A stretch of 64,000 bases of DNA from Oceanobacillus damuensis (GTDB lineage: Bacteria > Bacillota > Bacilli > Bacillales > Amphibacillaceae), in NCBI RefSeq assembly GCF_001618145.1, contig NZ_LQNF01000014.1, forward strand, positions 1-64,000, written 5' to 3'. A program made the translations under genes and the position numbers. Position 1 is the first letter of the stretch. Every line of letters begins with the position of its first letter. Below the pieces are notes generated by a model, which saw only the letters and a list, made by a program, of their open reading frames with translations, was not told where the DNA came from and did no database searches. Of the stretch, positions 1 through 64,000 are shown piece after piece.

Positions 1-415
1 CATTTCATTAGCTTTTCCATCTCGTTTTGATGTTCATAGTGAAGATGAAGGACATTTCATTAGCTTTTCCCTCTCATTTTGATGTTCATAGTGATGATGA
101 AGGTCATTTCATTAGCTTTTCCCTCTCATTTTGATGTTCATAGCGATGATGAAGGTCATTTCATTAGCTTTTCCCTCTCATTTTGATGTTCATAGCGATG
201 ATGAAGGTCATTTCATTAGCTTTTCCCTCTCATTTTGATGTTCATAGCCATGATGAAGGACATTTCGTTAGCTTTTCCATCTCATTTTGATGTTCATAGC
301 CATGATGAAGGTCATTTCATTAGCTTTTCAATCGCATTTTGAACTTCTTACCCCTATGAAGATCATTTCACCATCTTTTCGTCAAGTTTGGAACTTCATC
401 CCCATGATGTTCTTT
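1..415. repeat. 52-bp tandem repeat array
   Basis: Units begin with CATTTCATTAGCTTTTCC at positions 1, 53, 105, 157, 209, 261 and 313, exactly 52 bp apart; a degenerate unit follows from 364. The central copies are almost identical and the last two diverge. The first unit starts at base 1, so the array probably continues left of the window. 52 is not a multiple of three and no reading frame is kept, so it is not a coding repeat. There are no spacers, so it is not CRISPR. Confidence 0.95.
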
Positions 416-569
416 TAATCGTTTTTAAGTCTTCAGCCAGATATAACGTGATTTTTTGAAAAAGGCAGTGTTGCTTGATCTAGGAGAAACTAAAAAATCG
501 TGCACACTTCCAGCCTTCCTGCATATAATAACTTCTGTGTGAGGAATTAGTTAGAAAGGAAGAGGACCT

Positions 570-698
570 ATGGAAACAAAGCAAATGATTCGTTTGGCGA
601 GCAACCAGATAAATGATGGGGGATATAAGGTTATTGAAGTAAATATGTCTGACTCATCCGGAAATCTATATGCCGTTTGCACACCAATAAAAAAATAG
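570..698 (+). CDS. Small uncharacterised protein, 42 aa
   Basis: A 42-codon frame starts with ATG and has a good ribosome-binding site (AAAGGAAGAGG) 5-6 bases upstream; a strong terminator follows within 20 bases, making this a compact monocistronic unit. The product begins METKQMIRLASNQ and ends with AVCTPIKK. It has no signal peptide or membrane segment, one Cys, and a predicted mixed alpha then beta character. I do not recognise a family. The independent RBS and terminator argue that it is a real gene; it lies between the tandem array and the convergent alaX gene. Confidence 0.6.
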   Translation: METKQMIRLASNQINDGGYKVIEVNMSDSSGNLYAVCTPIKK

Positions 699-714
699 TG
701 CAATTGCTTTTGGA

Positions 715-756
715 AAGACCATCCCTTTTGTATGTTTACATAGGATGGTCTTTTTT
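715..756 (+). terminator. Rho-independent terminator after the 42-aa gene
   Basis: Arms AAGACCATCC (715-724) and GGATGGTCTT (743-752) are perfectly complementary and run into a T tract. Confidence 0.85.
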
Positions 757-816
757 CAATTACTGTTAAGAAGGTGATGTGGATTTGATAAGGAGGAACA
801 ATACTGATCTTCCTCC

Positions 817-1986
817 TTATCGTATCCTTTTATAGGCGAAATGAAAGAATTCCAAAGCATCTTCACTTGATTGAAACCCTGCCTGGGCCGATTTAGCGTT
901 TCCCCCGCCTTTTCCATTGTACGTGGATATATGTTCTTTATAGAAAGCACCACATGAAAGTGACATAGAACCATCATGGGCCAGGAGAACTTTATTTTCG
1001 GCGGTAGTGGCAAACAATACGATTAACTGGTGTTCTGCTGCTATTTTTGCTGCTGTTTTTTGCATCTCTTTTAGTGATTTGTCAGGGAAGATATGTGCAA
1101 GAACATTGCCTTCGACGTTGTGGAGCAGTTCTTTTTCCAAATAGCTGTTATTTTGCTCTTCCAGCTCGGAAAGCCGTTTCTGCAGTTCATGATGTTCCTT
1201 TTCCCACTTACCAAAGCGATCCAGAATATCTTTTCTACGGGTGTTGAATTTATCGGAGAGGACATCGGTAATTTCCAATGTTGCATTAAAATCGTTCAAT
1301 GCCCGATAGCCACATTTAAAATGAATTCTGGTGGCGTCTTTCAACTTATCCGTTTTAAAAAGTTTGATTATCCCGATCTCTCCCGTTTGAGAAACATGCG
1401 TACCACCACAGGCGTTGTATTCAATGCCTTCAATCTCTACAATGCGGATATTTTCTATTACTGTTGGCTGCTTCACAAGCGGGATACTTTGAAGCTGTTC
1501 ATTGGTTACAAAATAACTATGTAGGTGACGGTTCTGAAAAATTTGTTTATTTACTTCATGTTCAATCATATGGAGCTGATTTTGTGTCAGGTTGCTCTGA
1601 TCTACATCAATGGTTACATCTTCTGTTCCAAGATGGAAACTAACCGTTTTTGCCTGAAACAGATCCCGGCAAATAGCAGAAAGCAAGTGCTGCCCACTGT
1701 GCTGCTGCATATGATCAAACCTTCTATTCCAATCCAGTTTACAGGTGACATTCATTGTTTCAGGAGGACGTTCCAATTTGTGGACAACCTCATTTCCTTC
1801 CAAAAATACATCCAAAACAGCAATATCGTTCAAGCTTCCTAAGTCGCAGGGCTGCCCGCCACCATGGGGATAAAAGGCTGTCTCTTCAAGTATGACATAA
1901 TAGTCATTTTTGTTTTCTCTTACTTGCTTTATCTTTGTTTGCCATTCTGCTGTCTTTGGTGAGGTATAGTAAAGTTTTGTGGTCAT
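817..1986 (-). CDS. alaX: Alanyl-tRNA editing protein, AlaX-L type (DHHA1 C-terminus)
   Basis: Free-standing homologue of the AlaRS editing half; the family hydrolyses mischarged Ser- or Gly-tRNA(Ala). The N-terminal part carries the zinc-binding HSGQH and CGGTH motifs of the editing domain; the middle is a helical, charged stretch, and the C-terminus ends in a DHHA1-like block with GGGNAKSAQAGF. At 389 aa it is the long AlaX form. I start it at ATG 1986 (MTTKLYYTSPK) because GGAGG lies 9 bases upstream; an in-frame ATG 60 bases further out lacks a site and would add an unlikely hydrophobic leader. Monocistronic and convergent with the upstream small gene. Function assigned from family, with high certainty. 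Confidence 0.9.
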   Translation of the reverse strand: MTTKLYYTSPKTAEWQTKIKQVRENKNDYYVILEETAFYPHGGGQPCDLGSLNDIAVLDVFLEGNEVVHKLERPPETMNVTCKLDWNRRFDHMQQHSGQHLLSAICRDLFQAKTVSFHLGTEDVTIDVDQSNLTQNQLHMIEHEVNKQIFQNRHLHSYFVTNEQLQSIPLVKQPTVIENIRIVEIEGIEYNACGGTHVSQTGEIGIIKLFKTDKLKDATRIHFKCGYRALNDFNATLEITDVLSDKFNTRRKDILDRFGKWEKEHHELQKRLSELEEQNNSYLEKELLHNVEGNVLAHIFPDKSLKEMQKTAAKIAAEHQLIVLFATTAENKVLLAHDGSMSLSCGAFYKEHISTYNGKGGGNAKSAQAGFQSSEDALEFFHFAYKRIR

Positions 1987-2207
1987 TTTTGAATTCCTCC
2001 AGTACATATGAGTAAAGCTTACTATTATCAATAGTATATCATCCACGTTTAATGCAGGGGGATATTCTCAGTTCGTATCTAATTGGAATGAAACCAGCAG
2101 TACTATTATATAAATCTCAATTCAGGCAAAACTATAAAACATGACACTAACGTGATAAACTATTAACTTAATGAATCCCGCACACCCTGTAACTATTAGG
2201 AGGAAAA

Positions 2208-2738
2208 ATGATGGATATGAATAATAATGACATCTTAATTCGATTAAGATACGCACTTGATATAAAAGATGCGGATATGGTAAAGATATTTAAATTTGGC
2301 GGTATCGAGGTAACAAAAGAAGAAGTGCAAAAAATTCTCACAAAAACTGAAGGTTATTATGATGAAGATTTTGATTACGAAGACAGGAATGTAGAAAGTA
2401 TACCTTGTGATAATCTCATGCTGGAGTCATTTTTAAACGGTCTTATTCAATTTAAAAGAGGAAAACAGGAGATAAAGCCTGGCCAGCCGGAACGCCCGCC
2501 AATCATGATAAAGAATAATGCCAGCGTGAATAATGTCATGCTGAAAAAATTGAAAATAGCGTTGAAGTTTACCACAGAAGACATGTTGGCGATATGGGAA
2601 AAAGCAGGGGTAGACATCACTAAAGGAGAGTTAAGTGCACTACTGAGGAAAGAAGGGCACAGTAATTATAGGGTATGTGGCGATCGCTATGCGAGGAACT
2701 TTTTGAAGGGATTGGGAATGAAGTACAGAGATAGGTAG
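2208..2738 (+). CDS. DUF1456 (YehS-like) protein
   Basis: The 176-aa product contains two copies of the DUF1456 unit: residues about 6-75 (NDILIRLRYALDIKDADMV...) and about 105-170 (NNVMLKKLKIALKFTTEDML...), each ending with a conserved N/R-x-F-LxGL motif. This duplicated architecture and length are typical of YehS. The biochemical role of the family is unknown. AGGAGG precedes the start with two consecutive ATG codons (2208, 2211). No operon partners. Confidence 0.85.
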   Translation: MMDMNNNDILIRLRYALDIKDADMVKIFKFGGIEVTKEEVQKILTKTEGYYDEDFDYEDRNVESIPCDNLMLESFLNGLIQFKRGKQEIKPGQPERPPIMIKNNASVNNVMLKKLKIALKFTTEDMLAIWEKAGVDITKGELSALLRKEGHSNYRVCGDRYARNFLKGLGMKYRDR

Positions 2739-3103
2739 GTCGTTAGAGGTCGTTAAGAGAACTGATAAAATGCTTAAGATGACTCTGGACTCCCTGTAAG
2801 TCTTTTATCGCATTTGAGATAAAGTGTGATGTAACTGGTTTTGTATCTATAATTATGTGCTTTTCCAGCTGTGGCTGAACCGTTCCCGGCCAGATAAACT
2901 TGTTATACGGCAGATAAAGACGCTATACAGCATGTAAGACCACTTTAACTCGGAAATTGTAATGTGGGGGCTGCTGGTATAGCGTTAACCAAAATTGCTT
3001 ATAAATTGCAGATCTTTCAGTTCTTTATTATTGTGAGCTAATACAAATTAGGTACTCTCAAAATGCTTTATCTTCGTTAGATAGGGGATTATTGATTTAC
3101 CGT
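2739..3103. other. Intergenic stretch without recognisable gene
   Basis: About 365 bases between convergent genes. I see short imperfect direct repeats (TAGGTCGTTAGAGGTCGTTA at the start; related AGATAAA..ACG..ATAC pieces around 2895-2930) but no open frame with an RBS, no riboswitch motif and no clear terminator. Confidence 0.5.
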
Positions 3104-3382
3104 TTATTTTTCACCCTTTATTCCACGAAGTATCACTTTTCCATCTATCAAGTCTCTTTCTGACAGAATACATGGAATTTCATACTCAATAAGTTTTCCC
3201 TCATTATCAAAAAATAAATATCCTTCTTCTTCGCCATAGATAAAGGAATTGATTTTCATATTTGGGGTAATTAATAACGTCATTTTCTCAGTGTCATTCC
3301 ACATTACCTTTACGATTGTTTTTTTCTTTAATTTCTTTTCTACCAAAGCTTTCATAGCGCTTAATGAAATGCCTTCTTCCAT
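3104..3382 (-). CDS. Uncharacterised 92-aa protein
   Basis: The frame starts with ATG behind a GGGGG-type RBS and codes for a charged protein (MEEGISLSAMKALVEKKLKK...). An amphipathic N-terminal helix rich in Lys is followed by alternating hydrophobic segments consistent with a small beta-rich fold (TLLITPNMKI, GYLFFDNEGKLIEYEIP). No signal peptide, no Cys pair, no known motif. Family not recognised. The codon usage fits its neighbours, so a genuine small gene is likely. Confidence 0.55.
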   Translation of the reverse strand: MEEGISLSAMKALVEKKLKKKTIVKVMWNDTEKMTLLITPNMKINSFIYGEEEGYLFFDNEGKLIEYEIPCILSERDLIDGKVILRGIKGEK

Positions 3383-3877
3383 TGTGAGTCCCCCAAGTGA
3401 TCATATTTCCAGCATACTGCCAGTTATTTATTATTTGCCGAATCGAAGCACGATATATTCTTATCTATAACATTTATGTAAGAAATTATCCACTAAAGTC
3501 TTCTGAGCATGTTTCTCTGATATTATTGAAAATAAGAGCGTTGACCAAGCTGGTGATGCTCCGCCATTTTAGCCAGAATGGGCAATTACTTCTTTTTGTA
3601 TAAAAAATAACAATCCTCCCTCATCTTTCAAGAAGCCGAAATAGTACCTCCCTGTCTGTATAAGTGCAACGAAATCAATCGCTTTAAATCTTCGTCATTT
3701 CCATGGGTTTTAAAATAAGGCTGAGAGATTGGCAGCAATGCAGGAGTCAGTCTTTTCAATACCAGTTGGGCTCAAATTATGCTATGATGGGGCGTGTTGT
3801 TCCTACGTTGTTGCGTATATTAATCCTGAAATCGTTTGAAATAGTCATCTAAGAAAAATAAGAGAGAAGGTAGCTAA
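3383..3877. other. Intergenic stretch, regulatory content unclear
   Basis: About 495 bases between divergently transcribed genes. It holds a 17-bp sequence TTACTTCTTTTTGTATA (3586-3602) that recurs exactly in the terminator after the MBL gene (4806-4822). No convincing ORF, riboswitch or RNA gene was seen. Confidence 0.5.
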
Positions 3878-4732
3878 ATGCTGAAAAATCTTGCAAATAG
3901 AGTTTATTATATGCCTCATTATTCAGAAACGGACCGTCCCGCATTAGGATTAATTTGCGGAGAGAAATTTAGCTTGGTTGTTGATTCAGGCAACTCACCT
4001 GCGCATGCTGACGATTTCCTCCGTCTGGTCGAAGAAATGGATGTATCTCCATTAAAGTTTGTTGTCATTACGCATTGGCATTGGGACCATGTTTTCGGTA
4101 TTAAAACGATGGATTTGTTAACGGTAAGTCATGAGGAAACGAAGAAGAAAATAGATCATATGAAAACCTTAAAATGGGATGACGCTTCATTAGATAAACG
4201 AGTTGAAACTGGAGAAGAGATTGAATTTTGCAGAGATTTTATCAAACGCGAAATGCCTGAACGTGAGCATTTGGAAGTGAAGGGACCGGATATAACCTTT
4301 AATGATAAGTTCGAAATCGACTTGGGCGGCATAACCTGTGTGGTTGAACATGTTGGCGGAGTCCATGCTGACGATTCATCGATTATTTATATTCCAGAGG
4401 AAAAGATCATGTTTCTCGGAGACTGCATCTATCAGGACTTTTATAGCGGTGAATGGAGTTATGATAAGGATGAACTCAATATCCTGCTAGCTAAAATAAA
4501 AAAATACGATGTTAATTGGTATGTGACCGGTCATCAAGATCCGAAGAAAAAAGAAGAAATGGAAAGCTTCTTTGATGATTTAACAAGTATCGGTGAAATT
4601 GTCGGTGGGAAAGTTTCCCTTGATAAAGCTGTTGCTGAATTTCAGGACGTAAAAAAGACAAAACCGAGTGAAGAACAGCTAGAGTATATTCAAAACTTTG
4701 TAAGTGGCAATCAAAAGGAAAAGAGAAATTGA
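3878..4732 (+). CDS. MBL-fold metallo-hydrolase
   Basis: A 284-aa metallo-beta-lactamase superfamily protein. The metal-binding signature HWHWDH sits at about residues 68-73, further ligands are expected at VEHVGGVHADDS (about 151-162), FLGDC (about 177-181) and TGHQD (about 213-217). The C-terminal 40 residues are charged and helical. No signal peptide, so cytosolic. Substrate cannot be read from the sequence; candidates are hydroxyacyl-thioesters or phosphoesters. Monocistronic with its own terminator. Confidence 0.8.
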   Translation: MLKNLANRVYYMPHYSETDRPALGLICGEKFSLVVDSGNSPAHADDFLRLVEEMDVSPLKFVVITHWHWDHVFGIKTMDLLTVSHEETKKKIDHMKTLKWDDASLDKRVETGEEIEFCRDFIKREMPEREHLEVKGPDITFNDKFEIDLGGITCVVEHVGGVHADDSSIIYIPEEKIMFLGDCIYQDFYSGEWSYDKDELNILLAKIKKYDVNWYVTGHQDPKKKEEMESFFDDLTSIGEIVGGKVSLDKAVAEFQDVKKTKPSEEQLEYIQNFVSGNQKEKRN

Positions 4733-4772
4733 TTGAATGCTCACTTTCATGAACATTTAATCAGATACTTGT

Positions 4773-4818
4773 AGAAGTAATCGCTAACCTTGGTCGGGCA
4801 GGCGGTTACTTCTTTTTG
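4773..4818 (+). terminator. Terminator after MBL hydrolase gene
   Basis: AGAAGTAATCGC (4773-4784) pairs with GCGGTTACTTCT (4802-4813) with one G-U, followed by a T run. Confidence 0.75.
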
Positions 4819-4926
4819 TATAGAAGAACGACAATAGTGACAACAAAAGTTAGAGTCGTTATTGGTGAAAGAATAAAATACGCTATTGAGTAATTAAAGT
4901 TGGCATCCACACAGTATGCACCATAC

Positions 4927-5523
4927 TTATACTAAATGTGTATTGGAACCATCCTCAGGATACACAGAAAATCCTCTCAGTTCCCTAACCACCCTCGAAA
5001 TAGGCAATCCAACCACATTATAATAATCTCCTATTATCTGCTTAACAAACATAGCTCCAACACTTTGAATTCCATAAGCACCTGCCTTATCATACGGATC
5101 GTCAGTGGATAGATACCATTCTATTTCCTCTTCCGATAAAGGCCAAAATTCAACCTTTGTTCGTTCAACAAATACTTTTCTATCATTTATTGAGCGTATC
5201 ATGACACCGGTAAACACCTCATGTATACTTCCGCTTAACGCAGAAATCATTTGGTAAGCCTCTTCCTTGTCTTTTGGTTTCTCATATATTTTTTGATTAT
5301 GAGAAACAATGGTATCAGCAGATAAGATTATTTCATCCTTATTGTCAATAGAGACATTTCGACCTTTCAGTAAAGCTAATTGGCTTACTTTTTCTGCTGG
5401 GTCATTTGTGGTGACTTGCGATTCATCTGTACTCGGTTTACGGATAGAAAAGGGAAGCTGTATTTGGTTCAGAATTTCCTGCCTTCTGGGTGACGATGAA
5501 GCCAGGATAAGTGTTTTTGTCAT
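4927..5523 (-). CDS. maf: Maf family nucleoside triphosphate pyrophosphatase
   Basis: The protein (198 aa) begins with the Maf hallmark LILASSSPRRQEIL and contains the catalytic-region motif SADTIV (about residues 68-73) and the conserved DPYDKAGAYGIQ block (about 142-153). Maf proteins hydrolyse non-canonical nucleotides such as dTTP/UTP or m7GTP to monophosphates. In Bacillus subtilis maf lies next to radC-mreBCD; here it stands alone, so it may be a second paralogue rather than the septum-associated copy. The start is ATG 5523 with a GGAGAAC site. Confidence 0.9.
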   Translation of the reverse strand: MTKTLILASSSPRRQEILNQIQLPFSIRKPSTDESQVTTNDPAEKVSQLALLKGRNVSIDNKDEIILSADTIVSHNQKIYEKPKDKEEAYQMISALSGSIHEVFTGVMIRSINDRKVFVERTKVEFWPLSEEEIEWYLSTDDPYDKAGAYGIQSVGAMFVKQIIGDYYNVVGLPISRVVRELRGFSVYPEDGSNTHLV

Positions 5524-5704
5524 CTATTAGTTCTCCTTTGTTGTCAGCCTTTATTAATTACTGCAATTATTTCATATAATAAGTGAAGTTTAGCAAAATG
5601 TTTTTAACACGAACAGATTCATAAGGAGCCTGAGAATAGTTACTAGACATATTTATTTCAATGTGTATACTTAGAACCGAAATAATTCAACCAGGGGGAT
5701 AAAC

Positions 5705-7246
5705 GTGAATAAGACTCAAACATCCAGATCTATTCGTTTTCTAAATTTTATAGAAGAAAAAGGAAATAAATTGCCACACCCAGTAACCATTTTTATCCTC
5801 TTTACGTTAATAGTGATTGCCGTTTCTCACATTTTATACCTGAATGGAATTAGCGTCACGTTTGAAGGTGTGAATAATGAAACGAACGAGACCGAAATGC
5901 TTACGGTAGAAGCAGTCAGTCTGCTTGTTCCTGAGGGCATTGCATATATGTTTTCCAATGTTGTTTCCAACTTCACCTCTTTTGTGGCGCTCGGACCTGT
6001 GTTGGTAGCCATGTTAGGGGTGGGTGTCGCTGAGAAAAGCGGGTATATCAGTGCGATGATGACGAACACCGTTACGAAAGCACCGAGGAAATTTGTAACG
6101 CCGCTCGTCGTGCTAATGGGAGTACTGTCAAATGTTGCAGCATCTGTAGGGTATGTTGTTCTCGTGCCGCTCGGGGCCATCATATTTCTTGGATTCAACC
6201 GGCATCCGCTTGCAGGATTAGCTGCTGCTTTTGCTGGGGTATCAGGAGGATACTCTGCCAATCTTTTTTTAGGTACAAACGATCCTTTATTAAGCGGTAT
6301 TTCCACAGAGGCTGCAAACATTTTAAATGCGAACTATGTGGTAAATCCGACAGATAACTGGTTTTTCATGTTTGCTTCGACTTTCTTAATTGTTATACTC
6401 GGTACGCTTATTACAGACAAGCTTATCGAACCGAAGTTAGGAAAATATGTACCGACTGAGGCGGAAACGACGACCCAGCAGCAGATTTCCGGGATTGAAA
6501 AGAAAGGGCTGTTATGGGCGAATATTTCCATTTTGCTCGTAATACTCGCAATTCTCCTATTGGTAGTTCCTGAAAATGCCCCATTAAGAGGGGAGGGAGG
6601 AAGCATCATCACTTCCCCATTTATGGGCAGTATTATTTTTCTTATGATGATCATCTTCCTTGTTCCAGGTATTGTGTATGGGATTGTAACCAAAACAGTC
6701 AAAAATGATAAGGATATTGCCAGTCTTATGACAGCTTCGCTTGAAACGATGGCGGGATTTATAGTATTGATATTCTTCGCTGCACAGTTTGTGGCATTAT
6801 TCAACTATACAAATTTAGGGACAATCATCGCGGTAAAAGGTGCTGAAATATTACAGGCGATCCAGCTTGATGGGGTATTATTGCTTGTGGCATTAATTAT
6901 CGCAACGACATTCATCAATCTATTTATCGCCGCGGATTCAGCGAAGTGGGCGATTATGGCACCTGTATTTGTACCGATGTTTATGCAAATGGGGATTTCT
7001 CCCGAAGTATCTCAGGTTGCCTATCGAATAGGGGATTCATCAACAAATATAATTTCCCCGCTAATGCCATTCTTCCCATTGATTGTGGCATTTGCCCAGC
7101 GTTACGGGAAGCAAAATGGAGTCGGTACGGTTGTGTCGCTCATGCTGCCATATTCCATTATTTTCCTTGTCTGCTGGACGATATTTTTCGTTATATGGTA
7201 TTTAATGGGCATTCCGGTTGGTCCGGGGACCAGTTTAAATTATTAG
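5705..7246 (+). CDS. abgT: AbgT family transporter
   Basis: A 513-aa polytopic membrane protein of the AbgT family, whose founding member takes up p-aminobenzoyl-glutamate; other members export sulfonamides. About 11-13 hydrophobic segments are visible. Family-typical sequences include GVSGGYSANLFLGTNDPLL (about 179-197) and the C-terminal block GDSSTNIISPLMPFFP (about 442-457). GTG/ATG reading shows a start just after GGGGG (AACCAGGGGGATAAACGTG). It is followed only 15 bases later by an OsmC gene, so the two are probably cotranscribed. Substrate unknown; peptide-like or folate-breakdown acyl-glutamates are the likely class. Confidence 0.88.
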   Translation: MNKTQTSRSIRFLNFIEEKGNKLPHPVTIFILFTLIVIAVSHILYLNGISVTFEGVNNETNETEMLTVEAVSLLVPEGIAYMFSNVVSNFTSFVALGPVLVAMLGVGVAEKSGYISAMMTNTVTKAPRKFVTPLVVLMGVLSNVAASVGYVVLVPLGAIIFLGFNRHPLAGLAAAFAGVSGGYSANLFLGTNDPLLSGISTEAANILNANYVVNPTDNWFFMFASTFLIVILGTLITDKLIEPKLGKYVPTEAETTTQQQISGIEKKGLLWANISILLVILAILLLVVPENAPLRGEGGSIITSPFMGSIIFLMMIIFLVPGIVYGIVTKTVKNDKDIASLMTASLETMAGFIVLIFFAAQFVALFNYTNLGTIIAVKGAEILQAIQLDGVLLLVALIIATTFINLFIAADSAKWAIMAPVFVPMFMQMGISPEVSQVAYRIGDSSTNIISPLMPFFPLIVAFAQRYGKQNGVGTVVSLMLPYSIIFLVCWTIFFVIWYLMGIPVGPGTSLNY

Positions 7247-7261
7247 AGAGGGATGACAACA

Positions 7262-7681
7262 ATGAAAATTAATACAACATGGACAGGCGGCAGAGCGTTT
7301 ACTGCTGTTGGGGACTCCGGCTATGCGATCAATATGGACGCTACAGAAGCCTATGGCGGTCTGGGCAAAGGAGCAACACCCACAGAAATGCTGCTCGGTT
7401 CTTTGGCAGGTTGTATCGGAATTGACGTCACGATGATATTAAGGCCGCATTTGGACAAAATCGATAAAATAGAAATAGAAACGGATGGCACACGAAAGGA
7501 AGAAGCACCTAAAGGCTTTACAGAGATTGTGGTGACATTCGTTGTAGATGGCAAGATCGACAGCAAAAAGGTTTGGCGGGCAATACGCCTGGGAGAGGAA
7601 AAATATTGTTCAGTTTCTGATTCCCTAAGCGCCAATATATCCTTTAAGCTAATATTAAATGGGGAAGAACAGCAAGGTTAA
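7262..7681 (+). CDS. OsmC/Ohr family protein
   Basis: A 139-aa OsmC-fold protein. The two family cysteines are visible in LAGCIGID (about residue 55) and KYCSVSD (about 120), consistent with a thiol peroxidase-type active site acting on organic hydroperoxides, although this YhfA-like branch is less studied. I choose ATG 7262 because the GAGAGGG site lies about 9 bases before it; the ATG at 7253 directly abuts that site. It lies in the same operon as the AbgT transporter, overlapping its RBS region. Confidence 0.85.
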   Translation: MKINTTWTGGRAFTAVGDSGYAINMDATEAYGGLGKGATPTEMLLGSLAGCIGIDVTMILRPHLDKIDKIEIETDGTRKEEAPKGFTEIVVTFVVDGKIDSKKVWRAIRLGEEKYCSVSDSLSANISFKLILNGEEQQG

Positions 7682-7754
7682 AGTTATCGCTTATAATTTG
7701 GGGAGCAGACTCACCAGTTTTTAACAATGAACAAACTAAATAACTTCATAAAAA

Positions 7755-7890
7755 GAGGCTGGTCATAAGTGAAAACTCCTCACAAAAGACAAAAGATTAG
7801 AAGATATAGAAGTTTATAAAGAAGAAAAAATCCGAACTGATTCGAATTCTAACGATAGAATTCTGAAGCAAAGTTCGGATTTTTTATAAT
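7755..7890 (+). repeat. Dispersed hairpin repeat, copy A (GAGGCTGG...)
   Basis: Starts GAGGCTGGTCATAA and ends with a long stem: AAAAAATCCGAACT (7825-7838) against AGTTCGGATTTTTT (7872-7885), with inner GAATTCT/AGAATTC. The same arrangement occurs at 54645-54780. No ORF. The stem plus T run could also act as a terminator after the AbgT-OsmC operon. Confidence 0.8.
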
Positions 7891-7895
7891 TTAAG

Positions 7896-8194
7896 CCCTT
7901 TACCCTAGTCCATCCTGACAAATCTATAATCCGTCCAAAAAGCTTTTTAAATGGATGACATTGAGCAGCATGTATCTGTGATTATTGGAATGATTAGAAG
8001 AAGCAGTAAATATTGATCATGTTGAAGATGTTTATTGCAATTTTGTTTGGTGCGCAGATATGACTTATGATTACTTTAATAAAAAAGCAAACACTTTTGT
8101 TGATAAATTATTCCTGTTACTATGGTATATACAGGGTTTTAATTTATTAGATGTACTTTCATAAAGGTAAAGTCTTTACGAGGAGGAAAAACGA
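7896..8194. other. Intergenic stretch before SRPBCC gene
   Basis: About 300 bases. Two short open stretches (ATG 7951, 21 codons; and a start-less stretch to about 8163) look weakly protein-like but have no RBS; they may be degenerate coding remnants. Nothing else recognised. Confidence 0.4.
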
Positions 8195-8671
8195 ATGGTT
8201 GAATACGGAACATTACACCATGAAACAGATGGAAAATATACGTTGAAATTCGAGCGTTTTTTCGCCCAGCAGCCTGAAGAGGTGTTCAATACGGTTATTC
8301 ATCCGGAATACTTTCCCCAATGGTATCCATTTGCGACTGGAGATATGGATCATAGGGAGGGCGGAGAAATTACCTTTGATGATGGGGAAGGATCGACATA
8401 CGCAGGGATTATTACAAAATTTGTACCTCCATATGTCTTTGCATTTCGTGAAGTGAAAGATTTGCTATCCATGGAATTCCAATCGGAAGACAAGGGGTGC
8501 CGTCTTATTTTTAAGCATACCTTCGATAATCAATCCATGACAGTGAGGACGGCTGCAGGGTGGCACCGCTGTCTTGATGCACTGGGCATATTAGTCAACG
8601 GTAAAGAAGCAGCCTGGCCTGATAATGGGGCTGAGCTGCGTGAAGCTTATGAGAAAGCCTTTGCTACTTGA
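8195..8671 (+). CDS. SRPBCC/AHSA1 domain protein
   Basis: A 158-aa single-domain protein of the START/Bet v1-like superfamily. Typical features are the N-terminal strand KFERFFAQQPEEVFNTV, the PEYFPQWYP helix (about 33-41), the central antiparallel strands GGEITFDDGEG and FAFREVKD, and the C-terminal helix beginning with GWHRCLDAL (about 126-134). Such proteins bind hydrophobic ligands or activate Hsp90-type partners; no specific ligand can be named. The RBS GAGGAGG is strong and no neighbour is cotranscribed. Confidence 0.8.
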   Translation: MVEYGTLHHETDGKYTLKFERFFAQQPEEVFNTVIHPEYFPQWYPFATGDMDHREGGEITFDDGEGSTYAGIITKFVPPYVFAFREVKDLLSMEFQSEDKGCRLIFKHTFDNQSMTVRTAAGWHRCLDALGILVNGKEAAWPDNGAELREAYEKAFAT

Positions 8672-8720
8672 TTTTTTTAACCTGCCACAGGAGGGGGCGA
8701 GAAATCTGTCTCATGCCCCG

Positions 8721-9632
8721 CTATTTCCTGAACTCATTCAACCTTGCGTAGGTCTCAAGTAAAAAGCCATAAAACAATTCTTCCGTTGGGAGCAGCTTGC
8801 GCTGGGTGGGATAGATGACACCTACGGATCGTGTGAGACTTGGATCCGCTAATGGAACCATTACGGTGGACCTTGGTACATTATCCACTAACGTCATTTC
8901 TGGCATCAACGCGATTCCTAATCCAGCAGCCACTAACCCTTTCAATGCATCAATATCTTTTCCTTCAAAATCAACTTTTGGCGAAAATCCGGCCCTATGA
9001 CAGGCTTCGACAACTTGATCCCGGAATACATACTCTTCAGGCAATGCAACAAAAGGATCATTTTTCAATTCCTGTAACATGATGGATGTTTTATTCGCCA
9101 ATGGGTGGTAAAGGGGCAGAAGTACGACGATATTTTCCGTGAATAGGGTGGTTCCCTTAATTTTTTTCTCATTCTCTTTAGTTGGCATTGGTGCAATCAT
9201 CGCTAAATTGTAATGGCCTTTTACCACGCCATCGATTAATTCGCCATAGCGCGCATTACTCATTTGAAATTTAGCTTCAGGATATTTTGTACGGAAGGCA
9301 TAGATGATCGAAGGCAATGTATGAGCGGCCATGCTGATTGGAAATGCGATTCGAACGGTTCCTTTTTCAGGATTCATATATTCCTTCACTTCCCGCTTTG
9401 CCTCTTCCATTAAGTTAGTCGCTTGTTGCATGCGTTCAAAAAAGATTTTTCCAATTGGGGTTAATTTTACATTTCTTCCTTCCCGTAATAAAAGCTCTAC
9501 ACCTAGTTCGTCTTCTAAATTAAAAATTTGTCTGCTGACCGATGATTGCGCAACATGCAGGGCATCAGCAGCCTCTGTCACGTGCTCTCTCTTCGCAACC
9601 TCCATAAAATATTGAATCTGTCTCATTTCCAT
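8721..9632 (-). CDS. gltC: LysR-type regulator, GltC-like
   Basis: A 303-aa LysR regulator with the winged HTH at residues 1-60 (MEMRQIQYFMEVAKREHVTEAADALHVAQ region) and a periplasmic-binding-type effector domain from about 90. The N-terminus closely matches remembered Bacillus GltC sequences (REHV.EAAD.LHVAQS, EGRNVKLTPIGK). GltC in B. subtilis activates gltAB; here the gene is divergent from an NADP-glutamate dehydrogenase gene instead, so its target is probably gdhA. The intergenic region (150 bases) contains a T-N11-A dyad near its own start. Symbol is by similarity. Confidence 0.82.
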   Translation of the reverse strand: MEMRQIQYFMEVAKREHVTEAADALHVAQSSVSRQIFNLEDELGVELLLREGRNVKLTPIGKIFFERMQQATNLMEEAKREVKEYMNPEKGTVRIAFPISMAAHTLPSIIYAFRTKYPEAKFQMSNARYGELIDGVVKGHYNLAMIAPMPTKENEKKIKGTTLFTENIVVLLPLYHPLANKTSIMLQELKNDPFVALPEEYVFRDQVVEACHRAGFSPKVDFEGKDIDALKGLVAAGLGIALMPEMTLVDNVPRSTVMVPLADPSLTRSVGVIYPTQRKLLPTEELFYGFLLETYARLNEFRK

Positions 9633-9653
9633 AATCCATCATCCCATCAATTT

Positions 9654-9668
9654 ATGCATTAAACGCAT
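9654..9668. promoter_or_regulatory. Candidate LysR-type operator between gltC-like gene and gdhA
   Basis: ATGC-ATTAAAC-GCAT is a perfect dyad containing the T-N11-A signature of LysR-family boxes, 22 bases upstream of the regulator start, the usual position for autorepression. Binding is inferred. Confidence 0.45.
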
Positions 9669-9770
9669 TGATTTCATCGTAAATTTATATTGTAACTATC
9701 ATTTATAACATTATAGAATGAAAATACGACAAAAAACAGTATTTAAAGCAATTATTTAAAATATATTTAG

Positions 9771-11165
<1,395 letters not shown>

Positions 11166-11175
11166 AGGGAATTTT

Positions 11176-11217
11176 AAAAAGATGTCAGCTTCCTAAAAAG
11201 GGAGGCCGACATCTTTT
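11176..11217 (+). terminator. Terminator after gdhA
   Basis: AAAAAGATGTCAGCTTCCT and AGGGAGGCCGACATCTTTTT form a long stem with small mismatches, ending in a T run. Confidence 0.85.
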
Positions 11218-11226
11218 TTATATTTT

Positions 11227-11263
11227 TTCGACAAAAACCGGGAAGTGACAGGCACCATCCAGT
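11227..11263 (+). repeat. Short dispersed repeat TTCGACAAAA..GTGACAGGCACC
   Basis: Nearly the same 29-38 bp occur at 51095-51132 and 56965-56993. This copy ends CCATCCAGT, directly at the palindrome ahead of scdA. Confidence 0.75.
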
Positions 11264-11276
11264 GATATGTATCACA
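11262..11276. promoter_or_regulatory. Fnr/Crp-like palindrome upstream of scdA
   Basis: GTGAT-ATGT-ATCAC is a perfect inverted repeat; AGTGA-N6-TCACA matches 9 of 10 positions of the Bacillus Fnr consensus TGTGA-N6-TCACA. A TACACT -10-like hexamer about 30 bases downstream would place the centre near -41.5, the classic activator position. Inference. Confidence 0.55.
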
Positions 11277-11338
11277 GACGGGTTGGTTTTTTTGGATTAC
11301 ACTATAACCAAGTCAAATTATTAAATGGAGGGGTTATA

Positions 11339-12028
11339 GTGAATTTTACTGATGAACATACACCAGCAAATATTGTGAAAGTTTTTCCGAAGGCAAGTGA
11401 TTTATTTAAAGAGAACAAAATTGATTTTTGCTGTGGCGGGAATAGACCATTGAATGAAAGTTTTGAGGAAAAAGAGTTGGATGGAGATAGGATTTTAGAA
11501 AAGTTAAATGCAGCGTTTGAGCAATGGAACAAACAAGATCATCATCTCATTGACTGGGATGGCAAGTCACTTTCTGAGCTGGTAGATCATATCAGACATA
11601 CCCACCATGCATACTTAATGGAAGAACTTCCTGCATTGGGTCAATTCGTAACAAAAATTTATAGCAAGCATGGGGAAAATCATCCACATTTAAAAGGTTT
11701 GTATCATTTATACAATGTGTTTAGAATAGAAATGGAAGAGCATACGATTAAAGAGGAAAATGAAGTTTTTCCATTGATTAACCAATACGAGGCAAATCCT
11801 AAAAAAACATTACTAGAACAGATTCGAGTGGCGAATGGAGAGCTGGAAGAAGAGCATAATGCTGTTGGAGATATGTTGAAAGAAATGAGAGCTATTGCAA
11901 CTGAATTTGTACCTCCTGCAAATGCCTGTGGTTCCTACCGAATAACCTATCGGCGATTAGCGGAATTGGAGGAAAATACCTTCCAGCATATTCACTTAGA
12001 AAATAATGTGCTATTTACCAGATTATGA
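11339..12028 (+). CDS. scdA: Iron-sulfur cluster repair di-iron protein (ScdA/RIC/YtfE)
   Basis: A 229-aa di-iron protein that repairs Fe-S clusters damaged by nitric oxide or oxidants. The N-terminal ScdA domain holds FKENKIDFCCGGNRPL with the conserved Cys pair; the hemerythrin-like domain shows iron ligands in HIRHTHHAYL, MEEHTIKEENEVFP, LEEEHNAVGD and the terminal FQHIHLENNVLF. I start at GTG 11339 (NFTDEHTPANIV), preceded by GGAGGGG; a more distal ATG at 11267 lies inside the Fnr-like palindrome and would add a non-family leader. Regulation by oxygen or NO via that palindrome is likely. A degraded nitroreductase fragment follows. Confidence 0.9.
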   Translation: MNFTDEHTPANIVKVFPKASDLFKENKIDFCCGGNRPLNESFEEKELDGDRILEKLNAAFEQWNKQDHHLIDWDGKSLSELVDHIRHTHHAYLMEELPALGQFVTKIYSKHGENHPHLKGLYHLYNVFRIEMEEHTIKEENEVFPLINQYEANPKKTLLEQIRVANGELEEEHNAVGDMLKEMRAIATEFVPPANACGSYRITYRRLAELEENTFQHIHLENNVLFTRL

Positions 12029-12075
12029 TGAAATGGAGTCAGGGAATAGGGAGAATTTTGTCAGAAGCCTATTAA

Positions 12076-12197
12076 GATATTCCAGAAGAATTCCGTGTGG
12101 TTCTGCATTGGGCCTAGGCTATCCAAATGAAACTCCAGAACCGAAGAAACATGTACCAAGGGAAAAAGTAGTTTATAATGAAACACTTAACAGATGA
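12076..12197 (+). pseudogene. Nitroreductase C-terminal remnant, frameshifted
   Basis: Reading 12076-12102 gives DIPEEFRVV; after a frame change, 12105-12194 gives ALGLGYPNETPEPKKHVPRE and then KVVYNETLNR. Together these match the C-terminal end of the nitroreductase (FMN-dependent) family, where an xIPExFRVV strand leads into xLGYPxExPxPKxRxPxExVV. No N-terminal part, start or FMN-binding region is present, and the two halves are out of frame, so this is a decayed fragment. Upstream of 12076 no further homology is visible to me. Confidence 0.6.
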
Positions 12198-12329
12198 AGT
12201 GAAAATACATGCGTGTTCCCCCCCTGTTAAAAGGCGCTGGGGAGCAAGCATTTTTTGATATGTAAGAAAGCAAGCATATAATTAACGCTACCTGTTGAAT
12301 TTTATAATATAGGAAGGGAGTTAATTTTA

Positions 12330-12521
12330 ATGAAATATATGGAATCTCAAATGAAAAGATTGGTCAAGAGCAATAAAGAATTACAAAAACGATTAAAGGA
12401 GCTGATGAATGAGCATGATCTTGAAAAAAACTATGCCCTTAAGGCTCTGTATCATTCTGAAGTTGCTTCAGGCGGAAAATATCAGGCCGCTTATCGGGAA
12501 CTTGATTTACCTAAGGCTTAG
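12330..12521 (+). CDS. Small helical protein, 63 aa
   Basis: The frame has a good RBS (GGAAGGGAG) and codes for a strongly charged, probably all-helical peptide: KRLVKSNKELQKRLKELMNE forms heptad-like repeats, suggesting a short coiled coil, followed by ALKALYHSEVASGGKYQAAYRELDLPKA. No signal or membrane segment. I do not recognise the family. It is monocistronic and convergent with the DUF389 gene. Confidence 0.55.
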   Translation: MKYMESQMKRLVKSNKELQKRLKELMNEHDLEKNYALKALYHSEVASGGKYQAAYRELDLPKA

Positions 12522-12579
12522 GGGTTGGTAAGCCGGGGCCTTAAACTCGTCGCCCCTGCGTCCTTTTACCTCTCCAACT

Positions 12580-13560
12580 TTATACGACATTAATAAAAAG
12601 AATAGCAGTTACAAGTATAATTGTAATTACTGAAATAAATAAGAGGGACAGTTTCCTGGAAATATTCGCTTTCTGCAGATCCTGCCAGTTGTTTGGTTTT
12701 ATGCCGCTCAGCCAGAATACGAGTACAGCGGAGAGGAGGATTGAATTAACATTGACCATTAAAAGAATAAATGGCACAAGCGCCTCTACCCAGTTTCCAC
12801 TGCCTAGAATCATGCCGAATACGACAGCAGGGGGAAGTAATGCTACTGAAACCATAACCCCCACAAGTGCACCCGTGTTCCTCTTCACAAAAGAAAGGGC
12901 TCCAGCTGCACCGGAGACGATTGCAGCAACTACATCGATGATCTGAATATCTGTTCTTGAAAGAAACTCATCACTATAAACAGGTGGATCGAAAAAAAAG
13001 CTAAATACAGCAGCAATCATTACTGGTATACCTATTCCAACCATTGAAGTTAAAAGCGATTGACGTATTAGCTTAAAATCACCGAGGACGGAAGCGAATG
13101 AAACAGCTGTTACAGGTCCTATTAGAGGTGCAATTACCATTGCGCCAATGACAATCGCTGGACTGCTCTTTATAATACCAACCGTAGCGACGATTGCCGA
13201 AAAAATGATGAACCAAATATAACTGACACTAATTTGGCCTGACGCTTGAACAGTTGTATATAATTCCTGACGGCTTGCTCGCTGCAAATCTCTTTTTTTA
13301 TCCTCTTCTTTCTCTTTTTTCCTTGGAAGATATGTTTGTACCGGAAGCAGCATGACTTGATAAACGTCTTCACTACCAGGCAAATTTTCCAAATAATCCA
13401 GCATTGTTTCTACATCATTGGTTTCTAATAGAATCCGTGTCAAATGCTTTTCATTCTCCGCCTCCGAATACCAATAGGAAATAACGGAAAAATAATCCTT
13501 TATTTCATCTATATTTAAAAAATTTTTCGGAGCATAAATTTCAAGCAGTTGTAGTGACAT
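12580..13560 (-). CDS. DUF389 / TIGR00341 family membrane protein
   Basis: A 326-aa protein with a soluble N-terminal domain (about 1-115, ferredoxin-like look) and about six membrane segments. Diagnostic DUF389 sequences include SAIVATVGIIKSSPAIVIGA (about 122-141), MVIAPLIGPV and the later VSVALLPPAVVFGM. The function of the family is unknown; transport has been suggested. ATG 13560 is taken as start. The gene is convergent with the small helical protein and divergent from the channel gene. Confidence 0.85.
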   Translation of the reverse strand: MSLQLLEIYAPKNFLNIDEIKDYFSVISYWYSEAENEKHLTRILLETNDVETMLDYLENLPGSEDVYQVMLLPVQTYLPRKKEKEEDKKRDLQRASRQELYTTVQASGQISVSYIWFIIFSAIVATVGIIKSSPAIVIGAMVIAPLIGPVTAVSFASVLGDFKLIRQSLLTSMVGIGIPVMIAAVFSFFFDPPVYSDEFLSRTDIQIIDVVAAIVSGAAGALSFVKRNTGALVGVMVSVALLPPAVVFGMILGSGNWVEALVPFILLMVNVNSILLSAVLVFWLSGIKPNNWQDLQKANISRKLSLLFISVITIILVTAILFINVV

Positions 13561-13739
13561 AATTTTCGTCTCCCGTGTACAAAGAAAATATTATGCCTTA
13601 TTGTTGCCTTTCTTTCTCTTTTCATAACGGAAAATCAAGCTAATTTACTCTTTTTATCTGGAAACTTCTGCTTTTATAGAATCCATATGAAATTTCTGTA
13701 TTGCATTTTTGGGAAAAAGGGAAAAGAATTAAATAACAT

Positions 13740-13889
13740 TTAAAGGGCCCCGCTCTTAGCTATTTCTGATAAGGAATATCGAAGTCCTTTAAGGTCGACT
13801 TTCTTCAATGCACTGAAAGACCCATTCGATTCAAAAAATGCAAATGCTATTTCACGAATGCAGGAAATTTCACTTTGAAGGTGGCCCAC
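13740..13889 (-). other. Possible 49-codon remnant ORF in DUF389 upstream region
   Basis: The minus strand has an open stretch ending at 13740, with protein-like composition (EISCIREIAFAFFESNG, LKGLRYSLSEIAKSGAL) and a possible GTG at 13889, but no convincing RBS. It may be a fragment of a degraded gene. Its upstream end merges with a GGTCCAC-rich repeat (13893-13924). Confidence 0.25.
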
Positions 13890-13892
13890 TAA

Positions 13893-13924
13893 ACCTGTCC
13901 CCGTGGACCACCCGTGGACCTCCC
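13893..13924. repeat. Short repeat AACCTGTCCC..TGGACC
   Basis: AACCTGTCCCCGTGGACC followed by a second GTGGACC. A related copy, GAACCTGTCCCTCTGGACC, is at 18351-18370. Non-coding. Confidence 0.55.
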
Positions 13925-13967
13925 GGAGTTAATGTGAATTAGATTTAATAAAAAGGAGTAGGTAAGT

Positions 13968-14405
13968 GTGCTGTCGAAATTTCTAATCATCATCACAACA
14001 TTGTTTTTACTTATCAACATCTATTACTTTTTTACCAATAAAGAATTTAAAAAAAGCTATGTCAGCTTTGCTCTTTTTTACAAACTGCTTTACGTCTTTA
14101 TAGGTCTGACCGTTGGCTTCGCTGTATTGTATAAACTATTATCTTTGGAAGAAGATATTCTTTTAATAAACGATCCGACTGGGGAGCCAGCTGATGACTC
14201 TTTTCTTACCTTCCTTTACTTCAGTGGGGTTACTATCTTATCCATTGGGTATGGGGATCTCGTACCGGTAGGGAGGGCCAGGTTTGTATCTTTGTTCGAA
14301 GCAAGTATCGGTGTCCTGCTGCCAACGGCTTATTTTTTGAAAGCGATGGGAATTCAACGGCCTGAAAAGCAAGAGGAGAAAGAGATTAATAGACAAGAGG
14401 AATAA
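13968..14405 (+). CDS. Two-TM ion channel (potassium-channel pore type)
   Basis: A 145-aa membrane protein with hydrophobic segments at about 4-24, 39-63 and 111-128, and a pore loop carrying TILSIGYGDLVP (about 88-99). GYGD is the potassium selectivity filter; the usual TVGYGD is SIGYGD here. There is no RCK/TrkA-N regulatory domain, so this is a short pore subunit. The start is GTG 13968 after AAAAGGAG. The C-terminus is highly charged (EKQEEKEINRQEE). It is followed by a long riboswitch-bearing region. Confidence 0.75.
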   Translation: MLSKFLIIITTLFLLINIYYFFTNKEFKKSYVSFALFYKLLYVFIGLTVGFAVLYKLLSLEEDILLINDPTGEPADDSFLTFLYFSGVTILSIGYGDLVPVGRARFVSLFEASIGVLLPTAYFLKAMGIQRPEKQEEKEINRQEE

Positions 14406-14566
14406 TGGGGGGAGATAGAAAAAAATTGCCCATAAAAGTTTGTCTTCTTATCCTGAGCTTCCTATGAATTATTACAATGTCGGAAATCAAGGTCAAGTAC
14501 AAACTTTTATTTTTCTTCAGCAACATAGGTTTCTAATCTATTATCCAACAAATATAATTTTTTGGC

Positions 14567-14595
14567 TTGCAATTAGGCGCAAAATTTGTTAGGAT
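14567..14595 (+). promoter_or_regulatory. Candidate sigma-A promoter for the ZTP riboswitch transcript
   Basis: TTGCAA (14567-14572), a 17-base spacer, then TAGGAT (14590-14595). Start of transcription is expected near 14602, just ahead of the aptamer. Confidence 0.5.
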
Positions 14596-14612
14596 TAATC
14601 CAAATTTAGTGG

Positions 14613-14681
14613 TCATATGTAACTGGCGAAACGCGGATAACCGCAGGGGAGCATATGTATCGAAAAGTCGATCGCCTGGGC
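14613..14681 (+). ncRNA. ZTP (pfl) riboswitch aptamer
   Basis: Matches the pfl motif closely: P1 arms built from CATATG (14614-14619 and 14652-14657), the conserved GTAACTGGCG, the internal stem GCGGATAACCGC, the invariant AGGGGAGC, and after a linker the separate P3 element with CGCCTGGGCA (14673-14682). ZTP riboswitches sense the purine intermediate ZMP/ZTP that accumulates when 10-formyl-THF is scarce and usually turn gene expression on. Confidence 0.88.
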
Positions 14682-14718
14682 AGAGGTAAGGGGAATCATC
14701 CCCTTGCCTCTTTATGCT
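14682..14718 (+). terminator. Expression-platform terminator of ZTP riboswitch
   Basis: A 13-bp stem: AGAGGTAAGGGGA (14682-14694) and TCCCCTTGCCTCT (14699-14711), loop ATCA, then TTATGCTT. It directly abuts the P3 GGGCA, as expected for a ligand-controlled terminator. AGGAGG follows at 14724-14729 but no start codon is found behind it. Confidence 0.85.
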
Positions 14719-14823
14719 TACTTAGGAGGCGATACATAATTAACAGTCATATATACACGTAATGAAAGTAAAATTGTATAGTTAAAAAGCTATGATTGTT
14801 GTGGGTTACACTATAACAGGAGC

Positions 14824-14892
14824 AGCTTCTGGAGAGGATGCATCTATTGCAGCGCCGAAGGGTTCAAGATCTCAGGCAAAAGGACAGAAGAA
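14824..14892 (+). ncRNA. Glycine riboswitch, single aptamer
   Basis: Contains the core elements GGAGAG (14831-14836), GCCGAAGG (about 14852-14859) and CTCAGGCAAAAGGACAG (14871-14887), with P1 closed by CTTCT/AGAAG. Only one aptamer is visible and P3 is short, so this is a singlet-type glycine switch. Glycine switches normally control gcvT operons or glycine exporters; here the next genes are serC-serA. Confidence 0.85.
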
Positions 14893-14926
14893 TAACAAAT
14901 GTTTGTTTGTTATTTTGACGTTTAAT

Positions 14927-14955
14927 GAGATTGGGAGGCTGCCAGTCTCTTTTTT
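14927..14955 (+). terminator. Terminator following glycine aptamer
   Basis: GAGATTGG (14927-14934) pairs with CCAGTCTC (14942-14949), followed by six T. An AT-rich hairpin AATAACAAA/TTTGTTATT (14891-14914) lies between aptamer and terminator and could be the competing structure. Confidence 0.75.
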
Positions 14956-14967
14956 AGTAGTTAAAAA

Positions 14968-15041
14968 AGTATAGACTTTCTTAACTCCATAAGTGCAACT
15001 AACGCTGTCACGAAAGGCTTGGTGACAACCAGGTTTTCTAA
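14968..15041 (+). repeat. Dispersed repeat AGTATA..CATAAGTGCAACTAA, copy 1
   Basis: Shares CATAAGTGCAACTAA and a GTCAC..GTGAC hairpin plus GACAACCA.GTTTTCTAA with copies at 36714-36796 and, reversed, 59464-59553. It lies between the glycine riboswitch terminator and serC. Confidence 0.75.
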
Positions 15042-15089
15042 TATTTCTTTATGTTGGACAGATAAATTTGAATAGGATGTGGTGATTAA

Positions 15090-16172
15090 ATGAATAGGGT
15101 ATTTAATTTCTCTGCAGGTCCATCCATGCTTCCACTGCAAGTATTGGAAATGGCTCAGGAAGAATTGGTCAATTATAGAAATTCAGGCATGTCTGTTATG
15201 GAGCTGAGTCATCGATCCGAGCTTTTTACAGAGATAATTAACGAAGCGGAACAGTTGCTGAGAGAATTGATGGCTATTCCAGACAATTACAACGTACTTT
15301 TTATTCAGGGTGGTGCTTCCCAGCAATTTGCGATGGTGCCGATGAACCTGCTTGGCAATAGTGGGAAAGCAGATTACGTAAATACTGGATCCTGGTCAAA
15401 GAAAGCAATCAAAGAAGCGAAGAAATTTGGTGAAATTCGCGTTATCGCCTCCTCGGAGGATGAAAATTTTACGTATATACCAGCTGTCAACAAAAGCATG
15501 ATAGACCCAGAAGCGGATTATGTGCATATAACAACGAATAACACAATCGAAGGAACTAGTTATTGCGAGATTCCAGATACTGGTGACGTCCCACTTGTTG
15601 CGGATATGTCATCCAATATATTATCTGAGCAAATCGATGTTTCGGATTTTGGTTTGATTTATGCAGGTGCCCAGAAAAATATCGGGCCTGCTGGTCTGAC
15701 AGTTGTCATCATTAGAGAAGATTTAATCGGACGTGCAATGGAGACATGCCCGACGATGCTTGATTATAAGACACACAGTAACAGTGGCTCATTGTATAAC
15801 ACGCCGCCAACATATGGGGTTTATGTGGCAAAGCTAGTATTTGAATGGCTGAAAGAACTTGGCGGATTAAAAAAAATGGAAAGAATAAATCGTAAAAAGG
15901 CTCAAATCCTGTACGACGCGTTGGAAATATCCACCATGTTCAGATCACCTGTGCGAAGAGATAGCCGTTCATTAATGAATATCCCATTTGTTTCCGATTC
16001 AGATGAACTGGATGCCGCTTTTGTGAAGGAAGCAAAAGTGAAAGGACTTGAAACATTAAAAGGCCATCGTTCGGTTGGAGGCATGCGTGCCAGCATTTAT
16101 AATGCAATGCCGGTTGAAGGAGTCGAGGCATTGGTTACATTCATGAGAGATTTTGAGAATAAACATAAATAG
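15090..16172 (+). CDS. serC: Phosphoserine aminotransferase
   Basis: A 360-aa PLP enzyme converting 3-phosphohydroxypyruvate and glutamate to phosphoserine, the second step of serine synthesis. Landmarks: the N-terminal [11 protein letters not shown], the PLP phosphate region [12 protein letters not shown] (about 73-84), the Lys-PLP site in [16 protein letters not shown] (about 188-203) and the substrate segment [17 protein letters not shown] (about 228-244). Length is typical. It is followed 15 bases later by serA, forming a serCA operon. Upstream lie a ZTP and a glycine riboswitch, suggesting control by one-carbon and glycine status. Confidence 0.95.
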
Positions 16173-16187
16173 AAAAGAGGAGAAGTA

Positions 16188-17387
16188 ATGAACACACTGA
16201 CATTGGACAAGGTCAAAACGATAAAAACATTAAATAACATTGCAGAGAGCGGCTTAAACGTTTTTAAGAATGCCGATTATATGATAGATGATGAAAGTGA
16301 AAGCCCAGATGCGATTGTTGTCCGCAGTTTTAATATGCACGAAATGGAGTTTGACAACAACTTAAAGGCAATTGCACGGGCTGGAGCTGGTGTTAATAAT
16401 ATTCCCGTCGACAAGTGTACGGAACAGGGGATTGTGGTGTTTAACACACCTGGTGCCAACGCAAATGCTGTGAAAGAAATTGTATTAACGTCTTTAATGG
16501 CATCCTCTCGTAATTTATTTGCCGGTGTCAATTGGGTAAAAACGTTACAAGGTAAAGGAGACCAAGTGCCAAGTCTTGTGGAAGCCGGAAAGAAACAGTT
16601 TGTCGGTAAGGAAATCAAAGGCAAGAAATTAGGTGTTATCGGACTGGGAGCGATTGGTGCACTTGTAGCAAATGATGCACTAGATCTCGATATGGATGTT
16701 ATTGGCTATGATCCATTTATCTCAATCAATACAGCTTGGGAGCTTTCCCGAAACGTGCAGCGGGCAATGACATTGGAGGAATTGTTTGCTGAGTCTGATT
16801 ACATTACGGTTCACGTCCCTTTAACGGACGATACAGTCGGAATGTTTAACGAGAAAGCCTTCAGCATCATGAAGCCTGGAGTCCATATTTTAAACTTCTC
16901 CAGAGGGGGACTTGTAAATGAAACGGACATGGCTGAGGCGCTTGAAAGTGGGAAAGTAGGCAAATATATTACTGATTTCCCTAACGAAAGTGTACTAAAT
17001 ATGAAAAACGCTGTTCCGGTACCGCATCTTGGTGCTTCCACAAGCGAATCAGAAGAGAACTGTGCGATTATGGCAACCCGTCAGGTGAAAGAATATCTTG
17101 AAACTGGTAACATTAAAAATTCAGTGAATTTCCCTAATGCTTCAATCCCATACACAGGGAAACGCCGTATAACCGCATTCCATCTCAATATTCCAAACAT
17201 GGTCGGTCAGATCAGCTCTGCTATATCGAACAACAATCTCAACATTGCTGATATGATCAACAGAAGCCGTGGTGAATATGCCTACACGATGGTGGATATA
17301 GACAATAATCTGGACGGCAATATTATTTCTGAATTAGAGGAAGAAATCAAAACAATCACGGGCATTGTTACAGTACGTGTAATATAA
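16188..17387 (+). CDS. serA: D-3-phosphoglycerate dehydrogenase, short ACT-containing type
   Basis: A 399-aa NAD-dependent dehydrogenase for the first committed step of serine synthesis. The NAD-binding motif GKKLGVIGLGAIGALVAND is at about 144-162; the substrate/catalytic elements include RAGAGVNNIP (about 64-73), NFSRGGLVNE (Arg, about 238-247) and PHLGASTSESEENC (His, about 277-290). The C-terminal ACT domain (about 325-399, ITAFHLNIPNMVGQISSAI) could bind serine. It lacks the intervening ASB domain of the 525-aa B. subtilis enzyme, resembling the short forms of other Firmicutes. The RBS is AGAGGAG. Confidence 0.93.
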   Translation: MNTLTLDKVKTIKTLNNIAESGLNVFKNADYMIDDESESPDAIVVRSFNMHEMEFDNNLKAIARAGAGVNNIPVDKCTEQGIVVFNTPGANANAVKEIVLTSLMASSRNLFAGVNWVKTLQGKGDQVPSLVEAGKKQFVGKEIKGKKLGVIGLGAIGALVANDALDLDMDVIGYDPFISINTAWELSRNVQRAMTLEELFAESDYITVHVPLTDDTVGMFNEKAFSIMKPGVHILNFSRGGLVNETDMAEALESGKVGKYITDFPNESVLNMKNAVPVPHLGASTSESEENCAIMATRQVKEYLETGNIKNSVNFPNASIPYTGKRRITAFHLNIPNMVGQISSAISNNNLNIADMINRSRGEYAYTMVDIDNNLDGNIISELEEEIKTITGIVTVRVI

Positions 17388-17428
17388 GAGATAACGGAAA
17401 AGATCCATGCTCCGTTGAAGAAACAAGG

Positions 17429-17464
17429 CGTCAGCCCCCTATACCGGGGGAGCTGGCGTTTTTT
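17429..17464 (+). terminator. Terminator after serCA
   Basis: CGTCAGCCCCC (17429-17439) and GGGGGAGCTGGCG (17446-17458) form a GC-rich stem followed by six T. Confidence 0.85.
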
Positions 17465-17810
17465 GGCAGGTAGGAAAGTATCAACTTACCAACCCGCATA
17501 AGTCAAGCTGGGGTGGGAGCGACTATTTTTCTAAGGTACATGATTTTATTATGAGGATAATGCAAAAATTAGCTTGAATGTTTGTTCTATGGGATAATGA
17601 TCATGTTCAGTTTACCTTATAAACATCCTCCAAAACAGGCTGGTGAGTTTTTGGTATCCGTTAGTGCTTTCTTTTATTGAAAGACTAATAGGTATGTTGT
17701 TTGTGAAGAAACTAGTTTATGCTTTCATTTCTTTATACCAGATGGTAGGATTTTAGGGGTATTTGTGTTGGATAATAGTGGATTGAACTTCGCTTGTAAA
17801 GGAGAATATG
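17465..17810. other. Intergenic stretch with partial dispersed repeat
   Basis: Begins with a partial copy of the AGTATAAAC..GCATAAGT repeat (17465-17505: GGTAGGAAAGTATCAACTTACCAACCCGCATAAGT). The rest is AT-rich with no ORF, RNA motif or terminator that I can support. The short exporter gene starts after AAAGGAG at 17798-17804. Confidence 0.5.
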
Positions 17811-18251
17811 ATGCTTTACGAATATATATTGATTTTTATAGGAGCAGCTGTCCCCTGGCTGGAAATTGCACTCGTGATACCATTGGGAATAATATGGGGG
17901 TTTTCTCCATTCTGGGTAATGCTGCTGGCTTTTGTTGGGAACTTACTTACAGTCATCCCTGTTATCATAGGTTTTGAGAAGGTGAGGACGTGGTACGAAA
18001 AGCGTCAACTGAAAAAAGGGAAGGAACCTTCAAAGCGCTCCAATCGAGGAAGAAGAATTTGGGATAAGTATGGTCTGCCAGGACTTGCTATGCTGGGTCC
18101 GATTTTAACTGGAACCCATATTGCTGCATTCATTGGGATGTCCTTTGGTTCCGAGAAAAAGTGGGTCACACTATGGCTGACCATCAGCATTGGAGTTTGG
18201 ACCGTGATTTTTGGGGTAGCTACCATATTCGGTTTGGATATTTTCCTATAG
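17811..18251 (+). CDS. Small multidrug export family membrane protein (PF06695-like)
   Basis: A membrane protein of about 146 aa with four hydrophobic segments (about 4-25, 30-50, 85-105, 118-145). The sequence PWLEIALVIPLGIIWGFSP and the GLPGLAMLGPILTGTHIAAFIGMSFG block are typical of the COG2426 small multi-drug export family, a name given by similarity rather than proven transport. A second in-frame ATG at 17808 exists, but 17811 gives better spacing to AAAGGAG. Stands alone upstream of the preQ1-controlled operon. Confidence 0.75.
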   Translation: MLYEYILIFIGAAVPWLEIALVIPLGIIWGFSPFWVMLLAFVGNLLTVIPVIIGFEKVRTWYEKRQLKKGKEPSKRSNRGRRIWDKYGLPGLAMLGPILTGTHIAAFIGMSFGSEKKWVTLWLTISIGVWTVIFGVATIFGLDIFL

Positions 18252-18339
18252 AGTAAAAACGGGGAAAAAAGTCGAGATTTTATCCCTGATAAGATGCATT
18301 TAAAACGGAAAGGTCCAGTGGGGTATCAGCTGGAATGAA

Positions 18340-18371
18340 GGTGGACCGAGGAACCTGTCCCTCTGGACCGG
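18340..18371. repeat. Short repeat GGTGGACCGAGGAACCTGTCCC
   Basis: Related to the AACCTGTCCC/TGGACC sequence at 13893-13924. GGTCCAG/CTGGACC elements flank it. Non-coding. Confidence 0.5.
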
Positions 18372-18442
18372 TAAAACAAATTTGACCTTTTGCTGATTGT
18401 CCTTTATGATATTCAAGAAGAGAATACCCGTGCAATTAACGG

Positions 18443-18483
18443 GAGAGGTTCATAGCTGATACCCTCTATAAAAAACTATGGAT
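18443..18483 (+). ncRNA. PreQ1-I riboswitch aptamer
   Basis: AGAGGTTCATAGCTGATACC then CTCTATAAAAAACTATGGATAC reproduces the preQ1 class I consensus: stem AGAGG/CCTCT, loop with the conserved C, and the A-rich tail whose CTATGG pairs with the loop to make the pseudoknot. Confidence 0.93.
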
Positions 18484-18495
18484 ACTTGACGATAC

Positions 18496-18524
18496 GCCAT
18501 GTCCATATTCGGATGTGGCTTTTT
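18496..18524 (+). terminator. PreQ1 riboswitch terminator
   Basis: GCCATGTCC (18496-18504) pairs with GGATGTGGC (18511-18519) including G-U pairs, then TTTTT. PreQ1 binding is expected to favour it and shut down queF and the transporter. Confidence 0.8.
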
Positions 18525-18608
18525 AATTTTTATCCGTTTGTTTAAATAGATTGATTATGCTGCTCTCCGGTGAAAGTGTGGGTACACATTTTATAAGGGG
18601 GATTTTTA

Positions 18609-19109
18609 ATGTCTGGCCGTAATGATAAAGAAGGTTTGAAGGATTTGACACTGCTCGGAAATCAGAAAGTGGATTATTCATTTGAGTATGCACCGCAGGT
18701 TTTGGAGGCAGTGGACAATCTGCACTCAGATCGTGATTATTTCGTCAAATTCAATTGTCCGGAGTTCACAAGTCTTTGCCCAATAACGAATCAACCGGAT
18801 TTTGCGACGATGTATATCTCTTATATTCCAAACAAGAAGATTGTGGAATCTAAATCACTGAAACTATACTTGTTCAGTTTTCGAAATCATGGTGATTTTC
18901 ATGAGGATTGCGTGAATATCATTATGAACGATTTGATTGAGTTGCTTGATCCTAGATATATCGAGGTATGGGGAAAGTTCACACCGCGTGGGGGGATTTC
19001 AATTGACCCATGGTGCAACTATGGACAGCCAGGAACCAAGTATGAGGAGATGGCAAATCATCGATTGATGAACCATGATCTCAATCCGGAAAAAGTTGAT
19101 AATCGATAA
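18609..19109 (+). CDS. queF: NADPH-dependent 7-cyano-7-deazaguanine reductase
   Basis: A 166-aa QueF of the single-domain type. It reduces preQ0 to preQ1 in queuosine biosynthesis. The catalytic Cys57 and Asp64 lie in [16 protein letters not shown], and the QueF motif with NADPH-contact residues is [20 protein letters not shown] (about 81-100). The RBS AAGGGGG precedes ATG 18609. It sits directly behind the preQ1-I riboswitch and is followed by the precursor transporter, so this is a feedback-controlled queuosine salvage/synthesis unit. Confidence 0.95.
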
Positions 19110-19126
19110 GGGGAGCTTGAAGAGAA

Positions 19127-19765
19127 ATGATCTTATATTTAAATGGAATTTTTGTGGGCCTGTTAATCCTATCCAATATAGTGGCTGTTAAGCTATTTGG
19201 TATAGGTGATTTTGCAGTACTGCCTGCAGCGGCCATTATTTATATTTTTACCTATCCAATTACAGATATCATCGTTGAAATCTATGGGAAGAAAGAAGCA
19301 AGAAGAACTGTTCAGGCCGGGTTGATCACACAGGTGATGGCATTGATATTTATCTCTATAGCGATAAATCTGCCTGCTGCCCCGTTTTTTGAAAACCAGG
19401 CTGAATTCGAAACGATTTTAGGGGGAAGCTTTCAAATTATTATTGCCAGCTTGATCTCCTATACAATAAGTCAGCACCTTGATGTGACAATCTTTAATAA
19501 ATTGAAGGCGAAACATGGTGAGAAAAAATTGTGGCTGCGAAATAATGCCTCGACAATGCTCAGTCAGCTTGTCGACACTACCATATTTATTTCCATTGCT
19601 TTCTATGGAACAATGCCATTTTCTGCAATAGGAGACTTGATTGTAACGCAATATTTATTCAAGTTCTTAGCTGTTATTTTGCTTACACCAATAGTATATC
19701 TCATCGTCATGATTATCCACAGAGAACAAAAGCGCAAGCGCCTTGATCACCCCCGACAAGCTTAA
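19127..19765 (+). CDS. Queuosine precursor transporter (YhhQ/VUT family)
   Basis: A 212-aa membrane protein with about six hydrophobic segments, of the COG1738 family that imports queuine or preQ0/preQ1. Recognisable elements are the N-terminal LLILSNIVAVKLF, the charged PITDIIVEIYGKKEARR loop (about 45-61) and QHLDVTIFNKLKAKHG (about 121-136). Its last 13 codons (EQKRKRLDHPRQA) lie within a dispersed repeat (from 19724), identical over 37 bases to the copy at 43696, so the natural C-terminus has been replaced or extended. Cotranscribed with queF, 17 bases apart. Confidence 0.88.
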   Translation: MILYLNGIFVGLLILSNIVAVKLFGIGDFAVLPAAAIIYIFTYPITDIIVEIYGKKEARRTVQAGLITQVMALIFISIAINLPAAPFFENQAEFETILGGSFQIIIASLISYTISQHLDVTIFNKLKAKHGEKKLWLRNNASTMLSQLVDTTIFISIAFYGTMPFSAIGDLIVTQYLFKFLAVILLTPIVYLIVMIIHREQKRKRLDHPRQA

Positions 19766-20017
19766 GTAGAAACTACCCGTGGCGTTCTTTGCCACAGGCA
19801 GTTTCTACTTAAGACCTCGAGGGGATCGTCCGCTTTCGCTGGACGGTCAAAAGCGGAGGTGACTGTTTAGAATCTATGCTAGCAAGGGCCTGGAAAGCGC
19901 ATGGTTATTTGCGCTTGGAATGTCCATTGCTTATGACGGAAGTTTCTAGGAACCGGAGCTGGACGATCAAAAGCGGAGCTGGACGTGGCTGTTTATGTTA
20001 AAAAGTTAATTGCTGCC
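19724..20017 (+). repeat. Composite dispersed repeat, copy 1
   Basis: Begins GAACAAAAGCGCAAGCGCC, contains a long hairpin (TTAAGTAGAAACT ... AGTTTCTACTTAA, inner GTGGC..GCCAC) near 19762-19813, then GAAAGCGCATGG, GGAATGTCCATTGCTTATGA and ends GTTAATTGCTGCC. Related copies at 34383-34569 and 43696-43912 hold different subsets of these modules. No ORF longer than a few codons. Confidence 0.85.
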
Positions 20018-20105
20018 GGAAACCTATATTATCTTATCTTTCAAAAAAGTATTCATCCCATTCAGTAAGAACTTGAGAAATTTATTGTAACCCATCTGTA
20101 ACTGT

Positions 20106-20149
20106 AACCCCTTACCATTTCAATAACAATGGAAAGGGGTTGTTTTTTT
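20106..20149 (+). promoter_or_regulatory. Hairpin sequestering the RBS and start of the esterase gene
   Basis: AACCCCTTACCATT (20106-20119) pairs with AATGGAAAGGGGTT (20128-20141) with a single mismatch. The right arm contains the GGAAAGGGG ribosome-binding site, and a T run (20143-20149) leads into the TTG start. It resembles a terminator or translational lock. Confidence 0.6.
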
Positions 20150-21923
20150 GTTAAAAGCAAAACGAGCTTGGTTTATTGGTTTATGTCTGTTGTTAGTATG
20201 TTCTATGATTGTCTGGCCTACTACCACAAATGCTGCAGGTGAAGTCATTTCAGGATCTTATGGTGGAAAGTCATATAATTTGTATATACCAAGTCAATAT
20301 GATCAAAGCCAGACTTATCCATTATATGTGATGCTGCATGGTTGTACCCAAGATGCGGGGCAGTTTGCTGCAGGGACAAAGATGAATGAGCTTGCGGAAG
20401 AAAAAGGATTTCTTGTTCTCTATCCTGAGCAAAACTCTAGTTCTAACTCAAGCAAATGTTGGAACTGGTTTGAAACGAGTCATCAATCTCGAGGAAGTGG
20501 TGAACCAGCAGTTATTGCTGGTATGGTCCAATCATTGGATTCAACTTATTCGATTAATAACGATCAAGTGTTTGTTGCAGGTCTCTCAGCAGGGGCTGCA
20601 ATGAGTGTGATTTTAGGTGCGACCTACCCGGATATTTTTTCAGGAATTGGAGTTGGAGCAGGATTAGAGTATAAAGCAGCGACGAGCGTTAGCGAGGCTT
20701 ACACTGCTATGTCCAGTGGCGGACCAGATCCAGAACAGCAGGGTAGAGTGGCCTACCAAGCAATGGGCAGTCAGGCGGATGTTCTTCCTGTGATTGTTTT
20801 TCATGGCACTTCTGACTATACGGTAAACAGTATTAATGGGCACCAGGTCATTTCACAATGGGCAGTGACCAATGATCTGGCAGCAACCGGTTCTGTCGAT
20901 GGATGGATTGATGATGAACCCGATCATACGGAGAATTACCAAGTTCCATCTGGTAAAAGCTATACTGAAAGTGACTATACAGGTCAAGATGATCAGGTGT
21001 GGATGAAAAAAATATTGATCCAGGATATGGGGCATGCATGGTCTGGAGGTAGTTCCCAGGGAAGCTATACAGATCCGGGCGGTCCTGATGCAAGTCTGAT
21101 GATGTGGAATTTTTTTCAGACCTTCTCTAGTGGGGAAGAAGATCGAGACCCAGACCCTGACGTACCTGTAACAATCGCAAATCCGAGCGGTGGAACCTAT
21201 TACGATTCTGTACGTGTAGAGCTTATTACAGATGAACCTGCAACAACCTATTATACGACGGACGGTACAGACCCAGACACTGACTCTGCGGTTTATGAGG
21301 AATCAATAAATATAACGGAGAACACCATATTGAAATTCTTTAGTCAAAATAGTGAAGGCAGTATGGAAGCGGTCAGGCAGGAAGAATATATTATTCGCAC
21401 AGATCAATCGTCGGAAGAAACAATCCTTACTTCAAATGGTAATGAAGACGGGTATGCCGGGCGTTTTACTGCAGATGGGAAGAGTAATGAAACAATAAAG
21501 GTTGGCGATAAGGGGATGTATAACGAAGATACGTATAGAGGTATATTATCCTTCGATACTAGTACCCTTACAGAACCCCTACAATATGCAAAGCTTCGTT
21601 TATATACGAAATCCACTCAAGGGATTGTTTCATCGCTTCAATTGGATATCAAACAAGGTGTATTTGGAAGCAGCTCTATGATTGAACAAGTCGATTATTC
21701 TGATATGGCAACCAAATCTAACATAGTCAGTTTTAATCCTGCAGAAGGCGAGTATATAGACGTAGAAATTCCTGCCAGCAGTTTTTCCCATATAAATCAG
21801 AACGGAATTACACAATTTCGTTTAAAAGCTGAGACCCCTGGAATGTTCGATTCAAACTTTATTGAGTTTTATGGGGGAGAAACTGTGAGCTATGCACCAA
21901 AGCTAATTATTGGACAGCAGTGA
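20148..21923 (+). CDS. Secreted PHB-depolymerase-like esterase with C-terminal accessory domains
   Basis: A 591-aa secreted protein. A signal peptide spans about 1-29 (basic start, hydrophobic core, TTTNAAG). Residues about 33-330 are an esterase of the PHB depolymerase type: oxyanion HGCTQDAGQFA, nucleophile Ser147 in GLSAGAA, and Asp/His candidates in VFHGTSDYTV (about 215) and DMGHAWSGG (about 290). About 345-420 resembles a chitobiase/beta-hexosaminidase C-terminal repeat (YYTTDGTDPDTDSAVY), and 425-591 resembles a DNRLRE/CBM96-like beta-sandwich. Probable polymer-degrading enzyme; polyester or deacetylase-like substrates are both possible. TTG start, with its RBS buried in a hairpin. Confidence 0.82.
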   Translation: MLKAKRAWFIGLCLLLVCSMIVWPTTTNAAGEVISGSYGGKSYNLYIPSQYDQSQTYPLYVMLHGCTQDAGQFAAGTKMNELAEEKGFLVLYPEQNSSSNSSKCWNWFETSHQSRGSGEPAVIAGMVQSLDSTYSINNDQVFVAGLSAGAAMSVILGATYPDIFSGIGVGAGLEYKAATSVSEAYTAMSSGGPDPEQQGRVAYQAMGSQADVLPVIVFHGTSDYTVNSINGHQVISQWAVTNDLAATGSVDGWIDDEPDHTENYQVPSGKSYTESDYTGQDDQVWMKKILIQDMGHAWSGGSSQGSYTDPGGPDASLMMWNFFQTFSSGEEDRDPDPDVPVTIANPSGGTYYDSVRVELITDEPATTYYTTDGTDPDTDSAVYEESINITENTILKFFSQNSEGSMEAVRQEEYIIRTDQSSEETILTSNGNEDGYAGRFTADGKSNETIKVGDKGMYNEDTYRGILSFDTSTLTEPLQYAKLRLYTKSTQGIVSSLQLDIKQGVFGSSSMIEQVDYSDMATKSNIVSFNPAEGEYIDVEIPASSFSHINQNGITQFRLKAETPGMFDSNFIEFYGGETVSYAPKLIIGQQ

Positions 21924-21954
21924 ATAGAGTAATAAAAATCACTGAGATTACCTT

Positions 21955-21993
21955 CAAATGACCTTCTTTTTATTGGAGGGTCATTTGTTTTTT
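21955..21993 (+). terminator. Terminator after esterase gene
   Basis: CAAATGACC (21955-21963) and GGTCATTTG (21979-21987), then six T. Confidence 0.85.
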
Positions 21994-22177
21994 GTTGTTT
22001 TTAAAAGAATGCCCGCTTTTAAGAATCGTAAATCATTAAATTTTTTTACAATGTTTGTAATGAAGGTGGGGGAAGGATTGGAGTAAAATTTAAGATCGGA
22101 TTTTATGAAGAATTATGTTTAAGCTTGTTGTTAAATGGTAATAGTCCCTATATAAAAGATAAGAAAGGAAGGATAAC

Positions 22178-22465
22178 ATGTCTAAGAGTTTAAAATGGTT
22201 AGGTACACTATTATTTGCATCAGTCGTTCTGGTTGCTTGTGATGACGGTGGAGAAGATATTGAAGAACCAACAACTCCTCCAGTAGAAACACCGGAAGAG
22301 GATCCGAATAACGGTGGGGTAGAAGATGGTACAGAAACAGATGAGAATATGAATGATGGTACCGAAACTGATGGTTCTGACGACCTTGAAACAGATACTG
22401 ATACAGAAACAGATACAGAAACAGATATTGAAACAGATGTAGAAGAAGACGACGAGGAATTGTAA
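22178..22465 (+). CDS. Small acidic lipoprotein with Thr-Glu-Thr-Asp repeats
   Basis: A 95-aa protein with a lipoprotein signal (MSKSLKWLGTLLFASVVLVAC; lipobox LVAC, Cys21) followed by an extremely acidic low-complexity tail. From about residue 68 it is a run of E/T/D dipeptide repeats (DLETDTDTETDTETDIETDV) encoded by ACAGATAC/ACAGAAAC repeats. No globular domain. It is probably anchored at the outer face of the membrane; function unknown. RBS GAAAGGAAGG; own terminator. The opposite strand is open through the repeat but has no RBS. Confidence 0.75.
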   Translation: MSKSLKWLGTLLFASVVLVACDDGGEDIEEPTTPPVETPEEDPNNGGVEDGTETDENMNDGTETDGSDDLETDTDTETDTETDIETDVEEDDEEL

Positions 22466-22489
22466 TATCCAACTATAAAGTAATAAAAA

Positions 22490-22518
22490 ACAGACCTCCC
22501 TTTGGGGTCTGTTTTTTT
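22490..22518 (+). terminator. Terminator after acidic lipoprotein gene
   Basis: ACAGACC (22490-22496) pairs with GGTCTGT (22506-22512) and is followed by a run of T. Confidence 0.85.
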
Positions 22519-22588
22519 CGATTTCTTACGGGTTATAAAAGTTAACAAAAATTAACTGTATACATATCTTTGGTTTGTGATAAAATGG

Positions 22589-22613
22589 GAACATACGTTC
22601 AGAACATTAGTTC
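22589..22613. promoter_or_regulatory. Tandem LexA (SOS) boxes
   Basis: Two sites fit GAAC-N4-GTTC exactly: GAACATACGTTC (22589-22600) and GAACATTAGTTC (22602-22613), one base apart. A TAAAAT -10-like hexamer at 22581-22586 puts the expected transcription start inside the first box. Confidence 0.8.
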
Positions 22614-22632
22614 CAAAAAAAGGGGGTGCAGC

Positions 22633-22848
22633 ATGAAAGGGTTGTTTTTACAATCAATGGAAAATAAAGAGAAGGTAGTTATTTTCTATATAGACCAGGA
22701 TAATAATGTAACACAGCGGTTTATTCGTGTTATTCATATTTCTGATACGTCTATTCTGGCTTATTGTTACTACAGGAAAAAAGTCAGGTCGTTTCGACTG
22801 GACAATATTCTTTCATGCGGTCCGATTAAAAGAAGGGTGGGGGCTTAA
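22633..22848 (+). CDS. Small WYL-like protein paired with YolD
   Basis: A 71-aa protein starting at ATG 22633 behind AGGGGG. It reads MKGLFLQSMENKEKVVIFYI, with alternating strands and ends in RKKVRSFRLDNILSCGPIKRR. The pattern (VVIFYIDxDxxVTQRxIRV, then YCYYRKKVRSFRLDNIL) resembles the core of WYL domains and the small proteins often found next to YolD genes. It overlaps the SOS operator only if the earlier frame start (22570) were used, which I reject. The YolD gene starts two bases after its stop, so translation is coupled. Probably DNA-damage induced. Confidence 0.65.
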   Translation: MKGLFLQSMENKEKVVIFYIDQDNNVTQRFIRVIHISDTSILAYCYYRKKVRSFRLDNILSCGPIKRRVGA

Positions 22849-22849
22849 T

Positions 22850-23170
22850 ATGAACGATCGTGGAAGTATTAAATGGACTGCCATGATGATGCCAGAGCAT
22901 ATTCAGCTTCTGAATGATATGTGGAAGCGGAAGGAATATAAAGAGAAGCCTGTTTTGGATGAGCAGCAGCTTGAAGAAATAAATAGGAAGCTGCACATGG
23001 CAATTCATAAACATTTATCAGCAGAAATTACGTATTATGCTGACTATGATTATAGAAAAATCACGGGGAAGCTATTTAAGATCGAAACAAGTGAAGGTTT
23101 TATAAAAGTTGATAATGAACATCGGACGAAAATCTATTTGAATAATATTTTAGACATAAAAATTGATTAG
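22850..23170 (+). CDS. YolD-like family protein
   Basis: A 106-aa protein with the YolD signature: NDRGSIKWTAMMMPEHIQLLNDM at the N-terminus, then YADYDYRKITGKLFKI and INEHRTKIYLNNILDI-type ending. YolD-like genes in Bacillus are LexA-controlled and usually accompany a Y-family polymerase (UvrX/YqjW). Here the next gene is unrelated, so the pair is an orphan. The RBS is GGGTGGGGG at the end of the upstream gene. Exact molecular role unknown; DNA-damage tolerance is the likely context. Confidence 0.85.
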   Translation: MNDRGSIKWTAMMMPEHIQLLNDMWKRKEYKEKPVLDEQQLEEINRKLHMAIHKHLSAEITYYADYDYRKITGKLFKIETSEGFIKVDNEHRTKIYLNNILDIKID

Positions 23171-23378
23171 TCACTAATTGAAAAAACTATTAAGTAAAGA
23201 GGCGATTCGATCGATTCAGGTCGGGTTGCCTTATTTCATTCATTCCTGCTTTTATCTATTTCCGGTTGTGCATTAGAAGGATGTAAAAGAGCATATTTTA
23301 GAGAAAGTAGATACGTCTGTCTATTCATTGCTTCGTTGCTGACATAAGGTGTAGTAAAGGAAGAAGGGAGGGATTTGA

Positions 23379-23627
23379 ATGTCCATGTATAGAAGCAGAC
23401 GCCGTCGCCGTGATGATATACTTGATGTGGAGGACGTGCTAATTCGCACAGACAAAGTAAAGGTCATAGAAGATGATAGAAGACGGAAACATCGATTTCA
23501 TGATGATTCTGACAGAACGTTAGTCATAAATGCTGACAAAGTGACTGTTCTCGCAGACGAAGTAGATTTTAGGGATGATGACCGTCGCCGTCGCCGTCGC
23601 CATCACCATGACAGATGTGATTGGTAG
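23379..23627 (+). CDS. Arg/Asp-rich low-complexity protein
   Basis: An 82-aa protein with extreme charge: SRRRRRDD near the start and a DDDRRRRRRHHHDRCDW tail. Two similar units are visible: VLIRTDKVKVIEDDRRRKHR (about 21-40) and LVINADKVTVLADEVDFRDD plus DRRRRRR (about 48-74), so it may be an internal duplication. No signal peptide. Such compositions occur in Bacillaceae spore-coat or spore-associated proteins, but I cannot assign one. RBS GAAGGGAGGG. Monocistronic. Confidence 0.65.
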   Translation: MSMYRSRRRRRDDILDVEDVLIRTDKVKVIEDDRRRKHRFHDDSDRTLVINADKVTVLADEVDFRDDDRRRRRRHHHDRCDW

Positions 23628-23815
23628 TCTATAAGCACATCATATAGACGATTTTCCGTTGGCAAAAAACTAATCTTGGAGAAAAAGAAGCATTCGAAAG
23701 CATCATGTTCTCGCCCCTTTCCAACAGCAGAAAAATACACGAGAATCCATTTGAAACTTATCCAGCAAAGCTGTTGTAGTGAATAAGATAGACCGAAATC
23801 TGTATAGTACAAAAC

Positions 23816-23850
23816 AACCTTACTTCAATTTTTTCTATTGAAGTAAGGTT
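23816..23850. terminator. Bidirectional terminator between convergent genes
   Basis: AACCTTACTTCAA (23816-23828) pairs perfectly with TTGAAGTAAGGTT (23838-23850). Confidence 0.75.
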
Positions 23851-24028
23851 TAATATATTCTAATTAAAATTTTTATTGCAAAAGCGATAGTTAAATAAAA
23901 GAATCTGGAGCAAAAAAACAGTGATTTTGCGGTGTGGTTTGAAAGGATAACAGGTGAAGTATTTAATTAGAATAATAGGATATAAATATATATTTTTTAT
24001 TTTTGTATAAATGGACCTTGCGACAGAT

Positions 24029-24625
24029 TTACCTGTTAAAGATCCATGAAAACAGTCCCTTTTTCCTTTTTTCTTCCTGTTTCTTTTCTTGAAGTTCGCG
24101 CATGGCTTCCAATAATGTTGCATCCCGTGCTTTTATGCTTTCGTTCATGAAGTTCTGTTGCTCTAATTGTTTCAGTAATTCCCGTTGATTCTCTGCAAGG
24201 TTGTGCTGATCGACTGCATACAGTTGCCTTAATTCCTTAAGCTCCGTCGTTATTTCTTCGTTATGCTGTCGTTGTTCCTCCATAGCTGCAGCCACCTGTC
24301 TAAATCCTTCATAAATCTGTGCCATCATTGGAAGTTGATTTTCACTGATGTCATCATGGTCGATTGTAATAATCTTCACATTTTCGGTAAGCACCTTTTC
24401 AATCATGCTTGGCGGTTCATTGTCATCCTTCATACGAGCAATTAATTCAAATAGGGCAAGGGCCTTTGCATCATAACGAGTAGTTCTTCCATGCGTTCCA
24501 CTAATTGTTGGAAGGTACTTTTTAAATTGATCCCTCCATGACTGAACAGTTGTCCGTGGTCGTCCCAGTTTTCTCGCTATATCTGCCAGACTGTAACTGC
24601 GCTGATAATCAGTTTCTGTAGTCAT
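24029..24625 (-). CDS. MerR-type HTH protein with C-terminal coiled coil (DUF3967-like)
   Basis: A 198-aa protein. Residues about 9-75 form a MerR-like winged HTH (YSLADIARKLGRPRTTVQSW, RTTRYDAKALALFELIARMK). From about 105 a long, Gln/Glu-rich coiled coil follows (AAAMEEQRQHNEEITTELKEL), and the C-terminus is a basic helix with aromatic end (KKGLFSWIFNR), possibly a membrane-touching tip. RacA has a comparable HTH plus coil arrangement, and DUF3967 proteins of plasmids and phages end similarly; I favour the latter. Role unknown. ATG 24625. Confidence 0.65.
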   Translation of the reverse strand: MTTETDYQRSYSLADIARKLGRPRTTVQSWRDQFKKYLPTISGTHGRTTRYDAKALALFELIARMKDDNEPPSMIEKVLTENVKIITIDHDDISENQLPMMAQIYEGFRQVAAAMEEQRQHNEEITTELKELRQLYAVDQHNLAENQRELLKQLEQQNFMNESIKARDATLLEAMRELQEKKQEEKRKKGLFSWIFNR

Positions 24626-25195
24626 TCATCGTCTTCCCCTTTCGTAATGTCGTTCGATTATCGTCATCTCTATCTACATACACATCCACATCAAAATATT
24701 GCTACTACATCTTCTTGTTGTTTCCTTTAGCTATAGTATATATTCTTTATGCAACTGCTAAAATCCTGCTAACTAAACTAATTTTTCTAAAAATTAAATA
24801 AAAACAATATCTGAGACAAAGTTTAATGATTTGTTTGAATTGGATATGAATGCAAAAGGTTGGACTGTGATATGATCGGTAAAGCTGTTGTACATGGGTT
24901 TCAGCAATTAAGTGATTGGTTCATTAAGAAGAGGTCAAACTGATATGCTGCAAAAAAATATTTTACAATAAATTTATTTGCGCGAAAAATTGGAAAATGT
25001 TAATAGATAAGGGGTTTTCAAGTTCTAGATTCAGTGAATTTTTTAAATATTGAACTATCCCATACTATTTGGACGCTTTTAATAGGCAATGGCACCTAAT
25101 CGTCATTAAACGGATTGTATCAAGTTTAAACACGCTATATGACGCTTAATTCATTTTGACGAATTAAACGATTGCTTATAGGCTATTACACGTGA
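24626..25195. other. Long intergenic region before ectABC
   Basis: About 570 AT-rich bases between divergent units. It includes a 23-codon frame at 24872-24943 (weak RBS) and a possible promoter for ectA, TTGTAT-N17-TATGAC around 25112-25140. No riboswitch or repeat recognised. Confidence 0.4.
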
Positions 25196-25231
25196 TTGAT
25201 TTTAGTAAATGAAACGAGGGAGGTGTTAAGC

Positions 25232-25762
25232 ATTAATATTTCTGAAGTGGCTGATAAGCTGAAAATGGACAGCACGAATTATCATTTTCGGAAGCCGAGT
25301 AAAAATGATGGGGCTGAAGCATGGGAACTCGTGAAGCAAATCGGCAATCTTGATCTTAATTCATCTTACAGCTATCTCATGTGGTGTGAAATCTTTTCAG
25401 ATACATCGATTGTAGTTAAAGACAAAGAGTCCCAAAAGGTTGTTGGCTTTATATCCGGGTTTATACACCCCGATAAAACGGATACATTGTTTATTTGGCA
25501 GGTAGCTGTTGATGAGTCTCAGAGAGGCAATGGATTGGCAACCAAAATGCTGCTTCAACTTTTGGATCGTGAAGTATGCAATGATGTTCATTATGTGGAA
25601 GCAACGGTATCGCCGTCAAATACACCGTCCAAACGATTGTTTTTTGGACTCGCCAGAAAGTTTAACACGAATTGGAAAGTCAGTGACTATTTCACAGCAA
25701 ACGATTTTCCCGGAACAGGCCATGAAGATGAGTTGTTATTCAGAATTGGACCATTAAAATAA
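25232..25762 (+). CDS. ectA: Diaminobutyrate acetyltransferase
   Basis: First enzyme specific to ectoine synthesis: acetylates L-2,4-diaminobutyrate. The product (about 176 aa) is a GNAT acetyltransferase with YHFRKPSKNDGAEAWELVKQ near its N-terminus, SSYSYLMWCEIF, and the acetyl-CoA loop AVDESQRGNGLATKML (about 100-115). No ATG, GTG or TTG stands at a good distance from the strong site GGGAGG (25218-25223). ATT 25232 is 8 bases away and reads INISEVADKL; the alternatives are TTG 25196 without an RBS and ATG 25262, which would barely precede the conserved region. The gene heads ectABC. Confidence 0.88.
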   Translation: MNISEVADKLKMDSTNYHFRKPSKNDGAEAWELVKQIGNLDLNSSYSYLMWCEIFSDTSIVVKDKESQKVVGFISGFIHPDKTDTLFIWQVAVDESQRGNGLATKMLLQLLDREVCNDVHYVEATVSPSNTPSKRLFFGLARKFNTNWKVSDYFTANDFPGTGHEDELLFRIGPLK

Positions 25763-25786
25763 TAAATTTATTTAAAGGATGAGTTG

Positions 25787-27061
25787 ATGGGAACAGCTGT
25801 AATAAATGACAATAAAATGAAAACGTTTGAAGAAGTGGAATCTGGAGTAAGAAGCTATAGCCGAGGTTGGCCAACTATTTTTGAAAAGGCTAAAGGCTAT
25901 AAATTATGGGATATAGACGGAAAAGAATATATTGATTTTTTCGCAGGAGCGGGCGCATTGAATTATGGACATAACAATACTGAAATGCAGGACCAAATGA
26001 TCGAATATATTAAGCAAGATGGAATCCTGCACAGCCTCGACATGGGAACGACACCAAGAAAAGCTTTTCTTGAAAAGTTCCGAGATACGATACTTACACC
26101 TCGAAACCTCGATTATAAAATTATGTTTCCCGGCCCAACAGGAACGAATACTGTTGAAAGTGCATTGAAAATTGCCAGAAAAGTAACAGGTCGTGACACC
26201 GTAATTAACTTTACAAATGCGTTCCATGGTATGACAATCGGTTCGCTATCAGTAACAGGTAATTCATTCAAACGTCATGGAGCAGGAATTCCGCTTCATC
26301 ATACGTCGACGATGCCTTTTGATGAATATGTTGAAGATCAGGATTCGATTGCCTATATAGAGAGGTTTCTAGAAGATAATGGAAGTGGTGTTGCTCTTCC
26401 GGCAGCAATTATTCTGGAAACTGTACAAGGTGAAGGTGGCATAAATGCTGCCCGAATGGAATGGTTGAAAAAAATAGAGAGTATATGCAGAAGATGGGAC
26501 ATTTTACTAATTATTGATGATGTTCAAGCTGGGTGTGGCAGAACAGGAACATTCTTCAGCTTTGAGCCTGCAGGAATTAAACCGGATGTTGTTTGTCTTT
26601 CCAAATCTATTGGTGGGGCAGGGTTACCGATGGCCATCACATTGATCAAACCTGAGTTTGATCAATGGGGACCTGGGGAGCACAATGGTACATTCCGTGG
26701 AAATAATTTGGCATTCATTGCTGCTGCAGAAGCACTAAGCTTTTGGGAGACGGATGAATTTTCGAATGATATAAACAAGAAATCCATCCTGTTAAGAGAT
26801 ACGATTGATGCAATTATTGCAAAATATCCACAACTAAAAGGTGAACCTCGCGGAAGGGGTCTGATGCAGGGAATAGCAGTGCATGTTGATGATCTGGCAG
26901 GTGAAATCTGTGCGGAAGCATTTAAACGGGGCCTGATTGTGGAAACTTCAGGTGCAAAAGATGAAGTAATAAAATTCCTTCCACCACTAATTATTGATGA
27001 GGAAGGCTTAAATAAAGGGCTTGAAATTCTTATAGAAAGCATAGAATCTGTTCTTTCTTAA
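25787..27061 (+). CDS. ectB: Diaminobutyrate-2-oxoglutarate transaminase
   Basis: A 424-aa class-III PLP aminotransferase making L-2,4-diaminobutyrate from aspartate semialdehyde with glutamate as donor. Visible: the N-terminal [34 protein letters not shown] (about 44-57), [18 protein letters not shown] (about 103-120), the PLP Asp in [15 protein letters not shown] (about 240-254) and the Schiff-base Lys in [14 protein letters not shown] (about 268-281). ATG 25787 has AAAGGA 7 bases ahead; an adjoining TTG is less likely. Gap to ectA 24 bases, to ectC 36. Confidence 0.95.
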
Positions 27062-27097
27062 TGATTGTAAAAAATACACTACTAAAGGGGAATAAAA

Positions 27098-27484
27098 ATG
27101 ATCGTAAAAACACTTGATGAAATTATCGGGACAGAAGACCATACAAAAGGAAACACATGGGAAAGCCGCAGATTTATCCTGAACAAGGACAATGTCGGTT
27201 TCAGCTTAAATGATACGATCATAAAAGCAGGCACAGAGAGTTATTTTTGGTACAAAAACCATATTGAAGCGGTATATTGCATTGAAGGTGAAGGAGAAAT
27301 AGAAAAAGTCGAAACTGGAGAAGTTTGGAAGCTTAAAGCCGGATCCATGTATCTCCTGGATGAACATGATAAACATAAATTACGTGCGAAAACTCAAATG
27401 CGTATGGTATGCGTATTTAACCCACCGTTAGTCGGTACTGAAACACATAATGAAGAAGGGTATTATCCTTTATTGACTGAGTAG
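27098..27484 (+). CDS. ectC: L-ectoine synthase
   Basis: A 128-aa cupin enzyme that cyclises N-gamma-acetyl-diaminobutyrate to ectoine. Motifs include MIVKTLDEIIGTEDHTKGN at the start, WYKNHIEAVYCIEGEGEIE (cupin motif 1 with metal ligand region, about 48-66), and LDEHDKHKLRAKTQMRMVCVFNPP (motif 2, about 86-109). Length and the ending FNPPLVGTETHNEEGYY are family typical. Last gene of the operon; an imperfect stem (AAGGACCAAGGG / CCCTTAGATCCTT, 27486-27516) follows without a T run. No ectD hydroxylase is adjacent, so the product is probably ectoine rather than hydroxyectoine. Confidence 0.95.
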   Translation: MIVKTLDEIIGTEDHTKGNTWESRRFILNKDNVGFSLNDTIIKAGTESYFWYKNHIEAVYCIEGEGEIEKVETGEVWKLKAGSMYLLDEHDKHKLRAKTQMRMVCVFNPPLVGTETHNEEGYYPLLTE

Positions 27485-27540
27485 ATAAAGGACCAAGGGA
27501 GTCACCCTTAGATCCTTGATTTAATGATATTGTCAGTTCC

Positions 27541-28260
27541 TTATCTTAATAGGTTGCTGACAATATCCTCTTTATTTTCATATGGCATTTCCTGTGTCAG
27601 CATATCCACTGAACCGTTGATATACAGGTCACCTTCCAGCCAATCGGTAGCATCTACTTTTTCTGTGCCATAGACATAGTATTTTGGAATTAAAGTGCTA
27701 TCTCTGCTTTCAACAACGACATAAGCTATTTTCCAAAATTCTTCATCGTAAATAAAGTCTGCTACATTCCCAAGTCTGCCATTGTTTGCGTGGACTCTGA
27801 AACCTATTGTGTCTTCCTCGCTTCTAAGATCATGCTCTGGTTCGTCAGGATCGGGAATCCCTTCTGCTGTATCTGGTTCAGGTGGGGTGCGGACATTGAC
27901 TGTTGCAATCTGTCCACCTCCATATAATACCGGATCAGATAAGTTTGATCCCCATCCATAATATTCATCGATTCGTCTTTTATTTTCCCCTGACACACTT
28001 GAGTCTTCAGGAACATCCGGACTGTTTCGGATTGTTTCTTTGTCATAATCCACTTCCAGCTTTTTGTCTTTTTCGTTCACTTGAATAAAGGAAGATGGAG
28101 ATAAAAGTACTTTTCTGCCGGGCAGCCATTTTCTTGTATCTATGCTTGCATAATGTATTGCCCAAGAGTTCTCTTCAAAGTACAGATCTTTAATTTTACC
28201 TAGTTCGCCATCAGTGGCATCAATATTATAGTTTTTCAGTTCAGAAGTATAGAACAACAT
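27541..28260 (-). CDS. Protein with two PRC-barrel domains
   Basis: A 239-aa soluble protein. PRC-barrel-like units at about 1-75 (FYTSELKNYNIDATDGELGK, then IKDLYFEENSWAIHYASIDT) and about 145-220 (TIGFRVHANNGRLGNVADFI, FWKIAYVVVESRD) are separated by an acidic, proline-rich linker. PRC-barrels mediate RNA or photosystem assembly contacts in other bacteria; in Bacillaceae these two-domain proteins are uncharacterised. ATG 28260 with a GGAGGAAATGA-type RBS. Convergent with ectABC. Confidence 0.8.
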   Translation of the reverse strand: MLFYTSELKNYNIDATDGELGKIKDLYFEENSWAIHYASIDTRKWLPGRKVLLSPSSFIQVNEKDKKLEVDYDKETIRNSPDVPEDSSVSGENKRRIDEYYGWGSNLSDPVLYGGGQIATVNVRTPPEPDTAEGIPDPDEPEHDLRSEEDTIGFRVHANNGRLGNVADFIYDEEFWKIAYVVVESRDSTLIPKYYVYGTEKVDATDWLEGDLYINGSVDMLTQEMPYENKEDIVSNLLR

Positions 28261-28600
28261 TTCATTTCCTCCTTCTTCTCGATATATTAATCTTTACCCG
28301 TCACCAATCAAAGTAAAACAAACCAAGTCGGTTCTTTGCGATTGAATAATGAAACATTGAAGGTTAAAATCACAAGGATTATTAAAAAACTGCATTATTC
28401 TTAACAAAATTAACATGCTTTATTCAAACTGTCTTAACTTTTGAATTATATAATATTATTAATGTATTTTTTCTAAGACAGATTTATATTGATGGTTTTG
28501 CGTTAGGAAGTAAACATTTCAGTTCTTCTTTTATTGGTTATCTTTTTATAAGAAAGGGAATAAAAAAGTAACAATATTTTAATCAAAGGTGGGTGAGACA
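28261..28600. other. AT-rich divergent promoter region
   Basis: About 340 bases between the PRC-barrel gene and the DUF2187 gene, very AT-rich. I could not pick out a defined operator, riboswitch or ORF. Confidence 0.45.
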
Positions 28601-28783
28601 TTGGAAATCAATAATAATCATGCAGAAATCGGTGATGAGATCTATTTTAAGTCCGGTATAAAGGGAGTTGTCGAAAAGGTATATAGTAATTCAGTGATTG
28701 TTAACGTGACTGAAAACAATACGGATTTAGAGTTTAAAGGTAATAAGACGGTTGTAGGACATAAAAATTATAAGATTATCTGA
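28601..28783 (+). CDS. DUF2187 (YkvS-like) protein
   Basis: A 60-aa protein with a KOW/SH3-like beta-barrel pattern: AEIGDEIYFKSGIKGVVEKV, SVIVNVTEN and the C-terminal TVVGHKNYKII, matching remembered YkvS sequences (VVNHKNYKIV ending). TTG 28601 is preferred because GGTGGGTGA lies about 7 bases before it; GTG 28589 falls within the site itself. Function unknown. Confidence 0.72.
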   Translation: MEINNNHAEIGDEIYFKSGIKGVVEKVYSNSVIVNVTENNTDLEFKGNKTVVGHKNYKII

Positions 28784-28835
28784 TAATCTCTTAAGGTACA
28801 ATAATTTAGTTTCGAACTGTATGGCACAGAACACA

Positions 28836-28864
28836 GAAAATCCCCTTTTCAACCAAAAGGGGAT
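28836..28864 (-). terminator. Terminator after 100-aa membrane protein gene
   Basis: ATCCCCTTTT (28840-28849) and AAAAGGGGAT (28855-28864); on the minus strand it ends in TTTTC. It lies between convergent genes and may serve both. Confidence 0.75.
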
Positions 28865-28869
28865 CAACT

Positions 28870-29172
28870 TTAATGTAAATTCTTGTTTTCCTGTTCTTCC
28901 AATTCTTTCATTTCCTGGTGTGTCTGTGGAAAACCATTTGCGACCCATTCTGATTTTTGGGCATGATCGAGCTGGGTAAGCCCTTTTTCGGAAGGATCTT
29001 TATCAGCATCTACACTTTCAATTCGATCAATTTTTTCGCTATTCCTCATATCTGTATCTTCATATACTTCAACTGTTTCTTTCTGTCTTTCTCTATAAGC
29101 GGAGACAGCCAGGACAGCTCCGCTAGCTGACAGCAATGATCCAAGAACAATGTTCCTCGTTGATTGCTTCAT
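28870..29172 (-). CDS. Single-span membrane/secreted protein, 100 aa
   Basis: Starts at ATG 29172 (MKQSTRNIVLGSLLSASGAV), with GGAGGGAT upstream; the longer frame to 29310 has no RBS. The N-terminal hydrophobic segment (about 8-26) is followed by a strongly charged, extracellular or cytosolic tail (RERQKETVEVYEDTDMRNSE) ending with EMKELEEQENKNLH. No Cys lipobox. Family not recognised; function unknown. Confidence 0.6.
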   Translation of the reverse strand: MKQSTRNIVLGSLLSASGAVLAVSAYRERQKETVEVYEDTDMRNSEKIDRIESVDADKDPSEKGLTQLDHAQKSEWVANGFPQTHQEMKELEEQENKNLH

Positions 29173-29434
29173 AATATCCCTCCATTTTGATAGTTTTTCT
29201 TCTATGCTATTCCTATACCCCCTTTTACTCTTTTTGAAAAGTTTACAGATTTTCAGTTGCAAGAAGGGGACTGCTCCAAAATCTGGATTAAAGAGCAGAC
29301 GCATTTCCAAACGATATAAGCACGTACATTTCAGGAAAACAAAGAGAATACTATGTTACTATTGAAGATGAAGTTATGGAGCTGACAGACAGTTTAATAG
29401 AAGAAGAAATTTTAAAAATGGGGGGTCTTTAACT

Positions 29435-29599
29435 GTGGAGATAATCTTTATGTTTGTTGTAGCCATGATTGTGCTTGTCTTATCTGTAATCGCTATTATT
29501 CGAGGATTAACAGAAAGGTTCAAAAATCCAATCAATGAATTAAAAGGACGAATCTCATATCTCGAAAAAAGAGTCAATGACTTGGAGAACGATAAATAG
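29435..29599 (+). CDS. Small membrane protein, 54 aa
   Basis: A GTG-started frame of 54 codons (MEIIFMFVVAMIVLVLSVIA) with a GGGGG RBS about 9 bases upstream. One membrane helix (residues about 3-24) is followed by an amphipathic, coiled-coil-like segment (LKGRISYLEKRVNDLENDK). The topology is that of small membrane-anchored coiled-coil proteins of Firmicutes. An open stretch in another frame (29290-29432) ends over its RBS but has no start codon. The lipoprotein gene follows 150 bases later. Confidence 0.55.
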   Translation: MEIIFMFVVAMIVLVLSVIAIIRGLTERFKNPINELKGRISYLEKRVNDLENDK

Positions 29600-29749
29600 T
29601 ATGTGATTATTTTTATTAATTGCAAGGGTGAACAATTTGTCTTCTTATCTTTTAGATATTATTTTCTTAAGAGGTGGAAACGATTTAACTGCCGAAACTG
29701 GTTAGTAAAAGAAAAGCGTTTACTGCAGGTAAAAAGGGGTGGCGGTAAT

Positions 29750-30436
29750 TTGCGAAATTGGTTAGCATTTTTATGGATACTCCCATTAACTGCATTAGCA
29801 ATTGCTGCTTGCGGAGAGAATATGGGAGGAACTGGTGAGAACCCTTATGGACATTATGAAGATGATAAAATGATTGGGTTTGTACAAGAAGTTGACAAAA
29901 GCAAGGATACGGTGGTAGTAGATATTTCTGAATGGGAAAAACGTGATCGGAAAGGTTCTGTATTAACAGATGAAGGATATTCTTATATAGCTGAAATGAC
30001 GGATGAAACCGTTATTGAACTGGAAAACGGGTCGAATGCAATTCTTGATAATGTCAAAGAGGGACAAAAAGTGTTAGTCAATCCACCGGTAGGCAAAGAA
30101 TTTGAAGGCCGAGCACAAGAAGTTATATTGTTAGATATGACCCACGAAGAAAAATATTCTGGACTCCTATCACATACAGACGGATTAAATATTGTAGTTA
30201 TGTATGAAGAAGGCGAACCAATTTCAATCGATATAGAAAATATAATGCAGAATATTGAACATAAAACGGTGGGCAGACAAATGCCTTATCCAAATGATTT
30301 TGTGGTTGATTATAAATCTGAACTGGATTTTGAGGAACTTCCCATCATATTAGTTTTCAATAGGGAAGAACTGGTATTTAAAACGCATAATGTTGATGAA
30401 TTATACAATTTCATGGAAACCTTGGATAGCAGGTGA
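29750..30436 (+). CDS. Uncharacterised lipoprotein, 228 aa
   Basis: TTG 29750 follows AAAAGGGGTGG at good spacing and opens a lipoprotein signal (LRNWLAFLWILPLTALAIAAC; lipobox AIAAC, Cys about 21-22). The mature part begins GENMGGTGENPYGHYEDDKM and contains an OB-like beta segment (GFVQEVDKSKDTVVVDISEW) similar to small YobA/DUF3221-type lipoproteins, with repeated ETVIEL and VLVNPPVG strands. Function unknown. The 49 upstream codons of the open frame are not family-like and lack an RBS. Confidence 0.65.
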   Translation: MRNWLAFLWILPLTALAIAACGENMGGTGENPYGHYEDDKMIGFVQEVDKSKDTVVVDISEWEKRDRKGSVLTDEGYSYIAEMTDETVIELENGSNAILDNVKEGQKVLVNPPVGKEFEGRAQEVILLDMTHEEKYSGLLSHTDGLNIVVMYEEGEPISIDIENIMQNIEHKTVGRQMPYPNDFVVDYKSELDFEELPIILVFNREELVFKTHNVDELYNFMETLDSR

Positions 30437-30652
30437 GTTGAAGGCATTATGCAAGGTCAGACATAAAGTAAGGAGTCGTTTCTTAATAAAAACTTTTAAC
30501 TAACGAACGAATATTAGAAGAAATAAAAGTACAAAGTTAGTAATTGTTGTAGATTTAGTTAGTTAAATCGGAATAAAAAACAGTGAGCAGACTAATGAAA
30601 ATACACATTTTTTTGTTAATAATATCCACGCAATAAAACTTGTAAAAAATAA

Positions 30653-30698
30653 GCATCCCAAAATAACCGTTTTCTAAAAGAATTTTATTTTGAGATGC
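30653..30698. terminator. Bidirectional terminator
   Basis: GCATCCCAAAATAA (30653-30666) and TTATTTTGAGATGC (30685-30698) pair with one mismatch, between the convergent lipoprotein and WxL-locus genes. Confidence 0.7.
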
Positions 30699-30748
30699 AT
30701 TTATTTATTCGTTTTGATACTGATACGAAGGCATTGCCCTTTTCCAGT

Positions 30749-31759
30749 TTATTTAACTTTTTTTCCGATGACGAACATCAGAATACCGAAAACCACCGCT
30801 CCAGCAACCCAAACCCAGATGGGGATTCCATTATTATCGGATGTATTTGTTTCAGGTACATTTTTTTCCTCATACTCTTGAATGTCTTCATTCTCTATAG
30901 TAAAGGATTCGGATGCTGTAAACTCATTACCTCCTGCAGTGCCGTTTACATTTAGTGTGTATGTCCCATCATCGAGCGATTCATTTTCCCAAGGAATCGG
31001 GTAGCGAATTTGAGATTTTGGAGCCATCTTGAAGGAAGGAATTTCCCCACTGAATAGTTCAGCTCCTTCTTGATCTGCCACAGAATATGTACCCATAATT
31101 TCTTCCTGTATCAAATGAACATTGTTGGTCATTTCGATAAATACCTCACCTGTTTCGTTCATAAACCCTGCCTCGCCAAGTGATAAATCAGAAGGAGTTT
31201 CAACTGGTAAATTCAATTGTAAAGCTACAGTGTACGATGTTTCTGTATTTAGTATCACATTTGCTGCATCTTCTTCATTTGTTTCCTCTGTTTCCATACT
31301 CATAGGTTCTGTAGTTAGAATGACCGCCCCTAAAAATGTCTGACCATCTTCCTCTGGAATCGCAATTTCAATAGGGACATTTACTGAAGATTGTGATGGG
31401 ATTGTTATGGTTTCTTCTATTTCTATAAGGTCAGCAAGGAGTATTGCATCCTCAAGAAGTCTGCTATTATCAGAATCAATATTTGTGCCATATAACATTC
31501 CTCCAGTCGGATGTGTATAGGCATTGGCTGTGCTTCCTGTGAGTGTTAACTCCGTCTCTAAGTTATTGGTGACCTTTAATTCAATTGTTTGGGTTTCCCC
31601 AGGTTCAACCAATAAATTAAAATAACCTTGAGTTTCAGGTTGCTGATTGTCAGGGTATACAGGTTCAATTTCTAATGGTGCAACCTCGTCTTGAGCAAAG
31701 GTATTGATTGGAAGACAACATAAAAAGAATCCTAAAATAAAAAATAAACGTATCTTCAA
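30749..31759 (-). CDS. DUF916/DUF3324 WxL-interacting cell-surface protein
   Basis: A 336-aa membrane-anchored surface protein: signal peptide 1-22 (FFLCCLPINTFAQ), an Ig-like DUF916 domain about 30-160 (GYFNLLVEPGETQTIELKVT), a DUF3324 domain about 165-295, and a C-terminal membrane helix with positive stop (IPIWVWVAGAVVFGILMFVI then GKKVK). This is the standard partner of WxL proteins, binding peptidoglycan and WxL domains in Lactobacillales. It lies directly downstream of a WxL protein gene (152-base gap), forming a two-gene WxL locus. Confidence 0.85.
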   Translation of the reverse strand: MKIRLFFILGFFLCCLPINTFAQDEVAPLEIEPVYPDNQQPETQGYFNLLVEPGETQTIELKVTNNLETELTLTGSTANAYTHPTGGMLYGTNIDSDNSRLLEDAILLADLIEIEETITIPSQSSVNVPIEIAIPEEDGQTFLGAVILTTEPMSMETEETNEEDAANVILNTETSYTVALQLNLPVETPSDLSLGEAGFMNETGEVFIEMTNNVHLIQEEIMGTYSVADQEGAELFSGEIPSFKMAPKSQIRYPIPWENESLDDGTYTLNVNGTAGGNEFTASESFTIENEDIQEYEEKNVPETNTSDNNGIPIWVWVAGAVVFGILMFVIGKKVK

Positions 31760-31855
31760 TCTGACTCCTCCCTTATTTCCTGTGACTTTGCCTGCATTCT
31801 ATTTAAAAACGTTATATTAACAACCTACCCATTTTGATCAGGAGCAAAACAAATA

Positions 31856-31885
31856 AAGGCTGATTCTATTTATAGAATCAGCCTT
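31856..31885 (-). terminator. Stem-loop between WxL gene and DUF916 gene
   Basis: AAGGCTGATTCTAT (31856-31869) and ATAGAATCAGCCTT (31872-31885) form a perfect 14-bp stem with a T-rich end on the minus strand; it may attenuate readthrough into the DUF916 gene. Confidence 0.8.
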
Positions 31886-31911
31886 GTAAAATTTATTTTA
31901 AACTATTAAAC

Positions 31912-32478
31912 TTATGGTCCAGTTACTAGATTAAATGTAACTGTAGAAGCGTACGTTCCAGCCTTAACATCTTTTGGTTGTAGATTTAGATTCAGACTTG
32001 AGCCCGTTATACCAAATGTACCCATACCTTCATCTGTATCAGCTGTTAAAAGTTGTACTCCTGTGTCAGAGTCTATGTTTCCAGTTCCAATGCCAATCAC
32101 ACTGGCACTTGAAGACCCTTCTTCCGCAGTTATAGTCGGAGTAGAAATGCTTAGACTGTTAAATGGTAACGTTTTTAAGCCGTCCGCAGTTTTTAATTGA
32201 GTTGCTTTAATGTTTAGGTTCCATCCTGATCCTGTTCCTGTGGCATCGACCACGGAAAATGGTTCCACAGTAGCTGTTAGATTTTGAATTAAACCGTTTA
32301 ACGTAATTTCCCCGAACGGGCTAATTGAAGCATCATTTATTGATAATGAACCACCTGTTACTGTTGTAGAAGTTCCCGCGTCAGTTGTGGTAGCAGCAGA
32401 AGCAGTTGTTGCAAAAGTACCAGCCACCAATCCTAAAGATAATGCACTGATAGATAATTTTTTGATGAATTTATTCAA
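31912..32478 (-). CDS. WxL domain surface protein
   Basis: A 188-aa exported protein with a 28-residue signal (MNKFIKKLSISALSLGLVAG, cut after TASAA) and one WxL domain. The first WxL motif is GSGWNLNIKATQL (about 95-107). The second motif, near the C-terminus (YASTVTFNLVTGP), has Phe where Trp is usual. WxL domains attach non-covalently to Gram-positive cell walls. The protein is small and Ala/Thr/Gly/Ser-rich, with no other domain. Upstream gene of the WxL pair, terminator-like stem after it. The RBS is AGGGGGAAAA. Confidence 0.85.
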   Translation of the reverse strand: MNKFIKKLSISALSLGLVAGTFATTASAATTTDAGTSTTVTGGSLSINDASISPFGEITLNGLIQNLTATVEPFSVVDATGTGSGWNLNIKATQLKTADGLKTLPFNSLSISTPTITAEEGSSSASVIGIGTGNIDSDTGVQLLTADTDEGMGTFGITGSSLNLNLQPKDVKAGTYASTVTFNLVTGP

Positions 32479-32702
32479 AATTTTTCCCCCTAGATTTTTT
32501 TGTGTAAGTGGTAACCTACAATGTCTATTATGTCTTGAAAGAGTTGCTATAAATATCCCCCAGTGTTCCTATTCATAAATAACGGGAACCTGTTCCTATT
32601 ATTGTTTATATATTTCTTTGAATATGAAAAGCTGCAAATACATTCCTAATCCAATGAAATGTTCTTCACTTCCAGATTTAAAACATCCAGAAACAATTAC
32701 TG

Positions 32703-34274
32703 TTAGTCTGTAAGCTCCAATATCCAATCCTTGAAATCAACCACACGTTCATATTGAGGTGTTGAAGGATCACCGGTAATTATCATGGGAGTAAGTGAAT
32801 CATCTTTATGCAGTGACCCATGACCGCCGCCCCCGGGATGTGTAGGGGAATGTTCTCCAATAAATTCATGTCCGGGTTTTGCATCGACAATAATGTAACG
32901 TCCTTCATGTGAATGAAGTGCGCCATATAATCTTGCAAGTGCATCGGGATATTCTCCATAGGAAATTATGCTTTGCTCATCCATTGTTATGTCTAATATG
33001 GACGGGTCTCCCTCTAACTCCCATTCTTGATCGTATTGATCGGTGTAATTGCCGTTTGGTTTGAAAGTAAACTTGGAATTCGGATTCTGGGAAACAACAT
33101 GATTTCCTGTGTCGTCTTTCCAGGCGATGAACCCGATTCTTGAGTCATTCGTAAAATTTGCTAGTAGTTCAGTAAAATTTATATTCTCATCAAGTAAATG
33201 GACATAAGCCATACGTGAATTGACTGCCAAAACGACTTGATCCTTGGCTTGTATTGGTTTTCCAAGTTCAGCGATCTGGTAATTTTCCAGGATTACCCTT
33301 AAATCAATCAGTGCCTCCTGCTCATCGTCAGCAATTATTGCTTGGCCACTATCGCCATAAACAATTACGGTAACATTTTCGATTGCGTCCTCCCAAGAAG
33401 GGAATTCATTTAATATTGATTGAATCTCCTGATCGACAGCTTCAATTCCTTCCATTTCCATTGGACCATTCTTGTGGACTTTTTTATCAAGACCCGGAAA
33501 ATAAGCAAGAGTGAAGGAAGGGAGTTTATCATTTTGGATAAGCTTTTTAAGTTCGTTGGCTGTAAAGGAATCGTTCATTCCAAGTCTTTGCCAAACGTTA
33601 TTATGCTTTTCATTTTCAGAATTGAATTGGGATAAGCTTCCTAAAGATAATACGGTTGGTCCTTTTACTTGGACAGTTTCAGGCAATATATTAAAAACGG
33701 AAATGATAGTTGGGATATTTAGATCATACCGCTGGTTTCCCCGATAGACCATTCCGTTAATTGATCCGGAATCGAGTTGTCTACTATCCATTTCTTCAAA
33801 AATGGTTGTCGTATCTTTACTTAAATGTTCATGATTTAAATTATGGATACTATCATAAAGAACTTGATCAACACCTAATTGAAAAATCTCCATTGCACTG
33901 CTTCCATAATTGACCAATCTGTTTTCCTGCAAATTATACCAGGCAAGTGCAGGTACCATATGATGATTGGCATAGGTTCCTGTTAGAAGGGTGCTATCGA
34001 TGGTTACGGACATTGTCGGATAAGATGTTACAATTTGCGGTAAATACCGCCCCTGATCAGCCAGAAACTCTAAAGCAGGGGTACGACCTTCCTCCATAGC
34101 TTTTTGCAACGGTTCATCCATTAAAGAGTCAATAAGCATAAGAACAACAGGTTTAGATGTATTATTAACCTCTAACACGGATAAGTCGTTTGCAGGAGAA
34201 GAGAAGCCAAACCAAATAACCGCAAATAATATGAGAGAAAAACTTAGGAGAGCGATAATTGATTTTTTTAGCAT
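32703..34274 (-). CDS. Membrane-anchored phosphodiesterase/alkaline-phosphatase-family protein
   Basis: A protein of about 523 aa of the type I phosphodiesterase/nucleotide pyrophosphatase family. An N-terminal signal anchor (LKKSIIALLSFSLILFAVIW) places the catalytic domain outside. Active-site features: LMLIDSLMD (metal Asp), SYPTMSVTIDSTLLTGTYANHHMVP (Thr nucleophile), VIVYGDSGQ (usual SDHG region, unusual here) and the late His cluster HSPTHPGGGGHGS. Substrate unknown; candidates include nucleotide-sugars or lipoteichoic-type phosphoesters. I start at ATG 34274; two other ATGs at 34283/34286 crowd the AAAGGA site. Confidence 0.78.
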   Translation of the reverse strand: MLKKSIIALLSFSLILFAVIWFGFSSPANDLSVLEVNNTSKPVVLMLIDSLMDEPLQKAMEEGRTPALEFLADQGRYLPQIVTSYPTMSVTIDSTLLTGTYANHHMVPALAWYNLQENRLVNYGSSAMEIFQLGVDQVLYDSIHNLNHEHLSKDTTTIFEEMDSRQLDSGSINGMVYRGNQRYDLNIPTIISVFNILPETVQVKGPTVLSLGSLSQFNSENEKHNNVWQRLGMNDSFTANELKKLIQNDKLPSFTLAYFPGLDKKVHKNGPMEMEGIEAVDQEIQSILNEFPSWEDAIENVTVIVYGDSGQAIIADDEQEALIDLRVILENYQIAELGKPIQAKDQVVLAVNSRMAYVHLLDENINFTELLANFTNDSRIGFIAWKDDTGNHVVSQNPNSKFTFKPNGNYTDQYDQEWELEGDPSILDITMDEQSIISYGEYPDALARLYGALHSHEGRYIIVDAKPGHEFIGEHSPTHPGGGGHGSLHKDDSLTPMIITGDPSTPQYERVVDFKDWILELTD

Positions 34275-34382
34275 AGGTATCATCATCCTTTAAGATGTTC
34301 ATGCAGAATCACATCGGGTATGTGTTAGTTTGGCTTTGAATCGATATTTTATTTATTACGTTTTCAATAGAATTAATTTGCA

Positions 34383-34569
34383 ACCGGATCTGGACGAACA
34401 AAAGCGGAGGCGACTGTTTAGAAACTCAACGCTAGCAAGGGACTGGAAAGCGCATGGTTTTCGCGCTTGGAATGTCCATTGCTTATGACGGGAGTTTCTA
34501 GGAACCGGAGCTGGACGTACAAAAGCGGAGGCGACTGTTTATGTGTAAAAGTTAAAGTTAATTGCTGCC
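34383..34569 (+). repeat. Composite dispersed repeat, copy 2
   Basis: Shares GGAAAGCGCATGG, GCGCTTGGAATGTCCATTGC, TATGACGG.AGTTTCTAGGAA, AACCGGAGCTGGACG and the terminal GTTAATTGCTGCC with the 19724 copy, but lacks its 5' GCGCAAGCGCC module and long hairpin. Confidence 0.85.
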
Positions 34570-34593
34570 AAAATTTTTCCTCTTTTATTTATC

Positions 34594-34628
34594 CAAAAAA
34601 ACAGGAGACTTCACAATTGAAGTCTCCT
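34594..34628 (-). terminator. Terminator after excisionase-like gene
   Basis: AGGAGACTTCA (34603-34613) and TGAAGTCTCCT (34618-34628) form a perfect stem; the minus-strand end is a run of seven T. Confidence 0.85.
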
Positions 34629-34635
34629 TGTCCAG

Positions 34636-34818
34636 CTATAATCTCTCTCCATTTTTCAGTCTTTCAATGAATTCATTTAAATCTTCTTTTTTAACTCTCC
34701 AGTGTCTTCCGATTTTAAACCCTGGTAGTTTTCCTTCTTGGACTAGTTTATATGTTGTCATTTCACTAAGCTGCAAATATTCTGCCACTTGAGAAACTGT
34801 CATTATTTCTTGTGTCAT
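34636..34818 (-). CDS. Excisionase/helix-turn-helix (MerR-like) protein
   Basis: A 60-aa DNA-binding protein with the excisionase-type winged HTH: MTVSQVAEYLQLSEMTTYKL, then VQEGKLPGFKIGRHWRVKKE, DLNEFIERLK. ATG 34818 follows GGAGG; the longer frame (to 34866) has no site. The family includes plasmid and phage excisionases and free-standing regulators (helix-turn-helix domain, TIGR01764 type). No integrase or att site is close by, so it is probably a solitary regulator. Confidence 0.82.
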   Translation of the reverse strand: MTQEIMTVSQVAEYLQLSEMTTYKLVQEGKLPGFKIGRHWRVKKEDLNEFIERLKNGERL

Positions 34819-35136
34819 AAAATATGCCTCCAAACAGTTAACTGTGTATATCATACCATAAATCACTGCGTTTTTTTAAAATATTATAATAAACACACTC
34901 AAATATAAATGATTATAAATGACTATACAAATAAGTGTATTTTATGAAGATATGTAGAAAAACATAGAATTAGATAGAAATAAAGAGCATCCGCATAATG
35001 TTTGCGTTTACTTGGCGTTTTGTGTTTGCGTCGTTCTATGGTATGATTCGATTTGTTAAAAACGGAACTTAACTTTTGTGAGAGTCGAAAGTTACTATAT
35101 ATTATAAAATACTATAAATTTTAAAGAGGTGCTAAA
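34819..35136. other. Divergent intergenic region
   Basis: About 320 AT-rich bases between the HTH gene and the SulP gene; CGTTTACTTGGCGTTTTGTG motifs near 35003-35030 are weakly repeated. No ORF, riboswitch or clear promoter assigned. Confidence 0.4.
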
Positions 35137-36597
35137 TTGAAAGTTCAAGAATTAAAACAGGAATGGTTTGGCAATGTTCGAGGCGATGTGCTTGCAGGTC
35201 TCGTTGTGGCACTGGCTCTTATACCGGAGGCCATTGCATTCTCGATTATTGCTGGAGTTGACCCGATGGTTGGCCTTTATGCTTCATTTTGTATTTCCGT
35301 AGTAATTGCTTTTGTCGGGGGACGACCGGGAATGATTTCTGCAGCAACAGGAGCCATGGCGTTGGTAATGGTTGATTTGATTGCAAATCATGGGTTGCAG
35401 TATTTACTGGCAGCAACGATATTAACAGGCGTTATTCAAATATTGTTTGGCGTCTTTAAACTTGCGAAAGTAATGAAGTTTGTCCCGCGTTCGGTTATGG
35501 TTGGATTTGTAAATGCACTAGCCATTATGATTTTTATGGCCCAATTACCACATTTTGAAGGCGAAACATGGATCATGTATGCACTTGTCGGATTGACATT
35601 GGCCATCATCTATCTTTTGCCAAGAGTTACAAAAGCAATCCCGTCGACGCTAGTGGCAATTGTTGTCGTAACAGCAATTGTTATTTACGGTAATATTAAC
35701 ATTGGTACTGTGGGAGATATGGGAGCCATATCACAGCAGTTACCCGTATTTTTACTGCCTGATATTCCTTTGACTTTTGAAACATTGATGATCATTTTGC
35801 CTTATTCATTATCACTGGCAATAGTTGGTTTAATAGAATCACTATTAACAGCTAATATCGTTGATGATATGACAGATACAGAGAGTAATAAAAATAAAGA
35901 AAGCCGTGGGCAGGGAATCGCTAATATCGTATCAGGCTTCTTCGGAGGAATGGCTGGTTGTGCAATGATCGGTCAATCGGTTATCAATGTAAAATCCGGG
36001 GGGAAAGGGCGCTTATCATCTCTTGTCGCTGGTGTGTTCCTAATGTTTCTTATCGTTGTTTTAGGTGGATTGGTTATCCAAATACCACTTGCAGCATTAG
36101 CTGGTGTAATGTTTATGGTTGCCATCAGTACGTTTGACTGGTCATCCGTTAAAAATCTTGCGAAGCTTCCAAGAACAGATGCAGTCGTTATGGTTGCTAC
36201 TGTAGCTATCGTGCTTGTAACCCATAACTTAGCTATTGGCGTTTTAGCTGGAGTATTACTCAGTGCTATTTTCTTTGCCGCTAAAATCTCAAAAATAAAA
36301 GTGTCAGAAGAACTGGTTATGCTTGAACAGAAAAAGATCTATCGTGTGGAAGGTCAATTGTTCTTTGCATCGGTAAGTGATTTCCCTGGTAAATTCAATT
36401 TTGAGGATTCTGTAAAGGAAGTAGATATCGACTTGACAAATGCTCATCTGTGGGATGATTCTGCAATAGGTGCATTAGATAAAATCGAAATGAAATTTGC
36501 TCAGAACAATATAAAAGTGAACTATATTGGGTTAAATGCAGAAAGCAAACAATTGAAAAGTCGAATAGGCGGCCTTTCGAATGCTTCCGGGCATTAA
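35137..36597 (+). CDS. SulP family inorganic anion transporter
   Basis: A 486-aa SulP/SLC26 transporter with about 10-12 membrane helices and a short C-terminal STAS domain (about 400-475, [22 protein letters not shown]). Family-specific sequences: [20 protein letters not shown] (about 15-34), [12 protein letters not shown] (about 39-50) and a gated pore region [20 protein letters not shown] (about 273-292). Substrate is probably sulfate or bicarbonate. TTG start preceded by AAAGAGGTG. Monocistronic, with terminator. Confidence 0.9.
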
Positions 36598-36665
36598 CCA
36601 GAAATAACAGCAAAAGAGCGGGCAGCGTGTCATATTCTGATTGTAAAATAGCTTTAAAATGAACC

Positions 36666-36710
36666 AAAAAGCTTGTGTTTTGTTAGCATACAAAACGCAA
36701 GCTTTTTTTT
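36666..36710 (+). terminator. Terminator after SulP gene
   Basis: AAAAAGCTTG(T)GTTTTGT and ACAAAACGCAAGCTTTTT form a long stem with a T tract of eight. Confidence 0.85.
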
Positions 36711-36713
36711 GCG

Positions 36714-36796
36714 GTCAGGAAAGTATAAACTTTTCAACCTGCATAAGTGCAACTAAGGTTATCACCGAAAGTCTTAATGACAACCAAGTTTCTAAA
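36714..36796 (+). repeat. Dispersed repeat AGTATAAAC..GCATAAGTGCAACTAAGG, copy 2
   Basis: Sequence GTCAGGAAAGTATAAACTTT, then CAACCTGCATAAGTGCAACT, then ATCACCGAAAGTCTTAATGA and CAACCAAGTTTCTAAA. Shared with 14968-15041 and 59464-59553 (reverse); partial at 17465. Confidence 0.8.
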
Positions 36797-36886
36797 ATAA
36801 AAATTCTGACAGGGCATAATAAAGAGATCATCAGCTAAAGATATAGTAAAAAGTAGATCAGTTAATCTCGGGAAGGGGATTGTGAT

Positions 36887-37492
36887 TTGGATTTACATTT
36901 CATTTGGAAAGCTGTCGTGATTGTATTTGGTGGTTTGCTGATCCTGCGTTTGGCTGGGAGGAAATCGATTTCTCAGCTTACTGTTGCACAGACTGTGCTG
37001 ATGATTGCAGTTGGTTCACTGATTATTCAGCCTGTAAGTGACAGAAATATATGGATTACGATGGTAATTACACTTTTACTCGTACTTACACTTATTCTCA
37101 TTGAGTATCTTGTGTTGAAAGTCGACATGCTGGAAAGTTTCTTGTATGGAAAGTCTGTATTAGTAATCGAGAATGGGATAATCAATGAAAAAAATTTAAA
37201 GAAACTGCGCTTGACTGTCGATATGCTCGAATTACGTCTAAGGCAGCAGGGAGTACAAAGTATCGGTGATATACAATGGGCTACAATTGAATCGAACGGT
37301 CAGCTAGGATATATGCTTAAACCTGGGAAGCAATATGCCACTAAAGAAGATATCGAAATGCTCAAATCAATGATTCAAGGGAAAGCTTCAACCATTCCAA
37401 CACAGAGCAGTCCATCAACCCCGTCCGATAATCTATTTACCGAAGTTAAAAATAAACAGCATCCAGAAAAGCCTCCGGAACATTTAAAGTGA
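36887..37492 (+). CDS. DUF421 (YetF-like) membrane protein
   Basis: A 201-aa protein with three membrane segments (about 8-26, 32-50, 56-74) and a cytoplasmic YetF-type domain. LRLAGRKSISQLTVAQTVLM is the conserved transmembrane motif and VDMLELRLRQQGVQSIGDIQWATIE the soluble signature. C-terminal 40 residues are Ser/Pro-rich. Role unknown; such proteins are found in spore and stress contexts. TTG start with GGAAGGGGA. Cotranscribed with the CLC gene 12 bases downstream. Confidence 0.85.
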   Translation: MDLHFIWKAVVIVFGGLLILRLAGRKSISQLTVAQTVLMIAVGSLIIQPVSDRNIWITMVITLLLVLTLILIEYLVLKVDMLESFLYGKSVLVIENGIINEKNLKKLRLTVDMLELRLRQQGVQSIGDIQWATIESNGQLGYMLKPGKQYATKEDIEMLKSMIQGKASTIPTQSSPSTPSDNLFTEVKNKQHPEKPPEHLK

Positions 37493-37504
37493 GGGGAAGA
37501 TAAC

Positions 37505-38797
37505 ATGAATAAAGAAAGCAGCTATAAAACATTTATTACAGTTTTCTCAAAGTGGGTGATTCTGGGAGGTATTATTGGTGTCATAATCGGGTCCACGACA
37601 GCCTTCCTTTTAAATACAAATGATTTTCTCGGACACATAAGAGAAGAAAATTTCTGGCTTATTTTTTTTCTCCCTCTAGGGGGGCTTGTTATTGGCTATA
37701 TGTATATGAACTACGGAAAAGAGTCAGGAAACGATGCTGCTGAAGGGAATAATCTGGTGATCGATGGAGTCCATGGGAAAGCTAGAGTTTTGCGTAGAAT
37801 GGGACCAATCGTTTACTTGGGAACATTCATTACAATTCTTTTTGGTGGTTCAACAGGAAGAGAAGGGGCTGCCATTCAAATGGGAGGAAGTGTGGCAGAG
37901 TCATTTAATCAATTCCTCAGAATAAACTTGGTTGACAGGAAAATCTTCTTGATGAGTGGAATAAGTGCGGGGTTTGGAGCTGCATTTGGAACACCGATCG
38001 CAGGAGCCATTATTGGGATGGAAATGGTGGCCCTAGGGAAATTAAAATATGAAGCAGCTGTGGCGTGTCTTGTGGCGAGCTTCATCAGTCACTACATGAC
38101 AACGGCCGCATGGGGGGTGGAACATGAAGAATTTGTTATAAAAACCGTACCGGAACTATCCATCCTCTCGTTTACAAAGGTTATCGCAGTTTCAGTTGTT
38201 TTTGGACTTTTAAGCCTTTTATATTGCCAACTGAGACATGGCATTCAAAGACTATCGGAAAAATATACAAATAAAAACCACATGGTAAGAGCGTTTGCGG
38301 GAGGAATCATTATTGTAGCATTAACGCTTATTATAGGTTCGCAGGATTATAATGGTCGTGGTTTAGAATTACTTGAGCAATCCTTTGAGCAAAATGTGCC
38401 ACCGTTAGCTTTTCTCGCCAAACTGGTATTTACAGCAGTTACACTTGGAAGTGGTTTTGTGGGTGGGGAGGCTATTCCTTTATTTTTTATGGGTGCGACC
38501 TTTGGAAATACGTTAACCACATTCATTGATTTGCCAATGTCCTTTCTTGCTGCTTTAGGAATGGTTGCTGTATTTGCCGGTGGTACCAATACGCCGATAG
38601 GAGCTTTTCTGCTGGCACTTGAAATGTTTGACGGGAAAGGAATTGAATATTTCTTTGTGGCATGCCTGATCAGTTATATTTTCTCGGGACATCATGGAGT
38701 TTGGCCGTCACAACCGATATATGAGCCAAAGAGCAGGTTGTACGGACTTAATAATGGAGAGTCGATTGATATAGTGGAAAAGAAGAGGAGGCACTAG
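37505..38797 (+). CDS. CLC channel/antiporter, fluoride-type features
   Basis: A 430-aa CLC protein with about 10-12 membrane segments. The usual GSGIP anion motif is absent; instead AEGNNLVIDGVHG (about 80-92) appears, and the glutamate loop reads GGSTGREGAAIQMGGS (about 117-132) rather than GREGP. Both changes are, from memory, characteristic of the CLC-F (fluoride/proton antiporter) branch. A distal motif GGEAIPLFFMGATFGN (about 320-335) corresponds to the second half of the pore. No fluoride (crcB) riboswitch is upstream. In operon with the DUF421 gene. Fluoride specificity is inference. Confidence 0.8.
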   Translation: MNKESSYKTFITVFSKWVILGGIIGVIIGSTTAFLLNTNDFLGHIREENFWLIFFLPLGGLVIGYMYMNYGKESGNDAAEGNNLVIDGVHGKARVLRRMGPIVYLGTFITILFGGSTGREGAAIQMGGSVAESFNQFLRINLVDRKIFLMSGISAGFGAAFGTPIAGAIIGMEMVALGKLKYEAAVACLVASFISHYMTTAAWGVEHEEFVIKTVPELSILSFTKVIAVSVVFGLLSLLYCQLRHGIQRLSEKYTNKNHMVRAFAGGIIIVALTLIIGSQDYNGRGLELLEQSFEQNVPPLAFLAKLVFTAVTLGSGFVGGEAIPLFFMGATFGNTLTTFIDLPMSFLAALGMVAVFAGGTNTPIGAFLLALEMFDGKGIEYFFVACLISYIFSGHHGVWPSQPIYEPKSRLYGLNNGESIDIVEKKRRH

Positions 38798-38858
38798 CGC
38801 TTGAAGGATGCTGGAAAATTCATAGCGGGGTTTATTATTTTAACATTTCCCAATAAAT

Positions 38859-38886
38859 AGGTGTGCCGGGAGGATCCCGCACACCT
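38859..38886. terminator. Bidirectional terminator, CLC/guaC
   Basis: TAGGTGTGCCGGGA and TCCCGCACACCTA form a strong stem between convergent genes. Confidence 0.8.
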
Positions 38887-38900
38887 ACTTAGTTAGCATA

Positions 38901-39884
38901 TTAATAAATTTTATCACCATTAAATATGGAATTTTTAACAACAACATAATCTACATTGCGGATTGCTTCCAGTTTATTTCCACCAGCATAGGAAATGGAA
39001 GATTGCAGATCCTGCTCCATTTCAGTCAATGTATCTTTTAGTGAACCTTTATGCTCCACGTACATTTTCTTGCCTTCTACGTTTTTCTTTTCACCTTTTT
39101 GGAATTCAGAAGCTGAACCAAAGTATTCTTTAAAGAGCTTTCCATCCTTTTCAAAGGTTTCGCCAGGTGATTCTTCATGTCCTGCAAAGAGTGAGCCAAT
39201 CATGACCATGGTTGCACCGAAACGAACAGATTTCGCAATATCTCCGTGTGTACGGATACCGCCATCAGCAATGATCGGTTTGGTTGCTGCCTTAGCACAC
39301 CAGCGAAGTGCAGCCAATTGCCAGCCGCCAGTACCAAAACCGGTTTTAATCTTCGTAATGCATACTTTACCAGGGCCAATTCCGACTTTTGTTGCGTCCG
39401 CACCAGCATGTTCTAATTCTCGAACCGCTTCTGGGGTTCCAACATTTCCTGCAATGACAAAACTGTCCTTCAGTTGTTTTTTAATGTGCTTAATCATTTC
39501 GATAACTGCATTGGAATGACCATGTGCGATATCGATAGTAATATATTCAGGTGTCAGGTTTTCTGAAGCTAATTGGTTTATGAATTCATATTCCTGTTCT
39601 TTAACACCGACACTTATTGAAGCGATTAATCCTTGTGACTGCATTTCCTGTACAAAGGACATGCGCTTCTCAGGATTAAAACGGTGCATGATATAGAAAT
39701 AATCGTTTTTAGCTAAATAGGCTGCGATCTTTTCGTCAATAATTGTCTGCATATTTGCAGGTACTACCGGTAACCTGAAGGTACGGCCTCCCAAGGTAAT
39801 CCTCGTATCACATTCTGAACGGCTGTTAACTACGCATTTCGCGGGAATTAGTTGAATATCTTCATAATCAAATACATTTTCCAT
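38901..39884 (-). CDS. guaC: GMP reductase
   Basis: A 327-aa IMPDH/GMPR-family TIM barrel that converts GMP to IMP with NADPH. Landmarks: [20 protein letters not shown] at the start (near identical to the Bacillus form), [10 protein letters not shown], the nucleophile Cys loop [20 protein letters not shown] (about 179-198) and [23 protein letters not shown] 39884 lies 8 bases behind AGGGG; the GTG at 39893 is too close to it. It is preceded by a PurBox pair, consistent with PurR regulation of purine salvage. Convergent with CLC gene. Confidence 0.95.
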
Positions 39885-39897
39885 GTTATACACCCCT

Positions 39898-39941
39898 AAA
39901 AACGAATATTATTAAGTGAATCAAATAAAACGTTCGCCTTT
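39898..39941. promoter_or_regulatory. Candidate PurR PurBox pair upstream of guaC
   Basis: AAAAACGAATATT (39898-39910) and AACGTTCGCCTTT (39929-39941) are inverted relative to one another with CGAA cores 26 bases apart. Each matches the AWWWCCGAACWWT PurBox at 10-11 of 13 positions, and PurR pairs are arranged this way. Inference. Confidence 0.5.
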
Positions 39942-40170
39942 AGTAATTTAACTCATTTTTCAATGGAAGTCAATGTTTTCACTTGAGTGTGATAAACTTT
40001 TCCGTAAGGGGTAAAGAAGAAGGGGTTCCCAATTTAAAAGAGATAGAATGTGTTCAAGTCTAGGAACACATCAAAGATGCTGGAAATAGTAGCTGTTCAA
40101 ACCGAATGTTTGACGAATTGAATGAAATGGAAAAGGGAAAGATATTGCAAAAATTTGGGAGGTTTTATTC

Positions 40171-41628
40171 ATGAATTATAAGGATGATAGTGTTGCACTG
40201 CATACAGATCTATACCAAATAAATATGGTCGAAACGTATTGGAAAGATAATGTCCATAATCGAAAAGCTATATTTGATTTGTATTTCAGGAAATTACCCT
40301 TTGGAAATGGATATGGTGTGTTCGCTGGATTGGAAAGAGTAATTGATTACATTCAGAATTTCAAGTTCAGTGAATCTGATTTAAATTATTTGAAGGAAGA
40401 ACTGGGATATGATGAAGATTTTATTGAATATCTGAAATCCGTAAGATTTAATGGAACGATTAAATCGATGCGGGAAGGGGAGATTGTATTTGGAAATGAA
40501 CCACTCCTCCGTGTAGAAGCAAATATAGCGGAGGCACAATTAATTGAAACGGCTCTTTTGAACATCGTTAATTATCAAACATTAATTGCTACAAAGGCCT
40601 CCAGGATAAAACAAATCGTAAAAGATCAGCTATTAATGGAATTTGGAACAAGAAGAGCACAAGAAATGGACGCAGCAATTTGGGGTACCCGAGCAGCTTT
40701 TATTGGCGGGTTTGATGCTACAAGCAATGTCAAGGCAGGGAAGTTATTCGGTATTCCTGTTTCAGGCACACACGCCCACTCCATGGTCCAGGCTTATCAG
40801 GATGAATATACAGCTTTTAAGAAGTACGCAAAAAGTCATAAGGATTGTGTGTTTTTAGTGGATACATACGATACACTGAAATCGGGAGTTCCAAATGCAA
40901 TTAAAGTAGCAAAAGAATTAGGAAATGAAATAAACTTTCTTGGTATCCGTTTGGACAGCGGAGATATGGCATATCTGTCAAAAATAGCTCGGAAAATGCT
41001 GGACGAAGCAGGTTTTAAAGAAGCAAAAATTTATGCCTCCAATGATTTGGATGAATCGACCATTTCAAGTCTGCAGGCCCAAGGAGCGAAGATAGATGTT
41101 TGGGGAGTTGGTACAAAGCTAATAACGGCTTACGATCAACCAGCCTTGGGGGCCGTATATAAACTGGTGGCGATAGAAAACGAAAATAGGGAAATGGAAG
41201 ATACCATCAAAATCTCAGCTAATCCCGAGAAAGTAACAACCCCCGGCATGAAGAAAATTTACCGTATTGTAAACATGGTAAATAAACGGGCTGAAGGAGA
41301 TTATATTGCAAAAGAAGATGAAAACCCGAATGAAGAAGATAGATTAAAAATGTTCCATCCAATACACACCTATATCAGTAAGTTTATTACGAACTTCGAA
41401 GCGGTTAACCTGCACCATGACATTTTCACAGATGGAAGATTAACATATAACAAGCCTATTCTTTCTGATATCAAAGCTTATTCCGAACAACAATTGAAGC
41501 TGTTTTGGGATGAATATAAACGAACGGATAATCCGGAAGAGTACCCGGTAGATTTAAGTCAGAAAACCTGGGATGACAAAATGAAACTTATTGAGAAAGT
41601 CAGGGGAGAAGTAAGAGGAATCAAATAG
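40171..41628 (+). CDS. pncB: Nicotinate phosphoribosyltransferase
   Basis: A 485-aa NAPRTase of the Bacillus type. It makes nicotinate mononucleotide from nicotinate and PRPP, with ATP hydrolysis, in NAD salvage. Motifs: [19 protein letters not shown] at the start, [20 protein letters not shown] (about 31-50), [10 protein letters not shown] (about 140), [15 protein letters not shown] (with catalytic His/Arg region, about 155-169), [11 protein letters not shown] and [15 protein letters not shown] (about 254-268). RBS GGGAGG. A possible coding relic lies just upstream. Not in operon with the following MBL gene beyond 60 bases. Confidence 0.93.
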
Positions 41629-41691
41629 AATGGTCTAAATTCGATACGCTGTTTACATGTGGTACCGTATTTGAAAAAAGGGGTGGAACAA

Positions 41692-42657
41692 TTGAAGAAA
41701 CAAGAAAGGTATGAAATCATTCCTGTTATTGTTGATGTAACATCAAATTTAAAAACAATCAATTTTTATTTAATCAAAATGGAAAAATCTGTAATATTGG
41801 TTGATGCCGGGCTGGATAATGATGCATGTTGGACGGCACTCCAGAATGCATTAAGTAAAAATAATCTTACCGTTCAAGATATAACAGAAATCGTTTTGAC
41901 CCACAACCATGGTGACCATGTCGGGTTGGTAAATCGCATCACTGCAATGCATGCCATACCTGTCTATGCACATGAGACTGCAATACCCCGTTTAAAAAGA
42001 GACCGTGACTTCTTTGAGATGAGGGTTGAATTTTTTGCTGAAATATATAAACAAATGGGTTGTGGGGAAGCGGGACACAAACAAGTGGAATATTTGAAGC
42101 AAGCAATGCTGAAAGGAAGTAAGAGTGCCATACATACAGATATTTCTCCAATTGGCTGCAATCATATGGGCTTTAAGGTTATTCCTGTGCCTGGGCATGC
42201 TGAGGACCAGATTGCCTTGTATCATGAAGCAGACCAGATCCTTATAGCAGGTGACTTACTGATTCAACATATTTCAAGCAATGCTTTAATCGAACCTGAC
42301 AATACTGGGAAGCGCCTGCCAACATTGATTCAGCATAAGCAATCACTGGAGAAAATATATGCTTTATCGGTAGACCTGGTTTTCCCGGGGCATGGGGTTT
42401 TAATTGATGAACCTAAAGCTTTAATCAAAAAAAGGCTTGCGGGAATCGAGAGGAAAGCAGATCGCCTGAAAAACCTCATCCAAGACGGTATTACAACAGG
42501 CAGTGAGCTAGCCGAGAGCTATTATAAAAAACTGTATTCTACCCAATTCTCACTCGTGATGTCTGAAATTATCGGACATCTCGATTATTTGGAGGATGCC
42601 GGTCATGTGAGAAAAGAAATGCTGAATGGGGTCTGGCATTATTCGGTTGTTGAATAA
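41692..42657 (+). CDS. MBL-fold metallo-hydrolase with C-terminal helical domain
   Basis: A 321-aa metallo-beta-lactamase protein: metal-binding THNHGDH (about 69-75), HAEDQ (about 174-178), AGDLL (about 192-196) and PGHG (about 237-240). The C-terminal 70 residues (KADRLKNLIQDGITTGSELA, then HLDYLEDAGHVRKEML) form the winged-helix domain of the YtnP/LACTB2-like group. Substrate unknown; lactones or thioesters are the usual class. TTG 41692 is 6-7 bases behind AAAAAAGGGGTGG, so the longer open frame from 41659 is not used. Probably cotranscribed with pncB. Confidence 0.82.
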   Translation: MKKQERYEIIPVIVDVTSNLKTINFYLIKMEKSVILVDAGLDNDACWTALQNALSKNNLTVQDITEIVLTHNHGDHVGLVNRITAMHAIPVYAHETAIPRLKRDRDFFEMRVEFFAEIYKQMGCGEAGHKQVEYLKQAMLKGSKSAIHTDISPIGCNHMGFKVIPVPGHAEDQIALYHEADQILIAGDLLIQHISSNALIEPDNTGKRLPTLIQHKQSLEKIYALSVDLVFPGHGVLIDEPKALIKKRLAGIERKADRLKNLIQDGITTGSELAESYYKKLYSTQFSLVMSEIIGHLDYLEDAGHVRKEMLNGVWHYSVVE

Positions 42658-42727
42658 ATTGAGTGAACATCTGCATATAGTTGATTCCTGTTATACCCTT
42701 CCTATTTCGGTGCATTAAGTGTATAAT

Positions 42728-42742
42728 TGAAAATGATTATCA
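42728..42742. promoter_or_regulatory. Fur box upstream of siderophore ATPase gene
   Basis: TGAAAATGATTATCA fits the Fur 7-1-7 motif TGATAATnATTATCA with one mismatch. It overlaps the expected start point, with TATAAT (42722-42727) immediately before it. Confidence 0.8.
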
Positions 42743-42843
42743 TTGACTATTGCCTTAGAAGCAAATAGACTATAGATATGTTTCTGGAATAAAGTTCATA
42801 CATTAGAACATAGTTTTCATGTATGTTGTAGGGAGTGATTTCC

Positions 42844-43671
42844 ATGCAGGAATTAGCTGTAAGTGACTTGACGCTAAGCTATGGAGAAGAAATTATTATA
42901 GATGATCTTAATATAAAAGTGCCAAAGGGCGAAATTACTGTTTTAATCGGGGCGAATGGTTGTGGAAAATCTACATTATTACGATCAATGGCACGTCTGT
43001 TGAAACCAAAGACTGGTTCTGTCGTTCTTGACGGGCATGATATTGCAAAAATACAGACGAAGGAAGTTGCTAAAAGGTTGTCCATCTTACCACAAAGTCC
43101 TGTTACACCTGAAGGTCTAACAGTTTTTGAGCTTGTGAAACAAGGCAGAAATCCATATCGGGGCTTTCTGAAACAATGGTCTTCAGATGATGAGAATGCT
43201 GTACATCATGCACTTGACCTGACACATATGACCAATTTAAAAGATAGGTCCGTTGATTCACTATCAGGTGGTCAACGACAACGTGCATGGATCGCCATGA
43301 CATTAGCACAACAAACAGACATCATTTTACTCGATGAACCTACAACCTATTTAGATATGACTCACCAAATCGAGGTTCTTGATTTATTATTTGAGTTGAA
43401 CGAGAAGGAAGGGCGGACAGTTGTCATGGTTCTGCATGATTTAAATCTGGCATGTCGTTACGCTCACCATATCGTTTCTATAAAAGATAAAAAAGTTTTT
43501 CAACAAGGTAAACCTGAAGAAATTATCACATGTAACCTGGTTGAGGAAGTGTTCCAAATGAAATGTGATATCTTCTTTGATCCTAAATATGGAACACCTA
43601 TGTGTATACCCCATGGTAAAGGACGTAGTGTGTTTACGGAACAACAATCCGAATTCTTTAATCTGAACTGA
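42844..43671 (+). CDS. ABC transporter ATP-binding protein, siderophore type (FecE/FhuC)
   Basis: A 275-aa ATPase energising ferric-siderophore import. Walker A GANGCGKSTLLR (about 36-47), signature LSGGQRQRAWIAMTL (about 138-152), Walker B ILLDEPTTYLD (about 160-170) and switch His in VLHDLNLACRYAHH (about 195-208). Sequence pattern of the FecE/FhuC class. ATG 42844 is 8 bases behind GGGAGTG; the GTG at 42835 lies within that RBS. A Fur box precedes it. A repeat and a terminator separate it from the binding-protein and permease genes. Confidence 0.9.
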   Translation: MQELAVSDLTLSYGEEIIIDDLNIKVPKGEITVLIGANGCGKSTLLRSMARLLKPKTGSVVLDGHDIAKIQTKEVAKRLSILPQSPVTPEGLTVFELVKQGRNPYRGFLKQWSSDDENAVHHALDLTHMTNLKDRSVDSLSGGQRQRAWIAMTLAQQTDIILLDEPTTYLDMTHQIEVLDLLFELNEKEGRTVVMVLHDLNLACRYAHHIVSIKDKKVFQQGKPEEIITCNLVEEVFQMKCDIFFDPKYGTPMCIPHGKGRSVFTEQQSEFFNLN

Positions 43672-43695
43672 TTTAATATCGTATTTAAGATCATA

Positions 43696-43912
43696 GAACA
43701 AAAGCGCAAGCGCCTTGATCACCCCCGACAAAAAGGAAGTTCGGCTAATAACACCACATCCTGTGGCAACGCCGAACTGACCCACGTCCTGTGGGCCCAA
43801 GTAGAAACTATCAGTGGCGTTCTTTGCCACAGGTAGTTTCTACTTAAGACCTCGAGGGGGGTAGGCGCTGGAGCTGGCCGTGGCCGTTTATGTGTAAGAG
43901 TTAATTGCTGCC
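43696..43912 (+). repeat. Composite dispersed repeat, copy 3
   Basis: Starts with the same 37 bases as the 19724 copy (GAACAAAAGCGCAAGCGCC...CCCGACAA), has its own GTTCGGC..GCCGAAC hairpin, then the shared AAGTAGAAACT..AGTTTCTACTTAAGACCTCGAGG hairpin module, and ends GTTAATTGCTGCC. It lacks the central GCGCTTGGAATG module. Confidence 0.85.
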
Positions 43913-43939
43913 AAAATTTATACTTTCTTATTTTATTAG

Positions 43940-43972
43940 AAAAACAGACGGATCTGTATCGTCTGTTTTTTT
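43940..43972 (+). terminator. Terminator after ATPase gene and repeat
   Basis: AAAACAGACG (43941-43950) and CGTCTGTTTT (43960-43969) pair, with a T run of seven. Confidence 0.8.
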
Positions 43973-43983
43973 GCTTAGTAGTA

Positions 43984-44035
43984 TTGACAGCATATAAAGA
44001 ATCATATAAAATTCATGATAATGATAATCATTTTC
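43984..44035 (+). promoter_or_regulatory. Sigma-A promoter with Fur box for siderophore operon
   Basis: TTGACA (43984-43989), 17-base spacer, TAAAAT (44007-44012), then GATAATGATAATCATTTTC (44017-44035), matching 18 of 19 positions of the classical Fur box. Very strong match. Confidence 0.9.
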
Positions 44036-44407
44036 AACTAGTGGCTGGGAGATAACTTCCAATTAATAAAGCTAATATGCCTCCAATTATCAAATTAAAA
44101 AAGTTTTACATATGTACCTTTTTATAGATAAGAGGGACGGTGGGGCTAAGCGGAAGAAGTGTAGATGAACCCAAGACGTCGGGCTGACAGGTTGGTAAAA
44201 TGGACTAGGCACAATGTGGACAGTGAAAAGCGCTATTGAATGATGTGCTTACTCGTAAAATGGAACTTTGAATTTTACTGGTAAACATAAATTAATAGCG
44301 GTTGTCCAAATTGGTTATCCTAATAAGGTACCAACGTAAGAACGCACACTTTCAGAGGGGAAAAATGATTTGATCAATACTGAAAAAATTAGATGGGGGA
44401 TAGGCTT
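44036..44407 (+). other. Long leader between Fur box and binding-protein gene
   Basis: About 370 bases. It includes a 24-codon frame (ATG 44167, MNPRRRADRLVKWTRHNVDS, then EKRY) with a weak GGAAGAAG site. No riboswitch recognised. Possible Fur-regulated peptide, unproven. Confidence 0.35.
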
Positions 44408-45409
44408 ATGAAGAAACTAGGATTACTTTCAGCATTATTCATTGTATTTATATTAGTATTAACCGCTTGCGGAGAATCAGATGACAAAAATGAAACTGGT
44501 AATGAACCAGAGACAAATTCGGATGAACGAACAATTACTATTGAAGATGCAATGGGTGAACAAACAATTGAAGGAGTCCCTGAAAATATCGTTGTACTGG
44601 AATGGTCGTATGCCGAAAATTTACTTGCATTGGGAATTCAGCCTGCAGGTGTTGCAGACTTAGACGGCTTTCATCAGTGGGTAAATATTGATGCAGAGTT
44701 TGACGAAAGTGTAGAAGACGTAGGTACCAGACAGGAACCTAACCTTGAGGCAATCGCCCGCTTGAATCCGGATTTGATCATCGGTGTGGATTTTAGACAT
44801 GAACAACATTTAAACAGCTTAAAGGATATTGCTCCCGTTGTTACATTTGCACCTTATGGGGAAGAAGCAATTGAGGATCATTATCAAAATATGATCAATG
44901 AGTTCCAGACGGTTGCAAAAATAGTTGATAAAGAAGCGGAAGCAGAAAAAGTATTAGCAGATTTGGAAGAGTTTACAAAGGAACAAATAGATCGTGTTGC
45001 GGAAGCAGGGCTGGAGGGTTCAAGATATGTTGCTACCCAGGCTTTTACTGCTCAAAACACACCCGTGCTTAGATTGTTTACAGATAACTCCATTGTTTCC
45101 CAAGTGATGAGTAATTTAGGTTTTGAGAATGCATATGAGTCAGACACTGTTGAAACGTATGGGTATACGGAAGTTTCGATTGAAGCGCTGCAAAACTTCC
45201 AGGACGAAAATCTTGAATTTTTATATATTGTTCAGGAAGATGATAATGTGTTTGAGAATCAATTAAAGGATAACCCGGTCTGGGAAAATCTGAGCTTTGT
45301 TCAGGAAGGAAATACACATGCATTACCAGGTGACACATGGACTTTTGGCGGGGTATTATCAGCGGAAGTGCTGACAGAGCAATTAGTAAATGCCATGGTA
45401 AATGAGTGA
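44408..45409 (+). CDS. Siderophore-binding lipoprotein
   Basis: A 333-aa substrate-binding lipoprotein of the FecB/FhuD class. Lipoprotein signal MKKLGLLSALFIVFILVLTAC with lipobox LTAC; fold landmarks VVLEWSYAENLLALGIQPAG (about 60-79), ARLNPDLIIG (about 116-125), and SLKDIAPVVTFAPYGEE (about 138-154). ATG 44408 lies about 7 bases behind GGGGGAT. It overlaps the permease gene by 8 bases, so translation is coupled. Expression is under the upstream Fur box. Confidence 0.88.
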   Translation: MKKLGLLSALFIVFILVLTACGESDDKNETGNEPETNSDERTITIEDAMGEQTIEGVPENIVVLEWSYAENLLALGIQPAGVADLDGFHQWVNIDAEFDESVEDVGTRQEPNLEAIARLNPDLIIGVDFRHEQHLNSLKDIAPVVTFAPYGEEAIEDHYQNMINEFQTVAKIVDKEAEAEKVLADLEEFTKEQIDRVAEAGLEGSRYVATQAFTAQNTPVLRLFTDNSIVSQVMSNLGFENAYESDTVETYGYTEVSIEALQNFQDENLEFLYIVQEDDNVFENQLKDNPVWENLSFVQEGNTHALPGDTWTFGGVLSAEVLTEQLVNAMVNE

Positions 45410-47438
45410 TTCGATGGACACAATGCTTCGAAAATGGATAAAAGCGGTTCTGACCTTCGGGGGTGGAACCGCCCTTTTATGCATTTTAACATTTGTACAT
45501 ATTAATCAGGGCAGTGTTTCCATCTCATTTGCTTCGGTTGTCGATGCAATTTTCGTACCCCAGGATCTCTTGGAGCATCATACCGTACGATATTTACGGA
45601 TGCCCAGGGCCATGATGGGTATTATTGCTGGAGGAGCATTAGCCGTTTCTGGAGTTATTTTACAAACGGTTACTAAAAACCCACTAGCATCTGCCAGTAC
45701 ATTAGGAATCCATTCAGGTACCTATTTTGCAGTGGTACTCAGTACAGTATTATTCCCGCAAGCATTAGTCGGGAATGGAATTATCGTTGCATTTTCAGGT
45801 GGTATTCTAACATTTTTAACCGTATTTCTATTGTCAGGCGGCAATAAAGCAACACCCGTGAGAATGGTCCTGGCAGGAATGATTGTAACGCTTTTATTTT
45901 CCTCGCTGACAAGTGTTCTTCAAATTTTTTATGAAAATGAAACAGCAGGATTATTTTTATGGGGCTCTGGTACGCTTGTTCAAAATGATTGGAGTGGCGT
46001 ACAATTCTCTTTACCAATTGTAGTTGCTGGATTAATCGTTATCTTGCTCATGAGTCCGAAGCTGGACACGCTGACATTGGGAGACGATATAGCGGTAGCC
46101 CTTGGGCAAAAAGTATCGCTTGTTAAGTTAGTTGCGATTCTTGCTGCCGTTCTATTGACATCTGTAACGGTCAGCATAGTGGGGCCAATCGGCTTTGTTG
46201 GACTGATTGCACCTCATATTATCAAGTTGATTGGTTACCGTAATCACCTTCCTTTAATTATTGCCTCTTTTATATGGGGGGCAAATGTATTGGTGTTTGC
46301 CGATATTTTAGCGCGAATTATTGACCCATCATTCTCAGAGCTTCCTGTTGGTTCGATTACTGCCCTTATCGGGGCTCCATGGTTAATCTATCTAGTGTTA
46401 CGCATGAAAAAGCGAAAGTATGGAGAAGAGAACAGTTCTGTTTTAGCAGGTAAGATATCAATTGGAATGCCGTTAAAAATAGTCGTTCCTGTCTTAATTG
46501 CTGTAATTTTAATTACGTTGCTAATCAGCCTGGCCTCAGGAAATAATGGCTTCGAACCGATTGTAGCATATCAGGCGTTTTTCGGTAATGGGAACGAATT
46601 CATGAAAAATCTTATTCTAGAACTTCGGTTCCCCCGTTCTCTTGTTGCTTTGTTAAGTGGAATGCTTCTCGCGATAAGTGGGTTGATTTTTCAAGGTGTA
46701 CTCCGTAATCCGCTGGCAGATCCATCTGTTATTGGAATCACTTCCGGTGCAGGGGTAGGTGCTCTCTTAATGATGTATGTGTTCGGTGTATCTGCAGTGT
46801 GGATCCCAATTGGGGCAATGATCGGTTCATTTGTATTTTTTGTTATTGTCATGGCTCTAGCAATCCGGGCCCAGTTTCAGCCAACTATTCTAGCATTGCT
46901 TGGAATTGGTGTATCTGCTTTTGGCTCAGCAATCATTCAGATATTAGTTGTACAGGCTGACCTTGGAGTTTCATCTGCATTAACCTGGCTCTCAGGGACA
47001 ACCTATGCAAGAGGATGGTCTGAGCTGTTTAATTATTTAATATGGCCGGCATTCATACTGCTTCCCATCCTGTTTTTAAAAATTAGGGTAATGGATACGT
47101 TGGCATTAGGTGATGATACAGCAAAAGGACTGGGACTAAAAGTAATGTCGACACGCTTTCAGTTAGCGTTTTTGGCGACGGTCCTGGCTTCGTTCAGTGT
47201 AGCGGCAGTCGGGGCGATTGGCTTTGTAGGTCTAATCGCTCCACATTTCTCCAGACTGCTTGTGGGACCGGCCAATCAACGGTTATTACCGGTAACAGCA
47301 TTAATAGGCGGTCTGTTGTTAGTAGTTGCCGATCTGTTCAGCCGAGTGTTATTAGCACCGAATGAAATTCCAACGGGTATAATAGTTGCGATTATCGGTG
47401 CACCATACTTCCTGTGGTTAATGAAAAAGCGGGCATAG
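45402..47438 (+). CDS. Fused double FecCD-type siderophore permease
   Basis: A 678-aa protein comprising two homologous FecCD permease units: about 1-330 and about 350-675, joined by a charged linker (RMKKRKYGEENS). Each half carries PRAMMGIIAGGALAVSG/PRSLVALLSGMLLAISG, a NPLA motif (NPLASASTLGI; NPLADPSVIGI) and GPIGFVGLIAPH/GAIGFVGLIAPH. Fusion makes the pair of permease subunits (FhuB/FhuG-like) a single chain, as in Gram-negative FhuB. It partners the upstream ATPase and binding protein. Terminator follows. Confidence 0.9.
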   Translation: MSDSMDTMLRKWIKAVLTFGGGTALLCILTFVHINQGSVSISFASVVDAIFVPQDLLEHHTVRYLRMPRAMMGIIAGGALAVSGVILQTVTKNPLASASTLGIHSGTYFAVVLSTVLFPQALVGNGIIVAFSGGILTFLTVFLLSGGNKATPVRMVLAGMIVTLLFSSLTSVLQIFYENETAGLFLWGSGTLVQNDWSGVQFSLPIVVAGLIVILLMSPKLDTLTLGDDIAVALGQKVSLVKLVAILAAVLLTSVTVSIVGPIGFVGLIAPHIIKLIGYRNHLPLIIASFIWGANVLVFADILARIIDPSFSELPVGSITALIGAPWLIYLVLRMKKRKYGEENSSVLAGKISIGMPLKIVVPVLIAVILITLLISLASGNNGFEPIVAYQAFFGNGNEFMKNLILELRFPRSLVALLSGMLLAISGLIFQGVLRNPLADPSVIGITSGAGVGALLMMYVFGVSAVWIPIGAMIGSFVFFVIVMALAIRAQFQPTILALLGIGVSAFGSAIIQILVVQADLGVSSALTWLSGTTYARGWSELFNYLIWPAFILLPILFLKIRVMDTLALGDDTAKGLGLKVMSTRFQLAFLATVLASFSVAAVGAIGFVGLIAPHFSRLLVGPANQRLLPVTALIGGLLLVVADLFSRVLLAPNEIPTGIIVAIIGAPYFLWLMKKRA

Positions 47439-47457
47439 TTTCATAATCTTCTTATTT

Positions 47458-47498
47458 AAAAAGCAGATATACCTGTTATTTCGGTATATCTGCTTTTT
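47458..47498. terminator. Bidirectional terminator
   Basis: AAAAAGCAGATATACC (47458-47473) pairs perfectly with GGTATATCTGCTTTTT (47483-47498), between convergent genes. Confidence 0.9.
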
Positions 47499-47506
47499 GG
47501 CGTTAT

Positions 47507-48967
47507 TTATTTTTTCTCCGAAGTTTCTTTGTCTTCATAAAATAGAATCATGTTGGGATCAACTCGCCCAATACCTAAATATCTTGCCTTATAATCATTC
47601 AGTAACACAAAGAATTGCTTACTTAAAATCAAAATGACAACAATATTGATAAAGGTAGGAATGGCAGAAGAAATGTCTGCAAAATACCACACTGTCTGGC
47701 CGGGTAATCCATAGCTGACAGCATAGACGACCATAAGTGTACCAGGTATCGGATATAACCAGATAAATGATTTTAAAAGTGTGTTTTTGATTTTTGGTTT
47801 TCTGTTTTTGAATAAGTGACGAAGCAGTATCTCATAGTATAAAAACCAGCCGCTCAGTGTAGTTAAACCGAATAATAAGATGGATAAAGCAATGATGATT
47901 CTTCCTGTTTCTCCAATGCCAGCTTCAAATGCTGCAAGCGTCAGTTCGGCTCCGGATAAGCCTGAAGACCATGCACCGGTAATGATGATGGTAAAGGCTG
48001 TAATCGAACTGACGATAATCGTATCGATAAACACTTCAAAAGCTCCCCAGAGCCCCTGTTTAATCGGGTGGTCTACTTTAGCTGTTGAGTGTACCATCGG
48101 GGAAGTACCCCATCCAGCTTCATTACTGTATACAGATCTTGCCATCCCCATACGGATCACCATCGCAACAGCGGCTCCGGTGAAACCACCAACTGCAGCC
48201 GTTCCGCCAAAAGCTCCGGAGAAAATGAGTGAGAAGACTTCGCCGAGCTGACCGAAGTTACTTATGATAATGTAAACACCTGCAAGAATATAAAAAAGTA
48301 CCATGAACGGAACAATTTTTGCCGCTATTTTTCCGATCCGTTTAATCCCACCAAAGACGACCAAGTAAATTAAAATGGAAAATAAGATGGACGCTGGAAT
48401 CATACCAATGTTGAAGGTTGAACTCATCGCTTCAGAAATGGTATAGTTTTGCATCGTGATAAAGAATGTGGAAAAGATTCCAAATCCAAAAATGACAGCC
48501 GGAATCATCCAATATTTAAAATTGCGTTCTTCTCCGAGTCCTTTTTCCATGTAATAGGTTGGGCCACCATATGGATCGCCATTCTCATCCGTACTACGAT
48601 AATAGACAGAAAGGGTTACTTCGACTGCTTTAATGATCATCCCAATTAAAGCACAAAGCCACATCCATAAAATAGCCCCAGGTCCACCAACGGCAATTGC
48701 TGTGGCAACTCCTCCAATATTAGCTACTCCAACGGATCCTCCAATTGCGGTACTCACCGCTTCAAAAGAGGATAGGATTCCTTTTTCATTAGTATCTTTC
48801 TTTTTATTCCGGAACAGACTGAGCAATGTTTCTTTTAATATATGTGGTAAATGGACGAATTGGAAAAATCTGCTTCCAATCGTAAAATATAATCCCACAA
48901 ATACGATGGTCAGGATAAGGGGGAGTCCCCATAAAAATGCTGATAATTCTTCTAGTATCTTTTCCAT
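47507..48967 (-). CDS. AgcS family amino acid:cation symporter
   Basis: A 486-aa transporter of the alanine/glycine:cation symporter family, with about 10-11 membrane helices. Family features: FSSFEAVSTAIGGSVGVANI-type N-terminal motif (about 66-85; ISSFEA/LSSFEA), GGPGAILWMWLCALIGMIIK, NEAGWGTSPMVHSTA (about 281-295) and the FGLTTLSGWFLYYE block. AgcS members carry Ala or Gly with Na or H. It lies 27 bases downstream of an amidohydrolase gene under a lysine riboswitch, so its substrate may be lysine or a related compound. RBS AGGAGAG. Confidence 0.88.
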   Translation of the reverse strand: MEKILEELSAFLWGLPLILTIVFVGLYFTIGSRFFQFVHLPHILKETLLSLFRNKKKDTNEKGILSSFEAVSTAIGGSVGVANIGGVATAIAVGGPGAILWMWLCALIGMIIKAVEVTLSVYYRSTDENGDPYGGPTYYMEKGLGEERNFKYWMIPAVIFGFGIFSTFFITMQNYTISEAMSSTFNIGMIPASILFSILIYLVVFGGIKRIGKIAAKIVPFMVLFYILAGVYIIISNFGQLGEVFSLIFSGAFGGTAAVGGFTGAAVAMVIRMGMARSVYSNEAGWGTSPMVHSTAKVDHPIKQGLWGAFEVFIDTIIVSSITAFTIIITGAWSSGLSGAELTLAAFEAGIGETGRIIIALSILLFGLTTLSGWFLYYEILLRHLFKNRKPKIKNTLLKSFIWLYPIPGTLMVVYAVSYGLPGQTVWYFADISSAIPTFINIVVILILSKQFFVLLNDYKARYLGIGRVDPNMILFYEDKETSEKK

Positions 48968-48994
48968 AGATTTCTCTCCTAGTGTGGTGAGTAG

Positions 48995-50593
48995 TTAGTT
49001 ATTTTGGTATTTTACACTTCCGCCAATGATTGTCATGTCTATCGCTGTAGTCAATAATTCGTCAGCGTCTTCCATCTCAAATGGATTTTTGGAATAGACG
49101 GTCATATCTGCTAATTTTCCTCTTGCAATTGTTCCTTTGATTGTTTCTTCGTTTGTTGGGTATGCACCCATTTCGGTAAATAACCTGAAAGCATCGTACA
49201 TAGATAGCTTCTGTTCAGGATATACGCCGCTATGAGACTCACCAGGTGTTTTTCTTGTTACAGCCGCATGGATTCCTAGTAATGGATCTACAGGTTCCAC
49301 TGGGGAATCAGATCCGCCGGCACAAAGAACTCCGGCCCGCTGCATTGACTTCCATGCATAGGAAAGCTTCATTCGTTCTTTCCCCAGTCTTTCTTCGACC
49401 CATGGGTAATCACTGGCAAGAAATCGTGGCTGGATGTCTGCGATTCTGCCAGGTTGTGCGAGACGTTTGATTAAATCTTCGCGAAGGACCTGGACATGAA
49501 TCAGTCGGTCCCGATGTGAGACGGCAGGGAATTGGTCCAATATATCCAGTACATTTTCCAATGCTTTGTCGCCAATTGTATGAACCGCTACAGGCATCGA
49601 TAAATCACGTGACCGTTTGACGATATCGTAGATTGTTGCTTGATCAAACATTGCATTGCCATAGTTATTCGGATCATCACTGTAAGGTTCTGATAACAAA
49701 GCAGTTCTTCTTCCGAATGCACCATCTGCAAAAAGCTTTACAGCACCGATCTGCAATGTTTCATTTCCGTATCCTGCATACATTCCCATATCTTTTAGGT
49801 CATCAATGAAATTGTAATTGATTAATAGATTCGTTCGTAAACCGAGTTGTTCATCATTGAGTAATTCATCATAGATTTGGTAAGTCTGGCTTAACCCACC
49901 CATATATAGTGGATCATTGGAGTGTACGCTTGTTAAACCTTTCTCCATTGCAAACTTGATTGTTTGCCGCATCCCGTTTTTCAGTGATTCAAAGGACTTT
50001 GCAGGGATGTGCTGTTTAATGAGTTCTGAAGCAGATTCCAAAATAAGTCCTGTTGGTTTTTTTGAAGTCTCATCAAGTACGATTCTTCCGCCCTCTGGAA
50101 CAGTCATTGATGGGTGATAGTTGCTTCTTCCCAAAGCCTTACTGTTTACAATGGCGGCATGCTGGCAAATTCTCGATAGCATCAATGGGTTTTGGGGTGC
50201 CACATGGTCGAGTTCACGGATTGTTGGGATTTTTCCGTCTGTAAACAGGTTTTCATCCCATCCGCTACCAAGTAACCATTCTCCGGGCTGGAGGTTTTTT
50301 GCATGTGTCTGTATACGTTCCAGTACTGCTTGTTTCGTTGTGATACCAGTCAGATCCAAGTCGATGAAGTTATGTGCCAGCATGGATAGATGAAGATGAC
50401 TGTCAACTAACCCAGGTGTAACGGTTTTTCCTTCCAGATTAATTACTTGGTGATCTGAAGCTGTCCAGTGGAGCAGCATAGCATCGGATGAACCCATATC
50501 AATAAAGCGTCCATTCTCCACAACTACAGATTCGACGGTAGGTTTAATTGGATTAAACGTATAAATTTTTCCATTGGTAAAGATTTTTCTCAT
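48995..50593 (-). CDS. YtcJ-like amidohydrolase
   Basis: A 532-aa metal-dependent amidohydrolase of the amidohydrolase-3 (YtcJ/NfdA) type. Metal ligands appear in VDSHLHLSMLAHNF (HxH, about 63-76), VAVHTIGDKALENVLD (about 316-331) and the late GGSDSPVEPVDPLLGI (Asp, about 409-424). YtcJ family members hydrolyse formamides or acylated amines; the substrate here is unknown. First gene behind the lysine riboswitch, cotranscribed with the AgcS transporter. ATG 50593 has a GAGGAGATAG site. Confidence 0.88.
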   Translation of the reverse strand: MRKIFTNGKIYTFNPIKPTVESVVVENGRFIDMGSSDAMLLHWTASDHQVINLEGKTVTPGLVDSHLHLSMLAHNFIDLDLTGITTKQAVLERIQTHAKNLQPGEWLLGSGWDENLFTDGKIPTIRELDHVAPQNPLMLSRICQHAAIVNSKALGRSNYHPSMTVPEGGRIVLDETSKKPTGLILESASELIKQHIPAKSFESLKNGMRQTIKFAMEKGLTSVHSNDPLYMGGLSQTYQIYDELLNDEQLGLRTNLLINYNFIDDLKDMGMYAGYGNETLQIGAVKLFADGAFGRRTALLSEPYSDDPNNYGNAMFDQATIYDIVKRSRDLSMPVAVHTIGDKALENVLDILDQFPAVSHRDRLIHVQVLREDLIKRLAQPGRIADIQPRFLASDYPWVEERLGKERMKLSYAWKSMQRAGVLCAGGSDSPVEPVDPLLGIHAAVTRKTPGESHSGVYPEQKLSMYDAFRLFTEMGAYPTNEETIKGTIARGKLADMTVYSKNPFEMEDADELLTTAIDMTIIGGSVKYQNN

Positions 50594-50772
50594 GGGTAAC
50601 TATCTCCTCGTTTATATATAAATGCTCAAAAAATAAACAATTCGGTTAGTTAAGAGGATAGGACTGGTAATTGACGTGTCTGGCGTACTGTCTATGGAAT
50701 GCATTCGAGTTAAATACGGAAGAAAACAAGCTGAATGAAGGTTTTTTTGAGGTAATACTTATTTAAGCGCAC

Positions 50773-50812
50773 AAAAAAACAACGATAGAAAATAACCTAT
50801 CATTGTTTTTTA
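50773..50812 (-). terminator. Lysine riboswitch expression-platform terminator
   Basis: ACAACGATAG (50779-50788) and CTATCATTGT (50797-50806) pair with one mismatch; on the minus strand the stem ends in seven T. It follows the lysine aptamer immediately and precedes the amidohydrolase start by about 180 bases. Confidence 0.8.
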
Positions 50813-50835
50813 CAATATACGTTATCCTCCATTTC

Positions 50836-51014
50836 GATCAGTAGTTCTCCATGCATTATTACATTGCATGACAGTACATTTCCTATTCGAAAACATACCA
50901 GCCATAATAAGCTTGACCCTTATTATGCTTCGGCAAATAATCCTTTCAGCAATCATCACAGGTGTCATACTCCGATTGAATACTCATATTATTTGCGCCT
51001 CTACCTCACCGATC
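50836..51014 (-). ncRNA. lysC-type: Lysine riboswitch (L box)
   Basis: On the minus strand the 179-nt aptamer reads through all L-box elements in order: P1 GATCGGT, then GAGGTAGAGGCGC, GAGTA, GGAGTATGACACCTGTGATG, TGAAAGGATTATTTGCCGAAG, ATTATGGCTGGTATG, TACTGTCATGCA, and TGGAGAACTACTGATC closing P1. Length and all conserved blocks agree with the lysine riboswitch. Lysine binding should promote the following terminator and switch off the amidohydrolase-AgcS operon. Confidence 0.9.
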
Positions 51015-51094
51015 TGATAAGGTCTATTAATTTACGGTAATAATATCAAAATATTGAACATTATACAAGGGCTAATTTTAAAAGCCCCAGAAAA

Positions 51095-51132
51095 TTCGAC
51101 AAAATCCGGGGGAGTGACAGGCACCTTCCAGT
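51095..51132 (+). repeat. Short dispersed repeat TTCGACAAAA..GTGACAGGCACC, copy 2
   Basis: TTCGACAAAATCCGGGGGAG then TGACAGGCACCTTCCAGT; shared with 11227-11263 and 56965-56993. Confidence 0.75.
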
Positions 51133-51252
51133 TATTTCCTGGAATGTTAGGTGTTTATTACAAGTGTATGTATGGTATTTACATCTTTATTCCATATATT
51201 TAACCTAAAATAGTACACGGTTTAAAAATTCTTATATGGAGTAGTTGCTAAT

Positions 51253-52452
51253 ATGAAAAAAATCACTCTCTTAATCGCAACAATACTAGCTATTATTATC
51301 CTGAATGATAACAGGGTCTACGCTGAAACCTCTTCAAAACCACCAACCTTGCACAGTGAGTCTGCTTTTCTCATGGAAGCAAATACTGGTGAAATTCTTT
51401 ATGAAAAGAATGGTACCGAGCCAATGTATCCAGCAAGCGTTACTAAAATCGCTACAGCCATTTTTGCAATTGAAACCGGTAATCTGGAAGATATTGTGAC
51501 AATAAGTAGTGAAGCAAGTGCGAAAAATGTTGAAGGGACTACTGTCTTTTTGGATGAGGGGGAGCAGGTGACGTTAGAAAAGCTTGTTCAAGGATTGCTG
51601 ATTAACTCCGGAAATGATGCAGGTGTTGCAATTGCGGAACACTTGAGTGGGAGCATGGAGCAGTTTTCTGAAGATATAAATGCCTATTTAGAAAATGTAA
51701 TCGGTACGGAACAGACAAATTTTAAAAATCCTCATGGGTTGTTTGACGATAAACATGTTACGACAGCAGAAGATTTAGCTAAAATAACTCTGCATGCAAT
51801 GCAAAATGATAAATTTATGGATATTTTTGGCAAGAAGGAATTGGAGTGGGATGGAAAAACATGGGATACAACCATTCGAAACCATCATAAATTAGTGAAA
51901 GAGGAGATTCCATACATAGGAATTACTGGAGGGAAAAACGGATTTGTCTCCAAGTCGGGTTTTACTCTTGTAACCACAGCAGAGAGGGACGATCTTCATT
52001 TGGTTGCCGTCACTTTAAAGACCAGTCTGGATAGTGAGGCATATGAAGATACTATAAGTCTATTGGACTATGGATTTGAGAACTTCACGGTATCTAGCAT
52101 TGAAGAAGGAACTGAATTTACGGTTGAAGGGCAGGAATATGTTGCCCCGGAAACATTATCTTTTCTCCATTCCGTTGAGGAACAGCCAAAGGAGATCATC
52201 GAGGAAGATGGATTAGTAAAGATCGTGGATGGAAATGAAACGATCACAGCTTTTCAATTGGAAAAATATTCCGATGGCGGTGAGCTGGAGGCAAGGAACA
52301 CAGCCGTCGAATCCCATGAGACATCTATATTTGATAATATTTTCGTGTATTTCTTAATCGCTTTTATTCTAGGCATTTTCATACTGGTTAATGTGGCGAT
52401 TCGTAAAAGGAATAAAAGGAGATATGCGAGAAACAACAGATATTTTCTTTGA
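51253..52452 (+). CDS. D-alanyl-D-alanine carboxypeptidase, DacF-like
   Basis: A 399-aa class A low-molecular-weight PBP of the DacF/PBP5 family, trimming peptidoglycan stem pentapeptides outside the membrane. Signal peptide 1-24 (LLIATILAIIILNDNRVYA). SxxK is S62-V-T-K65; SxN is S119-G-N121; the third motif is K228-N-G230 where KTG is usual. The C-terminus has an amphipathic stretch, then a real membrane helix (about 360-382, FVYFLIAFILGIFILV) and a basic tail. DacF in B. subtilis is sporulation-specific. Monocistronic. Confidence 0.88.
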   Translation: MKKITLLIATILAIIILNDNRVYAETSSKPPTLHSESAFLMEANTGEILYEKNGTEPMYPASVTKIATAIFAIETGNLEDIVTISSEASAKNVEGTTVFLDEGEQVTLEKLVQGLLINSGNDAGVAIAEHLSGSMEQFSEDINAYLENVIGTEQTNFKNPHGLFDDKHVTTAEDLAKITLHAMQNDKFMDIFGKKELEWDGKTWDTTIRNHHKLVKEEIPYIGITGGKNGFVSKSGFTLVTTAERDDLHLVAVTLKTSLDSEAYEDTISLLDYGFENFTVSSIEEGTEFTVEGQEYVAPETLSFLHSVEEQPKEIIEEDGLVKIVDGNETITAFQLEKYSDGGELEARNTAVESHETSIFDNIFVYFLIAFILGIFILVNVAIRKRNKRRYARNNRYFL

Positions 52453-52507
52453 ATCAGCTATTACATCTATCTAAAATAACATATCCCGCTACTGAAACGC
52501 AGGCCAA

Positions 52508-52544
52508 ACTCCCTGACACGATATACACGTGTCAGGGAGTTTTT
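52508..52544 (+). terminator. Terminator after carboxypeptidase gene
   Basis: ACTCCCTGACACG (52508-52520) and CGTGTCAGGGAGT (52528-52540) form a perfect 13-bp stem with TTTT. Confidence 0.9.
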
Positions 52545-52718
52545 AGTAAATAAGAACACATCCTAAGTTGACACTGTTAGAATATTTATTATATACTTTA
52601 TTCAACAAAGTTGAATCAAAATAAACATGATTGAATATACTACACTAAAGATAAAAATAATCGTTTTTGAAACAAAAGGCTAATTCAAAAAGGTTATTTT
52701 TAAAGGAATAAAATATTT

Positions 52719-52734
52719 ATGTAAGCGCATACGT
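52719..52734. promoter_or_regulatory. CcpA cre site upstream of mvaB-like gene
   Basis: ATGTAAGCGCATACGT matches WTGNAARCGNWWWCAW at 15 of 16 positions. It lies about 65 bases before the start codon, suggesting carbon catabolite repression. Confidence 0.75.
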
Positions 52735-52798
52735 TGCATTTTTATTACGGATTTCCCGCTGATGTGGAAGAATTTTAAAATTGAACGGAGGGTTATTG

Positions 52799-53704
52799 AT
52801 GGCTCGATTGCCTGGTTTTGTTCAGATTAAAGAAGTTGGACCTCGTGACGGATTGCAAAATGAAAAGAAATGGATTGCTACTGCAGATAAAGTAGCCTGG
52901 ATTAACATGCTTTCGGATTCAGGAGTTAAAGAAATCGAGTATACTTCTTTCGTCAACCCGAAAATGATTCCTGCCCTATCAGATGCCAGAGAAGTTGGAA
53001 AACAAATCCAGCGTAATCCGGATGTCCTTTATTCTTCGCTCGTTCCGAATATGAAAGGACTTGAATTCGCTCTTGAAGCGGGTATTGATGGAGCTTCTGT
53101 TTTTATGTCGGCCAGCGAAATGCATAATCAGAAAAATATTAATAAGACAATTGATGAAACGTTTCCTGTCCTCGATGAAGTGATCCAGGAAGCAAAAAAT
53201 GCTGGAAGAAGGGTAACCGGTTATATTTCTACTGTTTTTGATTGTCCCTACGAAGGGAGAATTTCACCTGAGCAAGTGTTAAGGGTCTGTGAAAAGCTAT
53301 TTGAATCAGGTGTCAATGATCTTTCCCTTGGAGATACTATTGGTACTGCGGTTCCTACACAGGTGGAACAGTTGCTTGAAGTACTCATGAAATATTATCC
53401 AAAGGAAAAACTAATCCTTCATTTTCACGATACGAGAGGAATGGCAATTGCCAATATCATGACCGCTATGCATTACGGAATTAACCGTTTTGATAGCACT
53501 GTCGGCGGACTTGGAGGCTGTCCATATGCCCCGGGTGCAGCAGGGAATGTGGCAACGAATGATGTGCTTTATTTATTGCATGGACTGGGAATCGAAACAG
53601 GTATTGACGAGAAAAAAATCCAGAATTCCGGACTGTACATCCAAAACAAGCTTGGTAAGACCCTGCCAAGCAGATCACTTGCTTATTTTGCAAATGCACA
53701 ATAA
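52799..53704 (+). CDS. mvaB: Hydroxymethylglutaryl-CoA lyase (YngG-like)
   Basis: A 301-aa HMGL-like TIM barrel enzyme that cleaves HMG-CoA to acetoacetate and acetyl-CoA in leucine degradation. Motifs: IKEVGPRDGLQNE (about 10-22), FVNPKMIPALSDA (about 51-63), SLGDTIGTAVP (about 178-188), HFHDTRGMAIAN (His metal ligands, about 206-217) and the catalytic Cys loop GGLGGCPYAPGAAGNVATN (about 233-251). ATG 52799 follows GGAGGG at 8 bases; a TTG at 52781 lies in the RBS region. It stands alone, without the yngEFHI neighbours, and has a cre site. Confidence 0.9.
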   Translation: MARLPGFVQIKEVGPRDGLQNEKKWIATADKVAWINMLSDSGVKEIEYTSFVNPKMIPALSDAREVGKQIQRNPDVLYSSLVPNMKGLEFALEAGIDGASVFMSASEMHNQKNINKTIDETFPVLDEVIQEAKNAGRRVTGYISTVFDCPYEGRISPEQVLRVCEKLFESGVNDLSLGDTIGTAVPTQVEQLLEVLMKYYPKEKLILHFHDTRGMAIANIMTAMHYGINRFDSTVGGLGGCPYAPGAAGNVATNDVLYLLHGLGIETGIDEKKIQNSGLYIQNKLGKTLPSRSLAYFANAQ

Positions 53705-53739
53705 TAGTAAGCTAGAAATTTTTTCAGAGCAGATTTGGA

Positions 53740-53766
53740 GCACTCATCCCTGATGAGTGCCTTTTT
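53740..53766 (+). terminator. Terminator after mvaB-like gene
   Basis: GCACTCATC (53740-53748) and GATGAGTGC (53752-53760), then TTTTT. Confidence 0.85.
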
Positions 53767-53999
53767 CAGTTCTTACAGTCGATTATGGGCACTCAACTCC
53801 TTTATGAATGTCTTAATGCAGTTTTCACAGGCATGATGACAAAAATGGATTTGAAGACACATCAACAATGATGATTCTTGTGTTCTATCATTTATTTTAC
53901 TTTTCTTTATACTGTAGATTATTAGTGAAAATCAGCAATAAACTAAATCCATTTTGGAAGTTGTGCCCTTTTCGAGGATGACATGCTTTTAACCTTTTC

Positions 54000-54028
54000 T
54001 TGACTACTTTCAAAGCCTAATCTATGAT
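54000..54028 (+). promoter_or_regulatory. Sigma-A promoter of XRE-cupin gene
   Basis: TTGACT (54000-54005), 17-base spacer, TATGAT (54023-54028). Transcription would start near 54035, leaving a very short leader before the coding region. Confidence 0.7.
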
Positions 54029-54061
54029 TAAAAAAACGATGATTTCAGATGGAAGGACTGA

Positions 54062-54628
54062 GTTCCAATCGATCTTCAGCATATTGGAAAAAAAATAAAA
54101 CAAATTCGTTTACGGAATAAAAAAACGCAGCAGCAAATTTCTGATGAATGTGGAATTTCAAAAAGCTTATTATCCAAAATTGAGAATGGCCAAACGGCAT
54201 CTGCAATTGCTACATTGTCTAAAATCAGTGACGCACTGGGTGTACAGCTTTCCTGGATTCTCGACGATAAGACGGAGGAAGACCTTGTACTTCAAAAGAA
54301 GTCAACAAGGCAATCTAAAGTTGGTGATGAAAGTATGGGCTATTCTTATGAACTTTTAGCGAACAGGTCCAAGTACAGCGGTATCGAACCAACAATCGTA
54401 CATGTTACACCTAAAAAGAGGAATCAGAGGCTGGATAAAACATACACACATTCCCAGGATGAATTCATTTACATACTTGAAGGCTCGATCAATTTGCTGT
54501 ATGACGACGAGACCCATTTTCTGGAAAAAGGGGACAGTGCTTATTTTCAGGGATCGAAGCCCCACTTGTTTGTTCCAGTGGATGATGAGGGAGCACAGGT
54601 GTTAACCTGTTTTATAGATCGAATTTAA
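54062..54628 (+). CDS. XRE-type HTH regulator with cupin domain (start codon unclear)
   Basis: The open frame after TGA 54059-54061 encodes VPIDLQHIGKKIKQIRLRNK then KTQQQISDECGISKSLLSKI and ENGQTASAIATLSKISDALG, a complete XRE helix-turn-helix, followed by a cupin (YTHSQDEFIYILEGSINLLY; FLEKGDSAYFQGSKPHLFVP). Architecture matches the HTH-cupin regulators of the PuuR/SinR-like group. No ATG, GTG or TTG lies in this frame before the HTH; candidate starts are ATC 54068 (with GGAAGGA about 10 bases ahead) or ATG 54049 with a one-base frameshift at 54063-54066. The only ordinary start in frame (TTG 54215) would remove the HTH. Confidence 0.65.
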   Translation, partial: VPIDLQHIGKKIKQIRLRNKKTQQQISDECGISKSLLSKIENGQTASAIATLSKISDALGVQLSWILDDKTEEDLVLQKKSTRQSKVGDESMGYSYELLANRSKYSGIEPTIVHVTPKKRNQRLDKTYTHSQDEFIYILEGSINLLYDDETHFLEKGDSAYFQGSKPHLFVPVDDEGAQVLTCFIDRI

Positions 54629-54644
54629 ATAAAGGAAAAAACGG

Positions 54645-54787
54645 GAGGCTGGGACATAACTAAAAGTACCAATACTAAAAACAAATTATTCCAAGATGAG
54701 CAAGCTTTAAATAAGAAAAAATCCGAGCTAAATCGAATTCTTGACTAAAGAATTCGATTTAGCTCGGATTTTTCTATAATTAAACCA
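54645..54787 (+). repeat. Dispersed hairpin repeat, copy B
   Basis: Begins GAGGCTGGGACATAAC and ends with a perfect 26-bp inverted repeat (54717-54742 versus 54748-54773, loop GACTA) containing ATCCGAGCTAAATCGAATTC. Same layout as 7755-7890. It also lies immediately after a gene and could terminate transcription. Confidence 0.88.
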
Positions 54788-55051
54788 CTTTTATCCCTGC
54801 CTCTATTTTTTTGGCGGAAACCGGGAGTGAGGACAACTTTTACCATCTGCCTTTTATCCTTAATTGGTGTAAGATAACAACCTATCATCCCAACTGTATT
54901 TTAAAAGAAAAGAGATATTAATTGTGGTAGAGTATAAAGTAGATTATAGAGATTTAAGTTTTCGGAAATTATTCTGAATTTAAAGCGTAAAAGGTTGACC
55001 CAAATTGAATGGTAAAAAGATGTCTCTTTCCCAAAAATACTGAAATTGAAT

Positions 55052-55085
55052 AAAAGGAACCATCGAAATGTCGATAGTTCCTTTT
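55052..55085 (-). terminator. Terminator after DUF4352-like lipoprotein gene
   Basis: AAAAGGAACCATCGA and TCGATAGTTCCTTTT pair with one mismatch; minus strand continues TTTTATTC. Confidence 0.7.
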
Positions 55086-55107
55086 ATTCCCTGTAACATC
55101 TTTATAC

Positions 55108-55737
55108 TTAAAACGATAACTCTATTTGTACGTCTTCTCCAACAGACTCAAAATTTTCATCATGTGCTCCACTAATGATCAATTTTATATTTTCTATCTC
55201 GGAGGCAGGAGTATCCAGTTGAAAGAGTACTTCTCCTTCTTTATTGACTGGACCGAAAAATTCTCCACCAACACTATCGGAAAGAAACAGATCGGCATCC
55301 ACCTGATCTCCAGTATTCGTCGTTAAAACCGCTTGATCAGGATACATGGAAGTCGTATCTTCAGATGTATTCTCCGCTTTCATTCCAACCGTTATAATCG
55401 TAACTTTCTCTTTCCCATCAAATAAATCTATATATACATCGTCAGGTTCCAACTCCCCAGCCTGTATGCCTGTGATTGCAAGTTCCATAGGGCCACTCGT
55501 TGCAATTTCGTCCAGATCTTTCACTTGCTTAGCAATTGAGAATGTACCGATTTCGTTTTCTACTGTTTCCCTTTCCGTAACCGTGTCATTGCCTGCTTCC
55601 TCGTCGTCAGTTTCGCTGCCATCTTTGCTAACATTTTCTTCTGATTGTGCAGGCTCACTTTCTCCCTCGGATTCTGCGCCACATGCTGCTAAACTGACAG
55701 CGATTGCGATTAGACCAAACAATAATAATTTCTTCAT
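55108..55737 (-). CDS. Lipoprotein with DUF4352-like domain
   Basis: A 209-aa lipoprotein: MKKLLLFGLIAIAVSLAAC with Cys19, a highly acidic low-complexity linker (about 20-60), and an Ig-like beta-sandwich (about 65-209; GPMELAITGIQAGEL, KVTIITVGMKAENTSEDT) resembling the DUF4352 domain. DUF4352 proteins are exposed on the outer membrane surface; function unknown. ATG 55737 is preferred with AAGGGGTG upstream. Divergent from the STAS gene. Confidence 0.7.
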   Translation of the reverse strand: MKKLLLFGLIAIAVSLAACGAESEGESEPAQSEENVSKDGSETDDEEAGNDTVTERETVENEIGTFSIAKQVKDLDEIATSGPMELAITGIQAGELEPDDVYIDLFDGKEKVTIITVGMKAENTSEDTTSMYPDQAVLTTNTGDQVDADLFLSDSVGGEFFGPVNKEGEVLFQLDTPASEIENIKLIISGAHDENFESVGEDVQIELSF

Positions 55738-55939
55738 AACCAAAAACACCCCTTATAGTTAATAATTACATATCGATTTCATATGTCTATAAAAAAGTAT
55801 AGTGAAAAGGGTGTACAAAATAACGTACACATACTAGAAGCAAATGATTGAATTTAATTGATGAAGGCAAATGATTTTATTGCACCCGAAAACTCTAGTA
55901 TGATTAATAAACAAAAGAAATAATCAAAGGAGAATTTAT

Positions 55940-56959
55940 ATGGCTGATTCAAGAGTCAACGTTCAAGTGGATAATAATCAATTCATATGGGAAAAGGATG
56001 AGGGATTATTTAAATTTGATGGCGCATCCTCCCTATTATTTTGGGACGAAGCCATTAAGGTATTGCTTAATACGATAGAAGAAGTATCAGGAAGTGATGT
56101 ATCGAACACTGTACTGGAAGCTACTGGCTTTCGTATGGGGAAGTTAGTAAGTTCATATTACCGAGGACACTTAGACATCGAAAAGGTGCTGAAGGATTAC
56201 AGTAATATTTATAGAAATGCAGGCTGGGGGAACGTAAATATCACGTACTACTCTTTCGATGAGAAAAAAGCCATTGTTCAAAGCAGAAATAGTTGGGAAC
56301 ACAGAATACTTAAAGCTTCGGACAAGAAGAAGTCAAGCGTTTTATTACCTAGTCATTGGGCAGGGGTTTTTAGTGGCATTTTTGATGGAAATATGTGGTA
56401 TAAAGTGATCAAAAGTCAATTAGATGGATACGATTATGATGAAATAGAAATTTTCCCATCAGATATTACACCTTCTAAAAGTATACATGAGCTTTCCCGA
56501 CAGAAAGAATACAACTACATAAATGAATTAGAGGCTAAAGTCAAACAAAGAACAGAAGAATTATCCTTGCTTGTAAATGAACTGTCTTCTCCAGTCATTC
56601 CCGTTTTCGAAGATATTCTTGTTATCCCTCTTATTGGTAAATTTAATGAAGAACGCTTCCATAATTTAAATGAAAAAGCATTGGCTGAGTTTTCCTCCAA
56701 AGATGCTGAATATTTGCTAATAGATCTGACAGGGATAAATGAATTTGATGATTTTACGGTATATTCTATACATCAGTTAATTAATTCCGTCAGGCTGCTG
56801 GGAGGGGAATGTATTATTGTTGGTATATCGCCAAAACTCAGTACGCAGATGATTTCAGCAAATGTAGATTTGAGTGATGTAATTTGTTTCTCTACACTCC
56901 GACAGGGTATTTTATACGCCTTTGGAATGAAAGGTTTTGATATTGTGAAGAAAAAGTAG
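55940..56959 (+). CDS. RsbR-like protein: N-terminal V4R-like domain plus STAS
   Basis: A 339-aa protein. Residues about 25-180 (FWDEAIKVLLNTIEEV...; HWAGVFSGIFDGNMWYKV) resemble a V4R-type ligand-binding domain; a coiled linker (about 185-215) leads to a STAS domain (about 220-335, IVPLIGKFNEERFHN, LLIDLTGINEFDDF, ECIIVGISPKLSTQMISA). STAS proteins of this form join the stressosome with RsbS/RsbT and help activate sigma-B. At the positions aligned with the two phospho-threonines of RsbR there appear to be Asp and Gln. No RsbS/RsbT neighbours. ATG 55940 with AAAGGAG. Confidence 0.75.
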   Translation: MADSRVNVQVDNNQFIWEKDEGLFKFDGASSLLFWDEAIKVLLNTIEEVSGSDVSNTVLEATGFRMGKLVSSYYRGHLDIEKVLKDYSNIYRNAGWGNVNITYYSFDEKKAIVQSRNSWEHRILKASDKKKSSVLLPSHWAGVFSGIFDGNMWYKVIKSQLDGYDYDEIEIFPSDITPSKSIHELSRQKEYNYINELEAKVKQRTEELSLLVNELSSPVIPVFEDILVIPLIGKFNEERFHNLNEKALAEFSSKDAEYLLIDLTGINEFDDFTVYSIHQLINSVRLLGGECIIVGISPKLSTQMISANVDLSDVICFSTLRQGILYAFGMKGFDIVKKK

Positions 56960-56964
56960 ATGTT

Positions 56965-56993
56965 TTCGACAAAATTCGGGGAGTGACAGGCAC
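56965..56993 (+). repeat. Short dispersed repeat TTCGACAAAA..GTGACAGGCAC, copy 3
   Basis: TTCGACAAAATTCGGGGAGT then GACAGGCAC. Adjacent to the STAS gene stop and its terminator. Confidence 0.75.
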
Positions 56994-56994
56994 T

Positions 56995-57034
56995 AAAAAA
57001 GGAACAATCTGATTGAATTCAGATTGTTCCTTTT
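56995..57034. terminator. Bidirectional terminator between STAS gene and floT
   Basis: AAAAGGAACAATCTGA and TCAGATTGTTCCTTTT pair perfectly. Confidence 0.85.
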
Positions 57035-57043
57035 CAGGTACTA

Positions 57044-58585
57044 TTAGCTTTTTGATTCCACTTTGTCATTTTCTGATTTGCTGTCGTCGAGTTCGGCTTC
57101 GTACTTCAGACGGTCGATGTCTAGATTGTTTGGTTTCCCTGTTACATTTTCCAGCAGTTCTTTTACATCGATTCCAGAGGAGGCTTTCAAAGATTCCTGC
57201 AGGGTAGACATCAGATTTGTTGCATAGCCGGTTACTTTATTGGCACCACCTTCAGATCCGCTGCCACCAGTATCGACAACTGTAATTTTATCAATGTTGG
57301 CAAGTGGACTTGCAACTTCTTTTGCGTATTCAGGAAGCATTTTCATTACCATATCGAGTACAGCTGCTTCACCAAACTGATCAAATGCCTCGGCGATTTT
57401 TTCCTTCGCTTCTGCTTCTGCAAGACCTTTCAGGCGGATGATTTCTGCTTCGGATTCCCCTTGTGCTCTTGTAGAATCGGCTTGTGCAAGACCCGCGGCA
57501 CGAACTTGCTCTGCTTCAGCTCTTGCTTCAGCCTCAATACGGTACTGATTCGCATCAGCTGAGGCAAGCTGTTTCGCTTTATCGGCGATGGCGGCCTGTT
57601 CTACTGCATAACGATCTGCATCGGCTTTCTTTTTAACCTCTGAATCGTATTGTTTCTCACGACGGAGAATCTCTTTTTCTTCCAATTCGATTTGCTTTTG
57701 ACGCTCAATGATTCTGATTTGCATTTCCTGCTCGGTAACCTGTTGTTTCGCGCGAGCAGTTTCATAGTCATATGCCTGGTCGGCCCGTGCTTTAGCTATA
57801 TCCTGTTCTCTGCGATATTCTGCCGTTTTTAACTGATTCTCTTTTTCCGCTTCGGCAATTTCAGTTGCTCGTTCCAATTCAGACTTTTGTGCTTCTTTGG
57901 CCGCTTCCGCACGTTTAATCCGTGTTTCTTTATCTGCTTCGGCGGTAGCTATATCTGCATCACGTTTTACTTGAGCAATACGCGGTTTACCGAGCGATTC
58001 AAGATAACCGTTTTTGTCCCGTACCTCTTTAATAGTGAAGGATACGATGACAAGGCCCATTTTTGCCAGATCCTGAGAAGCAACGCGCTGCACTTCCTGG
58101 GAAAACTTATCACGATTCTTATAAATTTCTTCCACCGTCATTGAGCCAAGAATCGAACGAAGATGACCTTCCAGTACTTCTTTCGCTTCGTTCTCACGGT
58201 CTTCTTTGGATTTACCTAAAAATTGTTCTGCTGCAGTCGCGATTTCGCCGATGGACCCACCAATTTTAATGATTGCTGTTCCATCCGCCATCACCGGGAC
58301 TCCTTGCTCCGTATAGACTTCGGGAGTGGTTACCTCAAGCTTGCTGGATAACAGACTTAGGGGTTCTGCCTGCTGGAAAACCGGCAAGACAAAAGTACCT
58401 CCGCCCCGAATAATTTTAATTTTGTTGCCAGATTCATCCACATGAACATTTTTCCCGCCGAGATAGCTTCCAGTTACAATAAGCGCTTCATCAGGACCTG
58501 CAGTACGATATTTCGTAACAAAAACACCAATGAGTGCGATTAATAAAAATGCTGCAATTCCAATGACAATCCAAATTTCTGTCAT
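57044..58585 (-). CDS. floT: Flotillin
   Basis: A 513-aa flotillin (YuaG) organising membrane microdomains. N-terminal membrane hairpin (about 3-24, VIGIAAFLLIALIGVFV), SPFH domain about 30-190 (PDEALIVTGSYLGGKNV, SLLSSKLEVTTPEVYTEQGV), and a flotillin coiled-coil region about 210-400 with Glu-Ala repeats (RIKRAEAAKEAQKSELERAT, RIIERQKQIELEEKEILRRE), then a conserved C-terminal region. Downstream partner of yuaF, 55 bases apart on the minus strand, probably under a SigW promoter. Confidence 0.95.
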   Translation of the reverse strand: MTEIWIVIGIAAFLLIALIGVFVTKYRTAGPDEALIVTGSYLGGKNVHVDESGNKIKIIRGGGTFVLPVFQQAEPLSLLSSKLEVTTPEVYTEQGVPVMADGTAIIKIGGSIGEIATAAEQFLGKSKEDRENEAKEVLEGHLRSILGSMTVEEIYKNRDKFSQEVQRVASQDLAKMGLVIVSFTIKEVRDKNGYLESLGKPRIAQVKRDADIATAEADKETRIKRAEAAKEAQKSELERATEIAEAEKENQLKTAEYRREQDIAKARADQAYDYETARAKQQVTEQEMQIRIIERQKQIELEEKEILRREKQYDSEVKKKADADRYAVEQAAIADKAKQLASADANQYRIEAEARAEAEQVRAAGLAQADSTRAQGESEAEIIRLKGLAEAEAKEKIAEAFDQFGEAAVLDMVMKMLPEYAKEVASPLANIDKITVVDTGGSGSEGGANKVTGYATNLMSTLQESLKASSGIDVKELLENVTGKPNNLDIDRLKYEAELDDSKSENDKVESKS

Positions 58586-58640
58586 TTTGTATCCCCCTTA
58601 AATTTATTTATTAAAAATACCTACCTTTTGATAAGTATTA

Positions 58641-59186
58641 TTAACCAGAGTAGCTGTAATCCAAATTGTTTTCATAAGAGACAACGTATAAAACCCCGTT
58701 CTTCACTTCAATTACAAGCACTTGCTGCCCTTCTGGGAGGGGTTTGTTTTCATAGCTTGCAGCCGTTTTTGAAATCATACCACTTTTGTTTTCTATGACC
58801 ATTTCACCAAAACCATCCTTTGGGACAGGGATGATAATTTTTCCTACTCGACCTTTTAATGACTCTTCTGTATAGCTCAGAGATTCTTCAGCAGATGACA
58901 TCGGAGTAAGGACAAATACATGAAGAAGTGTATCCAGAATGGTGGCAATCAGGATGGAAATGATAATAATCGTGATATGTGGAAGGGAAGTGATGTATTC
59001 CAGCACGTACCCAGATGCAGAGAAGATTACAATAAATGCTAAAATCACTGCTGGATTCATGAAAAATACCGTTTCTCCAATTCCTTCCAAGATATCGCCA
59101 AAAAAGATATAAAGTACGGTCAGCAGTCCAGAAACAACCAGCATGATTAAGTAAAGGCTTTCCAATGGATAACCAAAAATTGTCAT
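58641..59186 (-). CDS. yuaF: NfeD-like membrane protein YuaF
   Basis: A 181-aa protein with three hydrophobic segments (about 12-30, 42-63, 68-92) and a C-terminal OB-fold (about 110-180, GRVGKIIIPVPKDGFGEMVI; QQVLVIEVKNGVLYVV). This is the NfeD-type flotillin partner YuaF, which in B. subtilis is cotranscribed with floT and induced by SigW under envelope stress. ATG 59186. A SigW-like promoter lies about 45 bases upstream. Confidence 0.92.
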   Translation of the reverse strand: MTIFGYPLESLYLIMLVVSGLLTVLYIFFGDILEGIGETVFFMNPAVILAFIVIFSASGYVLEYITSLPHITIIIISILIATILDTLLHVFVLTPMSSAEESLSYTEESLKGRVGKIIIPVPKDGFGEMVIENKSGMISKTAASYENKPLPEGQQVLVIEVKNGVLYVVSYENNLDYSYSG

Positions 59187-59230
59187 ATGTATCAGTCCTT
59201 TATGTGATGTGTGAAAGGCCTTGTAGCTTA

Positions 59231-59259
59231 TATACGGAATACCTATGTAAATGGTTCCA
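59231..59259 (-). promoter_or_regulatory. Candidate SigW promoter for yuaF-floT
   Basis: Minus strand: TGGAAC (59259-59254), 17-base spacer, CGTATA (59236-59231), close to TGAAAC-N16/17-CGTA. Confidence 0.6.
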
Positions 59260-59463
59260 AAAAAGTCTAAAGATTTTTACGTTTCTATGAGAGCTTACAT
59301 TTCTGTGGAAAATCAAATCATGGAGTGGGGAAAGATAGAAGCATTGGATTTTGGTCAAAATTCATACATATTAAATATATTCTAAATGTTTGATGATATC
59401 AACCGTATTTGAATATTGCATTTTAAATTTATGATCTAATAATATGGCGACACTATTTATCCA

Positions 59464-59553
59464 TCTTAGAAAACTCGATTGTCAACAAGCCTTTTGGTGA
59501 AAACCTTAGTTGCACTTAAGCAGGTTGTCAAGTTTATACTTTTCTTCCTGACA
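59464..59553 (-). repeat. Dispersed repeat AGTATAAAC..GCATAAGTGCAACTAAGG, copy 3 (reverse)
   Basis: On the minus strand: GTCAGGAAGAAAAGTATAAA, CTTGACAACCTGCTTAAGTG, CAACTAAGGTTTTCACCAAA and AGGCTTGTTGACAATCGAGT TTTCTAAG. Between yuaF promoter region and the regulator gene. Confidence 0.8.
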
Positions 59554-59582
59554 AAAAAGGCACTTTATATGCAGTGCCTTTT
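59553..59582 (-). terminator. Terminator after sigma-54 regulator gene
   Basis: AAAAGGCACT / AGTGCCTTTT stem; minus strand ends TTTTTTGTC. Confidence 0.8.
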
Positions 59583-59605
59583 ACACAATAATCCCATTGA
59601 TGTTT

Positions 59606-60991
59606 CTATAAATTGACGATCCCATACTTCTTCATTTTGGTATAGAGCGTTACTCTTGAAATACCTAATCTTTTTGCTGTTTCAGATTTGTTTCCATTCG
59701 TTTGATTGAGGGTTTTCTCAATGAGCTGCTTTTCTATATTTTCTTTTTCCTGTGGCAGGACATTATTCTTTTTAGTCTGCTGACTGGTATCATTGGGTGA
59801 TAGACTGGGCAGGTAGCCTAACAGGTCTTGTTTGGTTATCTGTGATTTTTCAGTTAGGATGATAATTCGCTCCATCAAATTACGCAATTCCCTGATGTTC
59901 CCCGGCCAGTTATACTGCAGGAGCAAATGAATTGCATCTTTTTCCATTACAGGGATAGGTACCTGGTAGTGGGAGGCAAAATGTTTAAGGAACATCTCCG
60001 CCAATTCGTGTATATCGTCCATTCTGTCCCGAAGCGGCGGCATTGTTACTTGTATGACATTTAATCGATAATATAAGTCGGACCTGAATTTCTTTTCTTC
60101 CATTAATTGCTCAAGATTTTGATTCGTTGCTGCAATAAAGCGTACATTCACTTGTCGCCCTTTGGAATCTCCAATTCGGTATATGCTGTTTTCCTGTAAA
60201 ACGCGGAGCAGCTTTACTTGCATCTCGAGGGGAAGCTCACCAACTTCATCAAGGAAAATCGTGCCGCCATCTGCCATTTCAATTTTCCCTGCTTTCCCTT
60301 TTTTCTCGGCACCAGTGAATGATCCACCCTCATATCCGAATAGTTCACTTTCAAATAATGCTTCGGGAATAGCACCGCAATTTACAGGAATGAATGGGCC
60401 GCTGTTGCGGTCGCTTGCTTCATGTATGGCGCGTGCGCAAATTTCTTTTCCTGTGCCGCTCTCTCCCAGAATTAATGTTGTTGCATCTGTTTTTGCCGCT
60501 TTACGGGCAATATTAATTGTCTGCTGCAATGGTAGGCTTTTTCCTGTCAATTTGGAGAAAGGAGTTTCTTCCATATTTGTATATACCTTTTGCCTTAATT
60601 CATGTAGTTCTGCAGAGGTCGTTTCCAGATTATCATTTAATTTTACAATCTGTGAAATATCCCTTTCCACAGATAATGCCCCAATTAATTGATCCGTCTC
60701 ATCGAAGATAGGAACAGCATTAACGACTACATGCTTATCTTTACGAGGTCGGTGATAGGCATTTTTAACAGGCTCTTTTGTCTCAAGTACTTTCAATACC
60801 ATTAAATCATCGTTATGAAAAAATGCGTTTATTGGTTTATGAATGATATCAGCTAGCTTAATATTGTACGTTTGAACAGCTGCATCATTCCAGAAAATGA
60901 CTTCCATTTTACTATTTACAATTGTAATTGCATCATCTTCCGCAGCTAAAACAGCTTCCAAATAAAATAAATGATTAAGCATTATCTTCAC
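59606..60991 (-). CDS. Sigma-54-dependent enhancer-binding regulator, RocR-like
   Basis: A 461-aa regulator with an N-terminal PAS domain (about 10-115, AITIVNSKMEVIFWNDAAVQ), AAA+ domain (about 145-380: Walker A GESGTGKE, GSFTGA loop motif, Walker B GGTIFLDEVGEL, arginine finger region FRSDLYYRLNV), and a Fis-type HTH (about 425-460, NKSETAKRLGISRVTLYTKM). It activates sigma-54 holoenzyme. Divergent from P5C dehydrogenase and proline dehydrogenase; the intergenic region holds a canonical -24/-12 promoter, so it probably controls proline/arginine catabolism like RocR. The PAS ligand is unknown. Confidence 0.9.
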   Translation of the reverse strand: MKIMLNHLFYLEAVLAAEDDAITIVNSKMEVIFWNDAAVQTYNIKLADIIHKPINAFFHNDDLMVLKVLETKEPVKNAYHRPRKDKHVVVNAVPIFDETDQLIGALSVERDISQIVKLNDNLETTSAELHELRQKVYTNMEETPFSKLTGKSLPLQQTINIARKAAKTDATTLILGESGTGKEICARAIHEASDRNSGPFIPVNCGAIPEALFESELFGYEGGSFTGAEKKGKAGKIEMADGGTIFLDEVGELPLEMQVKLLRVLQENSIYRIGDSKGRQVNVRFIAATNQNLEQLMEEKKFRSDLYYRLNVIQVTMPPLRDRMDDIHELAEMFLKHFASHYQVPIPVMEKDAIHLLLQYNWPGNIRELRNLMERIIILTEKSQITKQDLLGYLPSLSPNDTSQQTKKNNVLPQEKENIEKQLIEKTLNQTNGNKSETAKRLGISRVTLYTKMKKYGIVNL

Positions 60992-61170
60992 CCCGCGATG
61001 TGTTAAACCATTGTAAGTATCATTGTATAGTTATTTAACAATATTGTAAATATACTTTACATCTGTTTTCAGATTACTTGTTCGATTTCTTCTATTTAGA
61101 TATTAAAGAATTAAAGATTTTTCGTTGGTGACAAGAGTTTTAAAGGTTTTGATGTATGTTGGATTTAAGT

Positions 61171-61185
61171 TGGCACGAGTTTTGC
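61171..61185 (+). promoter_or_regulatory. Sigma-54 promoter (-24/-12) for proline catabolic genes
   Basis: TTGGCACGAGTTTTGCT contains TGGCAC-N5-TTGC, exactly the -24/-12 consensus with 10 bases between GG and GC. Transcription start is expected near 61197, 53 bases before the P5CDH start codon. Confidence 0.88.
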
Positions 61186-61249
61186 TAATTATAATGGTGA
61201 AGGGTTATATCCCTAATTATTTTACTACAATCCCAAGGAGGTTTTTATA

Positions 61250-62797
61250 TTGGTACTGCCATTTAAACACGAACCATTTACAGATTTTACCGAGGAGACA
61301 AATATTAAAGAATTTGAAGCGGCTCTAGAATTGGTTAAAGGTCAACTAGGCAAGGAATACCCATTGGTGATTAATGGAGAGAAGATCTTTACGGATGATA
61401 AACTTGTTTCCGTCAGCCCATCCGATAAGGAACAGGTAGTAGGTAAAGTATCAAAAGCAACTAAGCAGCATGTCGATCAGGCATTTGATTCGGCAGTGGA
61501 AGCTTTTAAAACCTGGAAAAAATGGACAGCGAAAGAACGTGCTGATGTTCTTTACCGTGCAGCAGCCATTGTTCGCCGTCGCAAACATGAATTCTCGGCA
61601 TGGCTCGTCTACGATGCGGGAAAACCGTGGAACCAGGCAGACGGTGACACTGCAGAGGGCATCGATTTTCTGGAATATTACGCACGGCAAATGATCGAGT
61701 TAAGTCAAGGTAAGAAATTGGTGGACCATGAAGCAGAACATAATGACTACTTCTATCAGCCAATGGGTCCTGGAGTGACGATTCCACCATGGAACTTTGC
61801 ATTTGCCATTGTGGTTGGTACGGTTGCAGCTCCAATTGTGGCGGGTAATCCGGTACTCTTGAAGCCATCTGAAAATACACCGGTTATTGCCTATAAAATG
61901 GTTGAAGTGCTGGAAGAAGCAGGTTTGCCAAAAGGTGTTCTCAATTTTGTTCCTGGAGATCCAGCTGAAATCGGTGACTATCTTGTGGATCATAAAGAAA
62001 CTCACTTTATCAATTTTACCGGTTCACGCGAAACTGGCACACGCATTCTTGAAAGAGCTGCAAAAGTTCAGGAAGGACAACAACATCTTAAACGTGTCGT
62101 AGCCGAGATGGGTGGCAAAGATACAATTATTGTCGATAATGATGCAGATCTCGATTTGGCAGCAGATGCGATTGTGAACTCCGCATTCGGTTTCTCTGGT
62201 CAGAAATGTTCAGCTTGCTCAAGAGCAGTCATTCATAAAGATGTATACGATGAAGTTCTTGAGAAGTCAATCGAATTGACAAAGGAACTGACAATGGGTA
62301 ACCCATCTGAAGAAAACTATTATATGGGTGCGGTCGTCAATCAGAAGCAATTCGATAAAATAAAAGAGTATATTGAGATAGGCAAGAACGAAGGGGAATT
62401 AGTTTACGGTGGGGACGCTGACGATTCCAAAGGTTTCTTTATTTCTCCAACTATTTTCACAGATCTTGATCCTAAGGCAAGAATCATGCAGGAGGAAATT
62501 TTTGGACCTGTTGTTGGATTTGCAAAAGCTGAGAATTTCGATGAATTACTTGAAATTGCCAATAACACAGAATACGGTCTTACAGGTGCAGTTATTTCGA
62601 ATAATCGGGAGCATTTGAATCGCGCGCGTCATGACTTTCACGTAGGAAATCTATATTTCAACCGTGGTTGTACGGCAGCCATTGTCGGCTACCAGCCATT
62701 TGGTGGTTTCAAAATGTCGGGTACGGATTCAAAAGCTGGTGGCCCAGATTATCTGCAGCATTTCCTGGAAGCGAAAGTTGTTTCCGAAACATTTTAG
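61250..62797 (+). CDS. rocA: 1-pyrroline-5-carboxylate dehydrogenase
   Basis: A 515-aa aldehyde dehydrogenase oxidising glutamate-gamma-semialdehyde to glutamate. N-terminal [20 protein letters not shown] is typical of the RocA/PutC type. Catalytic Glu region [32 protein letters not shown] (about 284-297) and Cys in [16 protein letters not shown] (about 313-328) are present, as is [14 protein letters not shown] and the ending [16 protein letters not shown] start 61250 is 8 bases behind AAGGAGG. First gene behind the sigma-54 promoter, with proline dehydrogenase following. Confidence 0.93.
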
Positions 62798-62910
62798 TTT
62801 TAAATGATCTCGCGGCAAGTATTGTTGCTTGCCGCGAAGGTAAACTGATTTTTAATTTACGAAATGTGATTGGAGTGGAAGGGATGTCACATTTTAAAGG
62901 GGAAACTGAC

Positions 62911-63924
62911 ATGACAAACCTAACGAGAGATTTTTTTATCGGTTTATCAAATAACAAATTGTTAAATAGTAATGCAAAAAAATGGGGGTTCCGTTTAGGG
63001 GCAGATAAATTTGTCGCAGGCACGAATATTGAAACTGTAATTGAAACGATCAAAGAGCTGAACAGCCGTAATATTTGCGGTACTCTTGATAATCTTGGGG
63101 AGTTTGTGTCCGACAGAATGGAAGCAACCACTGCAAAAATGGAAATAATCGGGATTTTAAATAAGATCCATGAAGAAAATCTTGACTGCCATATATCGTT
63201 AAAGCTTACTCAGCTTGGATTGGATATTGATCATGATTTTTGCATGGAGAATATGAGGGAAATTCTGGAAATTGCAGCTGATTATAATATATTCATTAAT
63301 ATTGATATGGAAAAATATATTCACTATGACAAGACACTGGAAGTATTAAAGATTTTGCGTCGCCAGTACAGTAACGTCGGGACAGTCATTCAGTCCTACC
63401 TTTACCGTGCAGAGGATGATCTTAAAGAATTGAAAGATGTAAGGATCCGGCTTGTAAAGGGGGCTTATAAAGAAAGCGCTTCCGTTGCCTATCAGTCTAA
63501 GGAAGATATTGATCGTAATTTTATTAAACTGGCTAAACAACGCCTGCTCGGGGATGCGTTCACTTCCATTGCAACCCATGACCATCATATTATTCAAATA
63601 CTAAAGGACTTTGTCAGAGAGAATAATATTAACAGGGATAAGTTTGAATTCCAGATGCTTTATGGTTTTCGGACAGAGATGCATTATGATTTGGCTAATG
63701 AAGGATATAATTTTTGTACCTATATTCCGTTTGGAAGCGATTGGTTCGGATACTTTATGCGCCGGTTGGCAGAACGTCCGCAAAATATGAATCTGGTTTT
63801 CAAAGATGTGTTTTACAGCAAAGATAATAAACTAAAGAAAGAACCGATTATACTTGGTACCTTGGCAGTGACCTCCGTATTGGTCTGGAAAAAAAAGAAA
63901 AACAGAAAAGAAAAAATTGGCTGA
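62911..63924 (+). CDS. putB: Proline dehydrogenase with C-terminal extension
   Basis: A 337-aa FAD-dependent proline dehydrogenase, first step of proline degradation. Typical sequences: AEDDLKEL, VRIRLVKGAYKE (about 169-180), THDHHIIQ, FEFQMLYGFR (about 248-257) and YIPFGSDWFGYFMRRLAER (about 271-289). ATG 62911 is 8 bases behind AAAGGGG; the ATG at 62884 abuts GGAAGGG and upstream codons are not family-like. Beyond the usual end the protein gains about 30 residues, PIILGTLAVTSVLVWKKKKN, then RKEKIG, which may form a membrane or surface anchor. In the sigma-54 controlled unit with rocA. Confidence 0.88.
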   Translation: MTNLTRDFFIGLSNNKLLNSNAKKWGFRLGADKFVAGTNIETVIETIKELNSRNICGTLDNLGEFVSDRMEATTAKMEIIGILNKIHEENLDCHISLKLTQLGLDIDHDFCMENMREILEIAADYNIFINIDMEKYIHYDKTLEVLKILRRQYSNVGTVIQSYLYRAEDDLKELKDVRIRLVKGAYKESASVAYQSKEDIDRNFIKLAKQRLLGDAFTSIATHDHHIIQILKDFVRENNINRDKFEFQMLYGFRTEMHYDLANEGYNFCTYIPFGSDWFGYFMRRLAERPQNMNLVFKDVFYSKDNKLKKEPIILGTLAVTSVLVWKKKKNRKEKIG

Positions 63925-64000
63925 TGCCCACCAGCGTAACAAGCACAGTGGTTTTGGAAATATATATTAAAAACAAAGCGACACCTGCTTAGGCAAGTAG

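Follow-up and report, generated by a model that had tools for sequence, protein, structure and literature searches.

A ZTP and glycine riboswitch tandem ahead of serC-serA in Oceanobacillus damuensis: anatomy of a predicted two-input gate and its relatives

Introduction

Five tandems in which a ZTP and a glycine riboswitch precede a serine-pathway gene have been described in Bacillus and Oceanobacillus, with the logic "A AND NOT B" (Sherlock et al. 2022, PMC9481103). Two further tandems in the same account come close to this form. In the ZTP/THF-I tandem, the unit behind the ZTP ON switch is an OFF switch for tetrahydrofolate, a ligand related to one-carbon metabolism, while the glycine/T-box(Ser) tandem found before serC, serA and serS combines a glycine OFF unit made of two full glycine aptamers with a second input over serine biosynthesis, i.e., uncharged tRNA(Ser) (PMC9481103). 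Among glycine riboswitches, the type-2 singlet is defined as a ghost aptamer located 5' of the binding aptamer, and 90% of type-2 singletons are reported to regulate transport genes (PMC6944388).

Here, we analyzed a 64,000-nucleotide stretch of Oceanobacillus damuensis DNA (hereafter, the window) in which the leader of serC-serA carries both a ZTP and a glycine aptamer. An earlier note, made from the letters alone, had suggested that this arrangement was new; this suggestion does not stand, as the five tandems published in 2022 have the same logic. The window locus shares with them the order of the two switches, the predicted ON and OFF directions, the host group (Bacillus/Oceanobacillus) and the target, namely the gene starting serine synthesis from 3-phosphoglycerate (PMC9481103), and is a real, well-built member of this published gate. 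Beyond the published account of the five tandems, it offers a singlet/ghost architecture, a predicted antiterminator and a serC-serA gene order, along with related permease and ACT leaders and inserted repeats. It further resembles the ZTP/THF-I tandem, except that its second ligand would be glycine rather than tetrahydrofolate, and the type-2 singlets, with which it shares a ghost P1 hairpin immediately 5' of a lone full aptamer, except that the latter mostly control transport while the target here is serine biosynthesis (PMC6944388). What is new here is the anatomy, the evolution and two neighboring gate types in relatives. A literature search, with most subscription journals outside its scope, recognized no other reports of purine-ZTP or ZTP-glycine gates, and the sources it reached gave no sign of tests of the ZTP/glycine form in vitro or in cells.

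We propose that the serC-serA leader is one transcript running through two independent terminating riboswitches, with an output of "ZTP high AND NOT glycine high", a reading that we consider probable.

Results

Anatomy of the leader

The elements of the leader and the two genes behind it are as follows (positions are those of the window).

14567-14595, + strand: predicted sigma-A type promoter; TTGCAA at 14567-14572, 17 nt, TAGGAT at 14590-14595, extended -10 TG
14609-14688, + strand: ZTP/ZMP (pfl) riboswitch aptamer; RF01750, 57.7 bits, cut-off 39, model positions 1-86
14682-14711, + strand: terminator hairpin of the ZTP switch; 13 bp, -22.9 kcal/mol
14722-14733, + strand: purine-rich motif TTAGGAGGCGAT, 3' of the ZTP terminator
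14789-14823, + strand: ghost aptamer; C-stem 14789-14790/14822-14823, P1 14798-14804/14811-14817
14819-14897, + strand: glycine riboswitch aptamer, assigned to the type-2 singlets; RF00504, 46.2 bits, cut-off 32
14869-14874, + strand: antiterminator 5' strand AUCUCA, inside aptamer P3, predicted by folding
14891-14914, + strand: spacer hairpin AAUAACAAA/UUUGUUAUU, in the RNAalifold consensus of 9 sequences
14926-14931, + strand: antiterminator 3' strand UGAGAU, overlapping the terminator 5' arm, predicted by folding
14927-14949, + strand, with U-tract to 14955: terminator hairpin of the glycine switch; 8 bp, loop 7, tail TTTTTT
14960-15053, + strand: interspersed repeat separating the glycine terminator from serC; genome-wide, 42 matches including this copy
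15090-16172, + strand: serC, phosphoserine transaminase; TIGR01364, 538.6 bits, cut-off 443.6
16188-17387, + strand: likely serA-like D-3-phosphoglycerate dehydrogenase (short form); best model TIGR01327, 258.8 bits, cut-off 454

Both aptamers were recovered over their full length in an Rfam covariance search of the 64-kb window (E = 9.3e-7 for RF01750 and 2.8e-6 for RF00504), each above its Rfam cut-off, and each is followed on the same strand by a terminator of its own, as the earlier note had read from the letters for a complete pfl/ZTP aptamer with a 13-bp terminator and for a singlet glycine aptamer. The gap between them, put there at about 140 bases, is somewhat shorter when counted to the Rfam glycine match: 107 nt from the first terminator and 130 nt from where the ZTP match ends. 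The order, the strand and the serC assignment of the two genes hold as first described, while serA is a likely rather than a certified name because its TIGR01327 score falls below the cut-off; the protein carries both 2-hydroxyacid dehydrogenase domains (PF02826 and PF00389) above their cut-offs.

The ZTP aptamer is the only RF01750 match in the whole genome. Its terminator has the tail TTATGCTTAC, with a weak U-tract. Behind the purine-rich motif that follows, no ORF was found at the usual spacing; by eye, similar AGGRGG stretches occur at the same place in the composite loci (the 8 loci with both ZTP and glycine aptamers ahead of serC or serA) and in serA loci, but no conserved reading frame follows them across these loci, and a small ORF was rejected on that ground.

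A conserved block of ~35 nt stands 5' of the glycine aptamer, and RNAalifold also drew a hairpin in it from 9 sequences. We evaluated the proposed ghost helix in 28 sequences aligned without structure, a set that favors the helix because 19 of its rows had been collected with a model containing it: each of the 252 cells of its 9 proposed pairs is paired. Slid versions of the helix pair in 18–69% of cells. Three pairs changed on both sides, in 13 cells vs. 4.4 in shuffles (0 of 500 shuffles as high), while the number of such pairs was matched by 31 of 500 shuffles. By its sequence, then, the block reads as an RNA structure, a ghost-aptamer hairpin, and the glycine unit as a type-2 singlet, i.e., one complete aptamer preceded by a ghost helix. 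A kink-turn between leader and linker is part of the type-2 singlet definition; in these sequences, the C-stem between leader and linker has only 2 bp and is invariant.

Two of these elements, the ghost aptamer at 14789-14823 and the interspersed repeat at 14960-15053, were absent from the earlier note. Copies of the repeat span ~80–94 bases, and two more lie in the window, at 36720-36798 (+) and 59463-59543 (-). We also considered a third riboswitch in the stretch from the glycine terminator to serC and rejected it, as 14960-15053 is the repeat and a permissive Rfam search returned nothing there; over 14400-15200 as a whole, this search gave no further believable family. Elsewhere in the window, we noted a PreQ1 riboswitch at 18439-18485 (+; 41.5 bits, cut-off 39) with a downstream ORF at 18609 matching QueF-II, a Bacillaceae-1 RNA at 43729-43795 (+; 78.2 bits), and a lysine riboswitch at 50834-51011 (-; 122.9 bits).

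A single predicted transcript

Promoters were scored with approximate sigma-A weights, taken from general knowledge, in three segments of the 8 composite loci. In the window, the site at 14567-14595, whose TG lies one base ahead of TAGGAT, is the best in 110 nt (score 8.9, p = 0.03 vs. 300 shuffles), close to where a promoter had been suggested before, and in all 8 composite loci the best site ahead of the ZTP aptamer combines a 17-nt spacer with an extended -10 (scores 8.9–10.6, p = 0.01–0.06). A simpler scan of 14400-15090 on the plus strand returned no site at its threshold, so that the assignment of the window's promoter leans on the comparison and on the extended -10. Downstream, nothing scored above shuffles in the window's ZTP-glycine linker (best 4.4, p = 0.68) or between the glycine terminator and serC (best 3.2, p = 0.89); a promoter in the latter stretch driving serC-serA by itself would have spoken against the reading of the earlier note. 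Taken together, these patterns predict a leader that would start near 14602 and continue as a single transcript through both switches.

The main competing account places the two switches on separate transcripts: serC-serA would be driven from a promoter in the ZTP-glycine linker or within the repeat, and the ZTP unit would be a remnant or the source of a short RNA. We consider this improbable, although it is the best of the alternatives. It can draw on the Shine-Dalgarno-like purine-rich motif standing without a gene 3' of the ZTP terminator, and on the inserts between the glycine terminator and serC, i.e., the 94-nt repeat in the window and, at the same place ahead of serC, larger inserts of 629 nt in genome G075 and 671 nt in genome G152. 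The G152 insert contains a fair promoter match (score 9.1, p = 0.05), and a possible promoter also occurs in the ZTP-glycine linker of G154 (score 7.8, p = 0.09). In the window, however, nothing promoter-like beats shuffles in either place, and a ZTP unit reduced to a remnant would sit poorly with its retention ahead of serC or serA in 59 of 66 family loci.

The conserved block ahead of the glycine aptamer, which might have housed a second promoter, is instead explained as a ghost aptamer. A locus of Halobacillus hunanensis (L077) bears on the same point: at 2773-2947 it has the ghost block and a glycine aptamer (46.2 bits), ahead of serC, and it has no ZTP match in its 7 kb, and a TTGAAT-17-TATAAT site lies 117 nt upstream of the ghost P1. 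Since the block lies well downstream of this promoter-like site, it need not be a promoter. An independent promoter ahead of the window's glycine aptamer was accordingly rejected, given the covarying hairpin, the lack of a site beating shuffles and the Halobacillus counterexample.

Direction of the two switches

For the glycine unit, folding of the window's nascent RNA up to the terminator 5' arm gave a pairing probability of 0.97 for AUCUCA with UGAGAU. This pairing recurred at 0.71–0.99 in all 8 composite loci and at 0.54–1.00 in 28 of the 29 loci L166-L194, among which L167 repeats the composite locus of G074; it failed in the Halobacillus locus (0.14) and in L188 (0.01). GAGAT follows the glycine aptamer in 30 of 30 loci (L165-L194), and GAGATTGG is found in 28 of these, namely those where sequence extraction stopped at the motif. 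With the predicted antiterminator and the GAGAT 3' of the aptamer, the glycine switch should be OFF.

As to the ZTP unit, 63 of 66 family ZTP loci have a stem with no fewer than 9 pairs 3' of the aptamer, and in 42 of the 66 the stem begins directly 3' of aptamer P3. In the window, the terminator abuts P3 without visible overlap, so that anatomy is silent on how the ligand would stop it. Two pairings of the tail behind the terminator were tried as routes to an ON switch and rejected: with CCUGGGCA of P3, the mean longest run was 4.86 vs. 4.26 in shuffles, and with the aptamer's GAGC strand it was 8.48 vs. 7.83 in shuffles and 8.57 with the tail of another locus. Neither supports an ON mechanism. 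ZMP/ZTP is the expected ligand of an RF01750 aptamer, and the family precedent in PMC9481103, as far as this account goes, together with physiology, suggests that ZTP turns expression on.

The opposite direction would make the leader a pair of OFF switches, i.e., a NOR gate in which ZTP turns expression off. The drawn structures do let the ZTP aptamer and its terminator coexist, and an OFF direction is predicted for a tandem ZTP pair before moeA; the same account, however, gives ON as the typical direction and as that of the ZTP/glycine tandems (PMC9481103). An OFF switch would also make little sense for serine synthesis, a one-carbon source, and a non-exhaustive search found no antiterminator competing with the ZTP aptamer. 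We thus hold a NOR gate to be quite unlikely.

Less likely still, and very improbable in our view, is a glycine unit that is vestigial or changed in ligand: its 46.2 bits are the second lowest among the six glycine matches of the genome (two of them pairs), but the aptamer core is intact in the alignment and 77 of the 108 positions of the first sequence are invariant across the 9 serC/serA glycine elements, as counted from the list. The other glycine switches of the genome stand ahead of gcvT (pair, C14), a PTS_EIIC_2 membrane protein (pair, C22) and serine hydroxymethyltransferase (single, C30).

In the AND NOT gate that we favor, transcription would start near 14602 and meet the ZTP and glycine switches in series. 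When ZMP/ZTP builds up, i.e., when 10-formyl-THF is short, RNA polymerase would pass the ZTP terminator. In the absence of glycine, AUCUCA of the aptamer would then pair with UGAGAU in the 5' arm of the terminator, letting transcription continue, while in its presence the aptamer would retain AUCUCA, the terminator would form, and transcription would stop. On balance, serine would be made under high ZTP, provided that glycine is not high as well. The serial order of the aptamers on one strand and the terminator of each are observed, the single leader coming from promoter prediction, and the two-input logic pointed out in the earlier note, with a start ahead of the ZTP aptamer, is supported to this extent by sequence and comparison.

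ZTP loci and their partner switches in the family

We next evaluated ZTP loci across 159 family genomes, with stricter filters and hence at the cost of weak matches, and obtained 66 matches in 53 genomes. The first serine gene downstream is serC in 38 loci and serA in 21; the other seven precede FolD (3), an AgcS/Na_Ala_symp symporter (3) and a methyltransferase-like protein (1). When all 66 loci were scanned with Rfam, with flanks of varying length and some ending at contig ends, a glycine aptamer adjoined ZTP in 11, i.e., 8 before serC or serA and 3 before the symporter. A purine aptamer (RF00167, 71–78 bits) stands 107–179 nt ahead of ZTP in 5 of the 66 loci, all before serA.

Purine-ZTP-serA loci: L016 (genome G010), L037 (G125), L048 (G014), L054 (G015), L055 (G109)
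ZTP, double glycine aptamer and AgcS/Na_Ala_symp symporter: L057 (G090), L059 (G064), L063 (G067)

In the purine loci, scored without a shuffle control, the top-scoring promoter-like site is located upstream of the purine aptamer (10–11 of 13 points, 17-nt spacer, TATATT, TG), with sites between the terminator and ZTP reaching 7–8 points on the same terms. In some of these loci, folding draws a long helix from the 3' side of the aptamer into the terminator arm. The aptamer reads GACUAC at the position where guanine-type purine aptamers carry a C. The arrangement is likely a guanine-OFF, ZTP-ON gate. Each symporter locus has two glycine matches 3' of ZTP; no SerC was found in the three genomes at E 1e-30 or better, and their best SerA-like matches are partial, at 40–41%, such matches being present in the window's genome too. 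A purine/ZTP pair is absent from Table 2 of PMC9481103, whose main text uses neither the term "symporter" nor the term "purine riboswitch".

Relatives of the glycine cassette

Model R1, which combines the ghost with the aptamer and leans to serC/serA elements in its ranking because it was built from them, matched in 113 of 397 genomes of the order and in 47 of 159 of the family, with one match each in the family. Among the best 30 loci in the order, 26 have an amino-acid permease downstream, and the remaining four are the window, a serA locus in G074, a transposase-like gene and an ACT-domain gene. One permease example (L170) comes closest to the D-serine/D-alanine/glycine transporter model, at 615.5 bits, below the cut-off of 732. 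A further 26 family loci divide into serC/serA (6), permease (9), ACT-domain protein (9) and no clear gene (2), the ACT-domain names coming from sequence, with L194 and L217 tested by model. Relatives of the cassette thus mostly precede an amino-acid permease or an ACT-domain gene. By eye, a ZTP aptamer lies beside an R1 element only in G000 and G074 among the matches listed from the 397 genomes. The type-2 singlet glycine elements noted before a small ACT-domain gene are those of L194, L211-L214 and L216-L220, from the family and one other genome. A possible serC remnant ahead of the ghost aptamer in G071 was dropped, being too short for judgment.

A 50-row tree groups the 8 composite serC/serA elements (support 90/94) at an open fork, and puts them with neither the permease nor the ACT elements. 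The Halobacillus glycine element lies apart from this group, so that the label "ser" needs two changes on the tree.

Discussion

Overall, we suggest that ZTP is a standing input to serine supply in the family and that partner switches are exchanged around it. Specifically, a type-2 singlet glycine cassette (ghost, aptamer and terminator), of the kind otherwise found before permease and ACT-domain genes, would have been taken into a serC/serA leader once; a guanine-type purine switch would have come to stand ahead of ZTP-serA in other genera; and ZTP with a double glycine aptamer would precede a sodium:alanine/glycine-type symporter where no SerC was found. We give this scenario about even chances. 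If true, the purine-ZTP-serA and ZTP-glycine-symporter arrangements would be two further RNA logic gates.

With the serC-serA leader, nature offers a two-input RNA device whose inputs and stops are all legible in the sequence. It provides a testable rule, in which serine supply would be wired to a folate-shortage signal while the second input (glycine, purine or none) would be exchangeable between genera, and the loci gathered here form a natural series for the study of how riboswitch cassettes move and combine.
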